From: Microbacterium invictum
GTDB taxonomy: Bacteria > Actinomycetota > Actinomycetes > Actinomycetales > Microbacteriaceae
Assembly: GCF_034421375.1 (NCBI RefSeq)
Contig: NZ_CP139779.1
Coordinates: forward strand, 620,001 to 684,000
Direction: 5' to 3'
Length of the DNA stretch: 64,000 nucleotides
Below are positions 1 to 64,000 of this stretch, in pieces. Numbering within the stretch: position 1 is the stretch's first letter; each line of letters opens with the position of its first letter. The notes below the pieces were generated by a model. The model was not told the DNA's origin. It made no database searches and saw only the letters and a list, made by a program, of their open reading frames with translations. The translations under genes were made by a program, and so were the position numbers.

Positions 1-59
1 AGGGCGGAGAGCGCCACCGCGGCGACGGCCAGATGCCGACGATGGGATACGAGGTTCAT
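1..59 (-). CDS. N-terminal start of an exported protein (partial)
   Basis: Reading leftwards from an ATG at 57-59, the codons give MNLVSHRRHLAVAAVALSA before the window ends. A short basic start followed by an Ala/Val-rich hydrophobic run is what a Sec signal peptide looks like. A GGAAGG ribosome binding site (complement of 69-74) sits nine bases upstream, which supports this start. The gene is divergent from the membrane protein at 158. The rest lies outside the window, so no function can be given. Confidence 0.5.
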   Translation of the reverse strand, partial: MNLVSHRRHLAVAAVALSA

Positions 60-157
60 TGCAGCGATCCTTCCAGGTGTTCGGGGCTCGGCTATCGTGA
101 GCGGGTCCACATCGACGAGAAAAATCCCCGAAGACGAGCGCAGACGACGAGAGGCGC

Positions 158-925
158 ATGATCACGCGAAGCCGCCGCAGCGTTTCCCGGGGTGCGATCA
201 TCCGACTGATCTCTCTCGGTGTCTTCGTCGCGGCGGCGGTTTCGGTTGGGCTGCTCCTGCCCCCGCTGGACGTTGAGGCGCTTCGCGACCGTTTCACCGA
301 CGTCGGGTGGGTGGGGCTCGCCGCCTTCGCGGCCGTCTACGGGCTGCTGACGCTCTCGCCCGTGCCGAAGGGCGTGCTCAGCATCGCTGCAGGCGTGGTG
401 TGGGGCTTCGGCGTCGGCGTCCTGGCGGTCTACGCCGGCGCGCTCCTGGGCGCGACGCTGGCCTTCTGGGCCTCGCGCCTCCTCGGGCGCGACGCGGTGG
501 CACGGCTGATGGGACGGCGGGCCGCCGCGATCGACGATGTGTTCGAGCGACGCGGCTTCCTCTCGATCCTGGGCCTGCGCCTCGTGCCCGTCGTGCCCTT
601 CACCGCCCTGAACTACGCCTCCGGGCTGACGGGGGTGACCTACCCCGCCTACGCCGCGGCGACCGCGATCGGGATCATCCCCGGCACTGCGGCCTATGTC
701 GCCCTGGGCGCCTTCGGCATCGAGGCGGGGCCGCTGTTCTGGATCGCCCTCGGGGCGCTCGGCGCGCTCTCCCTCGCGGGGGCGATCGTGGGAGTGGTCG
801 TGCAGCGACGTCGGCGCGTCCGTGCCCGCGCCGCGGGCGCGGCATCCGATGCTCCCGCCGGTTCCGAACAAGAGGCGGCGACCGACCTCGGCGATCGGAG
901 CGGAAAGGGGGCCGAGCATGCTTGA
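158..925 (+). CDS. TVP38/TMEM64 (VTT/DedA-like) family membrane protein
   Basis: A 255-residue integral membrane protein. After a basic N-terminus there is one membrane helix, then the VTT-domain core with Gly-rich helices and the stretch LGLRLVPVVPFTALNYASG, which matches the conserved re-entrant region of TVP38/TMEM64 proteins. The C-terminal tail is charged and Arg-rich, so probably cytoplasmic. The family is linked to membrane lipid movement and envelope homeostasis, but no substrate can be read from the sequence. The 3 prime end overlaps the following CDP-alcohol phosphatidyltransferase by 8 bases, which suggests one transcript and a shared lipid role. Start ATG follows a GAGAGG-like site. 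Confidence 0.85.
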   Translation: MITRSRRSVSRGAIIRLISLGVFVAAAVSVGLLLPPLDVEALRDRFTDVGWVGLAAFAAVYGLLTLSPVPKGVLSIAAGVVWGFGVGVLAVYAGALLGATLAFWASRLLGRDAVARLMGRRAAAIDDVFERRGFLSILGLRLVPVVPFTALNYASGLTGVTYPAYAAATAIGIIPGTAAYVALGAFGIEAGPLFWIALGALGALSLAGAIVGVVVQRRRRVRARAAGAASDAPAGSEQEAATDLGDRSGKGAEHA

Positions 926-1547
926 CGCGGCCCTCAGGCCCCGCCTCGCGCGCCCGCTGGAGGCGCTCACGGCTCTTCTCGACAGACCGCGCATCACCCC
1001 CGACCGGCTCACCGTCGCCGGACTCGTCCTGGGTCTTGCCTCCGCGGTGGCCGCGGCGTTCCAGCTGTGGATCCCGGCCCTCGTGCTCTGGCTCGTCTCA
1101 CGCGTCGTCGACGGTCTGGACGGCACGCTCGCGCGGCGTCGAGCGGCCGCCCGAGGGGAGGCGCGGGGCGGCACCCACGCCGGCGGCTTCCTCGACATCG
1201 CCGCCGACTTCGTCGTCTACGGGGCAACCGTCGTAGGGGTCGCCATCGGAGCGGCCGCCGGCGGAGCGCCGTGGTGGCCGTTCCTGCTCGTGCTCCTGGT
1301 CTACTACGTCAACGGCACCGCGTTCCTGGCGTTCTCGTCGATCGCCGAGCGGGCCGGGCGCCGCATCGACGACGGTCGCTCGCTGTCGTTCCTCGGCGGG
1401 CTCGCCGAGGCGACCGAGACCATCGCGGTGCACGCGCTGTGGCTCATCCTGCCCTTCTGGGCGGCGGAGATCGCCGTGGTGTGGGCGGTGATCGTCGGCG
1501 TGAGCGCGACCCAGCGGATCGTCGTCGGGTACCGGACCCTGCGCTGA
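918..1547 (+). CDS. CDP-alcohol phosphatidyltransferase family protein
   Basis: A 209-residue membrane enzyme that should transfer a phosphatidyl group from a CDP-linked donor to an alcohol. The signature aspartates are present as DGLDGTLAR followed, after an Arg/Gly-rich linker slightly longer than usual, by GGFLDIAADF. This matches the family pattern D-x2-DG-x2-AR...G-x3-D-x3-D. About five to six hydrophobic helices surround it. The ATG at 918 overlaps the stop of the upstream VTT protein by 8 bases, indicating translational coupling. The acceptor alcohol cannot be told from sequence. Confidence 0.85.
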   Translation: MLDAALRPRLARPLEALTALLDRPRITPDRLTVAGLVLGLASAVAAAFQLWIPALVLWLVSRVVDGLDGTLARRRAAARGEARGGTHAGGFLDIAADFVVYGATVVGVAIGAAAGGAPWWPFLLVLLVYYVNGTAFLAFSSIAERAGRRIDDGRSLSFLGGLAEATETIAVHALWLILPFWAAEIAVVWAVIVGVSATQRIVVGYRTLR

Positions 1548-1557
1548 CCCGAGCGGG

Positions 1558-3039
1558 TCAGTGGGCGGTGCGGCGGGCGTGAAGGCGCCGGAGGAACCGG
1601 ATGCCGCGACCGACGACCCCGCGATCGAGGCCCTCCTGGGCGGCGGCGATGGCGGCGTTCCACGGTGCGTCGGCGTAGGTGGGATAGGCGTGCATCGTGC
1701 TCGCGAGCGCGCGGACCGACACTCCGGCGGCGATCGCCGTGGTCAGTTCCCCGAGCACCTCGCCTGCACGCGGACCGACGACCGACGCGCCGCGCAGCCG
1801 TCCGCGCCGGTCGATCGCGAGCGTGGTGTGCCCCTCGGTGTCGTGGTCGGCGACCGCGCGATCGAGGTCGTCGTGCTCCTTCGTCACGATGCGGAGTCCT
1901 TCCCTGCGCGCCTCGGCGGGCGCGACGCCGATCGCGCCGACCTCGGGGGCGGTGAAGGTCACCCGGGGAACGGCGGCGGCATCCACCGTGCGCGAGAGCC
2001 CCAGCACGGCGTTCGTCGCCGCGGTGCTGCCGAAGAAGCCCGCGGTGTGGGTGAACCGGGGGAGCGGGGTGACGTCCCCGGCGGCCCGGATGCGCGGGTT
2101 GGAGGTGCGGAGCGCCCGATCGACCTCGATGTCGCCGTCCGCCGTCAGGCGCACGCCCGCCGCGTCGAGACCGAGGCCCGCGACCGCGGCGCGCCGGCCG
2201 AGCGCCGCCAGAGTCCGCTCGAAGGCGACCTCCGTACCGTCGGAGAGCTGCGCGGTGCCGGCACCCGTGCCGCCCGTCGGCGTCAGCGATGCGACGGTGG
2301 TGCCTACGCGGACGTCGACGCCGTCGCGGACGAGCGCGTCATGGACGATGCGGCTCGCCGCGGCATCCTCGCGGGGAAGGATCCGCTCGCCCCGGTGCAC
2401 AAGCGTCACTCGCGTGCCCAGCCGCGCCATCGCCTGAGCGAGCTCGCAGCCGATGGGACCGCCGCCCTGGACGAGGAGCGTCTCGGGCTGGGCCTCGAGG
2501 TCCCAGAAGGTCTCGTTGGTGAGGATCGACACGTGCTCGGATCCGGGGATGTCCGGGGTGACCGGATGACTGCCGGTCGCGATGACCGCGTCGCGGAACC
2601 GGAGGCGGTGGCCGTCGACCTCGAGCTCGGTCGGGCCGGTGAACCGCGCACGCCCGCTGAGGACGAAGACGCCCCGCGCGACCAAGGCGTCGGGGGCGTC
2701 GACGGGCTCGATGTGCGCGATCGCGTCGCGGACCCGCGCCATCACCCGGGGGAAGTCCACGGTGACACCGGTCACGTCGACGCCGAGGCGCGAGGCGGTG
2801 CGGGCGGCGTGCGCCGCATGCGCGGCGGCGATGAGGGCCTTCGAGGGCACGCACCCGGTGTAGAGGCACTCGCCGCCGTACCGGGCGGCCTCGATCAGCA
2901 GAGTGCGGGCGCCGAGGGAGGCGGCGGTGCGACTCGCGACGAGGCCGGCGCTCCCCGCGCCGATGACGACGAGGTCCCAGTCGCCGGCTGCGTCGGCGGC
3001 GGAGAGGATGCGGGCGCGGCGGGACGAGGGGACGGTCAC
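1558..3039 (-). CDS. FAD-dependent pyridine nucleotide-disulfide oxidoreductase
   Basis: A 493-residue flavoprotein of the lipoamide dehydrogenase / mercuric reductase fold. The N-terminal FAD site is VVIGAGSAG (about 24-32), the redox disulfide is GGECLYTGCVPSK with cysteines near 58 and 63, and a second GGGPIGCE motif marks the NAD(P)H domain. The C-terminal dimerisation part contains HAYPTYAD in place of the usual His...Glu pair, and there is no HMA domain or C-terminal CC pair, so mercury reduction is unlikely. GTG 3039 is chosen because TAGGCT lies 7 bases upstream as a leaderless -10 box. It converges on the preceding operon with only about 10 bases between stops. Confidence 0.88.
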   Translation of the reverse strand: MTVPSSRRARILSAADAAGDWDLVVIGAGSAGLVASRTAASLGARTLLIEAARYGGECLYTGCVPSKALIAAAHAAHAARTASRLGVDVTGVTVDFPRVMARVRDAIAHIEPVDAPDALVARGVFVLSGRARFTGPTELEVDGHRLRFRDAVIATGSHPVTPDIPGSEHVSILTNETFWDLEAQPETLLVQGGGPIGCELAQAMARLGTRVTLVHRGERILPREDAAASRIVHDALVRDGVDVRVGTTVASLTPTGGTGAGTAQLSDGTEVAFERTLAALGRRAAVAGLGLDAAGVRLTADGDIEVDRALRTSNPRIRAAGDVTPLPRFTHTAGFFGSTAATNAVLGLSRTVDAAAVPRVTFTAPEVGAIGVAPAEARREGLRIVTKEHDDLDRAVADHDTEGHTTLAIDRRGRLRGASVVGPRAGEVLGELTTAIAAGVSVRALASTMHAYPTYADAPWNAAIAAAQEGLDRGVVGRGIRFLRRLHARRTAH

Positions 3040-3133
3040 GGGCGTCAGCCTACGCGGCGACCCGGTGGGCGGGTCGCCGGTGGCATCATCGAGGACACCG
3101 GCTCGTCCCGTGCCGCCCGACCCGAGGAGACCG

Positions 3134-3853
3134 ATGGCCAGGCCCTTCCGCCGGTACAGCGCCGGAGCGCGGTGGTACGACGTGCTCTCGGGCGAGCGAT
3201 GGGTGTACCGGGCGGGCCGTGTCGCCGGCATCGGGCTCATGGGGCTGCAGGCAGGGGACGTCGTCCTCGACCTCGGATGCGGTACGGGCCTGAACTTCCC
3301 GCTCCTGCGCGCCGCGGTCGGCGACAGCGGGCGCATCGTCGGCGTCGACCGGAGCGCCGACATGCTCGCCGTCGCACGGGAGCGGGTGGCCCGCGAGGGG
3401 TGGACGAACGTGACGCTCATCGAGGCGGACGCGTCCGAGCTCGACGTCGAGGCGGTGCGCGAGCGGATCGGAGTCGAGGCGGGGAGTGGGGGTCTGGATC
3501 CACGCCGTGTGGACGGGGCGGGCGATGACGGGACGAGCGTCGACGCGTTGCTCGCGACGTATGCGCTGAGCGTCATGCGCGGCGGCGCGACCGAGGCGTG
3601 GCGGCGAGCCGTGGCGCTGGTGCGACCGGGCGGAGTGCTCGCCGTCGTCGACATGCAGCCGCCGACCGGGAGGTGGAGGGTCTTCTCGCCGCTCGCGCGC
3701 CTCGCGTGTGCGCTCGGCGGCGCCGACATCCACGCGCGCCCGTGGCGACTGGTCGCGCGAGACGCCGCGCCCGGGTCCGTCAGCGAGACCGCGGTGCGCG
3801 GCGGTCACATCGTCGCGGCCGTCGGCCGACTCCGCCCTTCCGCCAGCCTCTGA
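3134..3853 (+). CDS. class I SAM-dependent methyltransferase
   Basis: A 239-residue methyltransferase. Motif I is LDLGCGTG (about 46-53), followed by GVDRSADML, the acidic residue that binds the SAM ribose, and EADASELD for the adenine contact. The later strand LVRPGGVLAVVDMQ is typical of motif III. The N-terminus RRYSAGARWYDVLSGE resembles the UbiE/demethylmenaquinone-like subfamily. No substrate can be assigned. It starts 94 bases from, and divergent to, the flavoprotein at 1558-3039. Confidence 0.85.
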   Translation: MARPFRRYSAGARWYDVLSGERWVYRAGRVAGIGLMGLQAGDVVLDLGCGTGLNFPLLRAAVGDSGRIVGVDRSADMLAVARERVAREGWTNVTLIEADASELDVEAVRERIGVEAGSGGLDPRRVDGAGDDGTSVDALLATYALSVMRGGATEAWRRAVALVRPGGVLAVVDMQPPTGRWRVFSPLARLACALGGADIHARPWRLVARDAAPGSVSETAVRGGHIVAAVGRLRPSASL

Positions 3854-3867
3854 CCCGCGTTCGGGTC

Positions 3868-3895
3868 ACACCTGCAAGGCCCGCGGGGCTGGTGT
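3868..3895. terminator. possible bidirectional hairpin terminator
   Basis: ACACC (3868-3872) pairs with GGTGT (3891-3895), and an inner GCCC/GGGC can also pair. The hairpin lies between the convergent methyltransferase and the small acidic gene. There is no U-tract. Confidence 0.35.
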
Positions 3896-3971
3896 CACCT
3901 CGTGGGGCGAAAGGGGTGGCGGCCGGCGGGTCGCCCGTGCATGCGTCGGCGCGCCGGGCGGGCCGGACCGT

Positions 3972-4127
3972 TCAGCCGGTCGGTGCGTCGGGGTCGAGGG
4001 CGCGGATCTGGTCTTCCTCGATGGCGTTGTCGGCCTCGAGGCGGTTCTCGGTCTTCTCGTCGCCGCCCGCCGGCCCGTCTCCGGTGTCGTCGTCGTGCTC
4101 GTCCGGGCGGTCGTGGTGTTCGCTCAT
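3972..4127 (-). CDS. small acidic protein (51 aa) coupled to the efflux gene
   Basis: A very short gene whose product begins MSEHHDRPDEHDDD and ends ALDPDAPTG. It is rich in Asp, Glu and His, has no hydrophobic segment, and is probably soluble and disordered. Its ATG overlaps the stop of the upstream DHA2 transporter (ATGA at 4124-4127), so it should be translated from the same mRNA, and a GAAGGA ribosome site is embedded in the end of the transporter gene. I do not recognise a function. The base composition and codon style match the neighbours. Confidence 0.55.
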   Translation of the reverse strand: MSEHHDRPDEHDDDTGDGPAGGDEKTENRLEADNAIEEDQIRALDPDAPTG

Positions 4128-5782
4128 TCCTTCACCGTAGGGCCGGACAGTCCCGCCGGTGCGGGGCTTGCGCTCGCGTCCTCACCGGTTTCGGCCGCGC
4201 GACCCTGGGCGCGACCGGCGCCTCCCGACCCCAGCGACGCGGTCGCGGCGAGCCCCACCATGAGGAAGCCGGCGGCCGCCCACGTGGCGTAGCGGGTGCC
4301 GTCCGAGAAGGCCTGCGCTGCGGCATCCGCGATCCGGGCCGTGTCGGGGTTCTGCCTCAGGCCCGCGATCGCGCCACCGGCGCTGTCGACGACCGACGAG
4401 ACCACCTGGTCGCGCTGGGCCGCGGGGACCCCCTGGTCGTCGAGCGAGGCGGTGAGGGCCGCCGACGTGCTGGTGAAGAGGATGGTGCCGAGCACCGCGA
4501 TGCCGAGCGCGGCGCCGACCTGTCGTGCCGTCGACTGCGTTCCCGACGCCTGGCCGCCCTCGGCGACCGGCACATCGGCGAGGACGACGCCGGTCAGCTG
4601 CGCCGTGGCGAGCCCGACGCCCAGGCCGTACACGAAGAGGAACGGCAGCAGCAGCACCCAGTTCACGTCGGGCGTGATGACGAAGCCGAGCCCGCCGATG
4701 CCGATGATCTCGGCGATGAGCCCCGCGCGTACCACCCAGACCGGCGCCACCTTGCCGCTCGCCGCGCCCGCGACGCCGCTGGCGAAGAAGGATCCGATAG
4801 CCAGGGCGAGGAGCACCAGACCCGTCTGCAGCGCATCGAAGCCGAGCACGAACTGGAGCCAGAGCGGGAGAGCCAGGATGACGCCGAACTCGCCGAGCGA
4901 GACGATCGTCGCGGCGATGTTGCCGTTGCGGAACGACGGGATGCGGAAGAGATCGAAGCTGAGCAGCGTCGAGCGCCCCCGCCGCCGACGCTGCAGCCCC
5001 CACGCGATGAACGCAGCGACGCCGAGCACCGCGACCGCGAGCGCGATCGGCACCGGCGAGAGCTCCCACGGCCAGGTGACGCCGGCCAGCTCGATCGAGC
5101 CGTCCGTCGTCCACCAGCCGTAGTTGCGTCCCTCGATGAGACCGAAGACCAGGGCGGCCATCGTGATGACCGACAGCGCCGCGCCGACTCCATCGGTGCG
5201 GCGGGTGTCGGTGCCGCGCGATTCGGCGACGGTGAGCATCACGCCGACGAAGATGAGGATGCCGAGCGGGATGTTGATCCCGAACGCCCAGTGCCACGAG
5301 AACGCGGTGGTCAGCCAGCCGCCCAGGAGCGGGCCGACGGCGGCCATCCCGCCGATCGTCGAGCCCCAGACCGCGAAGGCGATGCCGCGCTCGCGCCCCC
5401 GGAAGGTGGCGTTGATGAGCGAGAGGGTCGTGGGCAGGATCATGGCCCCGCCCACGCCCTGCACGAACCGGGCGGCGATGAGCAGGCCGCCCGAGGTCGA
5501 CAGGGCCGCGAGGATCGAGGATGCCGCGAAGATGACCACGCCGATCAGCAGCATCCGCTTCCGCCCGACGCGATCGGCGATGCTGCCGAAGACGAGCAGG
5601 AGCGCGGCGAAGACGAGGGTGTACGCCTCCTGGACCCACTGCACCTCGGTGGAGGAGATGCCGAGGTCGTCGACGATCGCGGGGATCGCGACGTTGACGA
5701 TCGTGGAGTCGACGATGATGAGCGACACCGCGACGCTGATGAACACCAGGCCCGCCCACCGGCGGCGCGACAGATCTGTCAT
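4124..5782 (-). CDS. DHA2-family MFS drug/proton antiporter
   Basis: A 552-residue major facilitator with about 14 hydrophobic segments, as expected for the DHA2 (EmrB/QacA) group. Motif D1 is visible as IIVDSTIVNVAIPAI (helix 1), motif A as GSIADRVGRKRM between helices 2 and 3, and motif C as GPLLGGWL in helix 5. A large external loop follows helix 13 (about 440-510). It should export toxic compounds using the proton gradient. The start lies immediately behind a 13-bp palindrome and TTGACG, so the message may be leaderless and repressor-controlled. It overlaps the 51-residue acidic gene by four bases. Confidence 0.9.
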   Translation of the reverse strand: MTDLSRRRWAGLVFISVAVSLIIVDSTIVNVAIPAIVDDLGISSTEVQWVQEAYTLVFAALLLVFGSIADRVGRKRMLLIGVVIFAASSILAALSTSGGLLIAARFVQGVGGAMILPTTLSLINATFRGRERGIAFAVWGSTIGGMAAVGPLLGGWLTTAFSWHWAFGINIPLGILIFVGVMLTVAESRGTDTRRTDGVGAALSVITMAALVFGLIEGRNYGWWTTDGSIELAGVTWPWELSPVPIALAVAVLGVAAFIAWGLQRRRRGRSTLLSFDLFRIPSFRNGNIAATIVSLGEFGVILALPLWLQFVLGFDALQTGLVLLALAIGSFFASGVAGAASGKVAPVWVVRAGLIAEIIGIGGLGFVITPDVNWVLLLPFLFVYGLGVGLATAQLTGVVLADVPVAEGGQASGTQSTARQVGAALGIAVLGTILFTSTSAALTASLDDQGVPAAQRDQVVSSVVDSAGGAIAGLRQNPDTARIADAAAQAFSDGTRYATWAAAGFLMVGLAATASLGSGGAGRAQGRAAETGEDASASPAPAGLSGPTVKE

Positions 5783-5786
5783 ATCG

Positions 5787-5816
5787 CTAGATTATCTAGT
5801 GATTGCGCTGCGTCAA
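5787..5816 (-). promoter_or_regulatory. promoter and palindromic operator of the DHA2 gene
   Basis: Positions 5787-5799 read CTAGATTATCTAG, a perfect inverted repeat with one central base. TTGACG (complement of 5811-5816) lies upstream as a -35 element, and the palindrome covers the expected -10 region just 4 bases before the start codon. A repressor bound here would block transcription. No regulator gene is adjacent. Confidence 0.5.
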
Positions 5817-5855
5817 GTTCTTTCTGGCTCGTCGTGGTCGGCCTAGGGTGGAGGG

Positions 5856-7094
5856 ATGTCTGACGTCCTCGCGATCACCGGTGGTTACGTCGTCCCCGTT
5901 TCCGGGGACCCGATCGACGGGGGGACCGTCGTCATCGACGGGGGCGTCATCACGGCCGTGGGCGGCCCTGCGACGGAGATCCCCGAGGGCGCCCGGACCA
6001 TCGACGCCACAGGGAAGTGGGTGCTCCCCGGGTTCGTCGAAGCGCACGGTCACCTGGGCGTCCACGAGGACGGCGAGGGGTGGTCGGGCAACGACACCAA
6101 CGAGATGACCGATCCCAACGGGGCGCGCTTCCGGGCGCTCGACGGCATCGACATCGAAGAGGTCGGCTTTCGCGACGCGCTTCGCGGCGGAGTGACCACC
6201 GCGGTCATCAAGCCGGGGTCGGGCAACCCGATCGGCGGCCGCACGGTGGCGATGAAGACCTGGGGCGGGCGGACCGTCGACGAGCAGGTCCTCGCCCACG
6301 ACGTGTCGGTGAAGTCCGCCCTCGGCGAGAACCCCAAGCGCGTCTACGGCGACAAGAAGCAGACTCCCTCCACGCGGCTCGGGGTCGCGGCGGTGCTACG
6401 CCAGGCGTTCGTCGAGGCCCGGACCTACGCCGAGAAGCGCTCGGCGGCGGCGACCAAGGGCGAGCCGTTCGAGCGCGACCTCGGCAAAGAGACCCTCGCG
6501 GCCGTCCTCGACAGCGATCTGCTGTGGGACCAGCACTGCCACCGCCACGACGACATCGCCACCGCGATCCGCCTCTCGGAGGAGTTCGGCTACCGGCTGG
6601 TCGTCAACCACGGCACCGAGGGGCACAAGATCGCGGACGTCCTCGCCGAGAAGGACATCCCGGTGATCTTCGGTCCGATGCTCACCTCGCGCTCCAAGGT
6701 GGAGTTGCGCGACCGCGCGATCGGCAACCTCGCGCTCATCGCCGCGGCGGGAGTGACGGTCGCGATCACGACCGACCACCCGGTGGTGCCGATCGAGCAG
6801 ATCCGGCTGCAGGCGATCCTCGCGGTGCGCGAGGGCCTCCCCGCCCGGACGGCGCTCGAGGCGCTCACCGTCAACCCCGCGTCGATTCTGCGGCTCGGCG
6901 ACCGGGTGGGCGCGCTCGCCGCAGGTCTCGACGGTGACGTCGTGGTCTGGTCGGGCGATCCGCTCGACGTCGACTCGGTGGTCGAGCGCGTCTTCATCGG
7001 CGGGAAGCCGGTGCTCGAGCCCGCAGAGGGCGGTTCCGCGCCGCGGGTCGTGGAGCGCTGGGAGCGCTTCGGCCGCCGCTCGTGGATGGGCTGA
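5856..7094 (+). CDS. amidohydrolase family protein (imidazolonepropionase-like)
   Basis: A 412-residue metal-dependent hydrolase of the TIM-barrel amidohydrolase superfamily. The first metal-binding motif is GFVEAHGHLG (His-x-His). Further ligands are expected from HCHRH, VNHGTEGH and the aspartate of TTDHP near residue 307. N- and C-terminal beta-sandwich segments flank the barrel (ITGGYVVPVSG at the start, GDVVVWSGDPLD at the end). The natural substrate is unknown. ATG 5856 lies exactly six bases behind TAGGGT, so the mRNA is probably leaderless, although GGAGGG abuts the ATG. The following small gene is 2 bases downstream. Confidence 0.85.
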   Translation: MSDVLAITGGYVVPVSGDPIDGGTVVIDGGVITAVGGPATEIPEGARTIDATGKWVLPGFVEAHGHLGVHEDGEGWSGNDTNEMTDPNGARFRALDGIDIEEVGFRDALRGGVTTAVIKPGSGNPIGGRTVAMKTWGGRTVDEQVLAHDVSVKSALGENPKRVYGDKKQTPSTRLGVAAVLRQAFVEARTYAEKRSAAATKGEPFERDLGKETLAAVLDSDLLWDQHCHRHDDIATAIRLSEEFGYRLVVNHGTEGHKIADVLAEKDIPVIFGPMLTSRSKVELRDRAIGNLALIAAAGVTVAITTDHPVVPIEQIRLQAILAVREGLPARTALEALTVNPASILRLGDRVGALAAGLDGDVVVWSGDPLDVDSVVERVFIGGKPVLEPAEGGSAPRVVERWERFGRRSWMG

Positions 7095-7096
7095 GG

Positions 7097-7399
7097 ATGG
7101 ATGCCGCGCAGCGGCCCGTCACGCGACGGATCGAGCTCTCACTGCGCAAGCCCGCACTGCGCCTTTGGGGCGGCATCCGCCCGACCCTCGTGATCGGGGG
7201 CCGCGGGCAGCCGGTGCAGTGGGGCGTCGGAACCTGGCAGGTCGCCGCCGACGAGCCCGTCGAGCTCGGCGTCTACCTCTTCGTCCGCGGCTGGCGGTTC
7301 GGTGATGCGCAGGTGCTCCTCGCCCCGGCGGACCCCCCGACCCTGACCTATCGCGCGCCCATCCTGCCCTTCGGCCGCGGGCGGTTCCTCTCGGCCTGA
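7097..7399 (+). CDS. conserved hypothetical protein (100 aa)
   Basis: A small soluble protein with a beta-rich look and the stretch GGRGQPVQWGVGTWQV, which I recall from uncharacterised actinobacterial proteins of this length but cannot tie to a function. It begins two bases after the amidohydrolase stop and is probably co-transcribed with it. An in-frame GTG at 7082 would add five residues and overlap the upstream gene. ATG 7097 is preferred because GAGG lies directly before it, but the start is uncertain. Confidence 0.6.
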   Translation: MDAAQRPVTRRIELSLRKPALRLWGGIRPTLVIGGRGQPVQWGVGTWQVAADEPVELGVYLFVRGWRFGDAQVLLAPADPPTLTYRAPILPFGRGRFLSA

Positions 7400-7779
7400 G
7401 CGGTTCGCCGCGGCATCCGTCCCCGCCTCGCGCTTCGCGCCGCCGCGCCGCGCCGTGCCTGCCCCTCACGCCGCGCCGCGCCGCGCCTGCGCCTGCGCCT
7501 GCCCCTCACGCCCCGCTCGCCTCCCGCTACCCACGCCGCCCCCACACCCTGTTCGTTCGTCGCAGATGTACGGTATCCGGGCGGTTTTGCGTACATCTGC
7601 GACGGATGAATGACCACAGCGCGGCCGGGCGGCCGACGGGGCGGCGCGGCTGGACATCGCGCCGCGCACCCCGCCGCGCCCCGCCGCGCCCCGCCCGCGG
7701 AACGGCAGCGTCGCATCGTTCACCCCCCATTCACGTGTCGTAGCCCCCCGCGGCCACGCCGCCTCGGCAGGATGCGGGC
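7400..7779. other. intergenic stretch with low-complexity CG-rich DNA and a palindromic element
   Basis: No credible gene is seen in these 380 bases. Positions 7425-7550 are simple-sequence-like runs of CGCCGCGC and GCCTGC. The palindromic element at 7558-7604 follows, then more CG-rich runs. A ribosome site AGGCAGGAT for the next gene lies near 7765. Confidence 0.7.
7558..7604. repeat. palindromic repeat element, copy 1
   Basis: CGTCGCAGATGTACG at 7558-7572 is repeated in perfect inverted orientation at 7590-7604 around a 17-base loop. The same arms and the same loop length recur in opposite orientation at 11235-11295, so this is a dispersed element and not a chance hairpin. Confidence 0.8.
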
Positions 7780-9228
7780 ATGCGAGAGCGCGCGGCCCTC
7801 CGATTCCTCGACCGCCTGAGGTTCGGTCCCCTTCACCGCCGGGTGTGGTGGCTGTCGGCCATGGGCATCATGCTCGACGGCTTCGACTTCTTCATCGTCG
7901 GCGTGGCCGTCCCGCTCATCGTCGCCGAGTGGGGGATCACCCCGCTCGAGACAGGCCTCCTCACCAGCGCCGCGGTGGTGGGCGCCATCTTCGGCGCCGC
8001 GATCATGGGGCCCCTGTCCGACCGCATCGGGCGGAAGCTCGCCTTCCGCATCGACCTCGGCATGTTCGTCGTCTTCGCCCTGGCGTCGGCGTTTGCGCCT
8101 GACATCTGGTGGCTGATCGCGTTCCGGTTCCTCCTCGGGGTGGGGATCGGCGCCGACTACCCCATCGCAGCCAGCTATGTCGCCGAGATCTCGCCCGGGC
8201 GGCTCCGCCCGCGGCTGCTCATCGGCGCCTTCAGCTTCCAGGCCGTAGGTCAGCTGCTCGGCGCGGTCGTCGGGCTCGTCGTCCTCACGTTCGATCCGCA
8301 CCCCGAGGCATGGAGATGGATGCTGGCGATCGGCGTCATCCCGGCGGTGATCATAATCATCCTCAGGCGCGGGGTCCCCGAGAGCCCGATCTGGCTCGCC
8401 TCGCAGGCGAAATACCTCGAGGCCGCAGCGGTCATGAGCCGGTTCGCGGGGCGGATCGTCGACGAGACGGAGATCCGGGATGTCTCGCCGTCCGCGGGAC
8501 ACCCGGTCCTGGTGCGCGCCACCGGAGTCGTGCCGACCGTGCGCAAGCGCGCGCTGTTCTCGGGCGAGTATCGCAAGGCGACCGCCCTCACGACGATCCC
8601 CTGGTTCTTCATGGACATCGCCACTTACGGCGTCGGGGTGTTCACCCCGACGATCATCGCCGCCCTCGCCCTGAGCTCCTCGGCGAACAGCCCCTACATC
8701 GCCGACGACATCACCTCGACCGAGGGCGCGGCCGTGCTCGACGTCTTCCTCGTCGTCGGCTTTGCCGCCGCCATCCTCCTCGTCCGGCGGCTGGGGCTCA
8801 TCCTCATGCAGTCGGTCGGATTCGTCGTGATGGCGGTCGCGCTCGTCACCCTCGGGTCGACGCAGCTCATGACGCAGTCGCCGCTGCAGCTGGCGATCAT
8901 CTTCCTGGCGTTCGCGGCGTTCAACCTCTTCATGAACGCCGGTCCGAACGCCACGACCTTCGCGATGCCGACGGCCGCATTCCCCGCCGAGGTGCGCGGC
9001 GCGGGCGCGGGGTTCGCGGCGGCCGCGGGCAAGGCCGGGGCGGCGGTCGGCACGTTCTTCTTCCCGATCCTGCAGGCCGAGGTCGGGCTCCTCCCCACTC
9101 TGTCGATCATCGCGGCCGGGTGCCTGGTCGCTGCGGTGGTAACGATCGTCTTCCGTCATCAGGTGCGCCGTGAGCGGGTGATCCGGGATGCCGCGGGCGA
9201 CGCCGATCTCGTCGGCGCGAGCGGCTAG
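7780..9228 (+). CDS. MFS transporter, sugar/metabolite:H+ symporter type
   Basis: A 482-residue 12-helix major facilitator. The loop 2-3 motif is GPLSDRIGRKLAF, and the central motif PESPIWL follows helix 6, which together point to the sugar-porter / phosphate or aromatic-acid symporter groups and not drug efflux. The helix 1 start LDGFDFFIVG fits metabolite:H+ symporters. Substrate cannot be assigned. The ATG is preceded by GGCAGGATGCGGGC, a weak ribosome site. The gene stands alone and its stop is five bases from the convergent MFS gene. Confidence 0.87.
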   Translation: MRERAALRFLDRLRFGPLHRRVWWLSAMGIMLDGFDFFIVGVAVPLIVAEWGITPLETGLLTSAAVVGAIFGAAIMGPLSDRIGRKLAFRIDLGMFVVFALASAFAPDIWWLIAFRFLLGVGIGADYPIAASYVAEISPGRLRPRLLIGAFSFQAVGQLLGAVVGLVVLTFDPHPEAWRWMLAIGVIPAVIIIILRRGVPESPIWLASQAKYLEAAAVMSRFAGRIVDETEIRDVSPSAGHPVLVRATGVVPTVRKRALFSGEYRKATALTTIPWFFMDIATYGVGVFTPTIIAALALSSSANSPYIADDITSTEGAAVLDVFLVVGFAAAILLVRRLGLILMQSVGFVVMAVALVTLGSTQLMTQSPLQLAIIFLAFAAFNLFMNAGPNATTFAMPTAAFPAEVRGAGAGFAAAAGKAGAAVGTFFFPILQAEVGLLPTLSIIAAGCLVAAVVTIVFRHQVRRERVIRDAAGDADLVGASG

Positions 9229-9233
9229 GTCCG

Positions 9234-10601
9234 TCAGCCCGCGCGACGCGTCGGGGTGACCGGCCCTCGGCGATCGCCGATCGGCAGGCTGATCGGCGTG
9301 GTCTCGGCGACCTCGTCGCTGAACTCCTCCGGCGAGGCGTTCACGACCGAGAGCGGTCGCGTCTCGTCGATCGTCAAGCGGAATCGTGCGTTCTCGCGCC
9401 GGTGCAGGCGTCCCGAGACGATGAGCCAGGTCGCCCCGATCCCGAAGGCGACCAAGCCGGCCGCCGCTCCGAGGAGGATCGCCGCGCGAGGGCCGAACTC
9501 CGCGGCCACCCAGCCGACGATCGGGGCACCCACCGGTGTTCCGCCCATGAGGATCGCCATGTAGAGCGCCAGCACGCGCCCGCGCAGGGCCGGGTCGGTC
9601 GTGGTCTGGACGTACCCGTTCGCCGTGGTGAGCATCGTGACGACGGCGAAGCCGGTGAACATGAGCGTCACTGCATACAACCAGTACACCGGCATGAAGG
9701 CCGAGATGACCGCCGCGATGACGAACAGCAACGAGCCGCCGATGACGACGCGGATGCGGGCTCGGTCGCGCCGGGCGGCGAGGAGGGCTCCGAACAGCGA
9801 TCCGACGGCGAGGATCGAGCTGAGCAGCCCGTATCCGTCGGCATCGCGCCCGAACTCCAGGGCCATGGTCGAGGCGAAGATCGGGAAGTTCATGCCGAAG
9901 GCGCCGAGGAGGAACACCATCGAGAACGTCACGATCAAGTCCGGACGGCGGGCGACGTAGCGGAAGCCGTCGGCGAGCCGCGCGGCGCCGTTCGCCGTGG
10001 CACGCGGGATGAGCTCGTGCGGGCGGATGAGGGCGAGCGCCACGATCATCGCGAGGAACGTGGCGCCGTTGACGAGGAACACCCAGCCGGTGCCGACCGC
10101 CACAATGACGATGCCCGCGACGGCGGGTCCGATCATCCGGGCGCCGTTGAACGAGGCGGCGTTCAGGGCCACGGCGTTCGAGGCGTTCTCACGGGCGACG
10201 AGATCGGAGACGAACGCCTGCCGCGCGGGGTTGTCGAACGCGGCGATGACCCCCAGCACGAGAGCGAAGGCGTACATGAGCCACAGGGTCATGATGCCCG
10301 CGAGGAGCAGGATGCCGATGACGAAGCCGAGCACCATGAGCAGGCTCTGCGTCACCACGAGAAGTCGACGCCGATCGAACCGGTCGGCCACCCAGCCGGT
10401 GACCCCGACGAGGAGCAGCGGAGGTGCGAACTGCAGGGCCATCGTCACGCCCATCGCTGCGGCGTCGTTGTCGGTCAGCTGGGTGAGCACCACCCAGCTG
10501 AGGGCGGTGGCCTGCATCCACTGCCCGATGTTCGACACCAGTGCGCCGATGAACCACACGCGATAGTTGAAGATCGAGAACGAACGGAACATCGCGCTCA
10601 T
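9234..10601 (-). CDS. MFS exporter (EntS/MFS_3-like)
   Basis: A 455-residue transporter with about 12 membrane helices. The start MFRSFSIFNYRVWFIGALVS and the loop ADRFDRRRLLV are characteristic of the MFS_3 (EntS-like) exporters. The C-terminal ~50 residues are hydrophilic. The substrate is unknown. The ATG at 10601 overlaps the stop of the upstream MarR gene (ATGA), so regulator and exporter form one operon in which the repressor probably controls its own exporter. Confidence 0.87.
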   Translation of the reverse strand: MSAMFRSFSIFNYRVWFIGALVSNIGQWMQATALSWVVLTQLTDNDAAAMGVTMALQFAPPLLLVGVTGWVADRFDRRRLLVVTQSLLMVLGFVIGILLLAGIMTLWLMYAFALVLGVIAAFDNPARQAFVSDLVARENASNAVALNAASFNGARMIGPAVAGIVIVAVGTGWVFLVNGATFLAMIVALALIRPHELIPRATANGAARLADGFRYVARRPDLIVTFSMVFLLGAFGMNFPIFASTMALEFGRDADGYGLLSSILAVGSLFGALLAARRDRARIRVVIGGSLLFVIAAVISAFMPVYWLYAVTLMFTGFAVVTMLTTANGYVQTTTDPALRGRVLALYMAILMGGTPVGAPIVGWVAAEFGPRAAILLGAAAGLVAFGIGATWLIVSGRLHRRENARFRLTIDETRPLSVVNASPEEFSDEVAETTPISLPIGDRRGPVTPTRRAG

Positions 10602-11029
10602 CGGTCGGCCACCTTCCGCATGACGGCGGCGGCGTCGGCCAGGAGGCGGCGCTCGGCCGGGGGGAGCTCCGAGAGTGCGAGCTCGAGCCACGCGTCGCGG
10701 CGACGAACGGTCTCCTCGACGACGTCGAGGCCGGTGGGGGTGAGGGTGATGTTCACTTTCCGGCGGTCCGCGGCATCCGGAGTCCTGGTGAGGTATCCGG
10801 CCTCCTCGAGGCAGTTGACCGTGCGATTCATCGAGGGGGCGGTGACGCGCTCGCGCTCCGCGAGTTCGCCGAGCGTGTGCGACCCGTGCATCTTCAGTGC
10901 GGCGAGAACGGCGAACTGGCCGTCGCTCATGCTGTCGATCGCGCGCTCGGCGCGCAGCCTGCGGGCGAGGCGGAACGTCGCCATGCGGAAATCGGATGCC
11001 TCGTCGGACAGGTTCTCGGGTGTGCTCAT
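10598..11029 (-). CDS. MarR-family transcriptional regulator
   Basis: A 143-residue winged-helix protein. The recognition part is HTLGELAERERVTAPSMNRTVNCLEEAGYLTR, given here as residues about 50-82, followed by the wing DAADRRKVNITLT, with the DRR signature of MarR proteins. It is followed by a four-base overlap with an MFS exporter, the classic layout in which a MarR repressor senses a compound and releases the exporter operon. A palindrome covering the promoter (11036-11065) is the likely operator. Confidence 0.9.
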   Translation of the reverse strand: MSTPENLSDEASDFRMATFRLARRLRAERAIDSMSDGQFAVLAALKMHGSHTLGELAERERVTAPSMNRTVNCLEEAGYLTRTPDAADRRKVNITLTPTGLDVVEETVRRRDAWLELALSELPPAERRLLADAAAVMRKVADR

Positions 11030-11035
11030 GCTCTT

Positions 11036-11065
11036 ACTTAGCCTAGCTCATTAGTCTTGCTAAGT
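11036..11065. promoter_or_regulatory. probable MarR operator of the MarR-MFS operon
   Basis: ACTTAGC (11036-11042) and GCTAAGT (11059-11065) are perfect inverted half-sites separated by 16 bases, lying 7-36 bases upstream of the MarR start codon, in the promoter zone. The region is visibly richer in A/T than the surroundings. Confidence 0.55.
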
Positions 11066-11234
11066 GTTGGAGTCGGTGCGAAGATCGCCGGGCGGCACAG
11101 GCTCGCGTCTCAACGGCTCTTCCCGTGCCCCGCGCGGCGGCCCGTTCGTCCTCCGCCGCTCCCGCGCCCGCCGCTCCCACGCCCCGCTCCACGGGTCGCC
11201 CCCACGCCCCGCTCCGCGGGTCGCTCCCACGTCG

Positions 11235-11295
11235 ATTCGTTCGTCGCAGATGTACGCAAAAGGGGGGTTCCGCCGTACATCTCCGACGAACGAAT
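11235..11295. repeat. palindromic repeat element, copy 2
   Basis: The arms at 11235-11256 and 11274-11295 are inverted repeats matching at 21 of 22 positions around a 17-base loop. The inner 15 bases of the left arm equal the arm of the element at 7558-7604, and the loops also share TTTTG/CAAAA. The flanks (about 11100-11230 and 11296-11400) are CG-rich and hold no gene; the stretch from 11066 to 11418 contains only this element. Confidence 0.8.
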
Positions 11296-11418
11296 GGAGC
11301 GGGGAGGGGCGCGGCGAGGAGCGTCACGCCCGAGGGGCGAGCGGTGCGGTGCGCGTCGTGCGTGGAGAGACGAAGACGTGAGGGAGGCGCGGGCCGGTAC
11401 CGCGGCTAGGCTCGAGCC

Positions 11419-12267
11419 ATGCCCGAGTTCATCGACGCACACGGCATCACCATCTTCTATGACCTCCATCCCGCCACTTCCCCCCGGGGCGTTCTGCAGC
11501 TCCTCCACGGCGTAGGTGAACACGTCGGACGGTACGACGCCCTGATCGATGCTCTCGTCGGTGCGGGCTGGACGGTGTACGCCGCCGATCACCGCGGCCA
11601 CGGCCGGACCGGGATGGCGCAGCACGGGGGCGACGCGTCCCGACTCGGCCACCTGGGTCCGGGCGGCGTCCGGGCCACGATGGCCGCCATCTGGCAGCTC
11701 ACCCAGATGATCCGCGACGACAATCCCGCTTTTCCGCTCGCGGTGTTCGGGCACTCCGGCGGATCGTTCCTCGCCCAGATGCTCCTCGACGAGCATCCCG
11801 ACGCGATCGACGCCATGGTGCTCTCAGGGTCGGCCCTGCGCACCGTCCGAGATCTCCGTGCCGTCAACCTCAACAAGCGGTGGAATGGCCCGGGCGCGAC
11901 GGGGCTCGAGTGGCTCGCGTCGGACCCCGCAGTGGGCCGCGCATTCCGCGAGGACCCGCTCACCACCGAAGCGACCCCGATGCAGCTGTTCGGCCCCATC
12001 GAGGTGCTGAAGATCATGGGCAAGCCGCGGCGGAACCTCGGGCACGACGTCCCGCTGCTCCTCATGGTCGGGCGCGACGATCCGGTCGGCGGACCGCGCA
12101 GCGTCCACAAGCTCGCCGCCGCCTACCGCGAACGCTCGGGTCTCACCGACGTGACGACCCTCGTCTACCCGGACGCCCGCCACGAGATCCTCCAGGAGCC
12201 GGTGCAGGCCGAGGTGCGCGCCGACATGGTGGCCTGGCTGGACGCGAGGTTCCCCGCGCGGGTCTGA
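11419..12267 (+). CDS. alpha/beta hydrolase, monoacylglycerol-lipase-like (serine aminopeptidase S33 type)
   Basis: A 282-residue soluble hydrolase of the Hydrolase_4 / lysophospholipase group. The oxyanion segment is LLHGVGEHVGRY, the nucleophile elbow FGHSGGS, the acid GRDDPVGG and the histidine ARHEIL, so the catalytic triad is complete. The likely role is hydrolysis of monoacylglycerol or lysolipid esters. ATG 11419 sits six bases behind TAGGCT, so a leaderless transcript is likely. The convergent helicase gene lies beyond a hairpin at 12306-12334. Confidence 0.87.
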   Translation: MPEFIDAHGITIFYDLHPATSPRGVLQLLHGVGEHVGRYDALIDALVGAGWTVYAADHRGHGRTGMAQHGGDASRLGHLGPGGVRATMAAIWQLTQMIRDDNPAFPLAVFGHSGGSFLAQMLLDEHPDAIDAMVLSGSALRTVRDLRAVNLNKRWNGPGATGLEWLASDPAVGRAFREDPLTTEATPMQLFGPIEVLKIMGKPRRNLGHDVPLLLMVGRDDPVGGPRSVHKLAAAYRERSGLTDVTTLVYPDARHEILQEPVQAEVRADMVAWLDARFPARV

Positions 12268-12305
12268 GCGGCGCGGGACTCCGTGAATCGGAGAAACCAC
12301 CGATC

Positions 12306-12334
12306 GTCGGAGGATTCCGGGGCGAATCTCCGAC
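12306..12334. terminator. hairpin between convergent genes
   Basis: GTCGGAGGATTC (12306-12317) pairs with GAATCTCCGAC (12324-12334) with one bulged G and a six-base loop. It lies between the stop of the lipase at 12267 and the stop of the helicase at 12408, so it can end both transcripts. No U-run follows. Confidence 0.55.
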
Positions 12335-12407
12335 GGTGTCGAGATTCCCCGACGCGGGTGCGTGGAGGAGACGAGCGGATGCCGCGGTGCGGCACCCCCC
12401 GCCCGAC

Positions 12408-13937
12408 TCAGCCTCGCGCGCGGCGCGGCCGGCGGGTGCCCCGCTGGATGTCCGCGACGGTGCTGCCCGTGGTGAAGCGGGGAGCGGTCTGGGTGCGGGC
12501 GCCGCTGCCGGCGGCCTGACCCGCGCGGGCACCGTTCTGCCCCGACCGCGCGCCGGCGGTCGAGCCTGCGGCGCGCTCGCCGGACTGCGCGGAGCGCTCG
12601 CCCGCCGGGCGGCGTCCGCGGGAGCGACCCCGGCCGCCACCGGCGCCGTCCGCGTTGCGCGCGGCTCCGCCACCCGAGCTCGAGCGACCGCGCCCGCCGC
12701 CGCTGTTGCCGCTGCCGCTGCCGCTGCCGCCGCGACCTGACGAGGCGACCACCGGAGCGGGGGTGACGTGTTCGGCGACAGCGCCGACGAGGGACGATAC
12801 GGTGCTGTCGTCGGCCGAGACCTGCTCGAGGGGCGCCTGGACGTGGGCCTTCCGCAGCAGATCGCCGACCTCGCGACGCTGGTCGGGGGTCGCGACCGTC
12901 ACGACGACGCCCTCGGCGCCGGCGCGGGCGGTGCGACCCGAACGGTGAAGGTACGCCTTGTGCTCGACGGGCGGGTCGACGTGGACGACGAGCTCGACGT
13001 CGTCGACGTGTACGCCGCGTGCGGCGACATCCGTCGCGACGAGCACGCGCACGCCGCCCTGGTCGGCGGGGGCGCCGAAGGCGGCGAGGTTGCGCTCACG
13101 GGCGTTCTGGCCGAGGTTGCCGTGCAGGTCGACCGAGGGGATCCCCGCGGCGGTGAGCTGCTTGGCGAGCTTCTTGGCCTGGTGCTTGGTCCGCGTGAAG
13201 AGGATGCGGCGCCCACGGCCCGACGCGAGCTGACGCACGAGCGCGGCCTTGCCCTCGGAGGGCACGACGAAGACGCGGTGGGTCATGACGCCGGCGGGGA
13301 CGCTCTCCTCATCGACCTCGTGCCGCACCTCGTTCTGGAGGAACCGGCGCACGAGGGCGTCGACGCCGCGGTCGAGGGTGGCGCTGAAGAGCAGCCGCTG
13401 CCCGCCCTGCGGGGTGGCCGCGAGGATGCGCGTGACGCCCGGGAGGAAGCCGAGGTCGGCCATGTGGTCGGCCTCGTCGAGCACGGCGATCTGGACGGCA
13501 TCCAGTCGGATGACACCCTGCTTCATGAGGTCTTCGAGGCGCCCGGGGCAGGCCACGACGATGTCGACGCCGCGATTGAGCGCCTGCTCCTGCGGCTTCT
13601 GGCTGACGCCGCCGAAGACGGTGGTGACCGTGAGGTTCGCCGCAGCGGCCAGCGGCGCGATCGTCGCCGCGATCTGGGTCGCGAGCTCGCGGGTGGGAGC
13701 GAGCACGAGGCCGCGGGGGCGGCGGGGCTCCCGGCGTCCGCCGGCGAGGCGGGCGACCAGCGGCAGGGCGAACGCGATCGTCTTGCCGCTGCCGGTGCGG
13801 CCGCGGCCGAGCACGTCACGGCCGGCGAGGGAGTCGGGGAGCGTGTCGCGCTGGATGGCGAAGGGCTCGGTCTTGCCGTCCGCGAGGAGGACGGCGGCGA
13901 GGTTCTCGGGCACGCCGAGGGAGGTGAAAGAAGACAT
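12408..13937 (-). CDS. DEAD-box RNA helicase with Gly/Arg/Ser-rich tail
   Basis: A 509-residue ATP-dependent RNA helicase. In order: Q motif region (PFAIQRDTLP), motif I GRTGSGKT, motif Ia APTRELA, motif II VLDEADHM, motif III LFSAT, and in the second RecA domain the HRSGRTARAG motif VI. The last ~110 residues are low-complexity Gly/Ser/Arg, typical of RNA-binding tails in actinobacterial DEAD proteins. It should unwind structured RNA during ribosome assembly or cold adaptation. The start at 13937 (MSSFTSLGVPENL) is chosen because the Q-motif begins right after it. Confidence 0.93.
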   Translation of the reverse strand: MSSFTSLGVPENLAAVLLADGKTEPFAIQRDTLPDSLAGRDVLGRGRTGSGKTIAFALPLVARLAGGRREPRRPRGLVLAPTRELATQIAATIAPLAAAANLTVTTVFGGVSQKPQEQALNRGVDIVVACPGRLEDLMKQGVIRLDAVQIAVLDEADHMADLGFLPGVTRILAATPQGGQRLLFSATLDRGVDALVRRFLQNEVRHEVDEESVPAGVMTHRVFVVPSEGKAALVRQLASGRGRRILFTRTKHQAKKLAKQLTAAGIPSVDLHGNLGQNARERNLAAFGAPADQGGVRVLVATDVAARGVHVDDVELVVHVDPPVEHKAYLHRSGRTARAGAEGVVVTVATPDQRREVGDLLRKAHVQAPLEQVSADDSTVSSLVGAVAEHVTPAPVVASSGRGGSGSGSGNSGGGRGRSSSGGGAARNADGAGGGRGRSRGRRPAGERSAQSGERAAGSTAGARSGQNGARAGQAAGSGARTQTAPRFTTGSTVADIQRGTRRPRRARG

Positions 13938-14241
13938 GGATGCTTTCGATGAGGCTCGGCGCTGCACAGTGAGCTCGAGCGTGAGGGGGGCGACGGCGCG
14001 GGATCGCGCATCGGTTCGCCGTTCGTCGTGTGGCGGATCGGGAAATCCGCCGGTGGCCTCGGAAGAGGCGGGAGCGTGACGACGACGCAGCGGCAAGGAA
14101 CTGCCGCGACTCAACCGTAGCAGGCTCTCGGCCCCGGAAGCTGAACATGCCTCCCCGCTACCCGCGGGCCGTCATGCCCGCCAACGCGGCGCGCGCCGCG
14201 GCGCCCGCCGACGCGGCGCGCCCCGCGGCTAGGCTGAGGCC
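13938..14241. other. intergenic region between divergent helicase and lipoate ligase genes
   Basis: About 300 bases without a supported gene. It should hold the helicase promoter and 5 prime leader. Near 14159-14228 there are runs of GGCGCGC/CGACGCGGCG. The leaderless promoter of the next gene (TAGGCT, 14230-14235) is at the right end. Confidence 0.6.
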
Positions 14242-15291
14242 ATGCACGGCGAGTACAAGGTCCCCGGCGGAAAACTCGTGGTCGTCGACCTCGAGGTGCA
14301 GGGTGGACGCATCGCCGACTTCCGTCTCGCGGGCGACTTCTTCCTCGAGCCCGACGACGCCCTGCCCCTCATCGACGCCGCCGTGAGCGGACTCCCGGTG
14401 GAGACGGATGTCGCGGGCATCGCCGCCGCGGTGCGCCGGGCCCTCCCCGAGGGGGCGCAGCTGCTGGGCTTCACGCCCGAGGCGGTCGGCACGGCGGTGC
14501 GCCGGGCGCTCGTCACCGCGCCCGGGTGGCGCGACTTCGACTGGGAGGTAGTGCACGACGCCCCGGTCTCGCCCCGCATGAACCTCGCCCTCGACGAGGT
14601 GCTGACCGAGCGCGTCGGCGACGGCCGCCGCCGCCCGACCCTGCGGCTGTGGGAGTGGAACGAGTCGGCCGTGGTCATCGGGTCGTTCCAGTCGTATCGC
14701 AACGAGGTCGACCCCGAGGGCGCGAAGCGCCACGGATTCGACGTGGTCCGGCGCATCTCGGGCGGCGGGGCGATGCTCATGGCGGCGAACTCGATCGTGA
14801 CGTACTCGCTGTACGTCCCGGCCTCCCTCGTCGCGGGCATGACCTTCGCCGACTCGTACGCGTTTCTCGACGACTGGGTGCTTCAGGCCCTGCGGTCGCT
14901 GGGCGTCGAGGCGGTCTACCAGCCGCTGAACGACATCGCCTCGTCCGAGGGGAAGATCGGCGGCGCCGCACAGAAGCGGCTCGCCAACGGCGGGGTGCTC
15001 CACCACGCCACCCTCAGCTACGACATGGACGGTCAGGTCATGACCGAGGTGCTGCGCATCGGCCGCGAGAAGCTCAGCGACAAGGGCACGGCGTCGGCCG
15101 CCAAGCGGGTCGATCCGCTGCGGCGTCAGACGGGCCTCCCGCGCGAGGCGATCATCGACCGCTTCATCGAGACCTTCACCACTCTCTACGGTGCTCAGCC
15201 CGGAACGATCAGCGAAGAGGAGTACGCCGCGGCCCAGGCGCTCGTCGACAGCAAGTTCGCCACCTCCGCCTGGCTGCATCGCGTGCCGTGA
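14242..15291 (+). CDS. lplA: lipoate-protein ligase A family protein, accessory domain at the N-terminus
   Basis: A 349-residue protein that should attach lipoate (or a related cofactor) to lysine of E2 and H proteins. Residues about 1-85 (GGRIADFRLAGDFFLEPDD to the GAQLLGFTPEAV part) resemble the small accessory domain that in Escherichia coli LplA is C-terminal. The biotin/lipoate ligase catalytic domain follows, with RLWEWNESAVVIGSFQ, the RRISGGGAM motif and KIGGAAQKR around the expected ligand-contact lysine. The domain order is therefore swapped relative to LplA. Leaderless start: TAGGCT lies six bases upstream. The stop overlaps the next gene by GTGA. Confidence 0.82.
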   Translation: MHGEYKVPGGKLVVVDLEVQGGRIADFRLAGDFFLEPDDALPLIDAAVSGLPVETDVAGIAAAVRRALPEGAQLLGFTPEAVGTAVRRALVTAPGWRDFDWEVVHDAPVSPRMNLALDEVLTERVGDGRRRPTLRLWEWNESAVVIGSFQSYRNEVDPEGAKRHGFDVVRRISGGGAMLMAANSIVTYSLYVPASLVAGMTFADSYAFLDDWVLQALRSLGVEAVYQPLNDIASSEGKIGGAAQKRLANGGVLHHATLSYDMDGQVMTEVLRIGREKLSDKGTASAAKRVDPLRRQTGLPREAIIDRFIETFTTLYGAQPGTISEEEYAAAQALVDSKFATSAWLHRVP

Positions 15292-16289
15292 CCGAACCGC
15301 TTCCGCCCGCAGTGTCGCGGGGATCGGTCGACCTCCACCACGGCGACAACCTCGATGTCGTCCGGGGCTTCCCCGACGCATCCTTCACGCTCATCTACCT
15401 CGACCCGCCCTTCAACACCGGACGGATGCGCGAGCGCAGCGTCGAGCGCGCCCGCGCCACCACCCTCCCGGCCAGAGTGCAACCGGGCGCCGAGGATGCG
15501 GGGTCCCCCCGTGTTCTCGGCGCGCAGATGCACTCTCACGGGGGAAGCGGGGCCGGGGTCGTGCGGCGCGGCTTCCACGGGCGCGAGTACGAGCGGCTGC
15601 GGGGCGACCTGCGCACCTACGACGATCGCTTCGACGACTACTGGGGCTTCCTCGAACCGCGCCTCGAAGAGGCCTGGCGCCTGCTCGCCCCCGACGGCAC
15701 GCTGTACCTGCACCTGGACTTCCGCGAGGCGCACTACGCCAAGGTGCTGATGGATGCCCTGTTCGGCCGCGAGAACTTCCTGAACGAGCTCATCTGGGCC
15801 TACGACTACGGGGCGAAGACCCGGCGCCGCTGGCCCACCAAGCACGACACGATCCTCGTCTACGTCAAAGACCCCGACCGCTACTGGTTCGACTCCGACG
15901 GCGTCGACCGCGAGCCCTACATGGCGCCGGGCCTGGTGACGCCCGAGAAGGCCGCGCGGGGGAAGCTGCCCACCGATGTCTGGTGGCACACCATCGTGCC
16001 CACGACCGGGCGCGAGAAGACGGGCTACCCGACGCAGAAGCCCGAGGGAATCCTCCGCCGGATCATCCAGGCATCCAGCCGCCCCGGCGACCGGGTGCTG
16101 GACTTCTTCGCCGGGAGCGGCACGACCGGGGCGGTCGCCGCCGCCCTCGGGAGGCACGCCGTGCTCGTGGACGACAATCCCGCGGCGATCGAGGTGATCC
16201 GCCGCCGCATCCCCGATGCCCGGCTCGCAACATCCGATCCCCTCGTCGAAGACCCGCAGCCGGATGCCGCCCTCGAGGCCCTCCCGTAG
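15288..16289 (+). CDS. site-specific DNA methyltransferase (N4/N6 amino type)
   Basis: A 333-residue orphan DNA methylase. Motif IV is YLDPPFNTG (about 37-45) and motif I DFFAGSGTTG (about 272-281), so motif IV comes first, the beta-class order. Between them lies a conserved block with YDYGAKTRRRWPTKHDTILVY. No restriction gene is adjacent. Residues about 63-83 are encoded by a 63-bp inverted repeat (15474-15536) that lengthens the loop after motif IV without breaking the frame. The GTG start overlaps the lplA stop by four bases. The start is supported by the immediate HGDNLDVV motif at the N-terminus. Confidence 0.87.
   Translation: MTEPLPPAVSRGSVDLHHGDNLDVVRGFPDASFTLIYLDPPFNTGRMRERSVERARATTLPARVQPGAEDAGSPRVLGAQMHSHGGSGAGVVRRGFHGREYERLRGDLRTYDDRFDDYWGFLEPRLEEAWRLLAPDGTLYLHLDFREAHYAKVLMDALFGRENFLNELIWAYDYGAKTRRRWPTKHDTILVYVKDPDRYWFDSDGVDREPYMAPGLVTPEKAARGKLPTDVWWHTIVPTTGREKTGYPTQKPEGILRRIIQASSRPGDRVLDFFAGSGTTGAVAAALGRHAVLVDDNPAAIEVIRRRIPDARLATSDPLVEDPQPDAALEALP
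15474..15536. repeat. inverted repeat inside the methyltransferase gene
   Basis: The left arm at 15474-15494 and right arm at 15516-15536 are 21-base inverted copies matching at 17 positions, around a 21-base loop. The right arm contains GCAGATGCAC, close to the GCAGATGTAC core of the elements at 7558 and 11235. The length, 63 bases, is a multiple of three, so the reading frame survives. Confidence 0.7.
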
Positions 16290-16298
16290 GCTGAGGCC

Positions 16299-17285
16299 GT
16301 GCGATACGGACTCTTCATCCCCCAGGGCTGGCGCCACGACCTCGTCGACATCGATCCGGCCGACCAGTGGCGGGTGATGCGCGAACTCGCGCAGCACGCC
16401 GATCGCGGCCCGTGGGAGTCGCTGTGGGTCTACGACCACTTCCACACCGTGCCCGTGCCGAGCGACGAGGCCACGCACGAGGCGTGGACGTTGATGGCGT
16501 CGTTCGCGGCGGTCACCGACCGCATCCGCCTGGGTCAGATGTGCACCTGCATGGGCTACCGCAACCCCGCCTACCTGGCGAAGGTCGCGGCCACCATCGA
16601 CATCGTCTCGGGCGGACGCACCGAGATGGGGATCGGCGGCGGCTGGTACGAGCACGAGTGGCGCGCCTACGGCTACGGGTTCCCGAAGATCGGCGACCGC
16701 CTCGGCATGCTCGAAGAGGGCGTGGAGATCATGCATCAGGCCTGGACGACGGGGACCGCCACCCTCCACGGCCGACACTACGACGTCGACGGCGCAATCG
16801 TCCGCCCCCTGCCGCTCCAGGACGGCGGCATTCCGCTCTGGATCGCCGGCGGCGGCGAGAAGGTGACGCTGAGGATCGCGGCGAAGTACGCCCAGTACAC
16901 CAACTGGTCGAGCGACCCCGAGGAGTTCACCCGCAAGGACGAGATCCTGCGCGCGCACGCCGACGACCTCGGTCGCGATCAGGCCGAGATCGTGCGGTCG
17001 GCGAACTTCAACACGGTCATCGGCGAGGACGAGAAGGATGTCGCGGCGCGACTGGACCGCATCGAGCAGCGGGTCACGCCCTACCTCGGTGACGCGACGG
17101 AGGCGTTCATGCGCGACTACCGTTCGGGAGCGGCCCTCGTGGGAACGGCCGAGCAGGTCGCCGAACGCCTCGCGGCGCTGCGCGAACGCGGCCTGGGGTA
17201 CGCCATCCACTACTTCCCCGAGCACGCGTACGACCGCTCGGGAGTGAGCGAGTTCGAGCGTCAGGTCGTGCCCGCCCTGCGCTGA
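16299..17285 (+). CDS. LLM-class F420-dependent oxidoreductase
   Basis: A 328-residue luciferase-like TIM-barrel oxidoreductase. Characteristic pieces are ESLWVYDHFHTVPV, MCTCMGYRNPAYLAKVAATI and the GGWYEHEWRAYGYGFP block that is typical of F420-binding members. GIPLWIAGGGEKVTLR follows in the second half. The substrate cannot be assigned. The GTG start lies six bases behind TAGGCT and only nine bases after the methyltransferase stop, so the -10 box overlaps the end of that gene. A palindrome-rich repeat array follows. Confidence 0.87.
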   Translation: MRYGLFIPQGWRHDLVDIDPADQWRVMRELAQHADRGPWESLWVYDHFHTVPVPSDEATHEAWTLMASFAAVTDRIRLGQMCTCMGYRNPAYLAKVAATIDIVSGGRTEMGIGGGWYEHEWRAYGYGFPKIGDRLGMLEEGVEIMHQAWTTGTATLHGRHYDVDGAIVRPLPLQDGGIPLWIAGGGEKVTLRIAAKYAQYTNWSSDPEEFTRKDEILRAHADDLGRDQAEIVRSANFNTVIGEDEKDVAARLDRIEQRVTPYLGDATEAFMRDYRSGAALVGTAEQVAERLAALRERGLGYAIHYFPEHAYDRSGVSEFERQVVPALR

Positions 17286-17317
17286 GCGTGCCCGCTCCCG
17301 CGGAGATCTACGCTCCC

Positions 17318-17615
17318 GCGGGTCTCTCCCCGTTGTGGGTCCGCCGGAGCGTCGATCTCCGCGTGAAGAAGGATGTCCGCGCGACGGTGGATGTCCGCGT
17401 GGAGGCGGATCTCCGCGAGACGGCGGATCTCCGCGCGACGGCGGATGTCCGCGCGACGGTGGATGTCCGCGTGGAGGCGGATCTCCGCGACGGCGGGCGT
17501 CCGCGGGAGCGTAGATCTCCGCGCTCTCACGGATTTCCGCGCTCGCGGCGGGTCTCACCGCGCTGTGGGTCCGCCGGAGCGTAGATCTCCGTGCGGAGGA
17601 GGATGTCCGCGCAGC
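17318..17615. repeat. repeat array of 18-bp palindromic units inside a ~70-bp direct repeat
   Basis: Two copies of a ~68-bp sequence (starting at 17318 and 17548, 230 bases apart) share GTGGGTCCGCCGGAGCGT and flank about seven tandem 18-bp units (about 17366-17491). Each unit carries a hyphenated palindrome such as GCGGATCTCCGC or GCGGATGTCCGC. Both strands are open in this array but give only degenerate hexapeptides (ADLRAT-like or RADIHR-like), so it is taken as noncoding. It fills the gap between the LLM gene and the convergent carboxylesterase and may also act in termination. Confidence 0.75.
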
Positions 17616-17621
17616 GGCGGA

Positions 17622-19112
17622 TCACACGAGCGCGGCGACGCTCGCGTAGGCGCCGCGCACCACGTCCGGCGCCGAGGCAGGGCCGCCGAAGACACGCGCC
17701 GTCCCGGGCGCACTGGCCCACGTCGGCCACCCCGGGTCGCGATCGCGGATGAGCGCCACTGCCGAGCCGTGCACGGCGTCGGCGAGGGTGCGGGGCGGAT
17801 CGTCGCCGGCGATCGCCGACACCCCGTCGAGGTCGAGCGCGTCGAACCAGAAGGGCACGTCGAGGCAGTGCAACGACCAGGTGCGGGTCGGTGAGGGCCA
17901 CGAGAACGCGTAGACCCAGGTGTCGGCCGCGCCCCGCGCCTCGGCGGCCCGCACCACTGTCGAGCGGAAGATGCTGTCGCTGATGTAGCGCCCGACCACG
18001 GCCGCGCCGCCCTTGCGGCGCTGCGGGCGGTTCGCGGCGAGGTAAGGGCCGACGACGCGGCGATCCACGCCGATCCGACGCAGGAGCGGCGCCGGGGGAA
18101 CCAGCCGCAGCGGCACCCGGAGCGCGTCGGTCATCATGGTGAACTCGTCGTCGGTCGCCCCGACGACGAGCGCCTTGTCAGCGCCCACGCCTGCTGCCAG
18201 CGACGCGATCGTCGGCCGCGGGATGAGATCCCCGTCGATGACCGGCCCCCACGGGAGCCCGTCGCGGAGGATGCCGGTGAGCGGCGCCAGCGGATCCCTC
18301 GAGGCCTTCTTGGCGGCATCCTGCTGCAGCGCGAGGAGACGCTCCTCGGAGACCGACCGGAACCCTTCGAGCGTCGCGGGCACTCCCGCGAGAGCGGCGA
18401 GGCGTCGCGAGCGCTCGCCGGCGAGCGCAGACGGGATGTCGCCGAGAGCGGGGGAGAGCGCCCAGGCGGCGTGGAACAGGTGCTGGGCCGAGGGCATGCC
18501 GAGGAGGGTCAGGACGCCGCCGCCGCCGGCGGACTGCCCCGCGATCGTGACGCGCGAGGGGTCTCCGCCGAAGGCGCGGATGTGCTCCTGCACCCATTCG
18601 AGCGCCGCGAGCCAGTCGCGGACGCCCCGGTTGCTCGGGGCGCCGGGGATCTGGCCGAACCCGTCGAACCCGAGACGGTACGAGACCGTGACGGTGACGA
18701 CGCCGTCACGGGTGAAGGCCCGGCCGTCGTACCAGGGGCTCGCCGGCGATCCCGAGGTGAACCCGCCGCCGTGGATGTAGACCATCACCGGAAGGGCTGC
18801 GTCGGTGTCGCCGGGCAGCGGGGTGAAGACATTGACGTTCAGGGTGGAATCGCCCTCGACCGACGGCTCGGGGATGAGAGTGATCCCGGTGTCGCCGCGC
18901 TGGGCCGTCGCGCCGCACGCCGTCGCGTCGCGCATGCCGTCCCACGGGGACACGGGCACCGGATCGCTGAAGCGCCGATCCCCGACGGGAGGCTCGGCGA
19001 ACGGGATGCCGAGAAAGGCGGCGGATGACCCGGGGTCGCCGGGCTCCCCTCGCCACCGCCCCCGCACCACGCCGAGGGAGAGGGTGATCACCGCATCGCT
19101 CACGCTGGTCAT
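17622..19112 (-). CDS. type-B carboxylesterase
   Basis: A 496-residue carboxylesterase/lipase of the alpha/beta-hydrolase fold. The oxyanion hole is MVYIHGGGFTSGS, the nucleophile elbow IAGQSAGG, and the late histidine is in SLHCLDVPFWFD. There is no signal peptide, so it is probably cytoplasmic. It is divergent from the isomerase/dehydrogenase operon, with a 28-bp perfect palindrome between the two starts (19139-19166), so both may respond to the same regulator. ATG 19112 gives MTSVSDAVITL and is the only well-placed start. Confidence 0.88.
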   Translation of the reverse strand: MTSVSDAVITLSLGVVRGRWRGEPGDPGSSAAFLGIPFAEPPVGDRRFSDPVPVSPWDGMRDATACGATAQRGDTGITLIPEPSVEGDSTLNVNVFTPLPGDTDAALPVMVYIHGGGFTSGSPASPWYDGRAFTRDGVVTVTVSYRLGFDGFGQIPGAPSNRGVRDWLAALEWVQEHIRAFGGDPSRVTIAGQSAGGGGVLTLLGMPSAQHLFHAAWALSPALGDIPSALAGERSRRLAALAGVPATLEGFRSVSEERLLALQQDAAKKASRDPLAPLTGILRDGLPWGPVIDGDLIPRPTIASLAAGVGADKALVVGATDDEFTMMTDALRVPLRLVPPAPLLRRIGVDRRVVGPYLAANRPQRRKGGAAVVGRYISDSIFRSTVVRAAEARGAADTWVYAFSWPSPTRTWSLHCLDVPFWFDALDLDGVSAIAGDDPPRTLADAVHGSAVALIRDRDPGWPTWASAPGTARVFGGPASAPDVVRGAYASVAALV

Positions 19113-19138
19113 CGTACGACGAGGAACCCCTGTCGACG

Positions 19139-19166
19139 AGAAAAACCTCCACGTGGAGGTTTTTCT
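19139..19166. promoter_or_regulatory. 28-bp perfect palindromic operator
   Basis: The sequence is its own reverse complement over 28 bases; the centre reads CCTCCACGTGGAGG flanked by A5 and T5 runs. It lies 27 bases upstream of the carboxylesterase start and 40 bases upstream of the sugar isomerase start. The A/T tracts and the central CACGTG look like a repressor site, not a terminator, because genes diverge from it. Confidence 0.7.
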
Positions 19167-19205
19167 GCTAGCCTCGCCACGACTCCACACGGGAAAGAGG
19201 TCGCG

Positions 19206-20033
19206 ATGGCGCATCCGGAAGCCTCGGTTCAGCTGTACACCCTGGCCGAGCAGTTCACCGCCGATCCGGGACGGTCGCTCGACCGTCTCGCCGAGATCGG
19301 ACTCCAGCACGTCGAGGCCTTCGCGTTCGTCGACCGGCCCGACGAGATCCGCGCCGCTCTCGAGGCGAGCGGCGTAGACGCTCCGACCGGGCACGCGCCG
19401 CTCCTGTCCGACGAGCTGTGGACGCCCGACGGCGCCATCCCGACCCCGGCACCCGAGGTCGTGCTCGAGGCCGCCGCGCGGATCGGCGTGAAGACCGTGT
19501 TCGACCCGTTCGTCCCCGTGGACCGCTGGCTGACCGAGGACTCCGTCGCCGAACTCGCCGAGCGCCTCAACCGGGTGGCCGACCTCGCTGCGACCTTCGG
19601 GATCGCCGTCGGCTATCACAACCACTCGCAGGAGTTCGTCGCGAGCTTCGATGGGGTCACCGCATACGAGCGCTTCGCCCTCCTCACAGACCCGCGGGTC
19701 GCGCTCGAGCTCGACCTGTACTGGGCCGCCGCCGGCGGGCAGGACGTCCCCGCCCTCGTCTCGCGCCTCGGCGAGCGGCTCCAGGCCGTGCATGTGAAGG
19801 ACGGCGCCGTTCCGGCATCCAACCCTTTCGCCCCCGACGCCCCCGCCTTCGGATCGGACGCCCTCGAACAGCGCCACGCCGGCACCGGCGAGGTGCCGCT
19901 GGCCGAGGCGCTGCGCGCCGGCGACGGGGCGATCCGCTACGCCGTCATCGAGTACGACAACCCCCCGGGCGACGTCTTCGACGACATCGCCGCGAGCCTC
20001 GCCTTCCTCCGCGACGGGGGGTTCGTCCGATGA
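19206..20033 (+). CDS. sugar phosphate isomerase/epimerase (AP endonuclease 2-like TIM barrel)
   Basis: A 275-residue TIM-barrel protein of the xylose-isomerase-like superfamily. Recognisable pieces are SVQLYTLAEQFTADP at the start, GYHNHSQEF (metal-binding His and Glu region), ALELDLYWAAAGG and AVHVKDG. Such proteins interconvert sugars or inositols. The stop overlaps the start of a Gfo/Idh/MocA dehydrogenase, a very common pairing in inositol or sugar catabolism. An AAAGAGG ribosome site precedes the ATG. The operon starts behind a 28-bp palindrome. Confidence 0.85.
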   Translation: MAHPEASVQLYTLAEQFTADPGRSLDRLAEIGLQHVEAFAFVDRPDEIRAALEASGVDAPTGHAPLLSDELWTPDGAIPTPAPEVVLEAAARIGVKTVFDPFVPVDRWLTEDSVAELAERLNRVADLAATFGIAVGYHNHSQEFVASFDGVTAYERFALLTDPRVALELDLYWAAAGGQDVPALVSRLGERLQAVHVKDGAVPASNPFAPDAPAFGSDALEQRHAGTGEVPLAEALRAGDGAIRYAVIEYDNPPGDVFDDIAASLAFLRDGGFVR

Positions 20034-21151
20034 GCGTCGGCGTGGGCGTGATCGGGGCGGGCGTCATCAGCGACACCTACCTCGAGAACCTGCAGTCCTT
20101 CCCCGACGTGGATGTCGTCGTCGTCGGCGACCTCCTCGTCGATCGTGCCGAGGCACAGGCCCGCACGCACAGCGTCCCGGCGTGGGGCACGGTCGACGAC
20201 GTGCTCGCCCACCCCGACGTGCAGGTCGTGGTCAATCTCACGATCCCCGCCGCGCACATCGAGGTGTCGATGCGCGCGATCTCGGCGGGGAAGCACGTCT
20301 GGACCGAGAAGCCGATCGGACTCGATCGCGAGGGTGCCGCCGAGCTCCTCACGGCCGCAGCGGCCGCCGGACTGCGCGTGGGCTCGGCGCCGGACACCGT
20401 CCTCGGCCCGGGGTTCCAGACCGCCAAGCGGGCCATCGCCGCCGGCATCATCGGCGAGCCCCTCTTCGCGCAGACGGTGTTCCAGACGCAGGGGCCCGAC
20501 CTCTGGCATCCGGCACCGCAGTTCCTCTTCGCGCAGGGCGCCGGCCCGCTGCTCGACATGGGGCCGTACTACTTCACCGGTCTCGTGAGCCTCTTCGGCC
20601 CGGTCGATCGCGTGTCGGCGGTCGGGCGGAAGGCGCGCGAGGAGCGCATCATCCACACCGGCCCGAACGCGGGCGCCACCTTCCCGGTCGAGGTGCCCAC
20701 CACGGTCCAGGTCGTCACCGCCTTCGACAGCGGCCAGCAGGCGCAGAGCCTGCTGAGCTTCGATTCCGCGCTCGAGCGCGCCGGAGTCTTCGAGGTGCAC
20801 GGCACCGAGGGCTCGATCGTGCTGCCCGACCCCAACCAGTTCGCCGGGCGCATCGCGTACGTCAAGCCCCTGGGAGTGCTGCGGGACGGCATGAGCTTCG
20901 AGCAGGAGTGGATCGAGGTCGAGCAGGAGGGCGTGGTCGTCGGACGCGGCCTCGGACTGCTCGACATGGTGCACGCGATCGCCGAGGGGCGGCCGCACGT
21001 CGCAAGCGGCGATCTGGCGCTGCACGTCCTGGACGTCATGCTGTCGGCGGAGCAGTCCGCGGCGACCGGGGACTCCGTGCGCGTCGCGAGCACCGTCGAC
21101 CCCGTGCCCGCCGTCGCGGCCGACTTCGATCCCTTCGCGCGCACCCTCTGA
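20030..21151 (+). CDS. Gfo/Idh/MocA family oxidoreductase
   Basis: A 373-residue NAD(P)-dependent dehydrogenase. The Rossmann start is VGVIGAGVIS, the conserved EKPIGLD segment carries the catalytic lysine, and the C-terminal alpha/beta domain includes GPLLDMGPYYFTGLVSLFG. The partner isomerase suggests oxidation of a sugar, inositol or keto-sugar. ATGA overlap with the isomerase indicates translational coupling, and a TetR gene follows four bases later, completing a three-gene operon. Confidence 0.9.
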   Translation: MSVGVGVIGAGVISDTYLENLQSFPDVDVVVVGDLLVDRAEAQARTHSVPAWGTVDDVLAHPDVQVVVNLTIPAAHIEVSMRAISAGKHVWTEKPIGLDREGAAELLTAAAAAGLRVGSAPDTVLGPGFQTAKRAIAAGIIGEPLFAQTVFQTQGPDLWHPAPQFLFAQGAGPLLDMGPYYFTGLVSLFGPVDRVSAVGRKAREERIIHTGPNAGATFPVEVPTTVQVVTAFDSGQQAQSLLSFDSALERAGVFEVHGTEGSIVLPDPNQFAGRIAYVKPLGVLRDGMSFEQEWIEVEQEGVVVGRGLGLLDMVHAIAEGRPHVASGDLALHVLDVMLSAEQSAATGDSVRVASTVDPVPAVAADFDPFARTL

Positions 21152-21155
21152 GCGG

Positions 21156-21749
21156 ATGACCGCGGAGTCGGCGTCCCCCGGGCGCCGCGGCGCGTCGCCC
21201 AAGGGCGTGGCCCGGCGGCAGGAGATCATCGATCGCGCGATCGAGGTCTTCGCGCAGCGCGGGTCGGATCGGACGAGCCTTCGGGCGATCGCGAGCGAGG
21301 TCGGGGTGACCCACGCGGCCCTCCGCCACTACTTCGGGTCGCTCGAAGAGCTGCTCGTCGAGGTGTACCGCCAGGCTCAGCACGATCACGCCGTGGCGCT
21401 GTCGGCCGAGATGACGCCGACGGAGCTCATGCGGCTCTCCGCCGAGCGCAATCGCGAGATCCCGGGCCTCGTGCAGCTGTACTCGACTCTGGTCGCGGCC
21501 GCTCTCGAGGACGACCGGCCGGTCGCCCGCGACTTCGTCGCCGTGCGATTCGAGCGCCTGCGGGAGGAGCTGGCCGAGCAGGTGCGACGCACGCAGGCGT
21601 CCGGCAGGGTCCGCGCCGATGTCGATCCCCAGGAGGTGGCCGCGCTCGTCATCGCCGCCTCCGACGGTCTGCAGTCGCAGTGGCTCCTCGAGCCGACGCT
21701 CGACCACGCGCGCATTCTCGCCCTCCTCGACCGGCTGCTCGCGCCGTGA
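21156..21749 (+). CDS. TetR-family transcriptional regulator
   Basis: A 197-residue regulator. The N-terminal helix-turn-helix is RQEIIDRAIEVFAQRG then SLRAIASEVGVTHAALRHYF (about 24-63), the usual TetR fold. The C-terminal ligand domain is variable. It begins four bases after the dehydrogenase stop and so is probably made with the isomerase/dehydrogenase and may control that operon, for example through the palindrome at 19139-19166, although such a long symmetric A/T-flanked site is also seen with other regulator families. Confidence 0.88.
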   Translation: MTAESASPGRRGASPKGVARRQEIIDRAIEVFAQRGSDRTSLRAIASEVGVTHAALRHYFGSLEELLVEVYRQAQHDHAVALSAEMTPTELMRLSAERNREIPGLVQLYSTLVAAALEDDRPVARDFVAVRFERLREELAEQVRRTQASGRVRADVDPQEVAALVIAASDGLQSQWLLEPTLDHARILALLDRLLAP

Positions 21750-21799
21750 GGTCGCCGGCGGCGGCGCGCCCACCCGGTGACGCGCCGCCCCAGGGGTGG

Positions 21800-22651
<852 letters not shown>

Positions 22652-22756
22652 TCACGATGCACGCCAGGTACGGCGTCCGAAGGCGCCGTCCGCCAGCGTA
22701 GAACGACGGATGCTGCGGCGACAGGTCTTGCGCGCTGTGGGGCGCGGCAGTAGGAC

Positions 22757-23971
22757 TCAGCTCTCGCGACGCGCGCCCTCGGCGGCGCTGACGGCGAAGA
22801 TCGTCGGCCCGGCGAACCCGCTGCGGGCGAAGGCCGTCGTCACGGTGTCGGCCACCGTCGCGACGCGATCGCGGTCGACCAGCGCGATCGCCGCCCCGCC
22901 GAACCCGCCGCCGGTCATCCGGGCGCCGAGCGCCCCCGCCTCGAGTGCGGCGTCGACGGCGGTGTCGAGTTCGGGGACGGAGATCTCGAAGTCGTCGCGC
23001 ATCGACGCGTGCGAGGCGACGAGCAGATCGCCGATCGAACGAGGACCGTCGGCCCGCAGCATCCGCACCGTGTCGAGGACCCGCTGATTCTCGGTGACCA
23101 CGTGCCGGACGCGCCGGAAGGTGACGTCGTCGAGCTCGCGTCCGGCTCGGGCGAGATCGGCGACACCGAGGTCTCGAAGCGACGCGACGCCCAGTGCCGC
23201 AGCGCCGGCCTCGCACGAGGCACGACGTTCGCCGTAGCCCCCGGATGCGTGGGAGTGCTGCACGCGGGTGTCGATCACGAGCAGCGTGAGCCCGGCCGCG
23301 TCGAACCCGAGGTCGACGACCTCGACCTCGAGGCTGCGGCAGTCGAGCAGGATCGCGGCGTCGGCGGCGCCGAGGATCGAGGCCATCTGGTCCATGATCC
23401 CGGTGGGGGCGCCGACGGCTTCGTTCTCGGCACGCCGGCCCGCGCGCGCGAGGGCGGGTCGGTCGAGGCCGAGGTGCCAGAGGTCGTTGAGTGCGACGGC
23501 GACCGCCCCCTCGATGGCCGCCGATGACGACAGGCCCGCTCCGACGGGCACGTTCGAGGCGATCGCGATGTCGAGCCCGGTCGCGTGTGCGGCGACAGCA
23601 CCGGGCGCGGCTTCGTGCAGCGCCCAGGCGACGCCGATCGGGTAGCGCGCCCACTCGACGATGGACTCGCGGCGGGTGGGGAAGAAGGTCGGAAGATCCT
23701 CGAGCGCGACGACCACCGGCTCGTCGGCGAAGGTCGAGGTGACCCGCAGCACGCCCTCGCCGTTCGGGGCGACGGCGGCCGCCGTGCGATGGGGGATCGC
23801 CAGCGGCAGCACGAATCCGTCGTTGTAGTCGGTGTGCTCGCCGATCAGGTTGACGCGCCCGGGCGACGACCACACGCCGACGGGCGCGGCGTCGGTGAGG
23901 CGTGCGAGCGCAGCGAGCGCCGCATCGCGGGGCTCATCGGATGCGGGTGCGGCGGGGGAGGGAGGGGTCAC
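22757..23971 (-). CDS. galK: galactokinase
   Basis: A 404-residue GHMP kinase that phosphorylates galactose at C1. The galactokinase signature GRVNLIGEHTDYNDGFVLP is near residue 40, the ATP-binding GHMP motif is GAGLSSSAAIEGA, and the third motif is GGGFGGAAIALV. The GTG start overlaps the galT stop (GTGA, 23968-23971), so galT and galK are translationally coupled in one operon under the LacI-type operators at 25167-25211. Confidence 0.95.
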   Translation of the reverse strand: MTPPSPAAPASDEPRDAALAALARLTDAAPVGVWSSPGRVNLIGEHTDYNDGFVLPLAIPHRTAAAVAPNGEGVLRVTSTFADEPVVVALEDLPTFFPTRRESIVEWARYPIGVAWALHEAAPGAVAAHATGLDIAIASNVPVGAGLSSSAAIEGAVAVALNDLWHLGLDRPALARAGRRAENEAVGAPTGIMDQMASILGAADAAILLDCRSLEVEVVDLGFDAAGLTLLVIDTRVQHSHASGGYGERRASCEAGAAALGVASLRDLGVADLARAGRELDDVTFRRVRHVVTENQRVLDTVRMLRADGPRSIGDLLVASHASMRDDFEISVPELDTAVDAALEAGALGARMTGGGFGGAAIALVDRDRVATVADTVTTAFARSGFAGPTIFAVSAAEGARRES

Positions 23972-25167
23972 GCGGTCACCTCGGGAACGGATGCTACGGC
24001 CTCGCGCAGGCGCTCGGCGGCGGACTCGGGCGGGATGTCGCCGATCCAGGCCCCCATCGCCGCCTCGGAACCGGCGAGGAACTTCAGCTTGTCGGCCGCG
24101 CGCCGCGGCGAGGTCAGCTGGAGGTGCAGGCGCGCACTGTCGCGCGCGACGTGGACGGGGGCTTGATGCCAGGCGGCGATGTAGGGGGTGGGCGAGTCGT
24201 ACAGGGCGTCGATGCCGCGGAGGAGGCGGAGGTACAGCGGGGCGAGCTCGTCGCGCTCGGCCGCTGTCGTATCGGCGAAATCGGCGACGTGGCGGTGGGG
24301 GAGGAGGTGCACCTCGATCGGCCAGCGCGCCGCGAACGGCACGAAGGCCGTCCAGTGCTCGCCGCTGAGGATCACGCGCGTGGACGCGCGCTCGCGGTCG
24401 AGGATGCGCGCGAACAGGTCGGGTCCGGTCTTCTCGATCGAGCGCAGCAGCGCCTGCGTGCGCGGGGTGACGTAGGGGTAGGCGTAGATCTGCCCGTGCG
24501 GGTGGGCGAGCGTGACGCCGATGGCCTCGCCGCGGTTCTCGAACGGGAAGACCTGCTCGATTCCGGGAAGGGCCGAGAGAGCGGCCGTGCGATCGGCCCA
24601 CGCCTCGATGACCGTCCGCGCACGGGTGGGGGTCTGCGTGCCGAACGAGCCCTCGTGCGCGGGGCTGAAGCAGACGACTTCGCAGCGTCCGACCGAGGTG
24701 CGGGTGCGGCCGAGAGAGAGCTCGCCGAGATCGTCGAGGCCCTGCGGCGGGTCGGCGGCGGCCGGAGCGTCGCCGTGCGCCGTGCGCAGCGCCGGCCCGA
24801 ACGACGGCGACCGGTTCTCGAAGACGGCGACGTCGTATCGGGAGGGGATCTCGGACGGATTGGCCGGCGTCTGGGGCGCGAGCGGATCGAGCTCGGCCGG
24901 CGGCAGGAAGGCTCGGTTCTGGCGCGAGGCCGCGACCGAGATCCAATCGCCCGTCAGGACGTCGAGCCGCATGGTCGCCGTCTCGGGGCGCGGGTCCAGG
25001 GCGCGCGTGTCGACCGACCGCTCCGGCCCGAGGTCCGTGCCGGGATCGTCGAAGTAGATCAACTCCCGCCCGTCGGCCAGGCGGGTCGTGCATTTGGCGA
25101 CCCCGCCGGTGAGGATCTCGACGTCGGGGGTTGTTGACGGGGCTCCGGGGGTGCCGAACTCCTGCAT
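23968..25167 (-). CDS. galT: galactose-1-phosphate uridylyltransferase
   Basis: About 399 residues. It exchanges UDP between UDP-glucose and galactose-1-phosphate in the Leloir pathway. The active-site motif is LAHPHGQIYAYP with the uridylylated histidine, and the FENR, HGDAP and EVHLLPHRH segments of the family are visible. ATG 25167 is preferred over an in-frame GTG at 25173. Both lie inside a near-perfect LacI operator, and the promoter TTGACG-N18-TATCGT places the start of transcription very close to the ATG. galK follows with a four-base overlap. Confidence 0.94.
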   Translation of the reverse strand: MQEFGTPGAPSTTPDVEILTGGVAKCTTRLADGRELIYFDDPGTDLGPERSVDTRALDPRPETATMRLDVLTGDWISVAASRQNRAFLPPAELDPLAPQTPANPSEIPSRYDVAVFENRSPSFGPALRTAHGDAPAAADPPQGLDDLGELSLGRTRTSVGRCEVVCFSPAHEGSFGTQTPTRARTVIEAWADRTAALSALPGIEQVFPFENRGEAIGVTLAHPHGQIYAYPYVTPRTQALLRSIEKTGPDLFARILDRERASTRVILSGEHWTAFVPFAARWPIEVHLLPHRHVADFADTTAAERDELAPLYLRLLRGIDALYDSPTPYIAAWHQAPVHVARDSARLHLQLTSPRRAADKLKFLAGSEAAMGAWIGDIPPESAAERLREAVASVPEVTA

Positions 25168-25211
25168 GTTCACGTCAACACGATAGCCCGAGGGTCATGA
25201 TAACGTCAACA
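25167..25211. promoter_or_regulatory. divergent gal promoter region with two LacI-type operators
   Basis: TGTTCACGTCAACA (25167-25180) and TGATAACGTCAACA (25198-25211) are two 14-bp pseudo-palindromes with the central CG typical of LacI-family sites; they differ from symmetry at one and two base pairs. On the minus strand TTGACG (complement of 25204-25209) and TATCGT form the galT promoter. The second site covers the promoter of the lacI-like gene, so one repressor can control both directions. Confidence 0.75.
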
Positions 25212-25249
25212 TGTTCCGAGTTGCCGGAGTTGTGTCGGTGGGAGTGGGC

Positions 25250-26257
25250 ATGCGTCGAGTGTCGATGGCCGATGTCGCCGCAGCGGCCGGGGTATCGGGT
25301 CAGACCGTCTCCCGGGTGGTGAATGCCAGCCCGCGGGTCGATCCGGCCACTCGGTCACGGGTCGAGGAGGCCATGGCGCGGCTCGGCTACCGTCCGCACC
25401 GGGCCGCGCGGGCCCTGCGCACCGGCCGCACTCAGACGGTCGGCCTCGTCGTGGCCACCCTCGACACCGTCGGGAACTCCCGCATGCTGCAGGCTGTGGC
25501 GGCCGCCGCCGCCGGGCGCGGCTACGGCCTGGCCGTCGCCACGGTGGCCGGACCGGAGTCAGCCGACGACGCCTTCGCGCGACTCGCCGATCAGGGGGTC
25601 GACGGCGCCGTCGTGCTCAACGAGGCGACGCCGTTCGCCGCGGCGGTTCCTGCCGCCGCAGGCTTCCGCCTCGTCCTCGTCGACGCGCCCATCGTTCCGC
25701 GACCGAGCGGAGGCGAGTCGTGGGGAGTGCACGTCGTCCAGACCGACCACGCGGCGGGCGCCTACGACGCCACCGCCCACCTTCTCTCCCTCGGTCATCG
25801 TCGTATCGCGCACATCGCCGGACCGTCTGACTCGTTCGCCGCCAGGGAGCGGGAGCGGGGATGGCGACGGGCCCTCGCCGAGGCCGCGCTGCAGCCGGGC
25901 GCGCCGGTGCGCGGCGACTGGAGCGCAGCATCCGGTCATGCCGCCGCCGGCAGCATCGGCGATGCCACCGCCGTCGTCGTCGCGAATGACCAGATGGCGC
26001 TCGGCGCCCTGCGGGCCCTGGCCGAGGCCGGTCAGGAGGTGCCGCGCGATGTCAGCGTGGTCGGCTTCGACGACATCGCCGATGCTGCGCAGTACCGTCC
26101 TCCGCTGACGACCGTTCGTCAGGACTTCGACGCCCTCGGCGCGCGTGCCGTCGCCGTCCTCATCGACGACGTGGAGTCGACGGCTTTCACCGCACCGGTG
26201 GTCGAGACCCTCACTCCGACGCTCGTCGTCCGAGCCAGCACCGCGCCTCCGCGCTGA
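25250..26257 (+). CDS. LacI-family transcriptional repressor of the gal genes
   Basis: A 335-residue repressor. The helix-turn-helix is SMADVAAAAGVSGQTVSRVVN, residues about 5-25, followed by hinge helix RPHRAARALRTGRT and a periplasmic-binding-protein-like sugar domain that ends with VSVVGFDDI and PPLTTVRQD, both standard LacI landmarks. ATG 25250 is chosen because GGGAG lies 6-10 bases upstream; an ATG at 25211 would start inside the operator. It is divergent from galTK, so it probably represses them and itself until galactose is present. Confidence 0.9.
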   Translation: MRRVSMADVAAAAGVSGQTVSRVVNASPRVDPATRSRVEEAMARLGYRPHRAARALRTGRTQTVGLVVATLDTVGNSRMLQAVAAAAAGRGYGLAVATVAGPESADDAFARLADQGVDGAVVLNEATPFAAAVPAAAGFRLVLVDAPIVPRPSGGESWGVHVVQTDHAAGAYDATAHLLSLGHRRIAHIAGPSDSFAARERERGWRRALAEAALQPGAPVRGDWSAASGHAAAGSIGDATAVVVANDQMALGALRALAEAGQEVPRDVSVVGFDDIADAAQYRPPLTTVRQDFDALGARAVAVLIDDVESTAFTAPVVETLTPTLVVRASTAPPR

Positions 26258-26262
26258 CGGAG

Positions 26263-27243
26263 TCAGCCGGCGGCGGCGCGCCGCGCCTCCCACCCCGTGC
26301 GGACCATCTCGTCGACGTCGTACCGCATCTTCCAGTCCAGGTCGCGCGCGGCGAGCTCTCCGGTCGCGACGATCCGGTCGGGGTCGCCGGGGCGGCGAGC
26401 GCCGATCTCGGGCGTGAAGTCGATCCCGGTGACCCGGGCCATGGCGTCCATGATCTGACGCACCGACAGCCCGTCGCCCGAGCCCAGGTTGTAGGCGGCC
26501 TCGACCGGGTCGCCGGCGGCCAGCCGCTGCGCGGCCACCGCGTGTGCCGCGGCGATGTCTGCCACGTGGACGTAATCGCGGACGTTCGTCCCGTCCGGGG
26601 TGTCGTAGTCGTCGCCGTTGATGCGCGGTGTGCGTCCTTCGATCAGTGCCTCGAACACGAGCGGGAAGAGGTTGTGCGGCGAGGTGTCGTAGACCGAGCG
26701 GTCGCCCGAACCCACGACGTTGAAGTAGCGCAGCGAGGTGTGGCGCAGCGGCGCGACTGTGTCGGCCGTCGCGACCGCCTGGTCGCGGATCAGCCACTCG
26801 CCGATGAGCTTCGACTCCCCGTACGGACTCGCCGGACGCTTCGGAAGATCCTCGGTCACGAGAGGCACGTCGGGGGTGCCGTACACCGCTGCGGAGGATG
26901 AGAACACCAGGTTCGCCACGCCGGCAGCCTCCATGGCCTCGAGGACGATGCGAGTGCCCTCGACGTTCTGGGCATAGGTGTGAAGGGGACGCGACACCGA
27001 GACGCCCGCATACTTGAAGCCCGCGACATGGATGACGCCGGTCACGTCGTGCTCACGGAGCGTCTGCTCCACGAGCGCGCGATCGAGAATGCTCCCGCGC
27101 ACGAACGGCACCCCGTCCGGGACGAATCCGCGGTGACCGCTCGAGAGGTCGTCGATGACGACGGGGGGCAGCCCCGCGGCATCCAGAGCTCGGACGATGT
27201 GCGCACCGATGTAGCCGGCCCCGCCGGTGACAAGCCAAGACAT
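26263..27243 (-). CDS. galE: UDP-glucose 4-epimerase
   Basis: A 326-residue short-chain dehydrogenase/reductase family enzyme that interconverts UDP-galactose and UDP-glucose. The NAD site is VTGGAGYIGAH at the N-terminus, the catalytic serine and YGESK (Tyr-x3-Lys) are in FSSSAAVYGT and SPYGESK, and RYFNVVGSG and GTNVRDYVHV are family landmarks. It completes the Leloir set with galT and galK but is convergent with the lacI-like gene (5 bases between stops), so it has its own promoter; CAGGAT lies six bases before its ATG. Confidence 0.94.
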   Translation of the reverse strand: MSWLVTGGAGYIGAHIVRALDAAGLPPVVIDDLSSGHRGFVPDGVPFVRGSILDRALVEQTLREHDVTGVIHVAGFKYAGVSVSRPLHTYAQNVEGTRIVLEAMEAAGVANLVFSSSAAVYGTPDVPLVTEDLPKRPASPYGESKLIGEWLIRDQAVATADTVAPLRHTSLRYFNVVGSGDRSVYDTSPHNLFPLVFEALIEGRTPRINGDDYDTPDGTNVRDYVHVADIAAAHAVAAQRLAAGDPVEAAYNLGSGDGLSVRQIMDAMARVTGIDFTPEIGARRPGDPDRIVATGELAARDLDWKMRYDVDEMVRTGWEARRAAAG

Positions 27244-27308
27244 GGCTCCATCCTGCCGTACGCGTCCCCGAGCGCCGTCTGTATGTTTTCGGTCCGCGGA
27301 CAGAAAAA

Positions 27309-27390
27309 CTTACAACGTTGCACACTCTTCTTGACTTCGTCGAAGAGGCCGCACAGCATGGTCCGCGGATGGGATTTACGACGTTGTAAA
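27309..27390 (+). promoter_or_regulatory. esterase promoter with two LacI-like operators
   Basis: TTTACGACGTTGTAAA (27375-27390) is a 16-bp pseudo-palindrome, and a related site CTTACAACGTTGCAC lies at 27309-27323; both share ACGTTG. TTGACT (27331-27336) and a weak CAGCAT 17 bases on could be the promoter between them. The arrangement, one operator each side of a promoter, would allow looping repression. Confidence 0.55.
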
Positions 27391-27512
27391 CGACGCTCCG
27401 GCGCCCCTTCGGCGTGATTTCCGTCTCTCCTCCGTCCCCCTCTCCGCCGCCGAATGTGGGCACTGCAGGCGGTGGATCGGTTGGTCGGGCTCACTGAATG
27501 AGAGAGAGATCG

Positions 27513-30260
27513 ATGAAGATGACAACGACGGAGCGGCAGGGTCGCCGCTCCTCTTGGGTGAGGCGGGTTCTCACCTTCGTCGCTGCTACGGCGGTCGCCG
27601 TGGCAGCCGTGGGGGTGGCCCAGCCAGCCACCGCCGCCAGCGAATGGGTGGTGTCGCAGGATGATGGGTATCTGCGTATCTCGGTTCCGAATGCCGCCGT
27701 CGAAGAGGCCATCGGGCCGGTGTCGCAGGTTGTGGTCGAGGGCAACTTCGGTCCGTCGCACAACTGGGCTCAGATCGGTCTGACGCGCAGCGGTCAGAAC
27801 TGGACGGCCACCTACGGGCCTTTCGATCCGGGGCTGTACTACTACCAGATCACCGGTGACGACAGCAAAGTCTTCAAGGACCCCACTAACCCCACGAGCG
27901 TGGGCTCGGAGCCGGAGTGGAGCACGTTCTTCATCCCTGGTGAGTCGGCCGCACTTCTCGAGGACGCGGCGGAGCCCGCGGGCACCGTCGAGACGCTGAC
28001 CTACGAATCCGCCGTTGCCGGCGAAGAGCGTCAGGCCCTCGTGTGGGTGCCGCCGACCTACAAGCCCACGGGGAAGAAGTTCCCTGTTCTCTATCTCCAG
28101 CACGGCGGGGGGCAGAGCTTCGGCGACTGGGTCGAGGTGGGTCGAGCGGAGCAGATCCTCGACAACCTGTGGCTGCAGGGAAACCTCGCGGACATGCTCG
28201 TCGTGATGGGCAACGGCAACGTGCCGGACTTCTCAACAGAGCTGCTGGAGAACCTCGTTCCCGCCGTCCAGGACACCTACAACGTCGCCCCGAATCGCAA
28301 GAATCGAGCCCTCGCGGGACTGTCGATGGGTGGCGGGCAGGCGTTCGAGGTGTTCCGCGACCACCCGGGCCAGTTCGCGAGCATCGCGACATTCGGGGCC
28401 GGGCGGTTCGGTGACCTCAGCGACATCCCCGTCCGTCAGATGAACAACCGCACCGATCTGTTCCGGGTGTACGTCGGAAACAAGACCGACATCGCCTACA
28501 ACGACGTCTACGACTCCCTCCGGGCGTTCGATGCCGCCGGTCTCGAGTACCAGTTCGACGGCGTCAACCCTGACGCGGGTCACAACTGGAACGCGTGGCA
28601 GGAGAACCTGATCGACTTCGCACCACGCCTCTTCACGCACCAGGCATCCGACCCTGGGATGAGTGACCGGCACACCGCGTTGACCGAGCGTTTCGAGCCA
28701 CCGGCACCGGGGACCACGCCGACGCCGTTCATCGACGACGACGGTTTCGTCACCTTCGAGACCACGACCGAATTCGCCGACGCCGAGTACGTGTCGGTCT
28801 GGGCGAACTGGTCCCCCGGCGGCAGCTGGCTGCGTGTGGAGATGCAGAAGGTCGGCGACCGGTGGCGTGCCACCGTCGGACCGCTGGACGAGAAGTTCTA
28901 CCACTACCGGCTCATCGTCGATCGTCAGTCTGTCAAGGACAGCTCCAATCCGACCAGCGTCGCGTCCGAGCCGGCGTGGAGCACCTTCCTCATCGAGGGT
29001 GAAGGATCACGTCTTCTCTCCGACGTGCCGGAGGGCGAGGGCGGCGATCTGGAGGTCATGACCTACCAGAGCGCGGTCGCCGGGCAGGAGCGCAACGCCT
29101 ACGTGTGGACGCCCCCGGGGTACGACGCGGAGCGGCCGGTGCCGTACCCGTTGTTCGTCCTGAACCACGGCGGCGGTCAGAGCTGGACGGACTGGGTCGA
29201 AGTCGGGCGTGCGCGCCAGATCCTCGACAACCTGCACCGTGACGGCTCGCTGCAGGACATGGTGGTGGTGATGCCCAACGGCAACGTCTCGAACTATCCG
29301 GCAGAGCTCCGTGAGAACGTCGTCCCGGCGGCGGAGGAGCAGTACAACATCAGCCGGAACCCCGACAAGCGGGCGCTGGCGGGCCTTTCCGCCGGTGGAG
29401 CGCGAACGGTGTCGGTGCTGAAGGGCTACCCTGGCGAATTCGCCTGGATCGGAACATTCGCTGCCGGCTTCGGCGGTACGAACGGCGTCGATCCCGCGGC
29501 GATCAACGAGGGGACAGAGCTCTACCGCATCTACACGGGCGACATCACGGACTTCACCTACGGGTCGGTGATCAACTCGCTGCCGGTGCTCGACGAGCTC
29601 GGGATCGAGTACGAGTTCGACGGCGTCACCGTCGGCCCGCACGGATGGGACGTGTGGCAGAAGAATCTGATCGACTTCGCGCCGCGCCTGTTCCAGAGCC
29701 TTCCCGCCGACACGACGCGACCCGAAGTCGCTCTCGTGTCGCCCGAGACGGCCGGTCCGTTCCGCGACGTCGCGCTCCGTGTCGACGCCACGGATGTCGG
29801 AGGTCTCCAGCGCATCGTCGCCAACGTCTATCAAGGGGGCACCCTCGTGCAGAGCACGCAGGTCGCCCTCGACGGGGCCGAGGCCGGGACGCACGAGGCG
29901 ACGCTGCAGCTCCCATCGGGTGACTACACCGTGAAGTACAACGCGCAGGATCTCGCGGGGAACATCTCGCCGACCGGTTCGTTCGACTTCTCTGTCGACG
30001 TCACCGTACCGGAGGCGACGGTCAAACCCGAGTCGGTCGCGACCGGCGATACCTACGACACCGTCAGCTACAAGCTGTACGACGCGGTGGGTATCGACCG
30101 GGTCGAGATCAACGGTGTCGTCAAGGACCTGACGAACAACACCTGGTCGGACGTCAACGGAATCGCTCCCGGCGTCTTCGGGGCAGTTCAGGGTGAGAAC
30201 ACGATGGTCGTGTACGACGTGCTGGGCAACAGCACCGCGTACACCTTCATCCTCAACTGA
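27513..30260 (+). CDS. secreted tandem-domain esterase with C-terminal Ig-like modules
   Basis: A 915-residue exported protein. Residues 1-42 are a signal peptide (basic start, hydrophobic core, cleavage near ATAA-SEW). Two homologous halves follow, each with an N-terminal early-set beta domain (YYYQITGDDSKVFKDP / HYRLIVDRQSVKDSSNP) and an esterase-D-type hydrolase domain. Nucleophile elbows are GLSMGG (~270) and GLSAGG (~623); the late histidines are in AGHNW (~356) and GPHGW (~710). From ~730 there are Ig-like beta domains. The fold is that of feruloyl/acetyl-xylan esterases, so a role in plant polysaccharide deacylation is likely. An ATG at 27498 is possible, but GAGAGAG precedes 27513. 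Confidence 0.85.
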   Translation: MKMTTTERQGRRSSWVRRVLTFVAATAVAVAAVGVAQPATAASEWVVSQDDGYLRISVPNAAVEEAIGPVSQVVVEGNFGPSHNWAQIGLTRSGQNWTATYGPFDPGLYYYQITGDDSKVFKDPTNPTSVGSEPEWSTFFIPGESAALLEDAAEPAGTVETLTYESAVAGEERQALVWVPPTYKPTGKKFPVLYLQHGGGQSFGDWVEVGRAEQILDNLWLQGNLADMLVVMGNGNVPDFSTELLENLVPAVQDTYNVAPNRKNRALAGLSMGGGQAFEVFRDHPGQFASIATFGAGRFGDLSDIPVRQMNNRTDLFRVYVGNKTDIAYNDVYDSLRAFDAAGLEYQFDGVNPDAGHNWNAWQENLIDFAPRLFTHQASDPGMSDRHTALTERFEPPAPGTTPTPFIDDDGFVTFETTTEFADAEYVSVWANWSPGGSWLRVEMQKVGDRWRATVGPLDEKFYHYRLIVDRQSVKDSSNPTSVASEPAWSTFLIEGEGSRLLSDVPEGEGGDLEVMTYQSAVAGQERNAYVWTPPGYDAERPVPYPLFVLNHGGGQSWTDWVEVGRARQILDNLHRDGSLQDMVVVMPNGNVSNYPAELRENVVPAAEEQYNISRNPDKRALAGLSAGGARTVSVLKGYPGEFAWIGTFAAGFGGTNGVDPAAINEGTELYRIYTGDITDFTYGSVINSLPVLDELGIEYEFDGVTVGPHGWDVWQKNLIDFAPRLFQSLPADTTRPEVALVSPETAGPFRDVALRVDATDVGGLQRIVANVYQGGTLVQSTQVALDGAEAGTHEATLQLPSGDYTVKYNAQDLAGNISPTGSFDFSVDVTVPEATVKPESVATGDTYDTVSYKLYDAVGIDRVEINGVVKDLTNNTWSDVNGIAPGVFGAVQGENTMVVYDVLGNSTAYTFILN

Positions 30261-30271
30261 TCACAAGCGAC

Positions 30272-30303
30272 TGCGCCCTCTCGCCCCGGCGGGAGGGCGC
30301 AGC
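30272..30303. terminator. strong hairpin terminator between esterase and truncated LacI gene
   Basis: CTGCGCCCTC (30272-30281) pairs perfectly with GAGGGCGCAG (30294-30303) around a 12-base loop, 11 bases after the esterase stop and 2 bases from the convergent gene's stop. No U-run follows. Confidence 0.65.
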
Positions 30304-30305
30304 GC

Positions 30306-30860
30306 TCAGTCCGCGGGCAGATTGCGGATGACCCGGATGGCGCGGGCCGCGGCATCCGGGTCGTCGGTGCCGTCGGGGGCGAACGTGACGACCCGGGTGC
30401 CCATGGCCTGCAGCGCGGCGATCTCGGCGAGAGCCTCGCCCTCCGACCCCGCAACGCCCTCGCCGAGGATCAGCCCCTGCGGTCGCTGGCCGCGGAGGGT
30501 CTGCAGGATCTTCCGCTCCCGCTCGGGGTCGCCGCCGGTCTCGGCCACGGTGAGAATCAGCCCCGCCGCCTCGGTCTCGTGCACGAGTGCCCGGGTCAGG
30601 GCGCCGAACCGGTCGTCGGTCATGTCGGTGACGACGAAGGCCGTGATGGCGGAGGCCCCGCGGGCGATCGCCTGCGCCGCGACGTTGGCGGTGTAGCCGA
30701 GTTTCGTCGCCGCCGCCTCCACGCGGACGCGATAACTGTCGGCGACCTTGCGGTTCGACCCGTTCAGAACGCGCGATGCAGTCGCCAACGACACGCCCGC
30801 CTCGCGGGCTACGTCGTGGAGAGTGGGTGCACCTCGGGTAAGCGCGACGCTCTCGGTCAC
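30306..30860 (-). pseudogene. truncated LacI-family regulator
   Basis: A 184-residue product with an intact LacI helix-turn-helix (PTLHDVAREAGVSLATASRV) and hinge, followed by only the first part of the sugar-binding domain. Full family members are about 330-350 residues. The reading stops just where the strand normally reading AIRVDN would continue (here AIRVIRNLPAD, then stop), and the next gene's terminator is two bases away, so the C-terminal half is missing. It has a good leaderless promoter (TACACT six bases before the GTG), so a DNA-binding stub could still be made. It may once have controlled the convergent esterase. Confidence 0.7.
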
Positions 30861-30953
30861 AGGCTCAGTGTATGCCCCGCGGAGTCGACGCGGGCGGATG
30901 AATTCGGTACGATCCGCCCGCGCGGCGGCCGCGGCGCGAGCCGGTCGCTGCGG

Positions 30954-32594
30954 TCAGCCGCCGAGGGCCGCCGAGACGACCGCCCTCGCCTCCTCCTGCA
31001 CCTGCCGCAGGTGCTCCTCGCCGCGCAGCGACTCGGCATACAGCTTGTAGACGTCCTCGGTGCCGGAGGGGCGGGCGGCGAACCATGCGTCGGCCGTCTG
31101 CACCTTCAGCCCGCCGATCGGCGCGTCGTTCCCGGGTGCGTGCGAGAGCTTCGCGGTGATCGGGTCGCCGGCGAGCTCGGTGGCCGTGACCGCGTCGGGC
31201 GACAGCTTCGCCAGCTTCGCCTTCTGCTCGGGGGTGGCCGGGGCGTCGACGCGCTGGTAGGCGGATGACCCGAACTCGGCCTCGAGCTCGCCGTAGCGCT
31301 CCGACGGGGTCTTGCCGGTGACGGCGACGATCTCCGCTGCAAGGAGACACAGCAGGATGCCGTCCTTGTCGGTGGTCCAGACCGTCCCGTCCTTGCGGAG
31401 GAACGAGGCGCCGGCGGATTCCTCACCGCCGAAGGCGACCGACCCGTCGAGGAGCCCGGGGACGAACCACTTGAAACCCACCGGCACCTCGTAGAGCCTG
31501 CGACCGAGGCCCTCGACGACCCGGTCGATGATCATCGACGACACCAGGGTCTTCCCGACCGCGGCGTCGCCCGGCCAGTTCTCGCGGTGCGAGAACAGGT
31601 AGTCGATCGCGACCGCGAGGTAGTGGTTCGGGTTCATGAGTCCCGCGTCGGGGGTGACGATGCCGTGCCGGTCGGCATCGGCATCGTTGCCGGTGAGGAT
31701 GTCGTAATCGTGGCGCTTGGCCACGAGCGAGGCCATCGCCGAGGGTGACGAGGGGTCCATGCGGATCTTCTCGTCCCAGTCGAGCGTCATGAACCGCCAC
31801 GTCGGGTCGACGTCGGGGTTCACGACCGTCAGGTCGAGCTCGTACATCTCGGCGATGCGCGCCCAGTACTCCACCGAGGCGCCGCCGAGCGGGTCGGCGC
31901 CGATGCGCACGCCGGCCGACCGGATGACGTCGATGTCGATGATGGTGGCGAGGTCGCGGACGTACGCCTCACGGAAGTCGTAGCTGCCGAGGGTGTCGGC
32001 GTCGATGTCGCTGTACTTCGTGCGGGCGACGCCCTCGAGCCCGGCGGCGATGAGCTCGTTCGCGCGGTTCGCGATCCACCCGGTGGCGTCGGTGTCGGCT
32101 GGCCCGCCGTGCGGGGGGTTGTACTTGAACCCGCCGTCGGCGGGAGGGTTGTGGCTCGGGGTCACGACGATGCCGTCCGCTCGGCCCGGGTCGTCCGCGC
32201 TCCTGCCCCGGTTGTACGTCAGGATCGCGTGGCTGAGCGCCGGGGTGGGCACCCATGAGTCGCGGGAGTCGACGCGGACGTCGACGCCCGCCGCGACGAG
32301 CACCTCGATCGCGCTGCGCTCGGCGGGGAGGGACAGGCCGTGCGTGTCGCGCCCGAGGAACAGGGGGCCCTCGATGCCCGCCGTCCGGCGGTAGTCGACG
32401 ATCGCCTGCGTGGTGGCGAGGATGTGGTCTTCGTTGAAGCTGGTGTTCAGCGACGACCCGCGATGACCGCTCGTGCCGAACGCCACGCGCTGAGCGGGGA
32501 TCGAGGCGTCGGGTTTCCGGTCGTAGTAGGCAGAGATGAGGGCGTCGATGTCGATGAGGTCGGAGGCCTCGGCGGGCTGTCCTGCGCGCGTCAT
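30954..32594 (-). CDS. pgm: phosphoglucomutase (alpha-D-glucose phosphate-specific)
   Basis: A 546-residue alpha-D-phosphohexomutase. The active-site serine loop is [12 protein letters not shown], the metal-binding loop is [10 protein letters not shown], the sugar-binding loop is GGEESAG, and the phosphate-binding loop is [26 protein letters not shown] marks the N-terminus. It converts glucose-1-phosphate, the product of the Leloir pathway encoded nearby, to glucose-6-phosphate. CAGACT lies six bases before the ATG, so the transcript is probably leaderless. It is divergent from pheA. Confidence 0.95.
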
Positions 32595-32663
32595 GACCCC
32601 AGTCTGCCCCGAGCGGGCCACCCGCCGCACGGGTTGACACATCCGGTGGCTAGGCTGAACGCC

Positions 32664-33638
32664 GTGACTTCCGACGCCGCCGGGCCCGAGGCATCCGTTC
32701 CCCCCCGACGGACCTACAGCTTCCTCGGCCCGGCCGGAACCTTCACCGAAGCCGCACTCGCCCAGGTTCCCGAGGCGCGCGGGCAGATCTGGCGGCCCGT
32801 GCACAACGTGGGCGAGGCGCTTGCGGACGTCATCGACGGCCGCGCGCACGCGGCGATGATCGCGATCGAGAACTCCGTCGACGGAGGTGTGTCCACCGCC
32901 CAGGACGCGCTGGCCACGGTCCCGGGGCTGCGGATCATCGGCGAGTACCTGGTGCCGGTCGACTTCGTGCTCGTCGGGCGCCCCGGCGCACAGCTCGACG
33001 ACGTCTCTCTCGTCGCGGCGCACCCCGTCGCCTACGCGCAGTGCCTGCAGTGGCTGACGCGGACCCTTCCCGCGCACGCGCACATCCCGGCATCCAGCAA
33101 CGTCGCCAGCGCCCTCGGGCTCCTCGACGGCACGAGCGACGCCGATGCCGCGATCGCCCCGCCGGGAATCCTCGAGCACCACGACCTGGAGCTGCTGGCC
33201 GAGAAGATCGGCGACAACCTCAACGCGGTGACCCGCTTCGTGCTGGTCGGCAAGACCGTCGCGCCGCCCGAACCCACGGGCGCCGACAAGACCTCGCTCA
33301 TCGTCGAACTGCCCGACGACCGCCCGGGGGCGCTGCTGGAGATGCTCGAGCAGTTCGCCACCCGGGGGATCAACCTGTCGCTTCTGGCCTCGCGCCCGAT
33401 CGGCGACGAGCTCGGCCGGTACCGGTTCGTCATCGACGCCGACGGCCACGTCCACGACGAGCGGATGGCCGACGCGCTCCTGGGCCTTCGCCGGTTCAGC
33501 CCGAAGGTGATCTTCCTCGGGTCGTACCCGCGTGCAGACCGCGCGGTGGTGCGCTACCCCGACCGCTACTCCGACGATGTCTTCGTCGAGGCGCGCGACT
33601 GGCTGCGAGGTCTGCTCAGCGGCGAGCCGGAGGGCTGA
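32664..33638 (+). CDS. pheA: prephenate dehydratase
   Basis: A 324-residue enzyme converting prephenate to phenylpyruvate for phenylalanine synthesis. The catalytic domain begins [16 protein letters not shown] and contains [11 protein letters not shown] and the TRFVLVG motif with the catalytic threonine. The C-terminal ACT domain ([19 protein letters not shown]) should bind phenylalanine for feedback inhibition. The usual ESRP of the ACT domain reads ASRP here. The GTG start lies seven bases behind TAGGCT, consistent with a leaderless message. Confidence 0.93.
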
Positions 33639-33696
33639 TCGTCCGAGGGGTGGCCTTGGTGTTCCTCGACGGCGGCCGCGGTCCTACACTGACCTC

Positions 33697-34938
33697 GTGA
33701 GCCACCCCGACCCCCCGGCTCCGGCCGGCCGCACCGGGCGGGTGCGTCTGCCGCGGCCTATGACCAGCGGCGAGGACAGCCGGGTCACGACGTTCGAGCT
33801 GTTCTTCGACCTCGTCTACGTCTTCGCCTTCACGCAGGTCTCGCGGCTCATGGCCGAGACGCACAGCGCCGCGGGGATCGCGCAGGCCCTCGTCATCCTG
33901 GCCCTGCTCTGGTGGACGTGGGTGGGGTACGCGTGGCTTGCGAACCGGCTGCCGGCGGACCAGCCGTTCCTGCGGACCGGCATGACGGTGGCGATGATCG
34001 GAGTCTTCATCTGCGCCCTCACGATCCCCGAGGCGTTCGACGACTTCGACGGCGGGCTCTACGGCCCGATGGTGTTCGCCGTCGCCTACGGCGTCGTGCG
34101 CCTGGTGCATCTCATCCTCTTCTTCGTCACTGCGACCGATGATCCGGAGCTGCGGCGGCAGCTGACGGTGTGGAGCGTGTCGTCGGTGCTCCCCGCCTGC
34201 GCCGCACTCATCGTCGGGGCGGCGATCGGCGGCGAGGTGCAGGTGTGGATCTGGGCGCTGGCCATCGTGTTCGAGGGCCTGGGCACCCGGGCGCTGTCAC
34301 CCGGCGGTGGCGGATGGCGCATCCACTCGGTCGCCCACTGGTCGGAGCGTCACGGTCTCATCGTCATCCTCGCGCTCGGCGAATCGATCGTGGCGATCGG
34401 CGTCGGCGTGGCCCGCGAGCCGATCAGCGTGCCGATCCTCCTCGGCACCGCGACCTCGATCGTGATCTCGGTGCTGCTGTGGTGGTCGTACTTCCGCCGG
34501 CTCGCCAGGGTGGGCGAGCACACCCTCGCCCGGCTGTCCGGCGGGCCGCTCGTCAAGCTCGCCCGCGACGCCTACTCGTACGTCCACTTCCTGATCGTCG
34601 CGGGGATCGTGCTGGCGGCCCTGGGCATCGAGGATGCGATGGCCCACATCACCGACCCCGAACCCCTGGGATGGTTCGGTGCGGCGGCCCTCGGGTCGGG
34701 CATCGCCCTGTTCGCTGCGGGGACGATCTGGTTCGCCGTGCTCGTCGGCGAACGGCGGCCGTACTTCCGGGGCCTGGAGGCGATCGTGGCCACCGTGTCC
34801 ATCCCGCTCCTTGCGGTTCTCCCGCCGGCGGCGGCGTTGACGGCGGCGGTCGTCCTCATGGGCCTGGTCGCGGGCGCGGAGGGCTGGGTGCACCTGCGGG
34901 CCGATCGCCGCGAAGCTCAGTCGTCGACGGCGGCGTGA
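33697..34938 (+). CDS. ltrA: low-temperature-requirement protein A (LtrA) family membrane protein
   Basis: A 413-residue membrane protein with about 10-11 hydrophobic helices. The N-terminal TTFELFFDLVYVFAFTQVSR and the central HWSERHGLIVILALGESIV are the signature segments of the LtrA family. Its biochemical role is unknown. The GTG start is six bases behind TACACT, so a leaderless mRNA is likely. Its 3 prime end overlaps the convergent MarR gene by 22 bases, so the two transcripts are antisense at their ends. Confidence 0.88.
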   Translation: MSHPDPPAPAGRTGRVRLPRPMTSGEDSRVTTFELFFDLVYVFAFTQVSRLMAETHSAAGIAQALVILALLWWTWVGYAWLANRLPADQPFLRTGMTVAMIGVFICALTIPEAFDDFDGGLYGPMVFAVAYGVVRLVHLILFFVTATDDPELRRQLTVWSVSSVLPACAALIVGAAIGGEVQVWIWALAIVFEGLGTRALSPGGGGWRIHSVAHWSERHGLIVILALGESIVAIGVGVAREPISVPILLGTATSIVISVLLWWSYFRRLARVGEHTLARLSGGPLVKLARDAYSYVHFLIVAGIVLAALGIEDAMAHITDPEPLGWFGAAALGSGIALFAAGTIWFAVLVGERRPYFRGLEAIVATVSIPLLAVLPPAAALTAAVVLMGLVAGAEGWVHLRADRREAQSSTAA

Positions 34939-35399
34939 GCCCGATAGGTCGCGATCACCCGTGACAGGTAGCGGGCGATGACCTCCTGCTCCTCCGGTGT
35001 GAACTCATCGAGTTCGCGGTCCACGTCGTGGATCATCGGCATCAGCATGCCGAGGGCCCGAGCGCGGGATGCGGGTGTGGGGACGACCATGACGCCGCGG
35101 CGATCGGTGGGGTGCGGCTCGCGCGTGACGTGACCCAGGGCGACCAGCCGGTCGACGGCCGTCGTCGTCGAGGCGGTCGAGATGCCCAGGCGCTTGGCCA
35201 GCTCGCTGGGCGCGAGCGGTCCGGCCATGAGCAGATGCTCCATCGCCTCGAGATCGGTCGGATTCACGGTGAGCTCGCGTCGCATCCGCTCTTCGAACAG
35301 CTCGGTGACGTCGAGTACCTCGCGCAGCAGGGTCGTGGGCGCGCGGAACGCGGGTGGGCCGGGAGGTGCCGGCACCGACGGGACATCCGCTGCGTGCAC
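34917..35399 (-). CDS. MarR-family transcriptional regulator
   Basis: A 160-residue winged-helix regulator with LAPSELAKRLGISTASTTTAV (about 62-82) as recognition element and the wing HPTDRRGVMVVPTPA. It is divergent from an MMPL transporter whose start is 81 bases away, the usual layout for a repressor of an export gene. The shared gap holds A/T-rich sequence with CTAG-containing half-sites (35417-35445). The GTG start is six bases behind TATACT. Confidence 0.88.
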   Translation of the reverse strand: MHAADVPSVPAPPGPPAFRAPTTLLREVLDVTELFEERMRRELTVNPTDLEAMEHLLMAGPLAPSELAKRLGISTASTTTAVDRLVALGHVTREPHPTDRRGVMVVPTPASRARALGMLMPMIHDVDRELDEFTPEEQEVIARYLSRVIATYRAHAAVDD

Positions 35400-35479
35400 C
35401 GCACCAGTATAACTGCGCTAGTCTTCCTCATATCTAGGTTTTCTAATTAAATCCTTCTCATCGACACAGGAGACGACCG

Positions 35480-37660
35480 ATGACCGGGTACGTGCGCTTC
35501 ATCACCGCAGCCAAGACCTCGTGGATCGTGCTGGTCCTGGCCGCGGCGGCGGCCGCCGCCCTCTTCACGTTCGGCAGCGGAAGCGAGTCCGACAACGCCC
35601 CCGCCGTGGGGCTGCCCGACTCCGCGGAGTCGGTCCAGGTCGACGAACTGCTCGACGAGTTCCCGAGCGCCGACACGACCTCGGCGTTCCTGGTGTTCGA
35701 GGCCGAGGGCGACGAGCTGAGCGCCGAGGCGCTCGAGGCCATCAACGGCAAGGTCTTCGGCGACCTCGTGGAGTTCACCCCCGACGGGTTCGTCCCCCCG
35801 GCGCAGGTGTCCGATGACGGTCGCGTCGCGCTGGTCATCGTGCCGCTCGATCCCGAGACCGGCATCGAGGCCCAGTCCGAGCGTGCGCAGGAGATCCGGG
35901 ATGTCGCCTCCGCCGACCTCGGCGACGACGTGCGCGTCTTCCTCACCGGTCCCGAGGGGTTCGAGGTCGACCTGTCGGCGGTGTTCGCCGGGGCCGACAT
36001 CACGCTGCTGCTGACGACGGTGATCGTCGTCGCGATCCTGCTCCTCATCACCTACCGGAGCCCCTGGCTGTGGCTCGTGCCGCTCACGGTCATCGGCGTC
36101 GCCGACGCCCTCGCGGGCATCGTGGCGCGAAACGTCGCCGCCGCCGTCGGCGTCGAACTCGACCCCTCGATCACCGGCATCCTCTCGGTCCTCGTCTTCG
36201 GCGCCGGGACCAACTACGCCCTCCTCCTCATCGCGCGCTACCGCGACGAGCTGCGACTGCACGAAGACCGCCGCGAGGCCATGCGGCGGGCCGTGCGCGG
36301 CGCCGGGCCGGCGATCATCGCCAGCGGCTCGACCGTCGCCCTCGCCCTGGCCACGCTGCTCTTCGCCGAGCTGGCGGGCAACCGTGCCCTCGGGCTCGCC
36401 TGCGCGGTGGGGATCGTCGTCGCGATGATCTTCGCGCTCGCCGTGCTGCCGGCCGCGCTCGTGCTGTTCGGCCGGGGCCTGTTCTGGCCGTACGTCCCGC
36501 GGTTCGGCTCGCGCGACGCCATCCCGCGAAGCCCGTGGGGCAAGCTCGGCCGTGCGGTCTCGCGCCGCCCCGCGATCGTCGCGCTGAGCGGATTCGTCGT
36601 CCTGGCCGCGCTCGCGTCGGGCGTGTTCTTCGTGCAGACCGGTCTGTCGCAGAATGACCGGTTCCTCGACAAGCCCGAAGCCGTCGTCGGTCAGGAGATC
36701 ATCGCCGACGCGTTCTCGGCCGGGGCGACCTCGCCCGCGACGGTCGTCGTGGGACGGGATGACGCCGACGCGGCCGTCGCAGAGCTCGAGACCATCGACG
36801 GGGTCGACGCCGCCGTCGTCGCCGAGGAGACCGACGATCTCGTCCGCATCGACGTCACGCTCGACGCGAGCCCCGAAACGCCCGAGGCCTATGACGCGAT
36901 CACCGCCATGCGCGCCGCGCTCGACGACGTCGGCGCGGGCGACGGACTTGTCGGCGGGCTCGACGCGCGCTCGCTGGACGTCGCGGACGCCCAGGCGCGC
37001 GACCAGGCGCTGGTGATCCCGCTCATCCTCGTGCTCGTCTTCATCGTCCTGGTCGTGCTGCTGCGCGCCCTCGTCGCTCCGCTCCTGCTCCTCGTCGCCG
37101 TGGTCGTCAGCTTCTTCTCGGCCGTGGGGGCGAGCTGGTGGCTGTTCCAGACGCCGCTGTTCGGCTTCCCCGCGATCGACACGAATGTGCTGCTGTTCAG
37201 CTTCCTCTTCCTCGTCGCCCTGGGCGTGGACTACAGCATCTTCCTCGTCACGCGGGCCAAGGAAGAGGCGGACCGACTCGGCATCACCCAGGGGATGATC
37301 CGCGCGCTGGCCGCGACCGGTGCCGTCATCACCAGCGCCGGCATCCTGCTCGCGGCCGTGTTCGCCGTGCTCGGCGTGCTGCCGCTCATCACCCTCACGC
37401 AGATCGGCATCATCGTCTGCATCGGTGTGCTCATCGACACCCTGCTCGTGCGGACGGTGATCGTGCCGGCGCTGACGTTCCTGCTGCGCGACCGGGTCTG
37501 GTGGCCGCGGCGCCCGAAGCTCACCGACGCCGACGCGGCCGCGCAGGGCGCGGACGCATTCGCCGACCCGCTGGAGGTGGAGCGCCGCCGCGCAGCGGCC
37601 GCCGCTGACGCGGTGGGGACGGGCGATGCGTCGAAGGAGCCTGTCGCGGCGGACCGCTGA
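35480..37660 (+). CDS. MMPL-family RND transporter
   Basis: A 726-residue RND-superfamily membrane protein with the MMPL layout: one N-terminal helix, an external domain (about 35-165), five to six helices, a second external domain (about 385-510), and a final helix bundle. Conserved pieces are GAGTNYALLLIARYRDEL and VDYSIFLVTRAKEEA, whose buried acidic/tyrosine residues belong to the proton relay. It should export lipids or hydrophobic compounds. AGGAGA eight bases upstream sets the start. The divergent MarR protein is the probable repressor. Confidence 0.9.
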   Translation: MTGYVRFITAAKTSWIVLVLAAAAAAALFTFGSGSESDNAPAVGLPDSAESVQVDELLDEFPSADTTSAFLVFEAEGDELSAEALEAINGKVFGDLVEFTPDGFVPPAQVSDDGRVALVIVPLDPETGIEAQSERAQEIRDVASADLGDDVRVFLTGPEGFEVDLSAVFAGADITLLLTTVIVVAILLLITYRSPWLWLVPLTVIGVADALAGIVARNVAAAVGVELDPSITGILSVLVFGAGTNYALLLIARYRDELRLHEDRREAMRRAVRGAGPAIIASGSTVALALATLLFAELAGNRALGLACAVGIVVAMIFALAVLPAALVLFGRGLFWPYVPRFGSRDAIPRSPWGKLGRAVSRRPAIVALSGFVVLAALASGVFFVQTGLSQNDRFLDKPEAVVGQEIIADAFSAGATSPATVVVGRDDADAAVAELETIDGVDAAVVAEETDDLVRIDVTLDASPETPEAYDAITAMRAALDDVGAGDGLVGGLDARSLDVADAQARDQALVIPLILVLVFIVLVVLLRALVAPLLLLVAVVVSFFSAVGASWWLFQTPLFGFPAIDTNVLLFSFLFLVALGVDYSIFLVTRAKEEADRLGITQGMIRALAATGAVITSAGILLAAVFAVLGVLPLITLTQIGIIVCIGVLIDTLLVRTVIVPALTFLLRDRVWWPRRPKLTDADAAAQGADAFADPLEVERRRAAAAADAVGTGDASKEPVAADR

Positions 37661-37814
37661 CACCTCGAGCGCCGAGGCTCGTCGCGCTCGCGCGCGGCGC
37701 CCTCCCGGGCCCGACACGGCCTCGGGGATCCGCGCAGCCTCGGCCCACATCCCCCCGGATGGGCCGAGGTTGTGCCGATCTCCGAGGCTGCGTCGAAGCC
37801 GGCGCCCGAGCCTC

Positions 37815-37891
37815 CGGTCGTTGAGCGAGCGAAGCGAGTCGAAACGCTCGGAGCGTTTCGTCTCGTCGCTGCGCTCCTCGCTCAACGACCG
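37815..37891. repeat. long GC-rich hairpin repeat
   Basis: A 15-bp perfect outer stem CGGTCGTTGAGCGAG with its complement at 37877-37891, plus an inner GTCGAAACG/CGTTTCGTC stem and a CTCGGAG loop. I recall sequences of this type (GTTGAGCGAGCGAAGCGAG) as dispersed intergenic hairpins in Microbacteriaceae. It lies between the convergent MMPL and LLM genes and may terminate both. Confidence 0.75.
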
Positions 37892-37913
37892 CCCGGTGAC
37901 CGCGGCGGTACGC

Positions 37914-39005
37914 TCAGCCGGCGAGCGCGGGCGCCGCGGCCGCGGGCACCGCTCCAGCGCGGGACTCCAGGGCCTCCGCGAGGAGGGTGAGCGACTGGGT
38001 GCGGCCCGCCGCGGCATCCTTCTGCTCTGAAGCGAAGGCACCCGCGATCGGCGAGACCATGACCTCGTCGACACCCGCGCGGGCGGCCAGGTCTTCCAGG
38101 CCCGCCGCCACGTCGTCTCCGGTGCCGACGAACCAGGTCGCGCGGGCCGCGGCCATGATCTCGTCGGCCATCGGGGCGAGAGGGCCCGCGCTCTGCGCGT
38201 CCTCGACGGTCTCGAGCGGGGTGAGGGGCTGGTTGGTGCGCAGGCGCACCATCATCCGCAGCTGCGGCAACGCGCGCGCCTCGGCCTCCTCGGCCGTGGG
38301 CGCCGCCACGATGTTGGCGGTGACGAACGAGCGCGGCGTCGGATGCGCCTCGGACGGCCGGTACTGATCGCGGTACAGCTGCATGGCCCGGTCGAGGCCG
38401 GCGCCCGAGAAGTGGTTCGCGAAGACGTAGGGAAGCCCCAGCGAAGCCGCCAGCTGGGCCGAGTAGTCACTCGACCCGAGCAGCCAGACCTCGGGGGCGT
38501 TCTGCGCCGCCGGAGTCGCCCGCACCTCGTAGGTGGTCCCGGAGGTGAGCCGGATCGCCGCGCCGTCGGGCGAGGTGAGCGCGAGGATGTCGCCGATGTG
38601 GTCGGGGAAGCGCTCGACATCGCTCGTGGTCCCCGACATCCGCAGCAGCTGCGTGATGACGGGGTCGCTGCCCGGGGCGCGCCCGATCCCCAGGTCGATA
38701 CGTCCCGGGGCGATCGCCTCGAGGGCGGCGAACTGCTCGGCGACCACGAGCGGGGAGTGATTGGGGAGCATCACCCCGCCGGACCCGACGCGGATCCGCG
38801 AGGTGCGCGCCGCGGCCGCCGCGATCAGCACCGGGGGCGCGGTCGAGGCGACGGCGGGCATGTTGTGGTGCTCGGCGAACCAGTAGCGCCGGTAGCCGAG
38901 ACGCTCGGCGGTCTCGACGAGAGAGAGGGATGCCGCGACGGCCTCCGCGCTGGTCTGGCCGGCGCGCACCGGCACGAGGTCGAGGACCGACAGGGTGATG
39001 CTCAT
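37914..39005 (-). CDS. LLM-class flavin-dependent oxidoreductase
   Basis: A 363-residue luciferase-like protein. The start SVLDLVPVRAGQTSAEAV and the strings YWFAEHHNMPAVASTAP, GSGGVMLPNHSPLVVAEQF and DLGIGRAPGSDP define the subgroup of FMN-dependent LLM proteins (often named MsnO8-like) and not the F420-binding one. No substrate can be assigned. It is 17 bases downstream of an F420/NADP reductase-like gene on the same strand, so the two are probably co-transcribed. Confidence 0.88.
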   Translation of the reverse strand: MSITLSVLDLVPVRAGQTSAEAVAASLSLVETAERLGYRRYWFAEHHNMPAVASTAPPVLIAAAAARTSRIRVGSGGVMLPNHSPLVVAEQFAALEAIAPGRIDLGIGRAPGSDPVITQLLRMSGTTSDVERFPDHIGDILALTSPDGAAIRLTSGTTYEVRATPAAQNAPEVWLLGSSDYSAQLAASLGLPYVFANHFSGAGLDRAMQLYRDQYRPSEAHPTPRSFVTANIVAAPTAEEAEARALPQLRMMVRLRTNQPLTPLETVEDAQSAGPLAPMADEIMAAARATWFVGTGDDVAAGLEDLAARAGVDEVMVSPIAGAFASEQKDAAAGRTQSLTLLAEALESRAGAVPAAAAPALAG

Positions 39006-39022
39006 GCGGAAGGGTGCTCCGA

Positions 39023-39664
39023 TCAGGGAAGGCGGTTCGCGCGGGCGAGGTTCTCGCGCATCTCGTCCGCGGTCTGGCGCTGGCCGTACCCGGGGCGGTC
39101 GCGCTCGAGACGCCACGACTCGCTGAGCGGGCCGGCGCTGACGGTGTCGAAGCCGAGCTCGTCGTAGAGGCGCGTCATCGTCTCGATGGCCTCGGGGAAG
39201 TCACTCGCCGTACCGAGCGCGCGGCGGTTCGGCGTTCCTGCGGGTGAACCGTCGGTGGTGATCTGGGCCGACAGGATGTTGTTGAACGCCTTGACGACCT
39301 TGGACGTCGGGAGGTGGTCCTGGAGGAGCTGGGAGGTCGTGGTCTCGCCGCGGTCGAGGGCCTCAATGTGGCCGTCGCGCTCGAAGTAGTAGTTGTTGGT
39401 GTCGAGGACGATCTTGCCGGCGAGGGGCTCGACGGGAATCGCGCCGATCGCCTTCAGCGGCACGGTCACGACGGCGATGTCTGCGGCCTCGGCGGCCTCC
39501 TGGGCGGTGGCGGCGCGGAGCTTCGGGCCCACCTCGGCGACGAGGTCGGTGAGGGTCTCAGGGCCGCGGGAGTTCGCGATGACGACGTCGTATCCGACTC
39601 CGGTGAAGGCACGTGCGAGCTGGCTGCCGATGTGTCCGGCGCCGATGATTCCGATGGTGGTCAT
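39023..39664 (-). CDS. NADPH-dependent F420 reductase-like protein
   Basis: A 213-residue Rossmann-fold protein of the NADP oxidoreductase, coenzyme F420-dependent family. The dinucleotide site is TIGIIGAGHIGSQLARAF, followed by VIANSRGPETL, where the Ser-Arg after the second strand favours NADPH. VVKAFNNI is also typical. It may reduce F420 or act as a stand-alone reductase. It precedes an LLM oxidoreductase by 17 bases, so reduced cofactor supply and use may be linked. ATG 39664 is set by the Rossmann start. Confidence 0.82.
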   Translation of the reverse strand: MTTIGIIGAGHIGSQLARAFTGVGYDVVIANSRGPETLTDLVAEVGPKLRAATAQEAAEAADIAVVTVPLKAIGAIPVEPLAGKIVLDTNNYYFERDGHIEALDRGETTTSQLLQDHLPTSKVVKAFNNILSAQITTDGSPAGTPNRRALGTASDFPEAIETMTRLYDELGFDTVSAGPLSESWRLERDRPGYGQRQTADEMRENLARANRLP

Positions 39665-39710
39665 GTGTGTGGCCAACGGACGGACCCCGTTGGACATTCC
39701 CGCCGTGCGG

Positions 39711-39800
39711 GTGTCCCGAACTCCTGCAGGAGGGGCCAACAGGCGCCGGCGCGACCCCGATCACCGTCGCTTCGGTCGGTTTTGCAGGAGTACGGGGCAC
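39711..39800. repeat. 90-bp element with 18-bp inverted terminal arms
   Basis: The left arm (39711-39728, reading GTGTCCCGAACTCCTGCA) and the right arm (39783-39800) are inverted copies matching at 16 of 18 positions. A perfect 12-bp palindrome CTCCTGCAGGAG sits at 39721-39732, inside the left end. The element fills the gap between the reductase start and the photolyase stop. Confidence 0.7.
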
Positions 39801-39806
39801 GCGTCG

Positions 39807-41159
39807 TCAGCGCGGAGCGCGCTTGACCTCCTCGTAGGCCTCCAGCGCGGCCTTGCGCGACTCCTTCAGGTCGACGATCGGCTCGGGGGCGTCGCCGGAG
39901 ACGTGCTCGGGCGCCCAGGTGCGGATGTATTCGCGTTTCGGGTCGAACTTCTCGGCCTGCAGCTCGGGGTTGAACACCCGGAAGTAGGGCGCTGCGTCCG
40001 CTCCCGACCCCGCGACCCACTGCCAGCTGAACGGGTTGTTCGCGGCATCCGCATCGACCAGGCAGTCCCAGAACCATTCCTCGCCCCGGCGCCAGTCGAT
40101 GAGGAGGTTCTTGATGAGGAACGACGCCGTCACCATCCGCACGCGATTGTGCATCCAGCCCGACACCCACAGCTCCTTCATTCCGGCATCGACCATCGCC
40201 ACGCCGGTCTCGCCCTTCTGCCACGCCTCCAGGTGCGTCGGATTCAGCCGCGGCCAGGGGAAGGCGTCGAACTCGCGGCGGAGGTTCACCGTCGCCAGGT
40301 CGGGGTTGTGGAACAGGGTGTGCCAGGCGAACTCACGCCAGCCGAGCTCGGAGAGGAAGCGACGCGGGTTGCCCTCGTCGACCGCCGCAGTCCAGACCTG
40401 ATACGGGCTGAGCTCACCCCAGCGCAGGCGGGGCGAGAGCATCGACGTCGACCCGGACGCCGGTTCGTCCCGGCTGCGGTCGTAGCCGCCGAGGTCGTCG
40501 GCGATGAACTCCTTCAGCCGGCGCTTTGCGGCCGCCTCTCCCGGCGTCCACCGCTCCCGCAGGCCGCCGGCCCAGTCGGGTGAGGTGGGCAGCAGCTCCC
40601 AGTCATCGAGGTCGTCGGAGTCGACGCGTCCCGAGAACCCCGCCACCTCGCGCGGTTCGGGCAGCGGCGCCCGCGGCGACGGGAGCGACAGGCAGGCACG
40701 CCAGAACGGGCTGTAGACCGAGAACGGCTTCCCCGCCCCGGTCTTCACCGTCCACGGCTCGAACAGCAGCGACGCGGCGAACGACTCCACCGTCACCCCG
40801 TCCTCCCGCAGGCTCGCCTTCAGGCCTGCGTCGATGTCGCGCTCGGGTCGGCTGTAGCGCCGGTTCCAGAACACCGCGCCCGCGCCGGTGTCGGCCACGA
40901 ACGCCGGAAGGACATCGGATGCCGCGCCGCGGCGCAGCACGAGGGTCGCCCCCTTCGCGGCGAGGTCCTCGCCGAGCGAGGTCAGCGAGTGATGCAGCCA
41001 CCACTTCGCCGCCCCGCCGAGCGGGCGCATGCCGGGGGAGTCCTCGTCGAGGAGGTACAGCCCGACGACGGGCTCGTCGCGGTCGAGCGCTGCGCGCAGC
41101 GCGGGGTTGTCGGCGAGGCGGAGGTCGTCGCGGAACCAGACGATCGAGGGCGCAGCCAT
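39807..41159 (-). CDS. phr: deoxyribodipyrimidine photolyase
   Basis: A 450-residue light-dependent DNA repair enzyme that splits cyclobutane pyrimidine dimers. The N-terminal antenna domain starts IVWFRDDLRLADNPAL. The FAD-binding C-terminal domain has TSMLSPRLRWGELSP, the WVSGWMHNRVRMVTASFL helix, and the signature ANNPFSWQWVAGSGADAAPY. These segments are standard for class I CPD photolyases. ATG 41159 follows GAGGAT by six bases and fits a leaderless start. Confidence 0.92.
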   Translation of the reverse strand: MAAPSIVWFRDDLRLADNPALRAALDRDEPVVGLYLLDEDSPGMRPLGGAAKWWLHHSLTSLGEDLAAKGATLVLRRGAASDVLPAFVADTGAGAVFWNRRYSRPERDIDAGLKASLREDGVTVESFAASLLFEPWTVKTGAGKPFSVYSPFWRACLSLPSPRAPLPEPREVAGFSGRVDSDDLDDWELLPTSPDWAGGLRERWTPGEAAAKRRLKEFIADDLGGYDRSRDEPASGSTSMLSPRLRWGELSPYQVWTAAVDEGNPRRFLSELGWREFAWHTLFHNPDLATVNLRREFDAFPWPRLNPTHLEAWQKGETGVAMVDAGMKELWVSGWMHNRVRMVTASFLIKNLLIDWRRGEEWFWDCLVDADAANNPFSWQWVAGSGADAAPYFRVFNPELQAEKFDPKREYIRTWAPEHVSGDAPEPIVDLKESRKAALEAYEEVKRAPR

Positions 41160-41199
41160 GCACCCATCCTCGCGCGATGAAGCGTGCCCGAGGGCGAAC

Positions 41200-42054
41200 T
41201 CAGCTCGACGACCGGCCGGAGGACGCGTCGCGGATCCAGGCGCCCGCCCGCGCCATCGCCTCGCCGGCCTCGGGGAACACTCCCACCCAGATCGGCCAGA
41301 CGTGCTGCATCCCGTCGCCCACGACGAGGTCGCCACGCACCGAACGGGTGACGAGTCGACGGGCGTCGTCGAGGAGGATCTCGTCGCTCCCGGCGAAGGC
41401 GAGCAACGGCGGGAGGCTATCCGTCGCCGCCAAGGCCGGCGAGATCCGCGGGTCGTGCCGGTCGTGCGTCCCCGCGTACCAGCCGCCCATCTCCAGGAGG
41501 CTGTCGCGGGTGCATTCGATGTCGACGGCGGCGTTCTCGGCCATCGTGTCTCCGGAGCAGGTGAGGTCGCCCCAGGGCGAGAAGAGGACGAGACCATCAG
41601 CCCCCTCCGCGGATCCGACCGCGGCGGCCAGGCCTCCCCCCGAGGAGTCCCCCGCGACGAATCTCGGCAGGTCGGTGGGGAGGGCCCGGAAGGCTGCCGT
41701 GGCATCGTCGAAGGCGGCGGGGAAGGGATGCTCGGGCGCCAGGCGATAGGACGCCACCCACACCTCGGCCTGCGCGGAACGCGCAAGGTGGCCCGCCGTC
41801 TTCCGGCGCGACGCCGGAGACCCGAGCATGTAGCCGCCGCCGAAGAGATAGAGGATGCGGGCGCCGATCTCGCCGTCGGTCGGACGGACCTGCAGTCCGA
41901 GCGGCTGCGACGAATATGTGACGCCGCTCGGTTCGGCCGTGGCATCCTCGGCGTGCTCTCCCGCGGCCCGGCGCTCCGCGATGGGAAGGGAGACCTGCTG
42001 AGGTGCCGCGGCCATCTGCGCCCAGAAGGCGACCGCTTCGGGTGATGCTGCCAT
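41200..42054 (-). CDS. alpha/beta hydrolase of the hormone-sensitive-lipase group
   Basis: A 284-residue hydrolase. The oxyanion segment is YLFGGGYMLGS, the HSL HGGG motif with Phe in place of His; the nucleophile elbow is VAGDSSGGGLAAAV; YRLAPEHPFPAAFDDA is a hallmark of the group; the late acid and histidine are in FAGSDEIL and MQHVWPI. It should cleave short- to medium-chain esters. ATG 42054 is preferred over GTG 42063 because TACCGT lies seven bases upstream. Confidence 0.88.
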   Translation of the reverse strand: MAASPEAVAFWAQMAAAPQQVSLPIAERRAAGEHAEDATAEPSGVTYSSQPLGLQVRPTDGEIGARILYLFGGGYMLGSPASRRKTAGHLARSAQAEVWVASYRLAPEHPFPAAFDDATAAFRALPTDLPRFVAGDSSGGGLAAAVGSAEGADGLVLFSPWGDLTCSGDTMAENAAVDIECTRDSLLEMGGWYAGTHDRHDPRISPALAATDSLPPLLAFAGSDEILLDDARRLVTRSVRGDLVVGDGMQHVWPIWVGVFPEAGEAMARAGAWIRDASSGRSSS

Positions 42055-42087
42055 GCGCGACACGGTAGCCCCGCGGGGCGGACTTCG

Positions 42088-43461
42088 CTAGAGACCCTCC
42101 ACCTTGTGCCCGCGGGGGAGTGCGATGAGCAGCGAACCGGGCTCGAGGCGCACGCGCACCTGTTGCGCCTCGCCGAATTCGTCGCCGTCGAGCTGCACGG
42201 GGTGGGGCTCCGAGGTCGCGAGGTCGACCCCGAGTCCGCGCGAGTACCGCACCGCGTTGTCCTTCGTCCGCAGCGCCATCACGCGGCGGCCGCTGCGGAA
42301 CCGGCGCAGGAAGCTGTTGTCCCACGCCACGCGGCGCCACACGAAGATCCAGCCGAGAAGACCCTTGGGCTGGATGAACACGATGTCGAGGTTGCCGTCG
42401 GCGACCGACGCCTCGGGGATCAGCTCGAGCCCCGCCGGGAGCGACCCGCAGTTCGCGAACAGCACGCTCTGCACACGTGCGGCGTGGATGCGCCGCTGCG
42501 GCAACTGGTACATGAGCCGGAACGGCTTGGCGGCGGGCAGCGACCGGGCCACGCCGTCGACGTAGGCCACCCAGCCGACCTGCTTCTTCAGCTTGGGGTT
42601 GGTGTTGGCGATCATCGCCGCGTCGAGGCCCATGCCGCCCATGACGACGAACGCGTGCTCGTCGACGGTCCCGTCCGGGCGCCGGAGGCTGGCGAAGCCG
42701 ACATCCATCCCCAGCGAATCCCCGTCGAAGGTGGCTCGGATCATCGCGTCGGGATCGTCGAGGGGGAGGAGGAGGTTGCGGGCGAGAAGGTTGCCAGTGC
42801 CGCTCGGCACGATCGTCAGGGGAACCCCGCTGCCGGTCATCGCCTCGGCCACGGCGCGGACGGTGCCATCGCCGCCGGCCACGAGCACGGCGTTCACCCC
42901 TTCCTTCAGCGCCTGCCGGGTGACGTCGTCGCCGAGGTCGTCGACCGTCGTCTCGTAGAAGAGTGGCTCCGACCAGCCGGCCTCCTTCGCGGTCCGCTCG
43001 ACGCGCGCGCGCAGATCGTCGGCGTCGACCTTGGTCGGGTTGTAGACCAGGGCGGCCTTCGGTGTCGGACGGCCCTCGGTGTCGACCATCGGCTCGGGCT
43101 CGCCCGCGGCCGAGACTCGGCGGGCTTCGCCCGTCTCACCGTCTGCGGTATCGGGCTCGACATCGTCGGGCTCGCGGATGACGTTGTCGGGCGCGGCGGC
43201 TGCGGTGGGGTCGGGGGTGGCCTCGTCCACGTCCGACGAGGAAGGGGCGTCCTGCGCGGCCCTATCCCCGCCCATCTCGTCGTCGTCCAGGAGGTCGCCG
43301 TCCACCGCCTCGCCCTGCTCGACCTCTTCGACCGGCTCGGCGAGACCCTTGTCATCGTCGAGGTCGGCCTCGTCGGGCCCATCGGCGTAGATCGCGTCGG
43401 ACGGGTGCGGCGGGTCGACGCGGTCGGGCGCCTCGTCGTTGTCGTTCTGTCCCCCTGGCAT
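42088..43461 (-). CDS. diacylglycerol kinase catalytic-domain protein with long acidic N-terminus
   Basis: A 457-residue lipid/sphingosine-kinase-like protein. The catalytic domain starts at about residue 135 (KAALVYNPTK) with the nucleotide motif VAGGDGTVRAVAEAM and IPSGTGNLLARNLLLP, followed by the beta-sandwich domain ending at QLDGDEFGEAQQVRV. The first ~130 residues are Asp/Glu-rich and should be disordered; such an extension is not part of the family core. It should phosphorylate a lipid head group. TAGTCT sits six bases before the ATG. It is divergent from serS. Confidence 0.87.
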   Translation of the reverse strand: MPGGQNDNDEAPDRVDPPHPSDAIYADGPDEADLDDDKGLAEPVEEVEQGEAVDGDLLDDDEMGGDRAAQDAPSSSDVDEATPDPTAAAAPDNVIREPDDVEPDTADGETGEARRVSAAGEPEPMVDTEGRPTPKAALVYNPTKVDADDLRARVERTAKEAGWSEPLFYETTVDDLGDDVTRQALKEGVNAVLVAGGDGTVRAVAEAMTGSGVPLTIVPSGTGNLLARNLLLPLDDPDAMIRATFDGDSLGMDVGFASLRRPDGTVDEHAFVVMGGMGLDAAMIANTNPKLKKQVGWVAYVDGVARSLPAAKPFRLMYQLPQRRIHAARVQSVLFANCGSLPAGLELIPEASVADGNLDIVFIQPKGLLGWIFVWRRVAWDNSFLRRFRSGRRVMALRTKDNAVRYSRGLGVDLATSEPHPVQLDGDEFGEAQQVRVRLEPGSLLIALPRGHKVEGL

Positions 43462-43505
43462 GCACTCAGACTAGGACCCGGAAGCCCCGCGATTAGACTC
43501 GTCCC

Positions 43506-44780
43506 GTGATCGATCCCGTGCTTCTCCGTGACAATCCCGAGCTGGTCAAGCGCTCGCAGGAGGCACGGGGCGAGTCGGCGGACACCGTCGACGCCGCCCT
43601 CGACGCCGACCGCGCCCGCCGCGCCGCCATCACCGCCTTCGAAGAGCTGCGTGCAGCGCAGAACGCCCACGGCAAGCGGGTGGCGCAAGCCCCGAAGGAC
43701 GAGAAGGCCGCGCTCGTGGCCGAGGCGAAAGCACTCAGCGAGCGGGTGAAGGCGGCGCAGCACGCGGTCACCGCCGCCGAAGAGGCCGCCGACGCCGCCT
43801 TCGCACGGATCGAGAACATCGTGATCGACGGGGTGCCTGCCGGCGGCGAAGAGGACTTCGTGACCCTCCGCACGCACGGCGAGACCCCGACGTTCGACTT
43901 CGAGCCGCGCGACCACCTCGAGCTCGGCGAGCTCCTCGGGGCGATCGACATGGAGCGCGGCACGAAGGTGTCGGGGAGCCGGTTCTACTTCCTCACCGGC
44001 ATCGGCGCACGGCTGGAGCTCGCGCTGATGACCCTCGCCCTCGACCGGGCGCTGCAGGCCGGGTTCACGCCCCTCGTGCCCCCGACCCTCGTGCGCCCCG
44101 AGGTGATGCGCGGCACCGGGTTCCTCGGTCAGCACGCCGACGAGGTCTACCACCTCGAGGAGGACGACCTCTACCTCGTGGGCACCAGTGAGGTCCCCCT
44201 CGCGGGCTATCACATGGACGAGATCCTCGATCTCTCCCGCGGCGCCAAGCGCTACGCCGGATGGTCGACCTGCTATCGCCGCGAGGCCGGCTCCTATGGC
44301 AAGGACACCCGCGGCATCATCCGGGTCCACCAGTTCAACAAGCTGGAGATGTTCGTCTACACCACCGTCGACGAGGCCGAGGCCGAGCACCAGCGCCTCG
44401 CCGACATGCAGGAGGGCATGCTGCAGGACCTCGGCCTGTCGTACCGGGTGATCGACGTCGCCGCCGGCGACCTCGGCTCGAGCGCCGCGCGCAAGTACGA
44501 CATCGAGGCGTGGGTGCCCACCCAGAACGCCTACCGCGAGCTGACCTCGACCTCCAACTGCACCACCTATCAGGCGCGGCGCCTGAACATCCGGCACCGC
44601 CTGTCGCCGGACGAGGGGGGGAAGACGCAGTTCGTCGCGACCCTCAACGGCACGCTCGCGACGACCCGGTGGATCGTGGCGATGCTCGAGACCCACCAGC
44701 GCGCCGACGGCTCGGTGGTCGTTCCCGAGGTGCTCCGCCCCTACCTGGGTGGTCTCGAGGTCATCGAGCCGGTCTCATGA
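43506..44780 (+). CDS. serS: seryl-tRNA synthetase
   Basis: A 424-residue class II synthetase that charges tRNA-Ser. The N-terminal helical arm (about 30-105, Ala/Lys/Glu-rich coiled coil) binds the long variable arm of tRNA-Ser. Class II motif 2 is [16 protein letters not shown] and motif 3 [17 protein letters not shown]. The GTG start lies six bases behind TAGACT, indicating a leaderless message. Its stop overlaps the HAD gene by ATGA. Two tRNA-Ser genes lie within 2.6 kb downstream. Confidence 0.97.
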
Positions 44781-45697
44781 CCGCCGATTCCGCCGATTCC
44801 AGCCTCCCCGACACGGGCGAGATCGAGCGCACCGACCAGGAGGACGCTGCCGAGCTCATCGAGGATCTCGCGACGGGATCCGAGAGACCGGATGCCGCGG
44901 GGGAGCGGCTTCTCATCGTGCTCGACATCGACGGCACCGTACTGCTGGAGGACGAGACGCTGAGCCCTGGGGTCGTCGAAGCCGTCGCCCACGCCGGGTC
45001 CGCCGGCCACGAGGTGATGCTCGCCACCGGACGCAGCTGGGAGTCCACCCGCGGCATCCTCCGCGTCCTCGACATCGCCCCCGAGTACGTGGTCTGCTCC
45101 AACGGCGCGATGGTGATGAAGCGCGTCGAGGCCGACGAGGTGCGCTACGAGCGCTGGCACACCGAGACCTTCGACGCCACCGAGGTGCTGCGGCTCCTGC
45201 GGGAGCACCTCCCCGATGCGCGGTACATGGTCGAGCTGCCCGACGGCAGCCGGCTGTACACCGAGTACCTCGACGATTGGAACCTCGTCGAGGCTCGCCG
45301 CGTGTCGTTCGACGAGCTCGTCGAGCAGCCGGTCTGCCGCGTGGTGGTGGTCTCGCCCGGAGACAGCGAGGACGATTTCATCGAGCTCGTCGAGCGAGTC
45401 GGGCTGAACGAGGTTTCGTACGCCGTCGGATGGACGGCGTGGCTGGATGTCGCGCCCCAGGGCGTCGACAAGGGCACCGCTCTGGAGCTCGTGCGGAAGG
45501 AGCTCGGCATCGACCCGTCCCGCGTGCTGGTCATCGGCGACGGACGCAACGACGTCGGCATGTTCGAGTGGGCCCTTCAGCACGGCGGCCGTGCGGTCGC
45601 CATGGAGCAGGGTCCCGACGAGGTGCGCGCCGCCGCCGGCGAGGTCACGAGCACCGTGCAGGCGGGCGGTGTGGCCGCCATCCTCCGCGCCCTGTAG
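44777..45697 (+). CDS. HAD-superfamily (Cof-type) phosphatase
   Basis: A 306-residue haloacid-dehalogenase-like hydrolase. Motif I is VLDIDGTVL (nucleophilic Asp and general acid Asp), motif II the LATGRS segment, and motif [15 protein letters not shown]. The C2-type cap domain lies between. The first ~40 residues are acidic and poorly conserved looking. The start ATG overlaps the serS stop, so both are translated together. The substrate is probably a small phosphorylated metabolite. Confidence 0.88.
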
Positions 45698-45813
45698 GGG
45701 AGGGACCGCGCGCCTTTCAGGGCTCTGCCAGGCGGTATGGGAAAAATGAGGGGTTGGCGCTGTCGACTAGACTCGACGCCGATTCGAACGGATGCCGCAG
45801 GGCATGTGTTTCG

Positions 45814-45898
45814 GGAGGGTTGTCCGAGCGGCCGATGGAGCTGGTCTTGAAAACCAGTGGGCAGAGATGTCCCGTGGGTTCGAATCCCACACCCTCCG
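45814..45898 (+). tRNA. tRNA-Ser (anticodon TGA)
   Basis: The acceptor stem GGAGGGT pairs with ACCCTCC at 45891-45897. The anticodon stem CTGGT/ACCAG encloses the loop CTTGAAA with TGA. A long variable arm (GGGCAGAGATGTCCC region), typical of serine tRNAs, precedes the T-arm with GGTTCGAATCC. CCA is not encoded. It lies 116 bases after the HAD gene and close to serS. Confidence 0.96.
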
Positions 45899-45920
45899 CT
45901 TCCTACCCGTGAGGACCCGA

Positions 45921-47210
45921 GTGAGTCAGACGAGCAGAACCGGTGCGCGTGGGCGCAAGACGGTCGCCCGGCATGGGCGGCTGCGGTCGCCGCATCCGTT
46001 CGCGTCGCTGATGAAGATGCTCGGCATCGTCGTCGCGGTGGTGCTCGTCTCGGGTCTGGGCATCGGGGCGTACGCGTATTACGACCTGACCACGAGCTTC
46101 GCGTCGGAAGCGGTCGAGCTGGAGGGTCAGAGCTCGGTGCCGCCCGATATCGGGGCCATCGAGGGTGGCGTGAACCTGCTGCTCGTCGGCACCGACGAGT
46201 GCGAGCCCGAGTACGCCCAGTACTTCGGAGCGCGATGCACGGGCGCGGACGCCTCGGGTCAGCTCAACGACGTCAACATGCTCCTGCACATCTCCGACAA
46301 CCCGCGGCGGGTGACGGTCATCTCCTTCCCGCGAGACCTGATGGTCGAGATCCCATCCTGCACGCGCGAGGACGGGACCGAGACGGGTGGGTCCAGCTAC
46401 GAGCAGATCAACGCGGCGTACAGCTACGGCGGCTTGAACTGCGTGGTCAAGACCGTCTCGCAGTTGAGCGGGCTGAACATCCCCTTCGCCGCCAAGGTCA
46501 GTTTCGGCAACGTCATCAACATCACCGATGCGATCGGCGGCGTCGATGTGTGCATCGGCAACGGCGGCATGCGCGATCGGAACACCGGCATCGACTGGGA
46601 GGCCGGGGAGCGCAACATCCAGGGCCTGGAGGCGCTCCAGTTCCTCCGCACCCGGTACGGGCTGGAGAACGGCAGCGACCTTGCGCGCATCAGCAACCAG
46701 CAGCAGTACATGTCCTCGCTCGCGCGCAAGCTCGTCAGCGAGGAGGTGCTGACGAATCCGTCGACGCTTCTGCGTCTCGCGACGACCGTCGTCGACAACG
46801 TGACCCCCTCGCAGAGCCTCACCAACCCGGTGACGCTCGTGCAGATCGCCCGGGCCGTGCAGGGTGTGCCGTTCGATGAGATGGTCTTCGTGCGGTATCC
46901 GGTCTTCGACGACCCCTCCGACCCGAACCGTGTCGTGCCGGACGAGGCGGCCGCTGACCAGCTCTGGGCGGCCCTCGAGGCGAACCAGCCGCTGCAGCTG
47001 ACCAGCGACCCCAACACCAGCGGTGGCGTCATCACGGCCGACCCCGCTCCCACGGAGGCGCCGGTCGAACCGGTCGAGCCGACCGAGGGGGCGGCGCCGA
47101 CCGACACGGCATCGCCCGCGCCGACGGAGACCGCGGCCGTGCTGCCGGAGTCGATTCAGGGTCAGACCGCCGCGCAGGAGACCTGCTCGGCCGGAAACCT
47201 CTCCGGCTGA
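45921..47210 (+). CDS. LytR-CpsA-Psr (LCP) family cell-wall glycopolymer ligase
   Basis: A 429-residue membrane-anchored enzyme that should attach teichoic-acid-like or other phosphoglycopolymers to peptidoglycan. A basic cytoplasmic start is followed by one membrane helix (about 30-55). The LCP domain has LLLVGTDE, DVNMLLHI, VTVISFPRDLMVEIP, and the arginine-rich ALQFLRTRYGLENGSDLARI segment that binds the lipid pyrophosphate. The last ~60 residues are Pro/Thr/Ala/Glu-rich. GTG 45921 is chosen because GAGGA lies five bases upstream; GTG 45909 is an alternative. It begins 22 bases after the tRNA. Confidence 0.92.
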   Translation: MSQTSRTGARGRKTVARHGRLRSPHPFASLMKMLGIVVAVVLVSGLGIGAYAYYDLTTSFASEAVELEGQSSVPPDIGAIEGGVNLLLVGTDECEPEYAQYFGARCTGADASGQLNDVNMLLHISDNPRRVTVISFPRDLMVEIPSCTREDGTETGGSSYEQINAAYSYGGLNCVVKTVSQLSGLNIPFAAKVSFGNVINITDAIGGVDVCIGNGGMRDRNTGIDWEAGERNIQGLEALQFLRTRYGLENGSDLARISNQQQYMSSLARKLVSEEVLTNPSTLLRLATTVVDNVTPSQSLTNPVTLVQIARAVQGVPFDEMVFVRYPVFDDPSDPNRVVPDEAAADQLWAALEANQPLQLTSDPNTSGGVITADPAPTEAPVEPVEPTEGAAPTDTASPAPTETAAVLPESIQGQTAAQETCSAGNLSG

Positions 47211-47282
47211 GCCGTCGTTTCGGTGTCGCGCGCGGCACCCGTTATGATGGCTGAGCGCGTCCGGGTTTCTGCTCGGATGCCT

Positions 47283-47371
47283 GGAGACGTCGCATAGTCA
47301 GGCCTAGTGCACCACCCTGCTAAGGTGGAGTCCCCTCACGGGGACCGAGGGTTCAAATCCCTCCGTCTCCG
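47283..47371 (+). tRNA. tRNA-Ser (anticodon GCT)
   Basis: Acceptor GGAGACG pairs with CGTCTCC at 47364-47370. The anticodon stem CCACC/GGTGG encloses CTGCTAA with GCT. A long variable arm (GTCCCCTCACGGGGAC) and a T-arm with GGTTCAAATCC follow. CCA is not encoded. TATGAT at 47243-47248 is a plausible -10 box. An integrase gene abuts the 3 prime end, so this tRNA is the probable attachment site. Confidence 0.96.
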
Positions 47372-47375
47372 CCGA

Positions 47376-47401
47376 AAAACCCCCGGTAAACCGGGGGTTT
47401 T
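47376..47401 (+). terminator. rho-independent terminator of tRNA-Ser(GCT)
   Basis: AAAACCCCCGG (47376-47386) pairs perfectly with CCGGGGGTTTT (47391-47401) around the loop TAAA, giving an 11-bp stem ending in a T run. It begins five bases after the tRNA and also faces the integrase stop. Confidence 0.9.
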
Positions 47402-47411
47402 CGCGTTTGGC

Positions 47412-48542
47412 TCAGAAGATCATGTTGCTCGTGGACGGCCCCAGATTTGGGTCCGGGGTCCCCCAGGGGTCCCCCGCCGAAATCTGACCCTCTGCGCGGG
47501 CCAATCTCTCAGCGTGATCGCGCCGCTGATCCTCGCCCAGAACGTGTGCGTAGACGGCGAGAACGGTGCGCGCCTCGTCGCCCAGGTACTCGGCCACTTC
47601 GTTCACCGGTGTGCCCAGGCGCAGCCAGGTCGACGCGGCGTAATGGCGCAGGTTGTGTCGCTCGAAGCCGAGCGGAAACTTTCGCACGACGCCGACGCTG
47701 AGCTGCTCGCCCAGCTTGTTGGTGAACAGGTAGTCGTCGGGGTGCTTGCGCGCCGCGTACTTCTCGAAGATCTCGTGCGCTCGCGGTGAGAGCGGGAGCG
47801 TTCGCTTGCCTCGCCACGACTTGGGGTTCTTCTCGTCGTAGCGGTCCGAGTGGGATCGATCGACGATGAGCTGCGGAAACGGCAGCCGGGATATCGAGTT
47901 GACACGTATCGCGCGCGCTTCACCCCATCGGATGCCCGTGAGGGACATGAACTCGAACACGTCCGCGATGTCGGGACGCTTGTCTCGGACGGCTTCGATC
48001 GCCGCGGCCAGACGCGCAGGAGTGGGTACGTCCTTCGGGCTGATCGCGCGCTGGGTCGTCGTGCTGAGTTCGGGGATCTTCCTCATCGTCCGGACCGGGT
48101 GTGCCTGGTGCAACAGACCGAGCTCTGCCGCATACGTGAAGAGTGCGCTAAGAGTTGTCCTCTCGCGCGCGACGGTGGACGGGGCCTTCCTCTGAAGTTG
48201 CGTGATGAGGTGCCCGCGAATGTCCTCCGAGTGAATCGTTGCCAGCGAGCGCTTGAGCAGTGCCTGGGGAAGGGCAGCGATGTTGTGTCGATCGGTGTCG
48301 ACCGTGTGAGGGTTCCCGCTCGCGCGCGCCTCGAGGAACATCTCGACGAGGTTCCCGAGAGTGAAGGTCCGTCTCGGAGGAAGTGGCTTCCCGGTCTCGA
48401 TCCGATGCTTCTGGTCTCGTTCCCACGCCTCCGCTTCGCGCCGAGTGTCAAACGCGCGGGTGGCGATGAGCTCACGACCTGACTTCACGCGCGCCTTGTA
48501 AGAGGTGCGCCCATCGGCAGTCTTGCGGACTTCGATGCTCAC
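47412..48542 (-). CDS. tyrosine-type site-specific integrase
   Basis: A 376-residue phage-type integrase. The N-terminal part (about 1-60) resembles an arm-binding domain, residues about 60-165 a SAM-like core-binding domain, and the catalytic domain has the first Arg in SLTGIRWGEAR, the His-x-x-Arg box in ERHNLRHYAAS and the tyrosine in VYAHVLG. It should recombine the tRNA-Ser attachment site. Its stop is 41 bases from the tRNA. The ATG overlaps the excisionase-like gene by four bases, so expression of both is coupled. Confidence 0.95.
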   Translation of the reverse strand: MSIEVRKTADGRTSYKARVKSGRELIATRAFDTRREAEAWERDQKHRIETGKPLPPRRTFTLGNLVEMFLEARASGNPHTVDTDRHNIAALPQALLKRSLATIHSEDIRGHLITQLQRKAPSTVARERTTLSALFTYAAELGLLHQAHPVRTMRKIPELSTTTQRAISPKDVPTPARLAAAIEAVRDKRPDIADVFEFMSLTGIRWGEARAIRVNSISRLPFPQLIVDRSHSDRYDEKNPKSWRGKRTLPLSPRAHEIFEKYAARKHPDDYLFTNKLGEQLSVGVVRKFPLGFERHNLRHYAASTWLRLGTPVNEVAEYLGDEARTVLAVYAHVLGEDQRRDHAERLARAEGQISAGDPWGTPDPNLGPSTSNMIF

Positions 48543-48796
48543 GGCTCGATGCCGGCGAGTCTGTGGATGTCAATGCGGCGGTAGACGCGTCGGTGCTCGG
48601 TGAGGGGGATCGGCTCGACCGGTGCCTTGCCGGCGAGCGCGAGACTGCGAAGTGTGGTGCGGTGGATGCCGAGTCGATCGGCTGCCTCGGCCTCGGAGTA
48701 GAAGAAGCACTCGAGGTGCTCCTCGTGCTCGACGGGCTCCGCGTGCTCAGCGGTGTCGGTGGTGTCTTCGATCTGGGTCTGGAAGTACTCAAGCAC
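48539..48796 (-). CDS. excisionase-like helix-turn-helix protein
   Basis: An 85-residue protein with a Glu/His-rich start and a MerR-like helix-turn-helix SEAEAADRLGIHRTTLRSLA (about 34-53) followed by a wing-like VYRRIDIHRLAG. This is the HTH_17/excisionase fold that binds attachment-site DNA or acts as a regulator. It overlaps the integrase start by ATGA and the upstream gene by 8 bases. GTG start at 48796. Confidence 0.8.
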   Translation of the reverse strand: MLEYFQTQIEDTTDTAEHAEPVEHEEHLECFFYSEAEAADRLGIHRTTLRSLALAGKAPVEPIPLTEHRRVYRRIDIHRLAGIEP

Positions 48797-49391
48797 CTGC
48801 AGGGCGGCCGGCGTTGTAGTTCATGCCATCGAGGCGGCCCGCCTTGCGTGCGTCGATGATCCACTGTGACGCGGTGCGGTGGGGGATGCCCAGTTCGTGC
48901 TGGATCCGCTTTGCCGGCGGCAGGCCCGCGAGAGCAGCGCTGCCGTAGAGCAGTTCGACGACCTCCATACGCAACGCGCCGCCGCCGCGCTTCGTGACCT
49001 CCGCCGCGACGAGCGGGGGCAGGATGCGCCCTTCGGCTGTCGTCAACTCGTCCACCGACAGCCAGCCCGCCTTGGGGTCGCCCTCATCCTCGAGGGTGAG
49101 GAAGATGCAGCGCACGGCTGCGGCCTGGACGATGGCCTGCATCCCGACCTTCGCGACGGTGGGGTAGTTCACCTCGACGTCGTCACGGATGGCGGTGTTC
49201 GTCACGCCCTTGATGACGTAGCGCCCTTCGTTCGGGACGTAGTGAACGGTGACCGAGGTCTGGACGCCGAGTTCGGCATCCACCGTCGTTGCGACGAACG
49301 CGGGCGCAATGCGCAGTGCGGACCCGACCGGCTGCGTGGCTGTACGCCACGTGACTTCGTTGCCCTCGAGTGTCTTCACGTCGACCTTCAC
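48789..49391 (-). CDS. hypothetical island protein with C-terminal helix-turn-helix
   Basis: About 200 residues. The first ~140 residues are beta-rich with no family I recognise (SVTVHYVPNEGRYVIKGV). The C-terminal ~45 residues, PPAKRIQHELGIPHRTASQW and what follows, look like a helix-turn-helix of the kind seen in phage and island control proteins. The start is uncertain: GTG 49391 or GTG 49379, both just behind GGGAGG. It overlaps the excisionase-like gene by 8 bases and is likely in the same operon as the integrase. It diverges from the glutaredoxin-like gene. Confidence 0.6.
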   Translation of the reverse strand: MKVDVKTLEGNEVTWRTATQPVGSALRIAPAFVATTVDAELGVQTSVTVHYVPNEGRYVIKGVTNTAIRDDVEVNYPTVAKVGMQAIVQAAAVRCIFLTLEDEGDPKAGWLSVDELTTAEGRILPPLVAAEVTKRGGGALRMEVVELLYGSAALAGLPPAKRIQHELGIPHRTASQWIIDARKAGRLDGMNYNAGRPAGA

Positions 49392-49505
49392 CTCCCTAGT
49401 TTGTCTAACCGCACGGCGCTTTCGCACTTGATACTTGTGCAGGGTAGCAGAAAGTGCTTCACTCGGGAATACCTGTTGGAACTTACACATATGGAGGATC
49501 AAGTC

Positions 49506-49772
49506 ATGATCCGAGTGGTCGTCTATTCCAGTGGCGATGCGTGCATGCAGTGCCGCATGACGGAACGGCTGATGGAAGCTGCAGGCCTCGTGTTCGAGCG
49601 CATTGATCTCTCGGACCCCGCGAATGCGAGGCATCTTGCCCACGTTCTGCGTGACCTCGGCTACTCAAGCGCTCCCGTTGTCGAAGTGGCAGGCGGCACA
49701 CACTGGGCCGGCTTCCGCCCTGATTGCATCGGCGAGCTCGTCTCACGACTCGATGTGGCTCGCGAGCGCTGA
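49506..49772 (+). CDS. NrdH/glutaredoxin-like thiol protein
   Basis: An 88-residue thioredoxin-fold protein. It starts MIRVVVYSSGDACMQCRMTE with the redox pair Cys-Met-Gln-Cys, and has the SAPVVEV cis-proline segment and a GGTHWAGFRPD C-terminal part, close to NrdH redoxins that feed ribonucleotide reductase or other island enzymes. GGAGG lies eight bases upstream of this ATG. It is the first gene of a rightward set, three bases before the Arg/Glu-rich gene. Confidence 0.85.
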   Translation: MIRVVVYSSGDACMQCRMTERLMEAAGLVFERIDLSDPANARHLAHVLRDLGYSSAPVVEVAGGTHWAGFRPDCIGELVSRLDVARER

Positions 49773-49775
49773 CAT

Positions 49776-50834
49776 ATGTCGGACAACAGCCGCGGGGACG
49801 CCGGTAACTCGCTCCGCCTCAGCGCCGAGGAGCGCCGCGAACGGGACCGTGAGCGCCGCCGCCGCTACCGCGAGACCCACGCCGACGAAGTGCGAGAGCG
49901 CAACCGCCGGTGGAAGGCGGAGCATCCCGAGAAGATCAAGGAGTACCGCGATCGCTTCCGGGCGAATCACATCGAGCGGATCCGCAAGGAGAATCGCGAG
50001 CGCGAGCGAGCCCGAGCGGCGAAGGCTCGGAGGGCCGCTACTGCAGCTGAGCGTCGACGTGTGAAGGGACGGGAGCGATACGCGGCCGATCCCGAGACCC
50101 ATCGCGACTACCAGCGCGAGCGCCGGCGGGCGCAGCGTGCCGCTGACCCCGAGGGCTACCGCGAAGCGAAGAAGCAGCGCAACAAGCGCTGGCGCGACTC
50201 GCATAAGGACGAACAGAACGCAAAGCTGCGCGCGAAGCACCGGGACAATCCCGAGATCAAGCGCGCCGCTGCGGAGCGCTACTACGCCGAGCACGGCGAC
50301 GAGGTCCGCGAGCGCCGGCGCTCGTACTACTGGGCGAACCGTGAGAAGCAGCTCGAGAAGCAGCGCCTGTGGCGTGCGCGAGAGAGGCGCCGCCGCGAGC
50401 TGGGATTGCCACCCAGACGCCTGCACCGCGTGACCGCGAGCGAGCGTGCTGCGAACGCATCCGCCGGCGACGAGTTCTTCACGCGGTCGCGCACGCCCGA
50501 AGAGTTGAAGGCGATCCGCCGCGAGCCGAAGACCTCCGCCCGCGAGCTCGCCCGGTGGCACCGATCGAGCACCCGGGCTCGCCTCGCAGCCGGCATCGAC
50601 GGTGACACAGATGCCATCCGACCCGTGACGGCGAGCCGACGCCGCGAGAGCGAACGCGAAGCGGCAGCGCGTCGCAAGCGAGAGGCGGATGCCGCGGAAG
50701 CGGCGCGCATGGACGCCATCGCCCGCGAGATCAACGATCAACTGCGGCACGAGCCCCGGCGTTCGCCGACGACACGACGCAGACCAGTGCTACGTGCCAC
50801 ACCGCCATCGACATCTGGAGGACTATCGCTATGA
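49776..50834 (+). CDS. Arg/Glu-rich repeat protein (352 aa)
   Basis: A highly charged protein built from degenerate repeats of about 15-20 residues in which an aromatic residue alternates with charged helix, for example RRYRETHADEVRERNRRW, KAEHPEKIKEYRDRF and AEHGDEVRERRRSYYWANR. It should form long alpha-helical or coiled-coil structure and probably binds nucleic acid. The same style of repeat is known to me from phage and island proteins but not with a proven function. No catalytic motif is visible. It starts three bases after the redoxin stop and overlaps the next small gene by ATGA. Confidence 0.65.
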   Translation: MSDNSRGDAGNSLRLSAEERRERDRERRRRYRETHADEVRERNRRWKAEHPEKIKEYRDRFRANHIERIRKENRERERARAAKARRAATAAERRRVKGRERYAADPETHRDYQRERRRAQRAADPEGYREAKKQRNKRWRDSHKDEQNAKLRAKHRDNPEIKRAAAERYYAEHGDEVRERRRSYYWANREKQLEKQRLWRARERRRRELGLPPRRLHRVTASERAANASAGDEFFTRSRTPEELKAIRREPKTSARELARWHRSSTRARLAAGIDGDTDAIRPVTASRRRESEREAAARRKREADAAEAARMDAIAREINDQLRHEPRRSPTTRRRPVLRATPPSTSGGLSL

Positions 50835-51112
50835 ACACCCAGTCGAAGGGAGCCGCCGTGCTCGACCGATCGGAAGTTGAGTCCGCGCTCGCACGAGTCG
50901 CGGTGGCCGCTTTCACGTACTACCCGGAGAAGGGAGTCGAGGAGCCTGGCTACGTCGTGGAAGAAGACGTCGAGTGGGCGATGGAGCCGCTCCGAGCGCT
51001 GGACGACCGAACGCGTGGGGAGTGGTGGCAGCGATTCACCGCCGCGATCGCCGACCCAGCGGCCGACCGTCGAGCCTTCGTTGCGGAGCTGATGGCGCTC
51101 GCAGGGGAGTGA
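50831..51112 (+). CDS. small acidic island protein (93 aa)
   Basis: A soluble, mostly helical product rich in Glu, Asp and Ala, with YYPEKGVEEPGYVVEEDVEW and WWQRFTAAIADPAADRR as its most distinctive parts. No family is recognised. Its ATG overlaps the stop of the Arg/Glu-rich protein, so the strongly basic and the acidic product are made together and might pair. About 280 bases without a credible gene follow up to 51393. Confidence 0.6.
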   Translation: MNTQSKGAAVLDRSEVESALARVAVAAFTYYPEKGVEEPGYVVEEDVEWAMEPLRALDDRTRGEWWQRFTAAIADPAADRRAFVAELMALAGE

Positions 51113-51393
51113 GCGGGCAACCCTCCGAAGCTCGAGAGGATAGCAGTCGGTGCCGGCTGCGCACCGGGCTTTCGCGAAGCATGCTCACTCGCTGCGCTCG
51201 CTCCGCTACTTCACGGTCCCGGTACTCCACCAGCCCCGACCGCTTGATTCGCCATTGTCGGAGGGATGGTGACGAATGGGGTTGAGGGTGAGATGCCTTC
51301 GAGACGGGCCAGACGCTGAACTTGGCGGGCGCCGATGTCGGGGGTCGGCGTCACACTGACCCCGAGGGGGGCAGAGGCCCCGTTGGAGATCCC

Positions 51394-51612
51394 ATGAGCG
51401 ATCAGGCAGCGATCATGCTGGCGCTGGGAGTGATGTGCTTCTGCAGTGCGGCGTTCGCGGTCATGCTTCCGGGGCTCGCGCTCTCGGTCGGACGCGGCAG
51501 GCTCGCTGCAGCCATTCGAATCTCAGCCGTGATGGCGGCGTTGGTGGCGGTCACGCTGGTAGTCGCGGCGGTGCTGGGGGCTTCGCCCACTGCATACTCG
51601 ATCGTGAGCTGA
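51394..51612 (+). CDS. small two-helix membrane protein (72 aa)
   Basis: Begins MSDQAAIMLALGVMCFCSAA and continues into a second hydrophobic helix (ISAVMAALVAVTLVVAAVLG), so two membrane spans with a short basic loop between. A GGAG ribosome site lies 5-8 bases upstream. It is convergent with the zeta-like gene. No function is known; small membrane proteins are common in defence islands. Confidence 0.6.
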   Translation: MSDQAAIMLALGVMCFCSAAFAVMLPGLALSVGRGRLAAAIRISAVMAALVAVTLVVAAVLGASPTAYSIVS

Positions 51613-51654
51613 ACGGCGGTCGCGCTTCCGCGGATGTTGGCCTCTTCTGGTCCG

Positions 51655-52659
51655 TCAGAGCGAGATGCCGCGGTCGACGTCGGGGGTCGAGACCGACGGG
51701 CCAGGCCGACGCTCCGGACGGCTCTCGACTTGGCTCGCCTGTCGAACAGCGAGGAGTTGTCTATCGAGCGCAGCTTCGGCATTCGGGCGAGCCTGCGAAT
51801 CCTGGGGGAGAGGCAGGGCGGGCACGACCTCGCGGCGACCGATCTCATGGAGCTGGACCAGGACTTCGCCGAGCGGGGCGGGAATCGGCCGAAGCGACAG
51901 TGCGAAATCGGTCGTTGCTCGAAGCTCGGATAGCCATCGCATGGCGCGTGCTGGGGATAGTGGTGACTCGCGTGCGAGATCGAGAGCGGCGAGGGCGCCG
52001 GCGAAGCCGCGCGGGTCGAGTCGGGGTTCATCGAACAGTGCAGTTCCGTTGCGGTCGATGATGGTGAGCTGGTCAACGCTGGGCGCTGTCTCAAGAGTTT
52101 CGATCAGTGCGCGGCTGTCGAGGTAGAGCTTGTCGTGGTCTGCGAGCGCGGTGAGGGGAGACGCGCGACCCTCGCGGCTGTCGAGCAGGTACTTCGATGC
52201 CAAGGCGAGCAGGCTCTCGGCGCGGGGCACGGCAACCACCGCGACGGAGGTCTCGAAGCCGCTGGTGCTGAACAGGCCTGTTGCAGCTAGAGCAACCTCC
52301 GGCGTGCTGAGCGTGCCGTCGAGGAGCAACGATCGCTTGTCGGTCCTCGCGTGCTGGAGTGCGCTTCGCATCCATCCCGAAGCAGAGTCCTGCAGGATGC
52401 GCGCGCCCTCTGGTGAGCGGTCACGCGACAGCTTGAGGTACCGGGGGTGGAACGTGCGCAACTCGGTCGCGCTCAGAACGGCAACCGCGCGGCCGTTGGA
52501 GAGCTGACCCGCAGCACGTGTGACCGCGCTGCCGGGCTGACCCACGACGAACGTCATCTGCGGCGACTCGCTGCGCGGCTCGTCGGGAAAGACGATCGGC
52601 ACGATCTGCTCGTCGAATATCCGCTGCGCGGCCACTTCCGTGAGGACGGTGTCACTCAT
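51655..52659 (-). CDS. zeta-toxin-like protein with degenerate P-loop
   Basis: A 334-residue protein whose layout follows the zeta-toxin / UDP-GlcNAc kinase family: an N-terminal helix-rich lead (FDEQIVPIVFPDEP), the first strand and loop FVVGQPGSAVT, TFHPRYLKL, then SLLLDGTLSTPEVA. In active family members the loop reads GQPGAGKT or similar and an aspartate lies just before the HP motif. Here the Lys is replaced (Val46) and the region before HPRY reads SATELRTF. ATP binding and kinase activity therefore look lost. The last ~60 residues are low-complexity. It overlaps the small upstream gene by ATGA, like a toxin behind its antitoxin. Confidence 0.7.
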   Translation of the reverse strand: MSDTVLTEVAAQRIFDEQIVPIVFPDEPRSESPQMTFVVGQPGSAVTRAAGQLSNGRAVAVLSATELRTFHPRYLKLSRDRSPEGARILQDSASGWMRSALQHARTDKRSLLLDGTLSTPEVALAATGLFSTSGFETSVAVVAVPRAESLLALASKYLLDSREGRASPLTALADHDKLYLDSRALIETLETAPSVDQLTIIDRNGTALFDEPRLDPRGFAGALAALDLARESPLSPARAMRWLSELRATTDFALSLRPIPAPLGEVLVQLHEIGRREVVPALPLPQDSQARPNAEAALDRQLLAVRQASQVESRPERRPGPSVSTPDVDRGISL

Positions 52660-52910
52660 TGCCGCAACCCCTCGAGCTCAGCAAGTCGCGACTCGATGTC
52701 GGTGAGGAGTTGGTCCACGCGCGCTCGGTCGAAGCCGGAATCAAGCAGATCGCGGCGAAATCGCTTCGCCTCGTCAAGGGCGGCATTGGTGTCGAGCGCT
52801 CCTGTGCGGGAGAGATCGAGCAGCAGCGCGACGACGTTGCCTACTGCTTCGCGAGCGAGATCGAACCTCGCAGCGTCGTTCGCGCGCCACGCCGACGTTT
52901 CGACCGTCAT
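52656..52910 (-). CDS. small helical protein, probable partner (antitoxin position) of the zeta-like protein
   Basis: An 84-residue, mostly helical, charged product (MTVETSAWRANDAARFDLAR to ESRLAELEGLRQ), size and position as expected for an epsilon-like antitoxin, though I see no sequence identity to epsilon. A strong GGAGG lies five bases before the ATG. Its stop overlaps the zeta-like start by ATGA, so the two are made in coupled fashion with the small protein first. Confidence 0.65.
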   Translation of the reverse strand: MTVETSAWRANDAARFDLAREAVGNVVALLLDLSRTGALDTNAALDEAKRFRRDLLDSGFDRARVDQLLTDIESRLAELEGLRQ

Positions 52911-53069
52911 CGATCCTCCTGCCCGGATTCTATCCGTCCGGGTGGAACGGACTCTCGGCATGCAGCGCGGACGGCTTCATCCCTATGAAGGGCTTCCGCG
53001 TGCGATCCGGATGGTCAATGTCGTCGGCTCCGACGTAGCATCGACTCGCGGCCGGAGATTGGGGACGAC

Positions 53070-53359
53070 ATGTCCGGGCGCTGGCATCCGATTCTCGCGG
53101 CGGTCGAGGGGGCCCGACCGGTACGTGGCGGATACTCGACGGCTTCGGCCACGAGTACGGACGCGTTGAATTGCGACGCGTCAACGGTGGCGCCGATGCT
53201 CGCTACAAGGCGTACCTGCGCGGCGACCACATCGGTTGGGCAACCACGCTTCGCACAGCGTGCGAGCGCATCCATGCCGCCTATCTCCTTCAGCACGGCC
53301 CCGGGGGTGGGGCGATCGCCGACTGGGGTGAGCTCACCGGCCACGGTCGTCGAGATTGA
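53070..53359 (+). pseudogene. probable frameshifted small gene (~96 codons)
   Basis: From ATG 53070 the frame reads MSGRWHPILAAVEG and then degenerates, while a one-base shift near 53103-53110 (a GGGGG run) continues with protein-like sequence TWRILDGFGHEYGRVELRRV, then YKAYLRGDHIGWATTLRTAC, and ends WGELTGHGRRD at 53359. The second frame has no usable start of its own except a TTG at 53171. The simplest reading is a gene that lost one base in the G run. GGAG lies 12-15 bases upstream of the ATG. No function is recognised. Confidence 0.45.
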
Positions 53360-53828
53360 CGTGCGCACGCGTCAGTCAGTCCTTGCCGACTGGCGAGCAG
53401 GATCCTCTTACGAGCAACGCCCGGAAGGGGGGCGTCGCCCGTCCACCGTTGCGTGCGCTTCGTATCCATTGACGCAAGGGCCGATGCGAGCTCCCGTGAT
53501 GATCCTGACCGGCGGGCTCGGCCGCGGACGACCCACGGAGACGGGTCAGCGCGATTCGAGGGACTGCCTCATATCACCGGTAAAGCGGTCACCCCGCTGG
53601 CTGGCATAGGAGTACTGCACAGGCCATCGCCCACATCCGAGCACTCGTGGGGGTGCTGCTGCGCTTCGACAGTTAGTGGGAAGTTGGCTCAGGCGGTGCG
53701 GTTCGCCGGTACATCTCGGCCCGCGACCGAGCGGGGCCGGCAAATTCGAAGCTTCAAATCGTCCCTTCGCGCAAGGCCGGACGCGGTTGACTCGTCACCG
53801 GCGCCAAGGGTGGAATAGCGTCGCCGTC
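53360..53828. other. gene-free stretch
   Basis: About 470 bases in which all six frames give only short Arg/Pro/Ser-rich products without a ribosome site or recognisable motif. Nothing else was seen. It lies between the frameshifted gene and the 3 prime end of the ubiquitin-like operon, so it should hold that operon's terminator, but no clear hairpin stands out. Confidence 0.5.
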
Positions 53829-54227
53829 TCAGGGTCGCTGGCTGAGTCGGCGCCACAGCCGCCGCCAGAACCCGACACGCTCGCGGGACCGGAAGTACGA
53901 TTCCAGGTCGCGCTCGTCGCTGCGTCTGGCGGTTTCCACTCGTTCACGGTCCCACGCCCGCGCCCACTCCACGCGGCCCCGGGTGATGAAGTAGTGGGAC
54001 CGGCATGGGAAGTCCCAGTTGCCGACCGACGGTCGCAAGGTGACGCCGGCTTCGCGGTCCTCAATACGCCACTCCGCCGGGCTCAGCGGAAGGAACACCT
54101 TTGTTCCGCATCCGCACGCGCATAGGTGCGCAGTGATTGCGAAGCTCTCGCTGATGTAGAGGGTGTGCGGTTCCGGTGCGCGCGGGATGTACTCCACGAA
54201 CGCGGGGGTGAACGACTCACTTCGCAT
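53829..54227 (-). CDS. DUF6527 family protein (ubiquitin-like operon)
   Basis: A 132-residue protein. It has LYISESFAITAHLCACGCG with cysteines 36, 38 and 40, PLSPAEWRI, LRPSVGNWDFPCRSHYFI with Cys75, Ser77 and His78, and a V-x-W end, all conserved positions as I recall the DUF6527 family. These proteins are found almost only beside multiubiquitin and ThiF/E1 genes. The Cys/His set could bind zinc or form an active site for cleaving the Ubl, which is inference. The C-terminal tail is Arg/Trp-rich. It overlaps the E1 gene by 11 bases and is the last gene of the operon. Confidence 0.8.
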   Translation of the reverse strand: MRSESFTPAFVEYIPRAPEPHTLYISESFAITAHLCACGCGTKVFLPLSPAEWRIEDREAGVTLRPSVGNWDFPCRSHYFITRGRVEWARAWDRERVETARRSDERDLESYFRSRERVGFWRRLWRRLSQRP

Positions 54228-55419
54228 CGGTTCGGGCCTCGTTCATGAGACGGTTGCCGTCCAGGGTGTAGGTGCTGGTGATCTCGTTTTCGTAGTCCCG
54301 GTAGAAGCCGAGCGTCTTCTTCCAGCTGATGACTGCGTGGGCGGCGTTCAGCATGTTGAGCTCGACGACTTGGATGTTCTGGTCGTAGATGTTGTCGTCG
54401 TCGGTGAAAGACAGATTCGCGTCGACCCATTCCATAGTGTCGGCGCCAGCGTTGATGCGGGTGGTGCGGACGAGTCCGCCGAGGGCGCTTCCCACCTGGT
54501 CGATGCCCATGCCGGTGTCCACGAAGGAGATACCCGAGCGGATGAGGTGGTCGATGATCACCCGCTTGCTCGGTCCGGAGTCGATGGCGATGAACACGAA
54601 GTCCATCTCCTCGAGCAGCCCGGCGTTGTCCTCCGTGACGTTCTCCGGGTGAGGGATCACGTGTTTGTGGAGTGCGCTAGTCACACGGTGGTGGTGGGCG
54701 ACTTTCGTGGGAGCTTCGAGGAGCTGTTCGAGGGGTGTGGCGCCGGGCGCGCGGAAGGCGTTGTGCGGGTGGAAGTCGTCGGCGTCGAACAGGTGGATCT
54801 CCGCTGCGTGGGTCTTGATCACGGCGTCGAGGATGTACGACCCGGTGCCGCCTAGGCCGATGATGGCGACCCGCTGGCCACGGATCTTGTCGGCGGCGGC
54901 ACCGATGCGTGCGCGGCTCGTGGCTGAGTCGAAGTACTGGTGGACGGACTCGTCGCCTTCCGTAGCCATCGGCGCGAACGTCTCCACGCGGACGTCTGGG
55001 TCAACCCGGTGGACCTCGGTGAGCAGGATGCTCGCGTATGTGGTCAGCTTCTCGTAGTAGTCGGGGTACCCGGCCGGCGGTTTGTGGGAGAAGCCGCAGC
55101 TGGCTACCACCTCCGACCCGAGCTCCACGGCGCTCGGCTGGTGCATGAGCGCGGTGAGCGGCTGGGCCTCGCTGTCGCAGGGCACGTCACCTGGGGTGCC
55201 GGTGGCGCCGACGAAGAAGACCGTGTGGTCGCCGACAGGGTTTGTGGTTCTGTCCCCGGCGGATTCGAGTGTGGTGGCCAGACGCCCGCGGGCGATGTGA
55301 CCGTCGGTGGTGACGTAGGGCACGCTGAGGGTCAGCATGTTGGAGACGAACTGGACCTCGTACCCTTCGTCGACCAGGCGCCTGAGGTCGTCGCTACGAC
55401 TTAATAGTTGCCTTGACAT
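54217..55419 (-). CDS. ThiF/E1-like Ubl-activating enzyme with N-terminal DUF6791-like domain
   Basis: A 400-residue protein of two halves. Residues about 1-165 match the DUF6791-type domain (DHTVFFVGATGTPGDVPCD, then KPPAGYPDYYEKLTTYAS) that may act like an E2. Residues about 170-370 are the ThiF/E1 adenylation domain with VAIIGLGGTGSYILD (184-198), DADDFHPHNAFR carrying the Mg/ATP residues, APTKV and IAIDSG. The only cysteines in the whole protein are Cys81 and Cys108, both in the N-terminal half; the adenylation half has none and no CxxC zinc pair. It should adenylate the C-terminus of the neighbouring Ubl. Overlaps both neighbours (26 and 11 bases). Confidence 0.88.
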   Translation of the reverse strand: MSRQLLSRSDDLRRLVDEGYEVQFVSNMLTLSVPYVTTDGHIARGRLATTLESAGDRTTNPVGDHTVFFVGATGTPGDVPCDSEAQPLTALMHQPSAVELGSEVVASCGFSHKPPAGYPDYYEKLTTYASILLTEVHRVDPDVRVETFAPMATEGDESVHQYFDSATSRARIGAAADKIRGQRVAIIGLGGTGSYILDAVIKTHAAEIHLFDADDFHPHNAFRAPGATPLEQLLEAPTKVAHHHRVTSALHKHVIPHPENVTEDNAGLLEEMDFVFIAIDSGPSKRVIIDHLIRSGISFVDTGMGIDQVGSALGGLVRTTRINAGADTMEWVDANLSFTDDDNIYDQNIQVVELNMLNAAHAVISWKKTLGFYRDYENEITSTYTLDGNRLMNEARTDAK

Positions 55420-55651
55420 TGAAGACGGTGCCCTTCCTCTTCACTTCGACGGACTGGCCTGCGGTGAGCGTGCCTTCCTTCGGCTTGTGGGCGTTGTAGT
55501 AGGTGACCGTGAACCGGGTGTCGGCGGCGGGCGGATCGGGGTAAGCCAGCGTGATCACCTCCGCGTAAGTCACTGTGTCGTCCGGCACGTCGTAGGCGGT
55601 GCCGCTGACGATGATCTCGATGCTCTTGGGGTTTTTCGCGTGGTCGTTCAT
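55394..55651 (-). CDS. single-domain multiubiquitin-family ubiquitin-like protein
   Basis: An 85-residue beta-grasp protein matching the multiubiquitin (Multi_ubiq) domain: IEIIVSGTAYDVPDDTVTYA, the TRFTVTYYNAH strand, GTLTAGQSVEVKRKGTVFNV and the ending KATIKS. Many relatives carry several such domains in tandem; this one has a single copy. The C-terminus lacks a Gly-Gly pair and ends Lys-Ser, which as I recall is usual for this family. It should be the modifier that is activated by the following E1. It overlaps the E1 start by 26 bases. Confidence 0.85.
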   Translation of the reverse strand: MNDHAKNPKSIEIIVSGTAYDVPDDTVTYAEVITLAYPDPPAADTRFTVTYYNAHKPKEGTLTAGQSVEVKRKGTVFNVKATIKS

Positions 55652-55704
55652 GTGTTGCTCACTTTCGGGTTGAGGAGGAGCGGCCGCGCGTGCGGCCGCT
55701 CCTG

Positions 55705-55863
55705 TCAGTTCTTCTCGTTGCGTACCCCCTTGTGCTGGTTGGGGCTGCCGTTCATGATCCGACCTGTTGCGGTGTCCCGCTTGAACCAGGTGCCGTTGTG
55801 CTGAAACTCGCTCCGGCCGCGCACGGCGCCGGTGCGATGACCACGTCCGGTGTTCTTCGCCAC
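55705..55863 (-). CDS. 52-residue basic protein inside the ubiquitin-like operon
   Basis: A short gene reading MAKNTGRGHRTGAVRGRSEF, then GTWFKRDTATGRIMNGSPN, then KGVRNEKN. It is strongly basic, with a KRD..TGR centre that I associate with small uncharacterised phage and island proteins. GTG 55863 lies nine bases behind AAGGGGG; a second GTG at 55869 is too close to it. It sits 80 bases after the ImmA/IrrE gene and 53 bases before the Ubl gene, in the same direction. It could be a substrate, adaptor or nucleic-acid-binding factor; nothing in the sequence decides. Confidence 0.65.
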   Translation of the reverse strand: MAKNTGRGHRTGAVRGRSEFQHNGTWFKRDTATGRIMNGSPNQHKGVRNEKN

Positions 55864-55943
55864 GTCCACTCACCCCCTTCCCGGAGGCGGCTTCGGTGTG
55901 CCTCCACCAAGTAGTCGAGACAGGACGGGGAGGTGTAAGCGGG

Positions 55944-56951
55944 TCAGCGGCAGTCGACGCAGACGCCGTCTTCGAGGAGTGCAGGCCGGTACAGCCGGAA
56001 GCACTCGGTGCACGACTGGTCAGATGCGGTCGCGCGTTCGCACTGGCAGAGACCGCAGCTCGGGCAGTACGGCTTCTGGCAGGTGGGGCAGGGGTAGCCC
56101 CGCACCTGGAAATCCGTGCCGCAGCAGTAGCCGCGGAGGAGAAGCCGAGTGTCGAAGGACCGGTCGATAAGCGGTGCACCCGTCCCAGGTGTCCACAGGT
56201 CCGTGTCAGCGAAGACGCACACGATCTTCCTGCGTGTCACGAGCACGTCGACGTAGAAGTCGTCCTCGCTCCATCGGCCGCGCCACGTGATGCGCTCGAT
56301 GCGGGTCGCAGCATCGGGCAGCTCGAGCAGATGGTGGCCTTCGGGGAGCCGCTGGCCGCGCCACGGGATGACGGCGGGCCAGCCCCGGTCGGGATCCGGG
56401 CGGACGCTGGCGTCGGTGACCTCGCCGCTGACCCGGTCGATGAGCGCGATAGCGCCCATCCCGCGCAGGTGCTCGGCGACAGCAATCATGCAGACCGGGT
56501 GGCTTGCCTGGGTGGTGTCGAACAGGTCAATGATGTGATGCGCGCGCACGGGGCCGCGCCCGACGAGTTCCGCCGCGATCTGTGCCGGCAACAACAGCTC
56601 GCGGGCGAACCGGTCGCAGATTGTCTCCAACATCCGGCCGTCCACGTCATTGTCGGCCAGCCAATCCAGCACCGGGTCCAGTCTCCCGACCACCCAATGC
56701 CCGAGTTCGTGGGCGAGCGTGAAGTTCTCACGCCGATTTCCTGTGGGCCGGTACAGCACCACACCGTCGTCGAGGAACGACATCCCGTCGCAGAACCCGC
56801 CGTCATCGCGCGCCCGAGCAAGGTCCGGCGCTGGTCTCACGACCAAGTCGAGCTGCGACGTCAGAGTGAGAAGCGGATTGCTAGGGAACAGCGCGCGCAC
56901 GTCGGCGGGAACTGCCGCTACGGCAAGGCGGACACAGTCATCGATGTTCAC
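55944..56951 (-). CDS. ImmA/IrrE-family metallopeptidase with 12-cysteine C-terminal tail
   Basis: A 335-residue protein. The zinc peptidase motif is FTLAHELGHWVVG (HELGH at 81-85) and the third ligand is probably Glu109 in LETICDRFARELLLP. The middle part is predicted beta-rich. The last ~60 residues hold twelve cysteines (YCC, PCPTC, YCPSCGLCQC, SCTEC, VCVDC), enough for two or three zinc ribbons or treble clefs. ImmA/IrrE enzymes usually cleave repressors; the XRE-like protein encoded just upstream is an obvious candidate. GTG start overlaps that gene by 14 bases. Confidence 0.87.
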   Translation of the reverse strand: MNIDDCVRLAVAAVPADVRALFPSNPLLTLTSQLDLVVRPAPDLARARDDGGFCDGMSFLDDGVVLYRPTGNRRENFTLAHELGHWVVGRLDPVLDWLADNDVDGRMLETICDRFARELLLPAQIAAELVGRGPVRAHHIIDLFDTTQASHPVCMIAVAEHLRGMGAIALIDRVSGEVTDASVRPDPDRGWPAVIPWRGQRLPEGHHLLELPDAATRIERITWRGRWSEDDFYVDVLVTRRKIVCVFADTDLWTPGTGAPLIDRSFDTRLLLRGYCCGTDFQVRGYPCPTCQKPYCPSCGLCQCERATASDQSCTECFRLYRPALLEDGVCVDCR

Positions 56952-57597
56952 TGGCGTCTTCGACCGTGCGCACCAGAGCGTCCAGGGCCCCGAGAACCTG
57001 CTCCGGGTCAGGGAGTTGCCCCCGGTGAACCGTCGCAGCCATACGGCTGTCGAGCTCTGCGCGTGCGACCGCCAGCGCTATGTGCCGCACCCGAGCCCAT
57101 CGCGCGACGATCTGCTCAAAAGCCGGCGCCAGCCGGACGGCTTCAAACCGGTCCGGCCCCGAACCCGGGCCTTGTATCAGCCCGTCGACCTGAGTACCCA
57201 GTTCATCGGCAATGGCCTGGACGAGGGCCGGGGGGACATCGGCGGCAGCGCTCTGCCACCGCACGACGTCCGCGGTCGAATGATCCCAGCCTCTGGACCT
57301 GAGGCCCTGCGCCAATACGCTGGCGGAAATGTGTGCGCGTTGCCGGGCTCTTGCGAACGACTGTGGATCCAGCGAACACTCCCGGTCTGGCACCAACCCG
57401 AGCAACGCCGCGACGGGATCCTCGTCCAACGGCGGTGCTCCCTGCGTCGCAAGCCACGCCGCTTCCGCGGTGAACAGCAACGCGTCCAGCCGCTCGACCA
57501 CGTCGGAGTCGGCGTGCGAGTCACGCAGCAGCGCGTCCCGCTGCTCGGGGTTCGCGACAAGATCGGCGAGGAGTCGGTCAAACTCGTCCTCGTTCAC
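56938..57597 (-). CDS. XRE-like helix-turn-helix protein (219 aa)
   Basis: Residues about 80-135 (SFARARQRAHISASVLAQGL, then STADVVRWQS and ALVQAIADELG) resemble an XRE/Cro helix-turn-helix. The N-terminal ~75 residues are acidic and helical, and the C-terminal ~80 residues form another helical region with LAPAFEQIVARWARVRHIAL. It should be the operon's DNA-binding regulator or an anti-sigma-like partner. GTG start overlaps the sigma factor stop (GTGA), and its end overlaps the peptidase start. Confidence 0.68.
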   Translation of the reverse strand: MNEDEFDRLLADLVANPEQRDALLRDSHADSDVVERLDALLFTAEAAWLATQGAPPLDEDPVAALLGLVPDRECSLDPQSFARARQRAHISASVLAQGLRSRGWDHSTADVVRWQSAAADVPPALVQAIADELGTQVDGLIQGPGSGPDRFEAVRLAPAFEQIVARWARVRHIALAVARAELDSRMAATVHRGQLPDPEQVLGALDALVRTVEDASEHR

Positions 57598-58115
57598 CTG
57601 GTCACGCCCTTCCTCACAAGATCATCGTTCAGCTTCTGCAATGCCTGTTTCAGGATCTGGTTGACCCGTGGGCGGCTGACACCGAGCTCCTCTGCCAGTT
57701 CACCCTGCGGCCGCTGATTCTGGATGTGTTCTCGGACGATGTAACGCTCACGTTCGTCCAGTACGGCCATGCTGTCCCACAGGTGTGCTCCGGCGCGAGC
57801 CGCATCGACCTTCTCGTCCACGTCGCCGATAGCGTCCTCGCCCGGGTCGGTCTGGTCGTCGTGGTCCATGTCGAGCGTGCGACCGAAGTGCCGGACGTCC
57901 GCCGCGCGGATACGGTCGTACGCCTTGTTCTTCACTACACGCACCAGGAACGCCTCCCAGTTGTGGACGCCCGTCGGCGGGTTGGCTGCCACGGACAGCA
58001 TCGCCTCACCGACCACGTCGTCCTTCTCATCCTGCAACCCGACTTCACGCAGAACCGATGCGGCCACGCGGTGAAGCGTGTCCCTGTGCCGCAGGTAGAG
58101 AGCCCCGATGTCCAC
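57594..58115 (-). CDS. ECF-like sigma-70 family sigma factor
   Basis: A 173-residue sigma factor. Region 2 is about 5-75 (LYLRHRDTLHRVAASVL, VVGEAMLSVAANPP, WEAFLVRVVKNKAYDRIRA). A long acidic linker (DMDHDDQTDPGEDAIGDVDE) precedes region 4, about 115-165 (LDERERYIVREHI, LAEELGVSRPRVNQILKQAL). Size and layout are those of ECF sigma factors. It is the first gene of the leftward operon and may direct transcription of that operon. GTG 58115 is preceded by AGAGG at a six-base spacing. Confidence 0.88.
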   Translation of the reverse strand: MDIGALYLRHRDTLHRVAASVLREVGLQDEKDDVVGEAMLSVAANPPTGVHNWEAFLVRVVKNKAYDRIRAADVRHFGRTLDMDHDDQTDPGEDAIGDVDEKVDAARAGAHLWDSMAVLDERERYIVREHIQNQRPQGELAEELGVSRPRVNQILKQALQKLNDDLVRKGVTR

Positions 58116-58555
58116 GAGTACCTCTACACGTCAACCAGTTCAGGCATCAATTGTTCTCTTTCCACCCTGTAGTCGAGACAGGCGCTCCACCTGTAAGAGT
58201 TTGTGGTCCTGATTGTCCGATCGAGGCGTGCGCCGTAGGTCGCACGACACACCCCGTCCAGGCTTCCCGCAGCCAGGCCATGCATCGAATCAACCGCTGG
58301 CGTGCCAGCTGGTCGTTCCATCAGGTGGCGCCGCCCATCCGGGAGGTGAATGATTCGGAAGCCAGATTTTGGGCGGCGCGCGCGGTGGGGAGCGGTCGCG
58401 AGCGGCTGTCAAAATGCGCGTCCGCCATCCGTAAACGGGCACTGCACGTAAGGGGTTCGGCCGTTGCGGTCGCGGCGGCTGCGATTGCGATTGCGATTGC
58501 GACTGATGGTCGGATGTCAATCGCGGTTGCCGGGCGCGTCCGGCCTAAGGATGTG
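58116..58555. other. intergenic region between sigma-factor operon and RCC1-repeat gene
   Basis: 440 bases with no supported gene. It should contain the sigma operon promoter near 58116-58200. The first copy of a 15-bp direct repeat is at 58436-58450, and a short GCGATT microsatellite lies at about 58481-58505. No clear terminator for the RCC1 gene was found. Confidence 0.6.
58436..58450. repeat. 15-bp direct repeat, left copy
   Basis: CGGGCACTGCACGTA, identical to 61226-61240. The pair encloses exactly the RCC1-repeat gene and its divergent TetR gene. Confidence 0.7.
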
Positions 58556-60367
58556 TCATCGGTGTGACTGCTCGCGGTGTTCGGTGCGGTGAGTCTCTCT
58601 TGCGATGGTGACGGAGGTTGTCGCTGAGGCGATCGTCGTCGTGCCTGCGATGGCGGTGATGCTGATGGGGATGACTGACCTGGGGGTGAGATTCTTGGGT
58701 ATCTTGACGGTGGCGGTGAAGGTGCGCTTGGTCGGGTTGTAGGTTGCGCACGTGGCGGTGTTTCCACGCAGCGTCACCTTCACTGCGCATGTGGTGGACA
58801 GTTGTTGGGCGAGGGTTGCGGGGATGGGTTTCCCGCCGGACCCGGAGAGGGTGAACGTCACCGGCACGGCCGACCCGGCCTTGGTCTTGGTCTTGGCGGG
58901 CGGGCTCAGTTTGGTGACGGTGAGTCCGACGACGTAGTCGACGGTGACGGTGGTGGTGTTGCCGGCGCGGTCGGTGGCGGTGCAGGTGAGGGTGCGCGGC
59001 CCGGGGGTGGAGGTGTTGACGGGTTGGCAGGAGGACGAGGCGATGCCCGACCCGCCCCGATCGGTCGCGTTGGCCTTGACGGTGACCTTGCTGCCGTACC
59101 AGATCAGGCCACCCTTCAGGGTCGGGCGCAGGGTGGGGGCGGTCTTGTCGATCTTCACCGGGTGGGTCGCGGTGCCGGTGTTGCCTGCCCGATCGGTGCA
59201 CGATCCGGAGAGGATCTGCGCGCCTTCGCCGACGCTGGTGGTCGTGGCCTGGCACGCGGCAGGGTCGATGCCGGAGCCGTCGCCGTCGGACCAGTTCCAC
59301 GACACCGTCACATCGGTGTTGTTCCACCCTGCCGCGTTCGCCGCCGGAGCCTGAGCAGCCGACGGCACCGGCGCAACCTCATCCACCGACGCCACCCCCA
59401 CGATCGCCATCGAGAGGACGTAGCCAGCGGTGATCGCGACGACATTTGCCAGACCGGCTGGCACGGCCGACTGGCCGAAGAAGTTGCTCCCCCAGGCGGT
59501 GACCGTTCCGTCGGAGTGCAACGCGAGGGAATGGTCGCCGGCGGCGATCGCGACGACATCGGCGAGCCCGGCCGGCACGGCGGTCTGCCCGGAGACGTTG
59601 CTCCCCCAGGCGGTGACGGTTCCGTCCGAGTGCAACGCGAGGGAATGGAGGTAGCTGGCGGCGATCGCGACCACATCGGCGAGCCCGGCCGGCACGGCGG
59701 TCTGCCCGGAGCCGTTGCTCCCCCAGGCGGTGACGGTTCCGTCCGAGTGCAACGCGAGGGAATGATCGAGGCCGGCGGCAATCGCGACCACATCGGCAAG
59801 ACCGGCCGGAACGACCGTCTGTCCAACGGAGTTGTCTCCCCAGGCGGTGACCGTTCCATCGGAGTGCAACGCGAGGGAATGGTCTCCGCCTGCGGCGATC
59901 GCGACCACATCGGCGAGCCCGGCCGGCACGGCCGTCTGTCCCCAGATGTCGTACCCCCAGGCGGTGACCGTTCCGTCCGAGCGCAACGCGAGGGAATGGT
60001 ATCCGCCGGCGGCAATCGCGACCACATCGGCAAGACCGGCCGGAACGACCGTCTGTCCAACGGAGTTGTTCCCCCAGGCGGTGACCGTTCCGTCGGAGCG
60101 CAACGCGAGGGAATGGAATCTGCCGGCGGCGATGGCGACCACATCCGCCAGACCGGCCGGAACGGCCGTCTGCCCGAAGGCGTTGTCTCCCCAGGCGACG
60201 ACAGTGCCCGAGGTCGCGGACGCGCCAGGGGGGATCGTGCCGACCGGTGCGGCGGACGCGGCCGACGCGGCGGTCATCGCGAAGACCACCCCGACCACGG
60301 CCGCGACAGCTACGCCGCGCAGACGCACAAGGGCCGGCGCACCGACCTCAGACGAAGATCGCACCAT
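58556..60367 (-). CDS. secreted RCC1-repeat (beta-propeller) protein with Ig-like domains
   Basis: A 603-residue exported protein. A signal peptide (about 1-42, ending ASAAPVG) is followed by seven 39-residue RCC1-type repeats with the core VPAGLADVVAIAAG and LALRSDGTVTAWG, which should form a seven-bladed propeller. At the DNA level the repeats are 117 bp (one is 114 bp) and nearly identical. From about residue 325 there are cysteine-paired Ig-like domains (CQATTTS, CTDRAGNTGTATHPV, CTATDRAGNTTTVTV). No sorting signal is seen. A GGGAG site lies eight bases before the ATG. A divergent TetR protein and an operator suggest repression. Likely role: surface or extracellular binding. Confidence 0.85.
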   Translation of the reverse strand: MVRSSSEVGAPALVRLRGVAVAAVVGVVFAMTAASAASAAPVGTIPPGASATSGTVVAWGDNAFGQTAVPAGLADVVAIAAGRFHSLALRSDGTVTAWGNNSVGQTVVPAGLADVVAIAAGGYHSLALRSDGTVTAWGYDIWGQTAVPAGLADVVAIAAGGDHSLALHSDGTVTAWGDNSVGQTVVPAGLADVVAIAAGLDHSLALHSDGTVTAWGSNGSGQTAVPAGLADVVAIAASYLHSLALHSDGTVTAWGSNVSGQTAVPAGLADVVAIAAGDHSLALHSDGTVTAWGSNFFGQSAVPAGLANVVAITAGYVLSMAIVGVASVDEVAPVPSAAQAPAANAAGWNNTDVTVSWNWSDGDGSGIDPAACQATTTSVGEGAQILSGSCTDRAGNTGTATHPVKIDKTAPTLRPTLKGGLIWYGSKVTVKANATDRGGSGIASSSCQPVNTSTPGPRTLTCTATDRAGNTTTVTVDYVVGLTVTKLSPPAKTKTKAGSAVPVTFTLSGSGGKPIPATLAQQLSTTCAVKVTLRGNTATCATYNPTKRTFTATVKIPKNLTPRSVIPISITAIAGTTTIASATTSVTIARETHRTEHREQSHR

Positions 60368-60409
60368 TGAGATCACTCCCTCGAACCAGCGCCCCAGACG
60401 CCACCGAGA

Positions 60410-60429
60410 AACGGACGAAACAGTCCGCT
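60410..60429. promoter_or_regulatory. probable TetR operator upstream of the RCC1 gene
   Basis: CGGAC (60412-60416) and GTCCG (60423-60427) are inverted half-sites around GAAACA, with an additional A:T pair outside (60410/60429). The site lies about 43 bases upstream of the RCC1 start and 95 bases from the TetR start. Confidence 0.5.
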
Positions 60430-60523
60430 GTGTCATCGTGGCACACGGAAGGCACGCGCGCCAGATCTCCCGCCACCGGTTGCGGTCCGATGGAACGCCC
60501 TGGTCGCGGGCTAGCCTTGGGCA

Positions 60524-61207
60524 GTGGCCGACGACCGGAATGTGCAGCGCGCGGACGCCCGCCGTAACCGGCAGGACCTGCTGGCCGCCGCGGGGCAGCT
60601 GATCGTGGAGCGGGGCACGGACTTCCCGATGAAAGACGTCGCCACCCGCGCCGGGCTCGGCGTCGGCACCCTGTACCGCCACTTCCGCGACCGTCACGAC
60701 CTGTTCGCCGCGCTCGCTGCCGAAGCCGCCGCGAGACAGAACGCGATCGCCCTGACCGCGCTGACCGCGCCCACCGGGTGGGATGCGATCGCCCAGTACC
60801 TGGACGGGTGCGTCGCGCTCTACGCGGAGCTTCCGTGGATGCTCACCATGCGGGCGGAGTACCGATACATGCGGCTGCCCGACGATGCCGAGGTGGATGC
60901 CGGCCAGGAGATCGTCGACCGCGCCCACCGCGAGGGCGCACTCCGACCCGACGCCGGCATCGTCGACATCGCCCTCGCCGGAACCATGCTCGCGGGCATG
61001 ACCTTCCTCCCCGAGCCCGTGCGCACCGCAATGATCCCCCGACTGCGCGACATCATCCTCGACGGACTGCACACCAACCGCGGCGACCTCACCGCACCGA
61101 CCAGCACCGGACTCACCGCAGAAGAACTCACCGCAGAAGAACTCACCGACATCGCCCGTGCGCAGATCTCAGCCAGCCAAGGCTCCCCACAACGCCAGCA
61201 CCACTGA
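60524..61207 (+). CDS. TetR-family transcriptional regulator
   Basis: A 227-residue regulator with the TetR helix-turn-helix FPMKDVATRAGLGVGTLYRH (about 34-53) followed by FRDRHDLFAALAAEA. The C-terminal end contains a 15-base in-frame duplication giving TAEELTAEEL. It is divergent from the RCC1-repeat gene and probably its repressor. GTG 60524 lies six bases behind TAGCCT, so the mRNA is likely leaderless. A 15-bp direct repeat follows 19 bases after the stop. Confidence 0.9.
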   Translation: MADDRNVQRADARRNRQDLLAAAGQLIVERGTDFPMKDVATRAGLGVGTLYRHFRDRHDLFAALAAEAAARQNAIALTALTAPTGWDAIAQYLDGCVALYAELPWMLTMRAEYRYMRLPDDAEVDAGQEIVDRAHREGALRPDAGIVDIALAGTMLAGMTFLPEPVRTAMIPRLRDIILDGLHTNRGDLTAPTSTGLTAEELTAEELTDIARAQISASQGSPQRQHH

Positions 61208-61225
61208 CCTCGCGCGATCCTTATT

Positions 61226-61240
61226 CGGGCACTGCACGTA
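61226..61240. repeat. 15-bp direct repeat, right copy
   Basis: CGGGCACTGCACGTA, identical to 58436-58450; flanks differ on both sides of both copies. It may mark the edge of an inserted RCC1/TetR cassette. Confidence 0.7.
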
Positions 61241-61395
61241 CGCGGGACCGCTACGAGCGGCCGACCTTGACTGGGCTGACCGGTCCCCGGGCAATGACGC
61301 GGCAGTCCCTCTAACTAGCCGGCGGCGATGCCGCCGCATGTACTGCCGCGCCGCCCAACCCGCCCGACCGGTGTCCACCGACGCCCGTCAGAGTC

Positions 61396-62850
61396 CTACA
61401 AGATTCCGTCCAGGAATTCAGAGTGCTGGGGAACGATACCTGGGCTGAGCGACGCTAGAACAGTTCGGTGTTCCGCGGCTAGACCGGGGGATCGCTGAGC
61501 TCGTTTGGACCCTGACAGGGCGGTCGCGCGAAGCCATTCCTTGGGCGCCTGTCCGAGGTTGTCTCCTTCGCGGAGGTAGTCGCCGACGCTAGACCCGACG
61601 TCAGCGGTCCACCATGGCGCTTCAAAGACTCGGTGCGGGTTGGTTCGGGGTGAACGGTAGGCAGGATCGCCGAAAACCTGAACGATCGGGATTCGACGGA
61701 CTTGATCGTCGTCGAGCAACAGCGACAGAGTCCCGATCATGTAGCCCTCGATGTAGCAGGCGTCGTAGTAGCGGCGAAGACCAATGGCCTTGACAAAAAG
61801 ATGAGCGTAGTTGTGAACCACTGCCGCAACGCGTTCGGGATCTGAGTACTCGCCGCGCGTTCGAAGCAGCCGTACCCTTCCGAGGGCAGCAATCAGCCCG
61901 TCCTGGTATGACTGTGTGAAAGCGCCGAAGGCTCCGGGGACCGCGACCAGCTCCTCGGACGCTACGTGGGCTCCCAGTACGACTGAACGCAGCCACTCCG
62001 CTCGATCGAGGTTGTCATCCGGAACGTGATGGCCGGAGTCCTCGAGTCGACTCTTGAGAATGTGGGCGAAGTGTCCTCCATCAGTTCGCAGGTGCTCGAG
62101 ACCAAACTCTCCAGCAACGGCTGCGTCTACGGGCGTAACGAGGTAAGCGCGCCGCCTCAAGCGACCCATGCGTTCGATGACAGTGCTGTAGACGTTGCGA
62201 AAGTCTGAGTCAGACAACGAATAGCCGACAAAGACGATCGTCTTGGTAGCGAGGTAGTCCCGTAGCTTCCCGCCCATGACTGACTCCATGAGATCGGACG
62301 CGCGGCGATCATAGTCTTCGCTCGTCGCTACGATGCTGGACAGGTTCGATACGGATCCGTGCAGCTTCATCACCCGTCGCCCCGGCATGCCGAAAAAGGC
62401 GAAGTCCTCATCGAGCACGAACGGTCTGGCGCCCGAGAAGCGCTCAAAGAAGTCATCCCAGTTCGTTGTGAACAGAGCATCCAGCTGAGTGATCGTTGCG
62501 ATTTCTTGGTGAAAAGCAGTCGTGCGATTCAGGAGGGACTGGAATGTGTAGACATAGTCGAGTCGCTCGATCAGGGTTCGGATAAGGTTGGCCCTGCCGA
62601 ATCGATCCTCGAAGTCCTGCATGACCTCAGGGAAGGAATCGTCGGAGGGCGTGTCGCGAAGGCGCGCTTCGATCTCCTCATAGAAGGTTTCCGGGAACAG
62701 TCCCGGCTTCTCCGTGGAGATACCTGCGCCAGCGAACACCACTAGCTCCCGCTTCCGGGCCGCATCGACGATCTCGTCTGGCAGGTCGATCGGATAGTGG
62801 GTGGAACAGTTCGCGCACCCCTCCCGAAGCGGCGCCGAAGCAAGCGACAT
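61396..62850 (-). CDS. SIR2-family NADase-like defence protein
   Basis: A 484-residue protein. The SIR2 Rossmann domain covers about 25-260: VVFAGAGIS (38-45-region) binds NAD, TTNWDDFF (128-135) and KLHGS with the catalytic histidine at 164, and VFVGYSLSDSDFRNV (206-220). It lacks the four-cysteine zinc module of protein deacetylases; only a CxxC pair lies at the extreme N-terminus (Cys12, Cys15). The C-terminal ~220 residues are an unassigned helical region. Stand-alone SIR2 proteins of this shape are known NAD-depleting phage-defence effectors. AAGGA precedes the ATG. Base composition is less GC-rich than the neighbours. Confidence 0.85.
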   Translation of the reverse strand: MSLASAPLREGCANCSTHYPIDLPDEIVDAARKRELVVFAGAGISTEKPGLFPETFYEEIEARLRDTPSDDSFPEVMQDFEDRFGRANLIRTLIERLDYVYTFQSLLNRTTAFHQEIATITQLDALFTTNWDDFFERFSGARPFVLDEDFAFFGMPGRRVMKLHGSVSNLSSIVATSEDYDRRASDLMESVMGGKLRDYLATKTIVFVGYSLSDSDFRNVYSTVIERMGRLRRRAYLVTPVDAAVAGEFGLEHLRTDGGHFAHILKSRLEDSGHHVPDDNLDRAEWLRSVVLGAHVASEELVAVPGAFGAFTQSYQDGLIAALGRVRLLRTRGEYSDPERVAAVVHNYAHLFVKAIGLRRYYDACYIEGYMIGTLSLLLDDDQVRRIPIVQVFGDPAYRSPRTNPHRVFEAPWWTADVGSSVGDYLREGDNLGQAPKEWLRATALSGSKRAQRSPGLAAEHRTVLASLSPGIVPQHSEFLDGIL

Positions 62851-62988
62851 GGCGATCCTTCCTCGCGGTGACGTCGAGCATGTTCGCCGGCGGTTGACCG
62901 CCCCAAACCGCTTTCGGAACGCCGCTTGCCCAGGGGATCAGCCAGCAGTCACGAGCATACGGTCCAATCCGTACCTCCATCCTGTGGG

Positions 62989-63486
62989 TTATGGCCCCGG
63001 GTGTCGGTGACGGCGGCGCTGGATCCCTCTCCGGGTAACGCTCGTAAGCGGTGCGTCGCGAGCGGCCCCGGCATGCTCGACAGCCATCCCCATCCGCGCA
63101 ATGCGCGTAGGCGGTACGTCGCGTGCCCCGCCACAAAGCCGGGTGGCGGCGATCCCTCCCGCAACGGTGCGTGCGATCAGCCGACAGCCGCGTCCTTCGT
63201 CCCGTTGGGTCTCATTTCGATGCCGCGAAGTAGTCCGTACTACGGACCCGCTTTCAGCTCCGCGCGCCCGTATCCCCCTCCGGATTCGTAGAGCGGGGCG
63301 GCGCTGGCGTCCTCGTGAGACCAGGACGAGGGAGCCGTGAGGCTCGACATACTCGCGCGTGCTGCGCTTGTACGCCTCACGACATTCTTCGCGCCAGTCG
63401 CTCCGGTCGGGGCCACCCATGCACCGCCACTCGCGCGAGTCCGCGTCTCGGTTGGGCCAGAACCGATTGGGGTCGAACGCGCTCAC
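62989..63486 (-). CDS. doubtful small hypothetical protein, possibly frameshifted
   Basis: The first ~50 codons from GTG 63486 look protein-like (MSAFDPNRFWPNRDADSREW, DWREECREAYKRSTREYVEP) and start four bases after the stop of the restriction-like gene, as an operon partner would. Beyond about 63330 this frame becomes Arg-rich and unconvincing, while the next frame continues with HEDASAAPLYESGGGYGRAE and stops at about 63238. Either the gene is short and frameshifted or only its beginning is real. No function is recognised. Confidence 0.3.
   Translation of the reverse strand: MSAFDPNRFWPNRDADSREWRCMGGPDRSDWREECREAYKRSTREYVEPHGSLVLVSRGRQRRPALRIRRGIRARGAESGSVVRTTSRHRNETQRDEGRGCRLIARTVAGGIAATRLCGGARDVPPTRIARMGMAVEHAGAARDAPLTSVTRRGIQRRRHRHPGP
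63037..63123. repeat. imperfect direct repeat (two 24-bp copies)
   Basis: 63037-63060 and 63100-63123 match at 20 of 24 positions (core GCGGTGCGTCGCG / GCGGTACGTCGCG), 63 bases apart. They lie in the ~600-base stretch between the SIR2 gene start and the restriction-like gene, where no well-supported gene was found. Confidence 0.5.
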
Positions 63487-63490
63487 GCCT

Positions 63491-64000
63491 TCACTCGGGC
63501 TCCGTCACGATTAGCAGGCTCGCCCACGACCCCGACGCCGACTTGATGTCGCTCTCCGTCGCGAACACGTACCGCCACGTCCCGAACTGGCCGTCGTCGC
63601 GCACCGAGCGAGCCCACTTCACGGCGGCGTCCTTCTTGCGAAGCACGTCGGCGTCGTTCGAGTTCTTGTCGGACTTGCCTTCGATGAGCCAGAACGTCCC
63701 CGTGGTGTCGAGGGCGATGAAGTCGGGGAAGTAGTTGCCGTCGGTTGGTGTGGGGATGAACGCAGGGCCGTTGGTGTAGATCCGTAGCCACCACTCGATC
63801 GACGGCTCGCGGTCCAGCAGGTGCGCGATCGCCCATTCGGTTGTGCCGGCGTCGAACGTCGCAATCGGCATGACGTTGCGCTGCCAGCCGGCGAATTGCA
63901 CGTGCTTCACGAAGACGTCGTTGTACGCGTCCTTCGCGTCCGGTTCGACGAGGACCGGTTCGATCGGGAGCTCGACGGCCACGAGCTCGTGCTGCTGCTC
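63491..64000 (-). CDS. C-terminal part of a PD-(D/E)xK protein, type III restriction/helicase-like (partial)
   Basis: The frame is open to the right edge of the window, so only the last ~170 residues are seen. The segment FPDFIALDTTGTFWLIEGKSD is a PD...ExK nuclease motif, here with its residues at about 63665-63730, followed by DAAVKWARSVRDDGQFGTWR and the ending WASLLIVTEPE. This resembles the C-terminal endonuclease end of large DEAD/DEAH helicase-nuclease proteins related to type III restriction subunits. The helicase part, if present, lies beyond the window. Confidence 0.65.
   Translation of the reverse strand, partial: EQQHELVAVELPIEPVLVEPDAKDAYNDVFVKHVQFAGWQRNVMPIATFDAGTTEWAIAHLLDREPSIEWWLRIYTNGPAFIPTPTDGNYFPDFIALDTTGTFWLIEGKSDKNSNDADVLRKKDAAVKWARSVRDDGQFGTWRYVFATESDIKSASGSWASLLIVTEPE

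Follow-up and report, generated by a model that had tools for sequence, protein, structure and literature searches.

A candidate exchangeable controller with a sigma factor upstream of a ubiquitin-like conjugation core in Microbacterium invictum

Prokaryotic loci that encode a ubiquitin-like protein (Ubl) beside an E1-type enzyme have been described by comparative genomics. In the part of the article by Iyer, Burroughs and Aravind (2006; PMC1779556) considered here, class 6e is defined by a Ubl of one to three repeats adjoining an E1 that carries a JAB domain or, in some members, a different, uncharacterised domain at the N-terminus; the same text bears out the statement, made in a preliminary description of the present locus, that Ubl/E1 loci with a metal-binding partner had been noted earlier. 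Regulators are not treated in this text, where the terms 'sigma factor' and 'transcription factor' occur 0 times. Immune operons that can kill their host need tight control, and CapH with CapP (Lau 2022) act as controllers of CBASS and Bub operons (PMC13373217). CapW, CapH with CapP and CapK with CapS are presented in that article as damage-sensing controllers acting by relief of repression, and a sigma factor is not described there with any of the three families. An M78 peptidase that cuts an XRE repressor is known from the PprI/IrrE-DdrO pair of Deinococcus (PMC10904395, in the part considered).

Genes and setting of the locus

Within the window (the whole stretch analysed, 64,000 nucleotides of the Microbacterium invictum contig NZ_CP139779.1), the seven leftward genes at 53829..58115 proposed in the preliminary description were found to be real, all being on the minus strand of the ORF list with the coordinates and junctions first given: overlaps of 4, 14, 26 and 11 bases, the 26-nt one between Ubl and E1, and gaps of 80 and 53. 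The first gene (57594..58115) encodes an ECF-type sigma-70 factor of 173 aa (Pfam Sigma70_r4 2e-11 and r2 6e-8; sigma70-ECF 5.7e-20), with SigL as its closest PDB match. It is followed by an XRE-like protein of 219 aa (56938..57597) that had no family match in Pfam, NCBIfam, PADLOC or PHROGs, and for which a predicted model (mean pLDDT 90.4) places an XRE-type HTH at residues 77-144, between a helical N-terminus (1-65) and a helical C-terminus. The third gene (55944..56951) encodes a CapP-like metallopeptidase of the ImmA/IrrE (M78) type, 335 aa in length, with a tail containing 12 invariant cysteines. Its match to Peptidase_M78 (20.4 bits) lies just under the Pfam cut-off of 22, but the HELGH motif is intact, the PADLOC model for CapP matches it (2.6e-13) and IrrE chains were the closest PDB sequences to its profile. 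Residues H81, E82, H85 and E109, the putative ligands, were invariant in 10/10 aligned sequences. A small basic protein of 52 aa (55705..55863), belonging to the PADLOC family PDC-S38, comes next; the GTG chosen as its start lies two codons after the GTG that begins the listed ORF, and called homologues begin MAKNTG.

The remaining three genes, also on the minus strand, form the conjugation core. The Ubl (55394..55651, 85 aa, with an ATG start read off the sequence of a longer listed ORF) consists of a single Multi_ubiq domain (Pfam, 1.6e-15) and has KATIKS as its C-terminus. The E1 (54217..55419, 400 aa) comprises an N-terminal DUF6791 (1e-40) and a ThiF adenylation domain (1.2e-13), the latter being closest to BubCD. 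The last gene (53829..54227) encodes a DUF6527 protein of 132 aa (6e-24), predicted to bind metal, of which residues H34, C36, C40, C75 and H78 were invariant across 18 aligned sequences; a PDB sequence search with it gave nothing useful. Neither DUF6527 nor DUF6791 nor PDC-S38 was mentioned in the literature searched, a set outside which the founding Bub and CapP papers lie. The core itself is of an old kind (class 6e) that is spread over many phyla. Among 93 other cores (leaving out L137 and L138, duplicates of L002 and L007), Ubl adjoins E1 in every one, and the order Ubl-E1-DUF6527 is kept in 91, both exceptions being at contig ends.

The predicted model of DUF6791 runs from helices through four strands to a conserved H65...C81, a pair that most members show as H-x9-C. 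UBC enzymes have a similar layout. An E2-like fold for this domain was considered and is kept only as a lead; it found no support from a PDB profile search, a Pfam scan or a profile-profile comparison against the E2-like proteins of five loci (L099, L100, L102, L154 and L185). Structure searches with the E1 gave matches that were taken up by the ThiF domain rather than by DUF6791.

The locus lies on an island of about 76 kb whose left end is a tRNA-Ser(GCT) gene (47283..47373, plus strand), the last 36 bp of which (47338-47373) are repeated at genome position 743406-743441. A phage-type integrase gene (47412..48542, minus strand; PF00589, 1e-9) adjoins the tRNA gene, and an Rfam scan returned tRNA only. 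Beside the locus on the island lie a zeta toxin gene and a SIR2-like gene that has ThsA-like matches. A phage origin was considered and rejected: no match to ImmA or E1 was obtained in 50,697 phage records, and viral contigs gave weak matches only, one to the XRE-like protein (its first 69 residues) and five to ImmA.

Recurrence of the head and exchange of payloads

The triad of sigma factor, XRE-like protein and ImmA was identified at 18 loci in Actinomycetota, in identical order, with the sigma gene present in 18/18 and the 52-aa gene in 13/18. Behind these triads were found the Ubl core (2 loci), Bub-type operons (4), a complete BilABCD (1, L103), type II CBASS (1, L174) and other payloads (10). 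The preliminary description had taken the head for a switch of Ubl tagging; the link between head and payload is upheld by a motif pair, described below, that precedes both sigma and payload, whereas specificity for the Ubl core is not, since the payload differs from Ubl/E1/DUF6527 at 16/18 triads. One genome pair illustrates the exchange: the heads are 83.5% identical at the DNA level, the payloads differ, and the match stops 37 nt past the 52-aa gene, which forms the common end of the exchanged cassette. On these sequence comparisons, the new element is the head, a controller module that is swapped as a unit between payloads and that carries paired motifs. Its exchange as a whole makes the genes behind it candidates for defence.

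Elsewhere, the head was also observed on plasmids. Other payload genes encode DUF3892, Bflower and weakly Cas2-like proteins and a 303-aa protein common to Rhodococcus plasmids. Candidates not accepted as triads were L104 and L105, with weak XRE matches and no other triad gene, and L106 (G189), where a weak sigma match adjoins a weak XRE match with no ImmA and which was left uncounted. Four records of Streptomyces plasmids with a distant ImmA were also considered, and the two examined showed no triad by these profiles. For Microbacterium aurum and two metagenome contigs, the E1 homologue and the XRE-like homologue, the two genes compared in this instance, were found on contigs of equal length.

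The seven-gene layout is not confined to this strain, as it was found again in a second genome (G670), where the head proteins are 36-47% identical to those of the window. It could be argued that seven short overlapping genes came together by chance in an island dense with genes, and that head and core are functionally unrelated; the head is carried by only 2/17 strong E1 cores of the family sample, and 0/93 other cores have a sigma or XRE match within 5.5 kb upstream. Repetition of the layout in G670 at such low head identity, with both motifs conserved, makes this very improbable.

A genuine controller could also serve a Ubl payload that functions in general stress or proteostasis rather than in phage defence. 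The antiphage role of Bub operons is not proven, and several payloads of the shared head gave no immune match. However, the same head precedes operons of two antiphage classes, Bil and type II CBASS, and it resides here on an integrase-bearing island near the SIR2-like and zeta toxin genes and elsewhere on plasmids, so that we regard a general stress function as the less likely of the two, though a possible one, and phage defence as the presumed role of the Ubl payload.

A paired promoter-like motif and a proposed switch

In 17/18 loci, a two-part motif with the consensus GCTAACT-N15-TCGACTAC was identified at two places, one preceding the sigma gene and the other lying between ImmA and the payload. 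In the window, both copies read CTTACA-N15-TCGACTAC on the minus strand, motif 1 (58169..58197) being 53 nt 5' of the sigma start codon and motif 2 (55911..55939) 47 nt 5' of the 52-aa gene; the two were recovered independently as repeat D4. The motif matrix was built without L181, which has no site, and the pairing test was conducted on 13 pairs after removal of the redundant loci L096, L097, L098 and L100. In leave-one-out scans the motif sites were the two best positions in all 17 loci, and a matrix trained on the other loci ranked motif 2 first and motif 1 second among all window positions. The upstream block contains AAC and the downstream block of L103 contains CGTC, elements typical of ECF promoters. 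A generic scan found no sigma-70-type promoter in 53500-58700, and no terminator-like site within the operon. The motifs are probably promoters read by this sigma factor. As to whether an internal promoter and terminator divide the operon into independent units, a point raised in the preliminary description, an internal promoter-like motif is indeed present, but no terminator-like site was found and the motif is the same as that of the head, which ties head and payload together.

The motif might instead be the operator of the XRE-like protein acting as a CapS-like repressor, with the sigma factor reading another promoter or acting elsewhere in the genome. The HTH of the XRE-like protein is well predicted, and CapS has the same two-site layout, at its own and at the payload promoter (PMC13373217). 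This reading is nevertheless unlikely: the motif is non-palindromic by eye, save for a local palindrome in L175, and consists of a pair of blocks whose spacing hardly varies, situated 33-104 nt ahead of start codons; the resemblance of the AAC and CGTC blocks to ECF promoters and the lack of a sigma-70-type promoter in the scanned region also speak against it.

We consider it probable that the locus acts as a proteolytic switch of the CapH/CapP kind, operating by way of a sigma factor of its own that feeds back positively, and that the payload under its control can be swapped and is often of immune type. Its first module, a controller that can be exchanged, comprises the putative promoter, the ECF sigma factor, the XRE-like protein, the CapP-like peptidase, a second copy of the promoter and the 52-aa protein; its second is the payload (Ubl, E1 with DUF6791 and zinc-type DUF6527). 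At rest, the XRE-like protein would keep silent either the sigma factor or the promoters that it reads. By analogy, ssDNA arising from phage attack or DNA damage may then be the stress signal that activates the peptidase, which would cleave the XRE-like protein, its putative substrate. The freed sigma factor would fire its own promoter and that of the payload, and Ubl, E1 and DUF6527 would be made in a burst to tag a target. Only analogy points to damage or infection as the trigger.

The dedicated sigma factor appears to activate rather than to relieve repression, and this would sharpen and self-amplify the response while the rest of the genome stays silent. The head looks like a plug-in on-switch for several known or suspected anti-virus systems, with the DUF6791/DUF6527 Ubl system, the DUF3892, Bflower and weakly Cas2-like proteins and the 303-aa plasmid protein as candidates for new defence functions.

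Comparison with described systems

The core resembles class 6e in having one Multi_ubiq domain beside the E1 and DUF6791 where JAB would otherwise stand. The small DUF6527 protein, predicted to bind metal, is a candidate counterpart of the metal-binding protein of the class, whose signature C-x3-C-x35-38-H-x2-C it nearly shows as C36-x3-C40-x34-C75-x2-H78, with the last pair reversed. A separate E2/RWD gene is absent from the window locus. In Bub operons (BubA, BubB, BubCD; PDB 9ea4 and relatives; Ye 2026) JAB is fused to E1 and BubB is an E2-like gene, whereas the window E1 has DUF6791 and no JAB match, Ubl and E1 overlap with no gene between them, and DUF6527 is an addition. BilABCD and type II CBASS are other payloads of the same controller, but the window locus lacks their genes for E2, JAB, CD-NTase and effectors; no Bil model was among the PADLOC matches listed (for E1, the best 25 of 26), and a scan of ten window proteins, encoded by the seven genes and three neighbours, detected no CD-NTase.

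PprI/IrrE-DdrO and ImmA-ImmR share with the head the pairing of an M78 peptidase with an XRE protein; to our knowledge, neither has a sigma factor in cis or exchanges payloads. CapH with CapP form a two-gene controller in which ssDNA activates cleavage of the HTH protein; it has no sigma factor, whereas the triads described here carry one in 18/18 cases. The window head further differs in its shared promoter-like pair, in the additional N-terminal helical region of the XRE-like protein and in the cysteine tail of ImmA, which CapP is not known to have. The two controllers are alike in joining an XRE/HTH protein to an M78 peptidase (HExxH) upstream of E1-containing immune operons, a position that the head likewise occupies before Bil, type II CBASS and Bub-type payloads.

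The seven-gene locus and its genomic setting

Seven minus-strand ORFs had been claimed at 53829-58115 in the preliminary description, and the ORF listing bore this out, with overlaps of 4, 14, 26 and 11 bases and gaps of 80 and 53 bases. The names given to the gene products were backed by family scans, with the exception of the XRE-like protein, which was recognised by none of the four family libraries scanned. The predicted structure of this protein (mean pLDDT 90.4) was found to contain an XRE-type HTH at residues 77-144, flanked by helical N- and C-terminal parts. The 52-aa protein matched the PADLOC model PDC-S38 (3e-14), a name which we take to mark it as a defence candidate.

A single copy of the E1 (54217-55419) was identified in the host genome (3.53 Mb, one contig), its N-terminal DUF6791 being predicted to form helices and four strands, followed by invariant H65 and C81. 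The modelled fold is reminiscent of E2 enzymes; sequence searches gave no support for this likeness. The C-terminus of the Ubl (55394-55419) was observed to be kept as F(N/D)V..T.(K/R)S, with Ser rather than Gly as the last residue in 96 of 97 distinct related loci (98 of 99 with two duplicates, leaving out a spurious extra ORF of related locus L145). As approximately the last eight Ubl codons are overlapped by the start of the E1, the constraint of a second reading frame may account for part of this conservation.

The locus sits on an island of approximately 76 kb. The 36-bp 3' end of tRNA-Ser(GCT) is repeated at genome position 743406, within a truncated tRNA not called by ARAGORN, an integrase adjoins the intact tRNA-Ser(GCT), and G+C is 0.65-0.69 within the island vs 0.71-0.72 in the DNA before it. 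A SIR2-like protein (61396-62850; PADLOC PDC-S25 1.3e-15, ThsA 7.7e-13) is the product of a second defence-like gene of the island, and a zeta-toxin-like kinase (51655-52961; 1.2e-25), overlapped by a small upstream gene, perhaps forms a toxin-antitoxin pair with it. Directly upstream of the sigma gene lies the ORF of an 838-aa RCC1-repeat protein (58556-61072), with DNA repeats at 117-nt spacing. The sigma, XRE-like and ImmA genes (the head), the gene with RCC1 repeats and that of the SIR2-like protein are separated by three copies of a 33-nt sequence (58423-58455, 61213-61245 and 63082-63114; 70-100% identity, the third being weak).

Distribution of the head and its payloads

In the host's family (398 genomes sampled), 12 genomes were matched by the XRE-like profile, ten of them strongly (host included); across the phylum (396 genomes), two were matched (the host and one weak match). 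In all ten strong family matches, the sigma, XRE-like and ImmA genes were found in this order on one strand. Two overlapping genome draws, 396 from the order and 394 from the class, were searched with the ImmA profile and yielded five further triads, with three more found among seven matching records of a plasmid collection (Pseudarthrobacter, Prescottella and Nocardioides). This gave 18 triads, 13 of which carry the 52-aa gene. Locus L182 (genome G1298), with a truncated ImmA gene and a 52-aa gene, looks like a decayed copy of the head.

Two triads, that of the window and that of L098, precede a DUF6791 Ubl core, while a Bub-type Ubl, a small protein and an E1 follow the head at L099, L100, L102 and L154. 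The E1s of L100 (9e-21) and L102 (7e-30) matched BubCD over most of its length, and that of L154 shares 55% identity with that of L100. A complete BilABCD operon was identified at L103 (PADLOC BilA 1.7e-28, BilB 4e-38, BilC 8.5e-53, BilD 3.7e-115), and at L174 the 52-aa gene is followed by a gene with a weak Cas2 likeness (0.006), then type II CBASS patatin, CD-NTase and E1-E2 genes. The other ten triads carry further payloads. The 52-aa gene was found with DUF3892 (L095-L097), Bflower (L101, under the Bflower cut-off), KTSC (L180), an unassigned 237-aa protein (L179) or a 303-aa protein with a weak PDC-M36A match (L153; 1e-9). It also accompanies small proteins, one with 43% identity over 65 residues to the Cas2-like protein of L174 (L152) and one alike by eye (L175). 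The tenth (L181) is without the 52-aa gene and has AbiE-like genes farther downstream.

On three Rhodococcus plasmids (L187, L188, L189), a short ImmA gene and a divergent gene were observed before a 52-aa gene and a gene of approximately 300 aa. The latter's product in L187 is 68% identical to the L153 payload protein, and therefore one payload is found with two different ImmA switches.

At loci of more distant ImmA relatives (L155, L156, L176-L178, L183-L186), no triad was found with the sigma, XRE and ImmA profiles; L185 precedes a Bub-like operon. A second head type was observed at L155, L156, L176 and L183 (Streptomyces plasmids included), consisting of two genes of approximately 300-340 aa, then an ImmA gene, and in L156 and L176 it precedes Ubl-E1-DUF6527 cores. 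Each of the two genes has related counterparts at the other three loci (25-55% identity); neither matched the sigma or XRE profile, and Pfam gave a weak HTH in one (0.012). On an Acinetobacter soli plasmid (L157), a Multi_ubiq/ThiF/DUF6527 core has an annotated sigma-70 gene and a hypothetical gene approximately 3.5-4.5 kb upstream; no match to the triad profiles was obtained in the stretch scanned, outside which most of the sigma-70 gene lies.

Twin promoter-like motifs

Exactly two copies of CCTGTCTCGACTAC were found in the window, one 53 nt upstream of the sigma gene, the other 47 nt upstream of the 52-aa gene, and repeat D4 of a separate repeat search proved to be the same two copies. At both places in 17 of the 18 triads, a GCTAACT-like block was identified, followed by approximately 15 nt and a TCGACTAC-like block, often then GTGA. 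Sites were initially picked by the best downstream-block fit in the intergenic stretch, a pick ignored for the tested locus in a scan with held-out matrices (trained without that locus and its near copies). In every one of the 17 loci, the two places ranked first and second among all both-strand positions, which for the window meant its full 64 kb; real sites scored as low as 8.4 bits, and the window position in third rank reached 14.6. A matrix built on all 34 sites gave at least 17.1 bits at these sites and at most 15.6 at triad-less loci, the exceptions being the decayed L182 and loci that are short copies of triad loci. In the host genome, CTWAC-N16-YCGACTAC gave two perfect matches, both at this locus; only this pair is notable, since at most one mismatch gave four matches vs seven for the reversed control pattern.

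The upstream blocks were found to co-vary within a locus (15 mismatches vs 30.2 in shuffled pairings of 13 loci; 0 of 20,000 shuffles), being CTTACA/CTTACA in the window and CTAAAC/CTAAAC, with CGTCTAC/CGTCTAC, in the Bil locus L103. Common descent contributes to this, as within-locus pairing was also significant for the spacer (P about 1e-4); P was 0.019 for the downstream block and 0.12 for the stretch after it. Typical ECF promoter elements are AAC upstream and CGTC downstream. The simplest reading of these sequence patterns is that the sigma factor of each locus would read both of its motifs.

Exchange of the head and comparison with known controllers

The heads of L098 (Ubl core) and L096 (DUF3892) share 83.5% DNA identity along 2589 nt; this match starts 132 nt ahead of the sigma gene and stops 37 nt past the 52-aa gene, beyond which the payloads differ. 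The alignment of L095 with L096, which have the same payload, continues past this point. The end of the L098/L096 match thus defines the conserved unit as promoter-sigma-XRE-ImmA-promoter-52aa.

The Ubl core, the protease-HTH logic of the head and controllers of immune operons as a kind are already known, PMC13373217 naming CapW/BrxR, CapH+CapP and CapK+CapS among the latter. As far as our search of literature other than the papers defining Bub and CapP shows, the new elements are a controller version with a sigma factor, the twin promoter-like motifs that it carries, and the exchange of this controller among the Bil, Bub, CBASS and DUF6791 systems.
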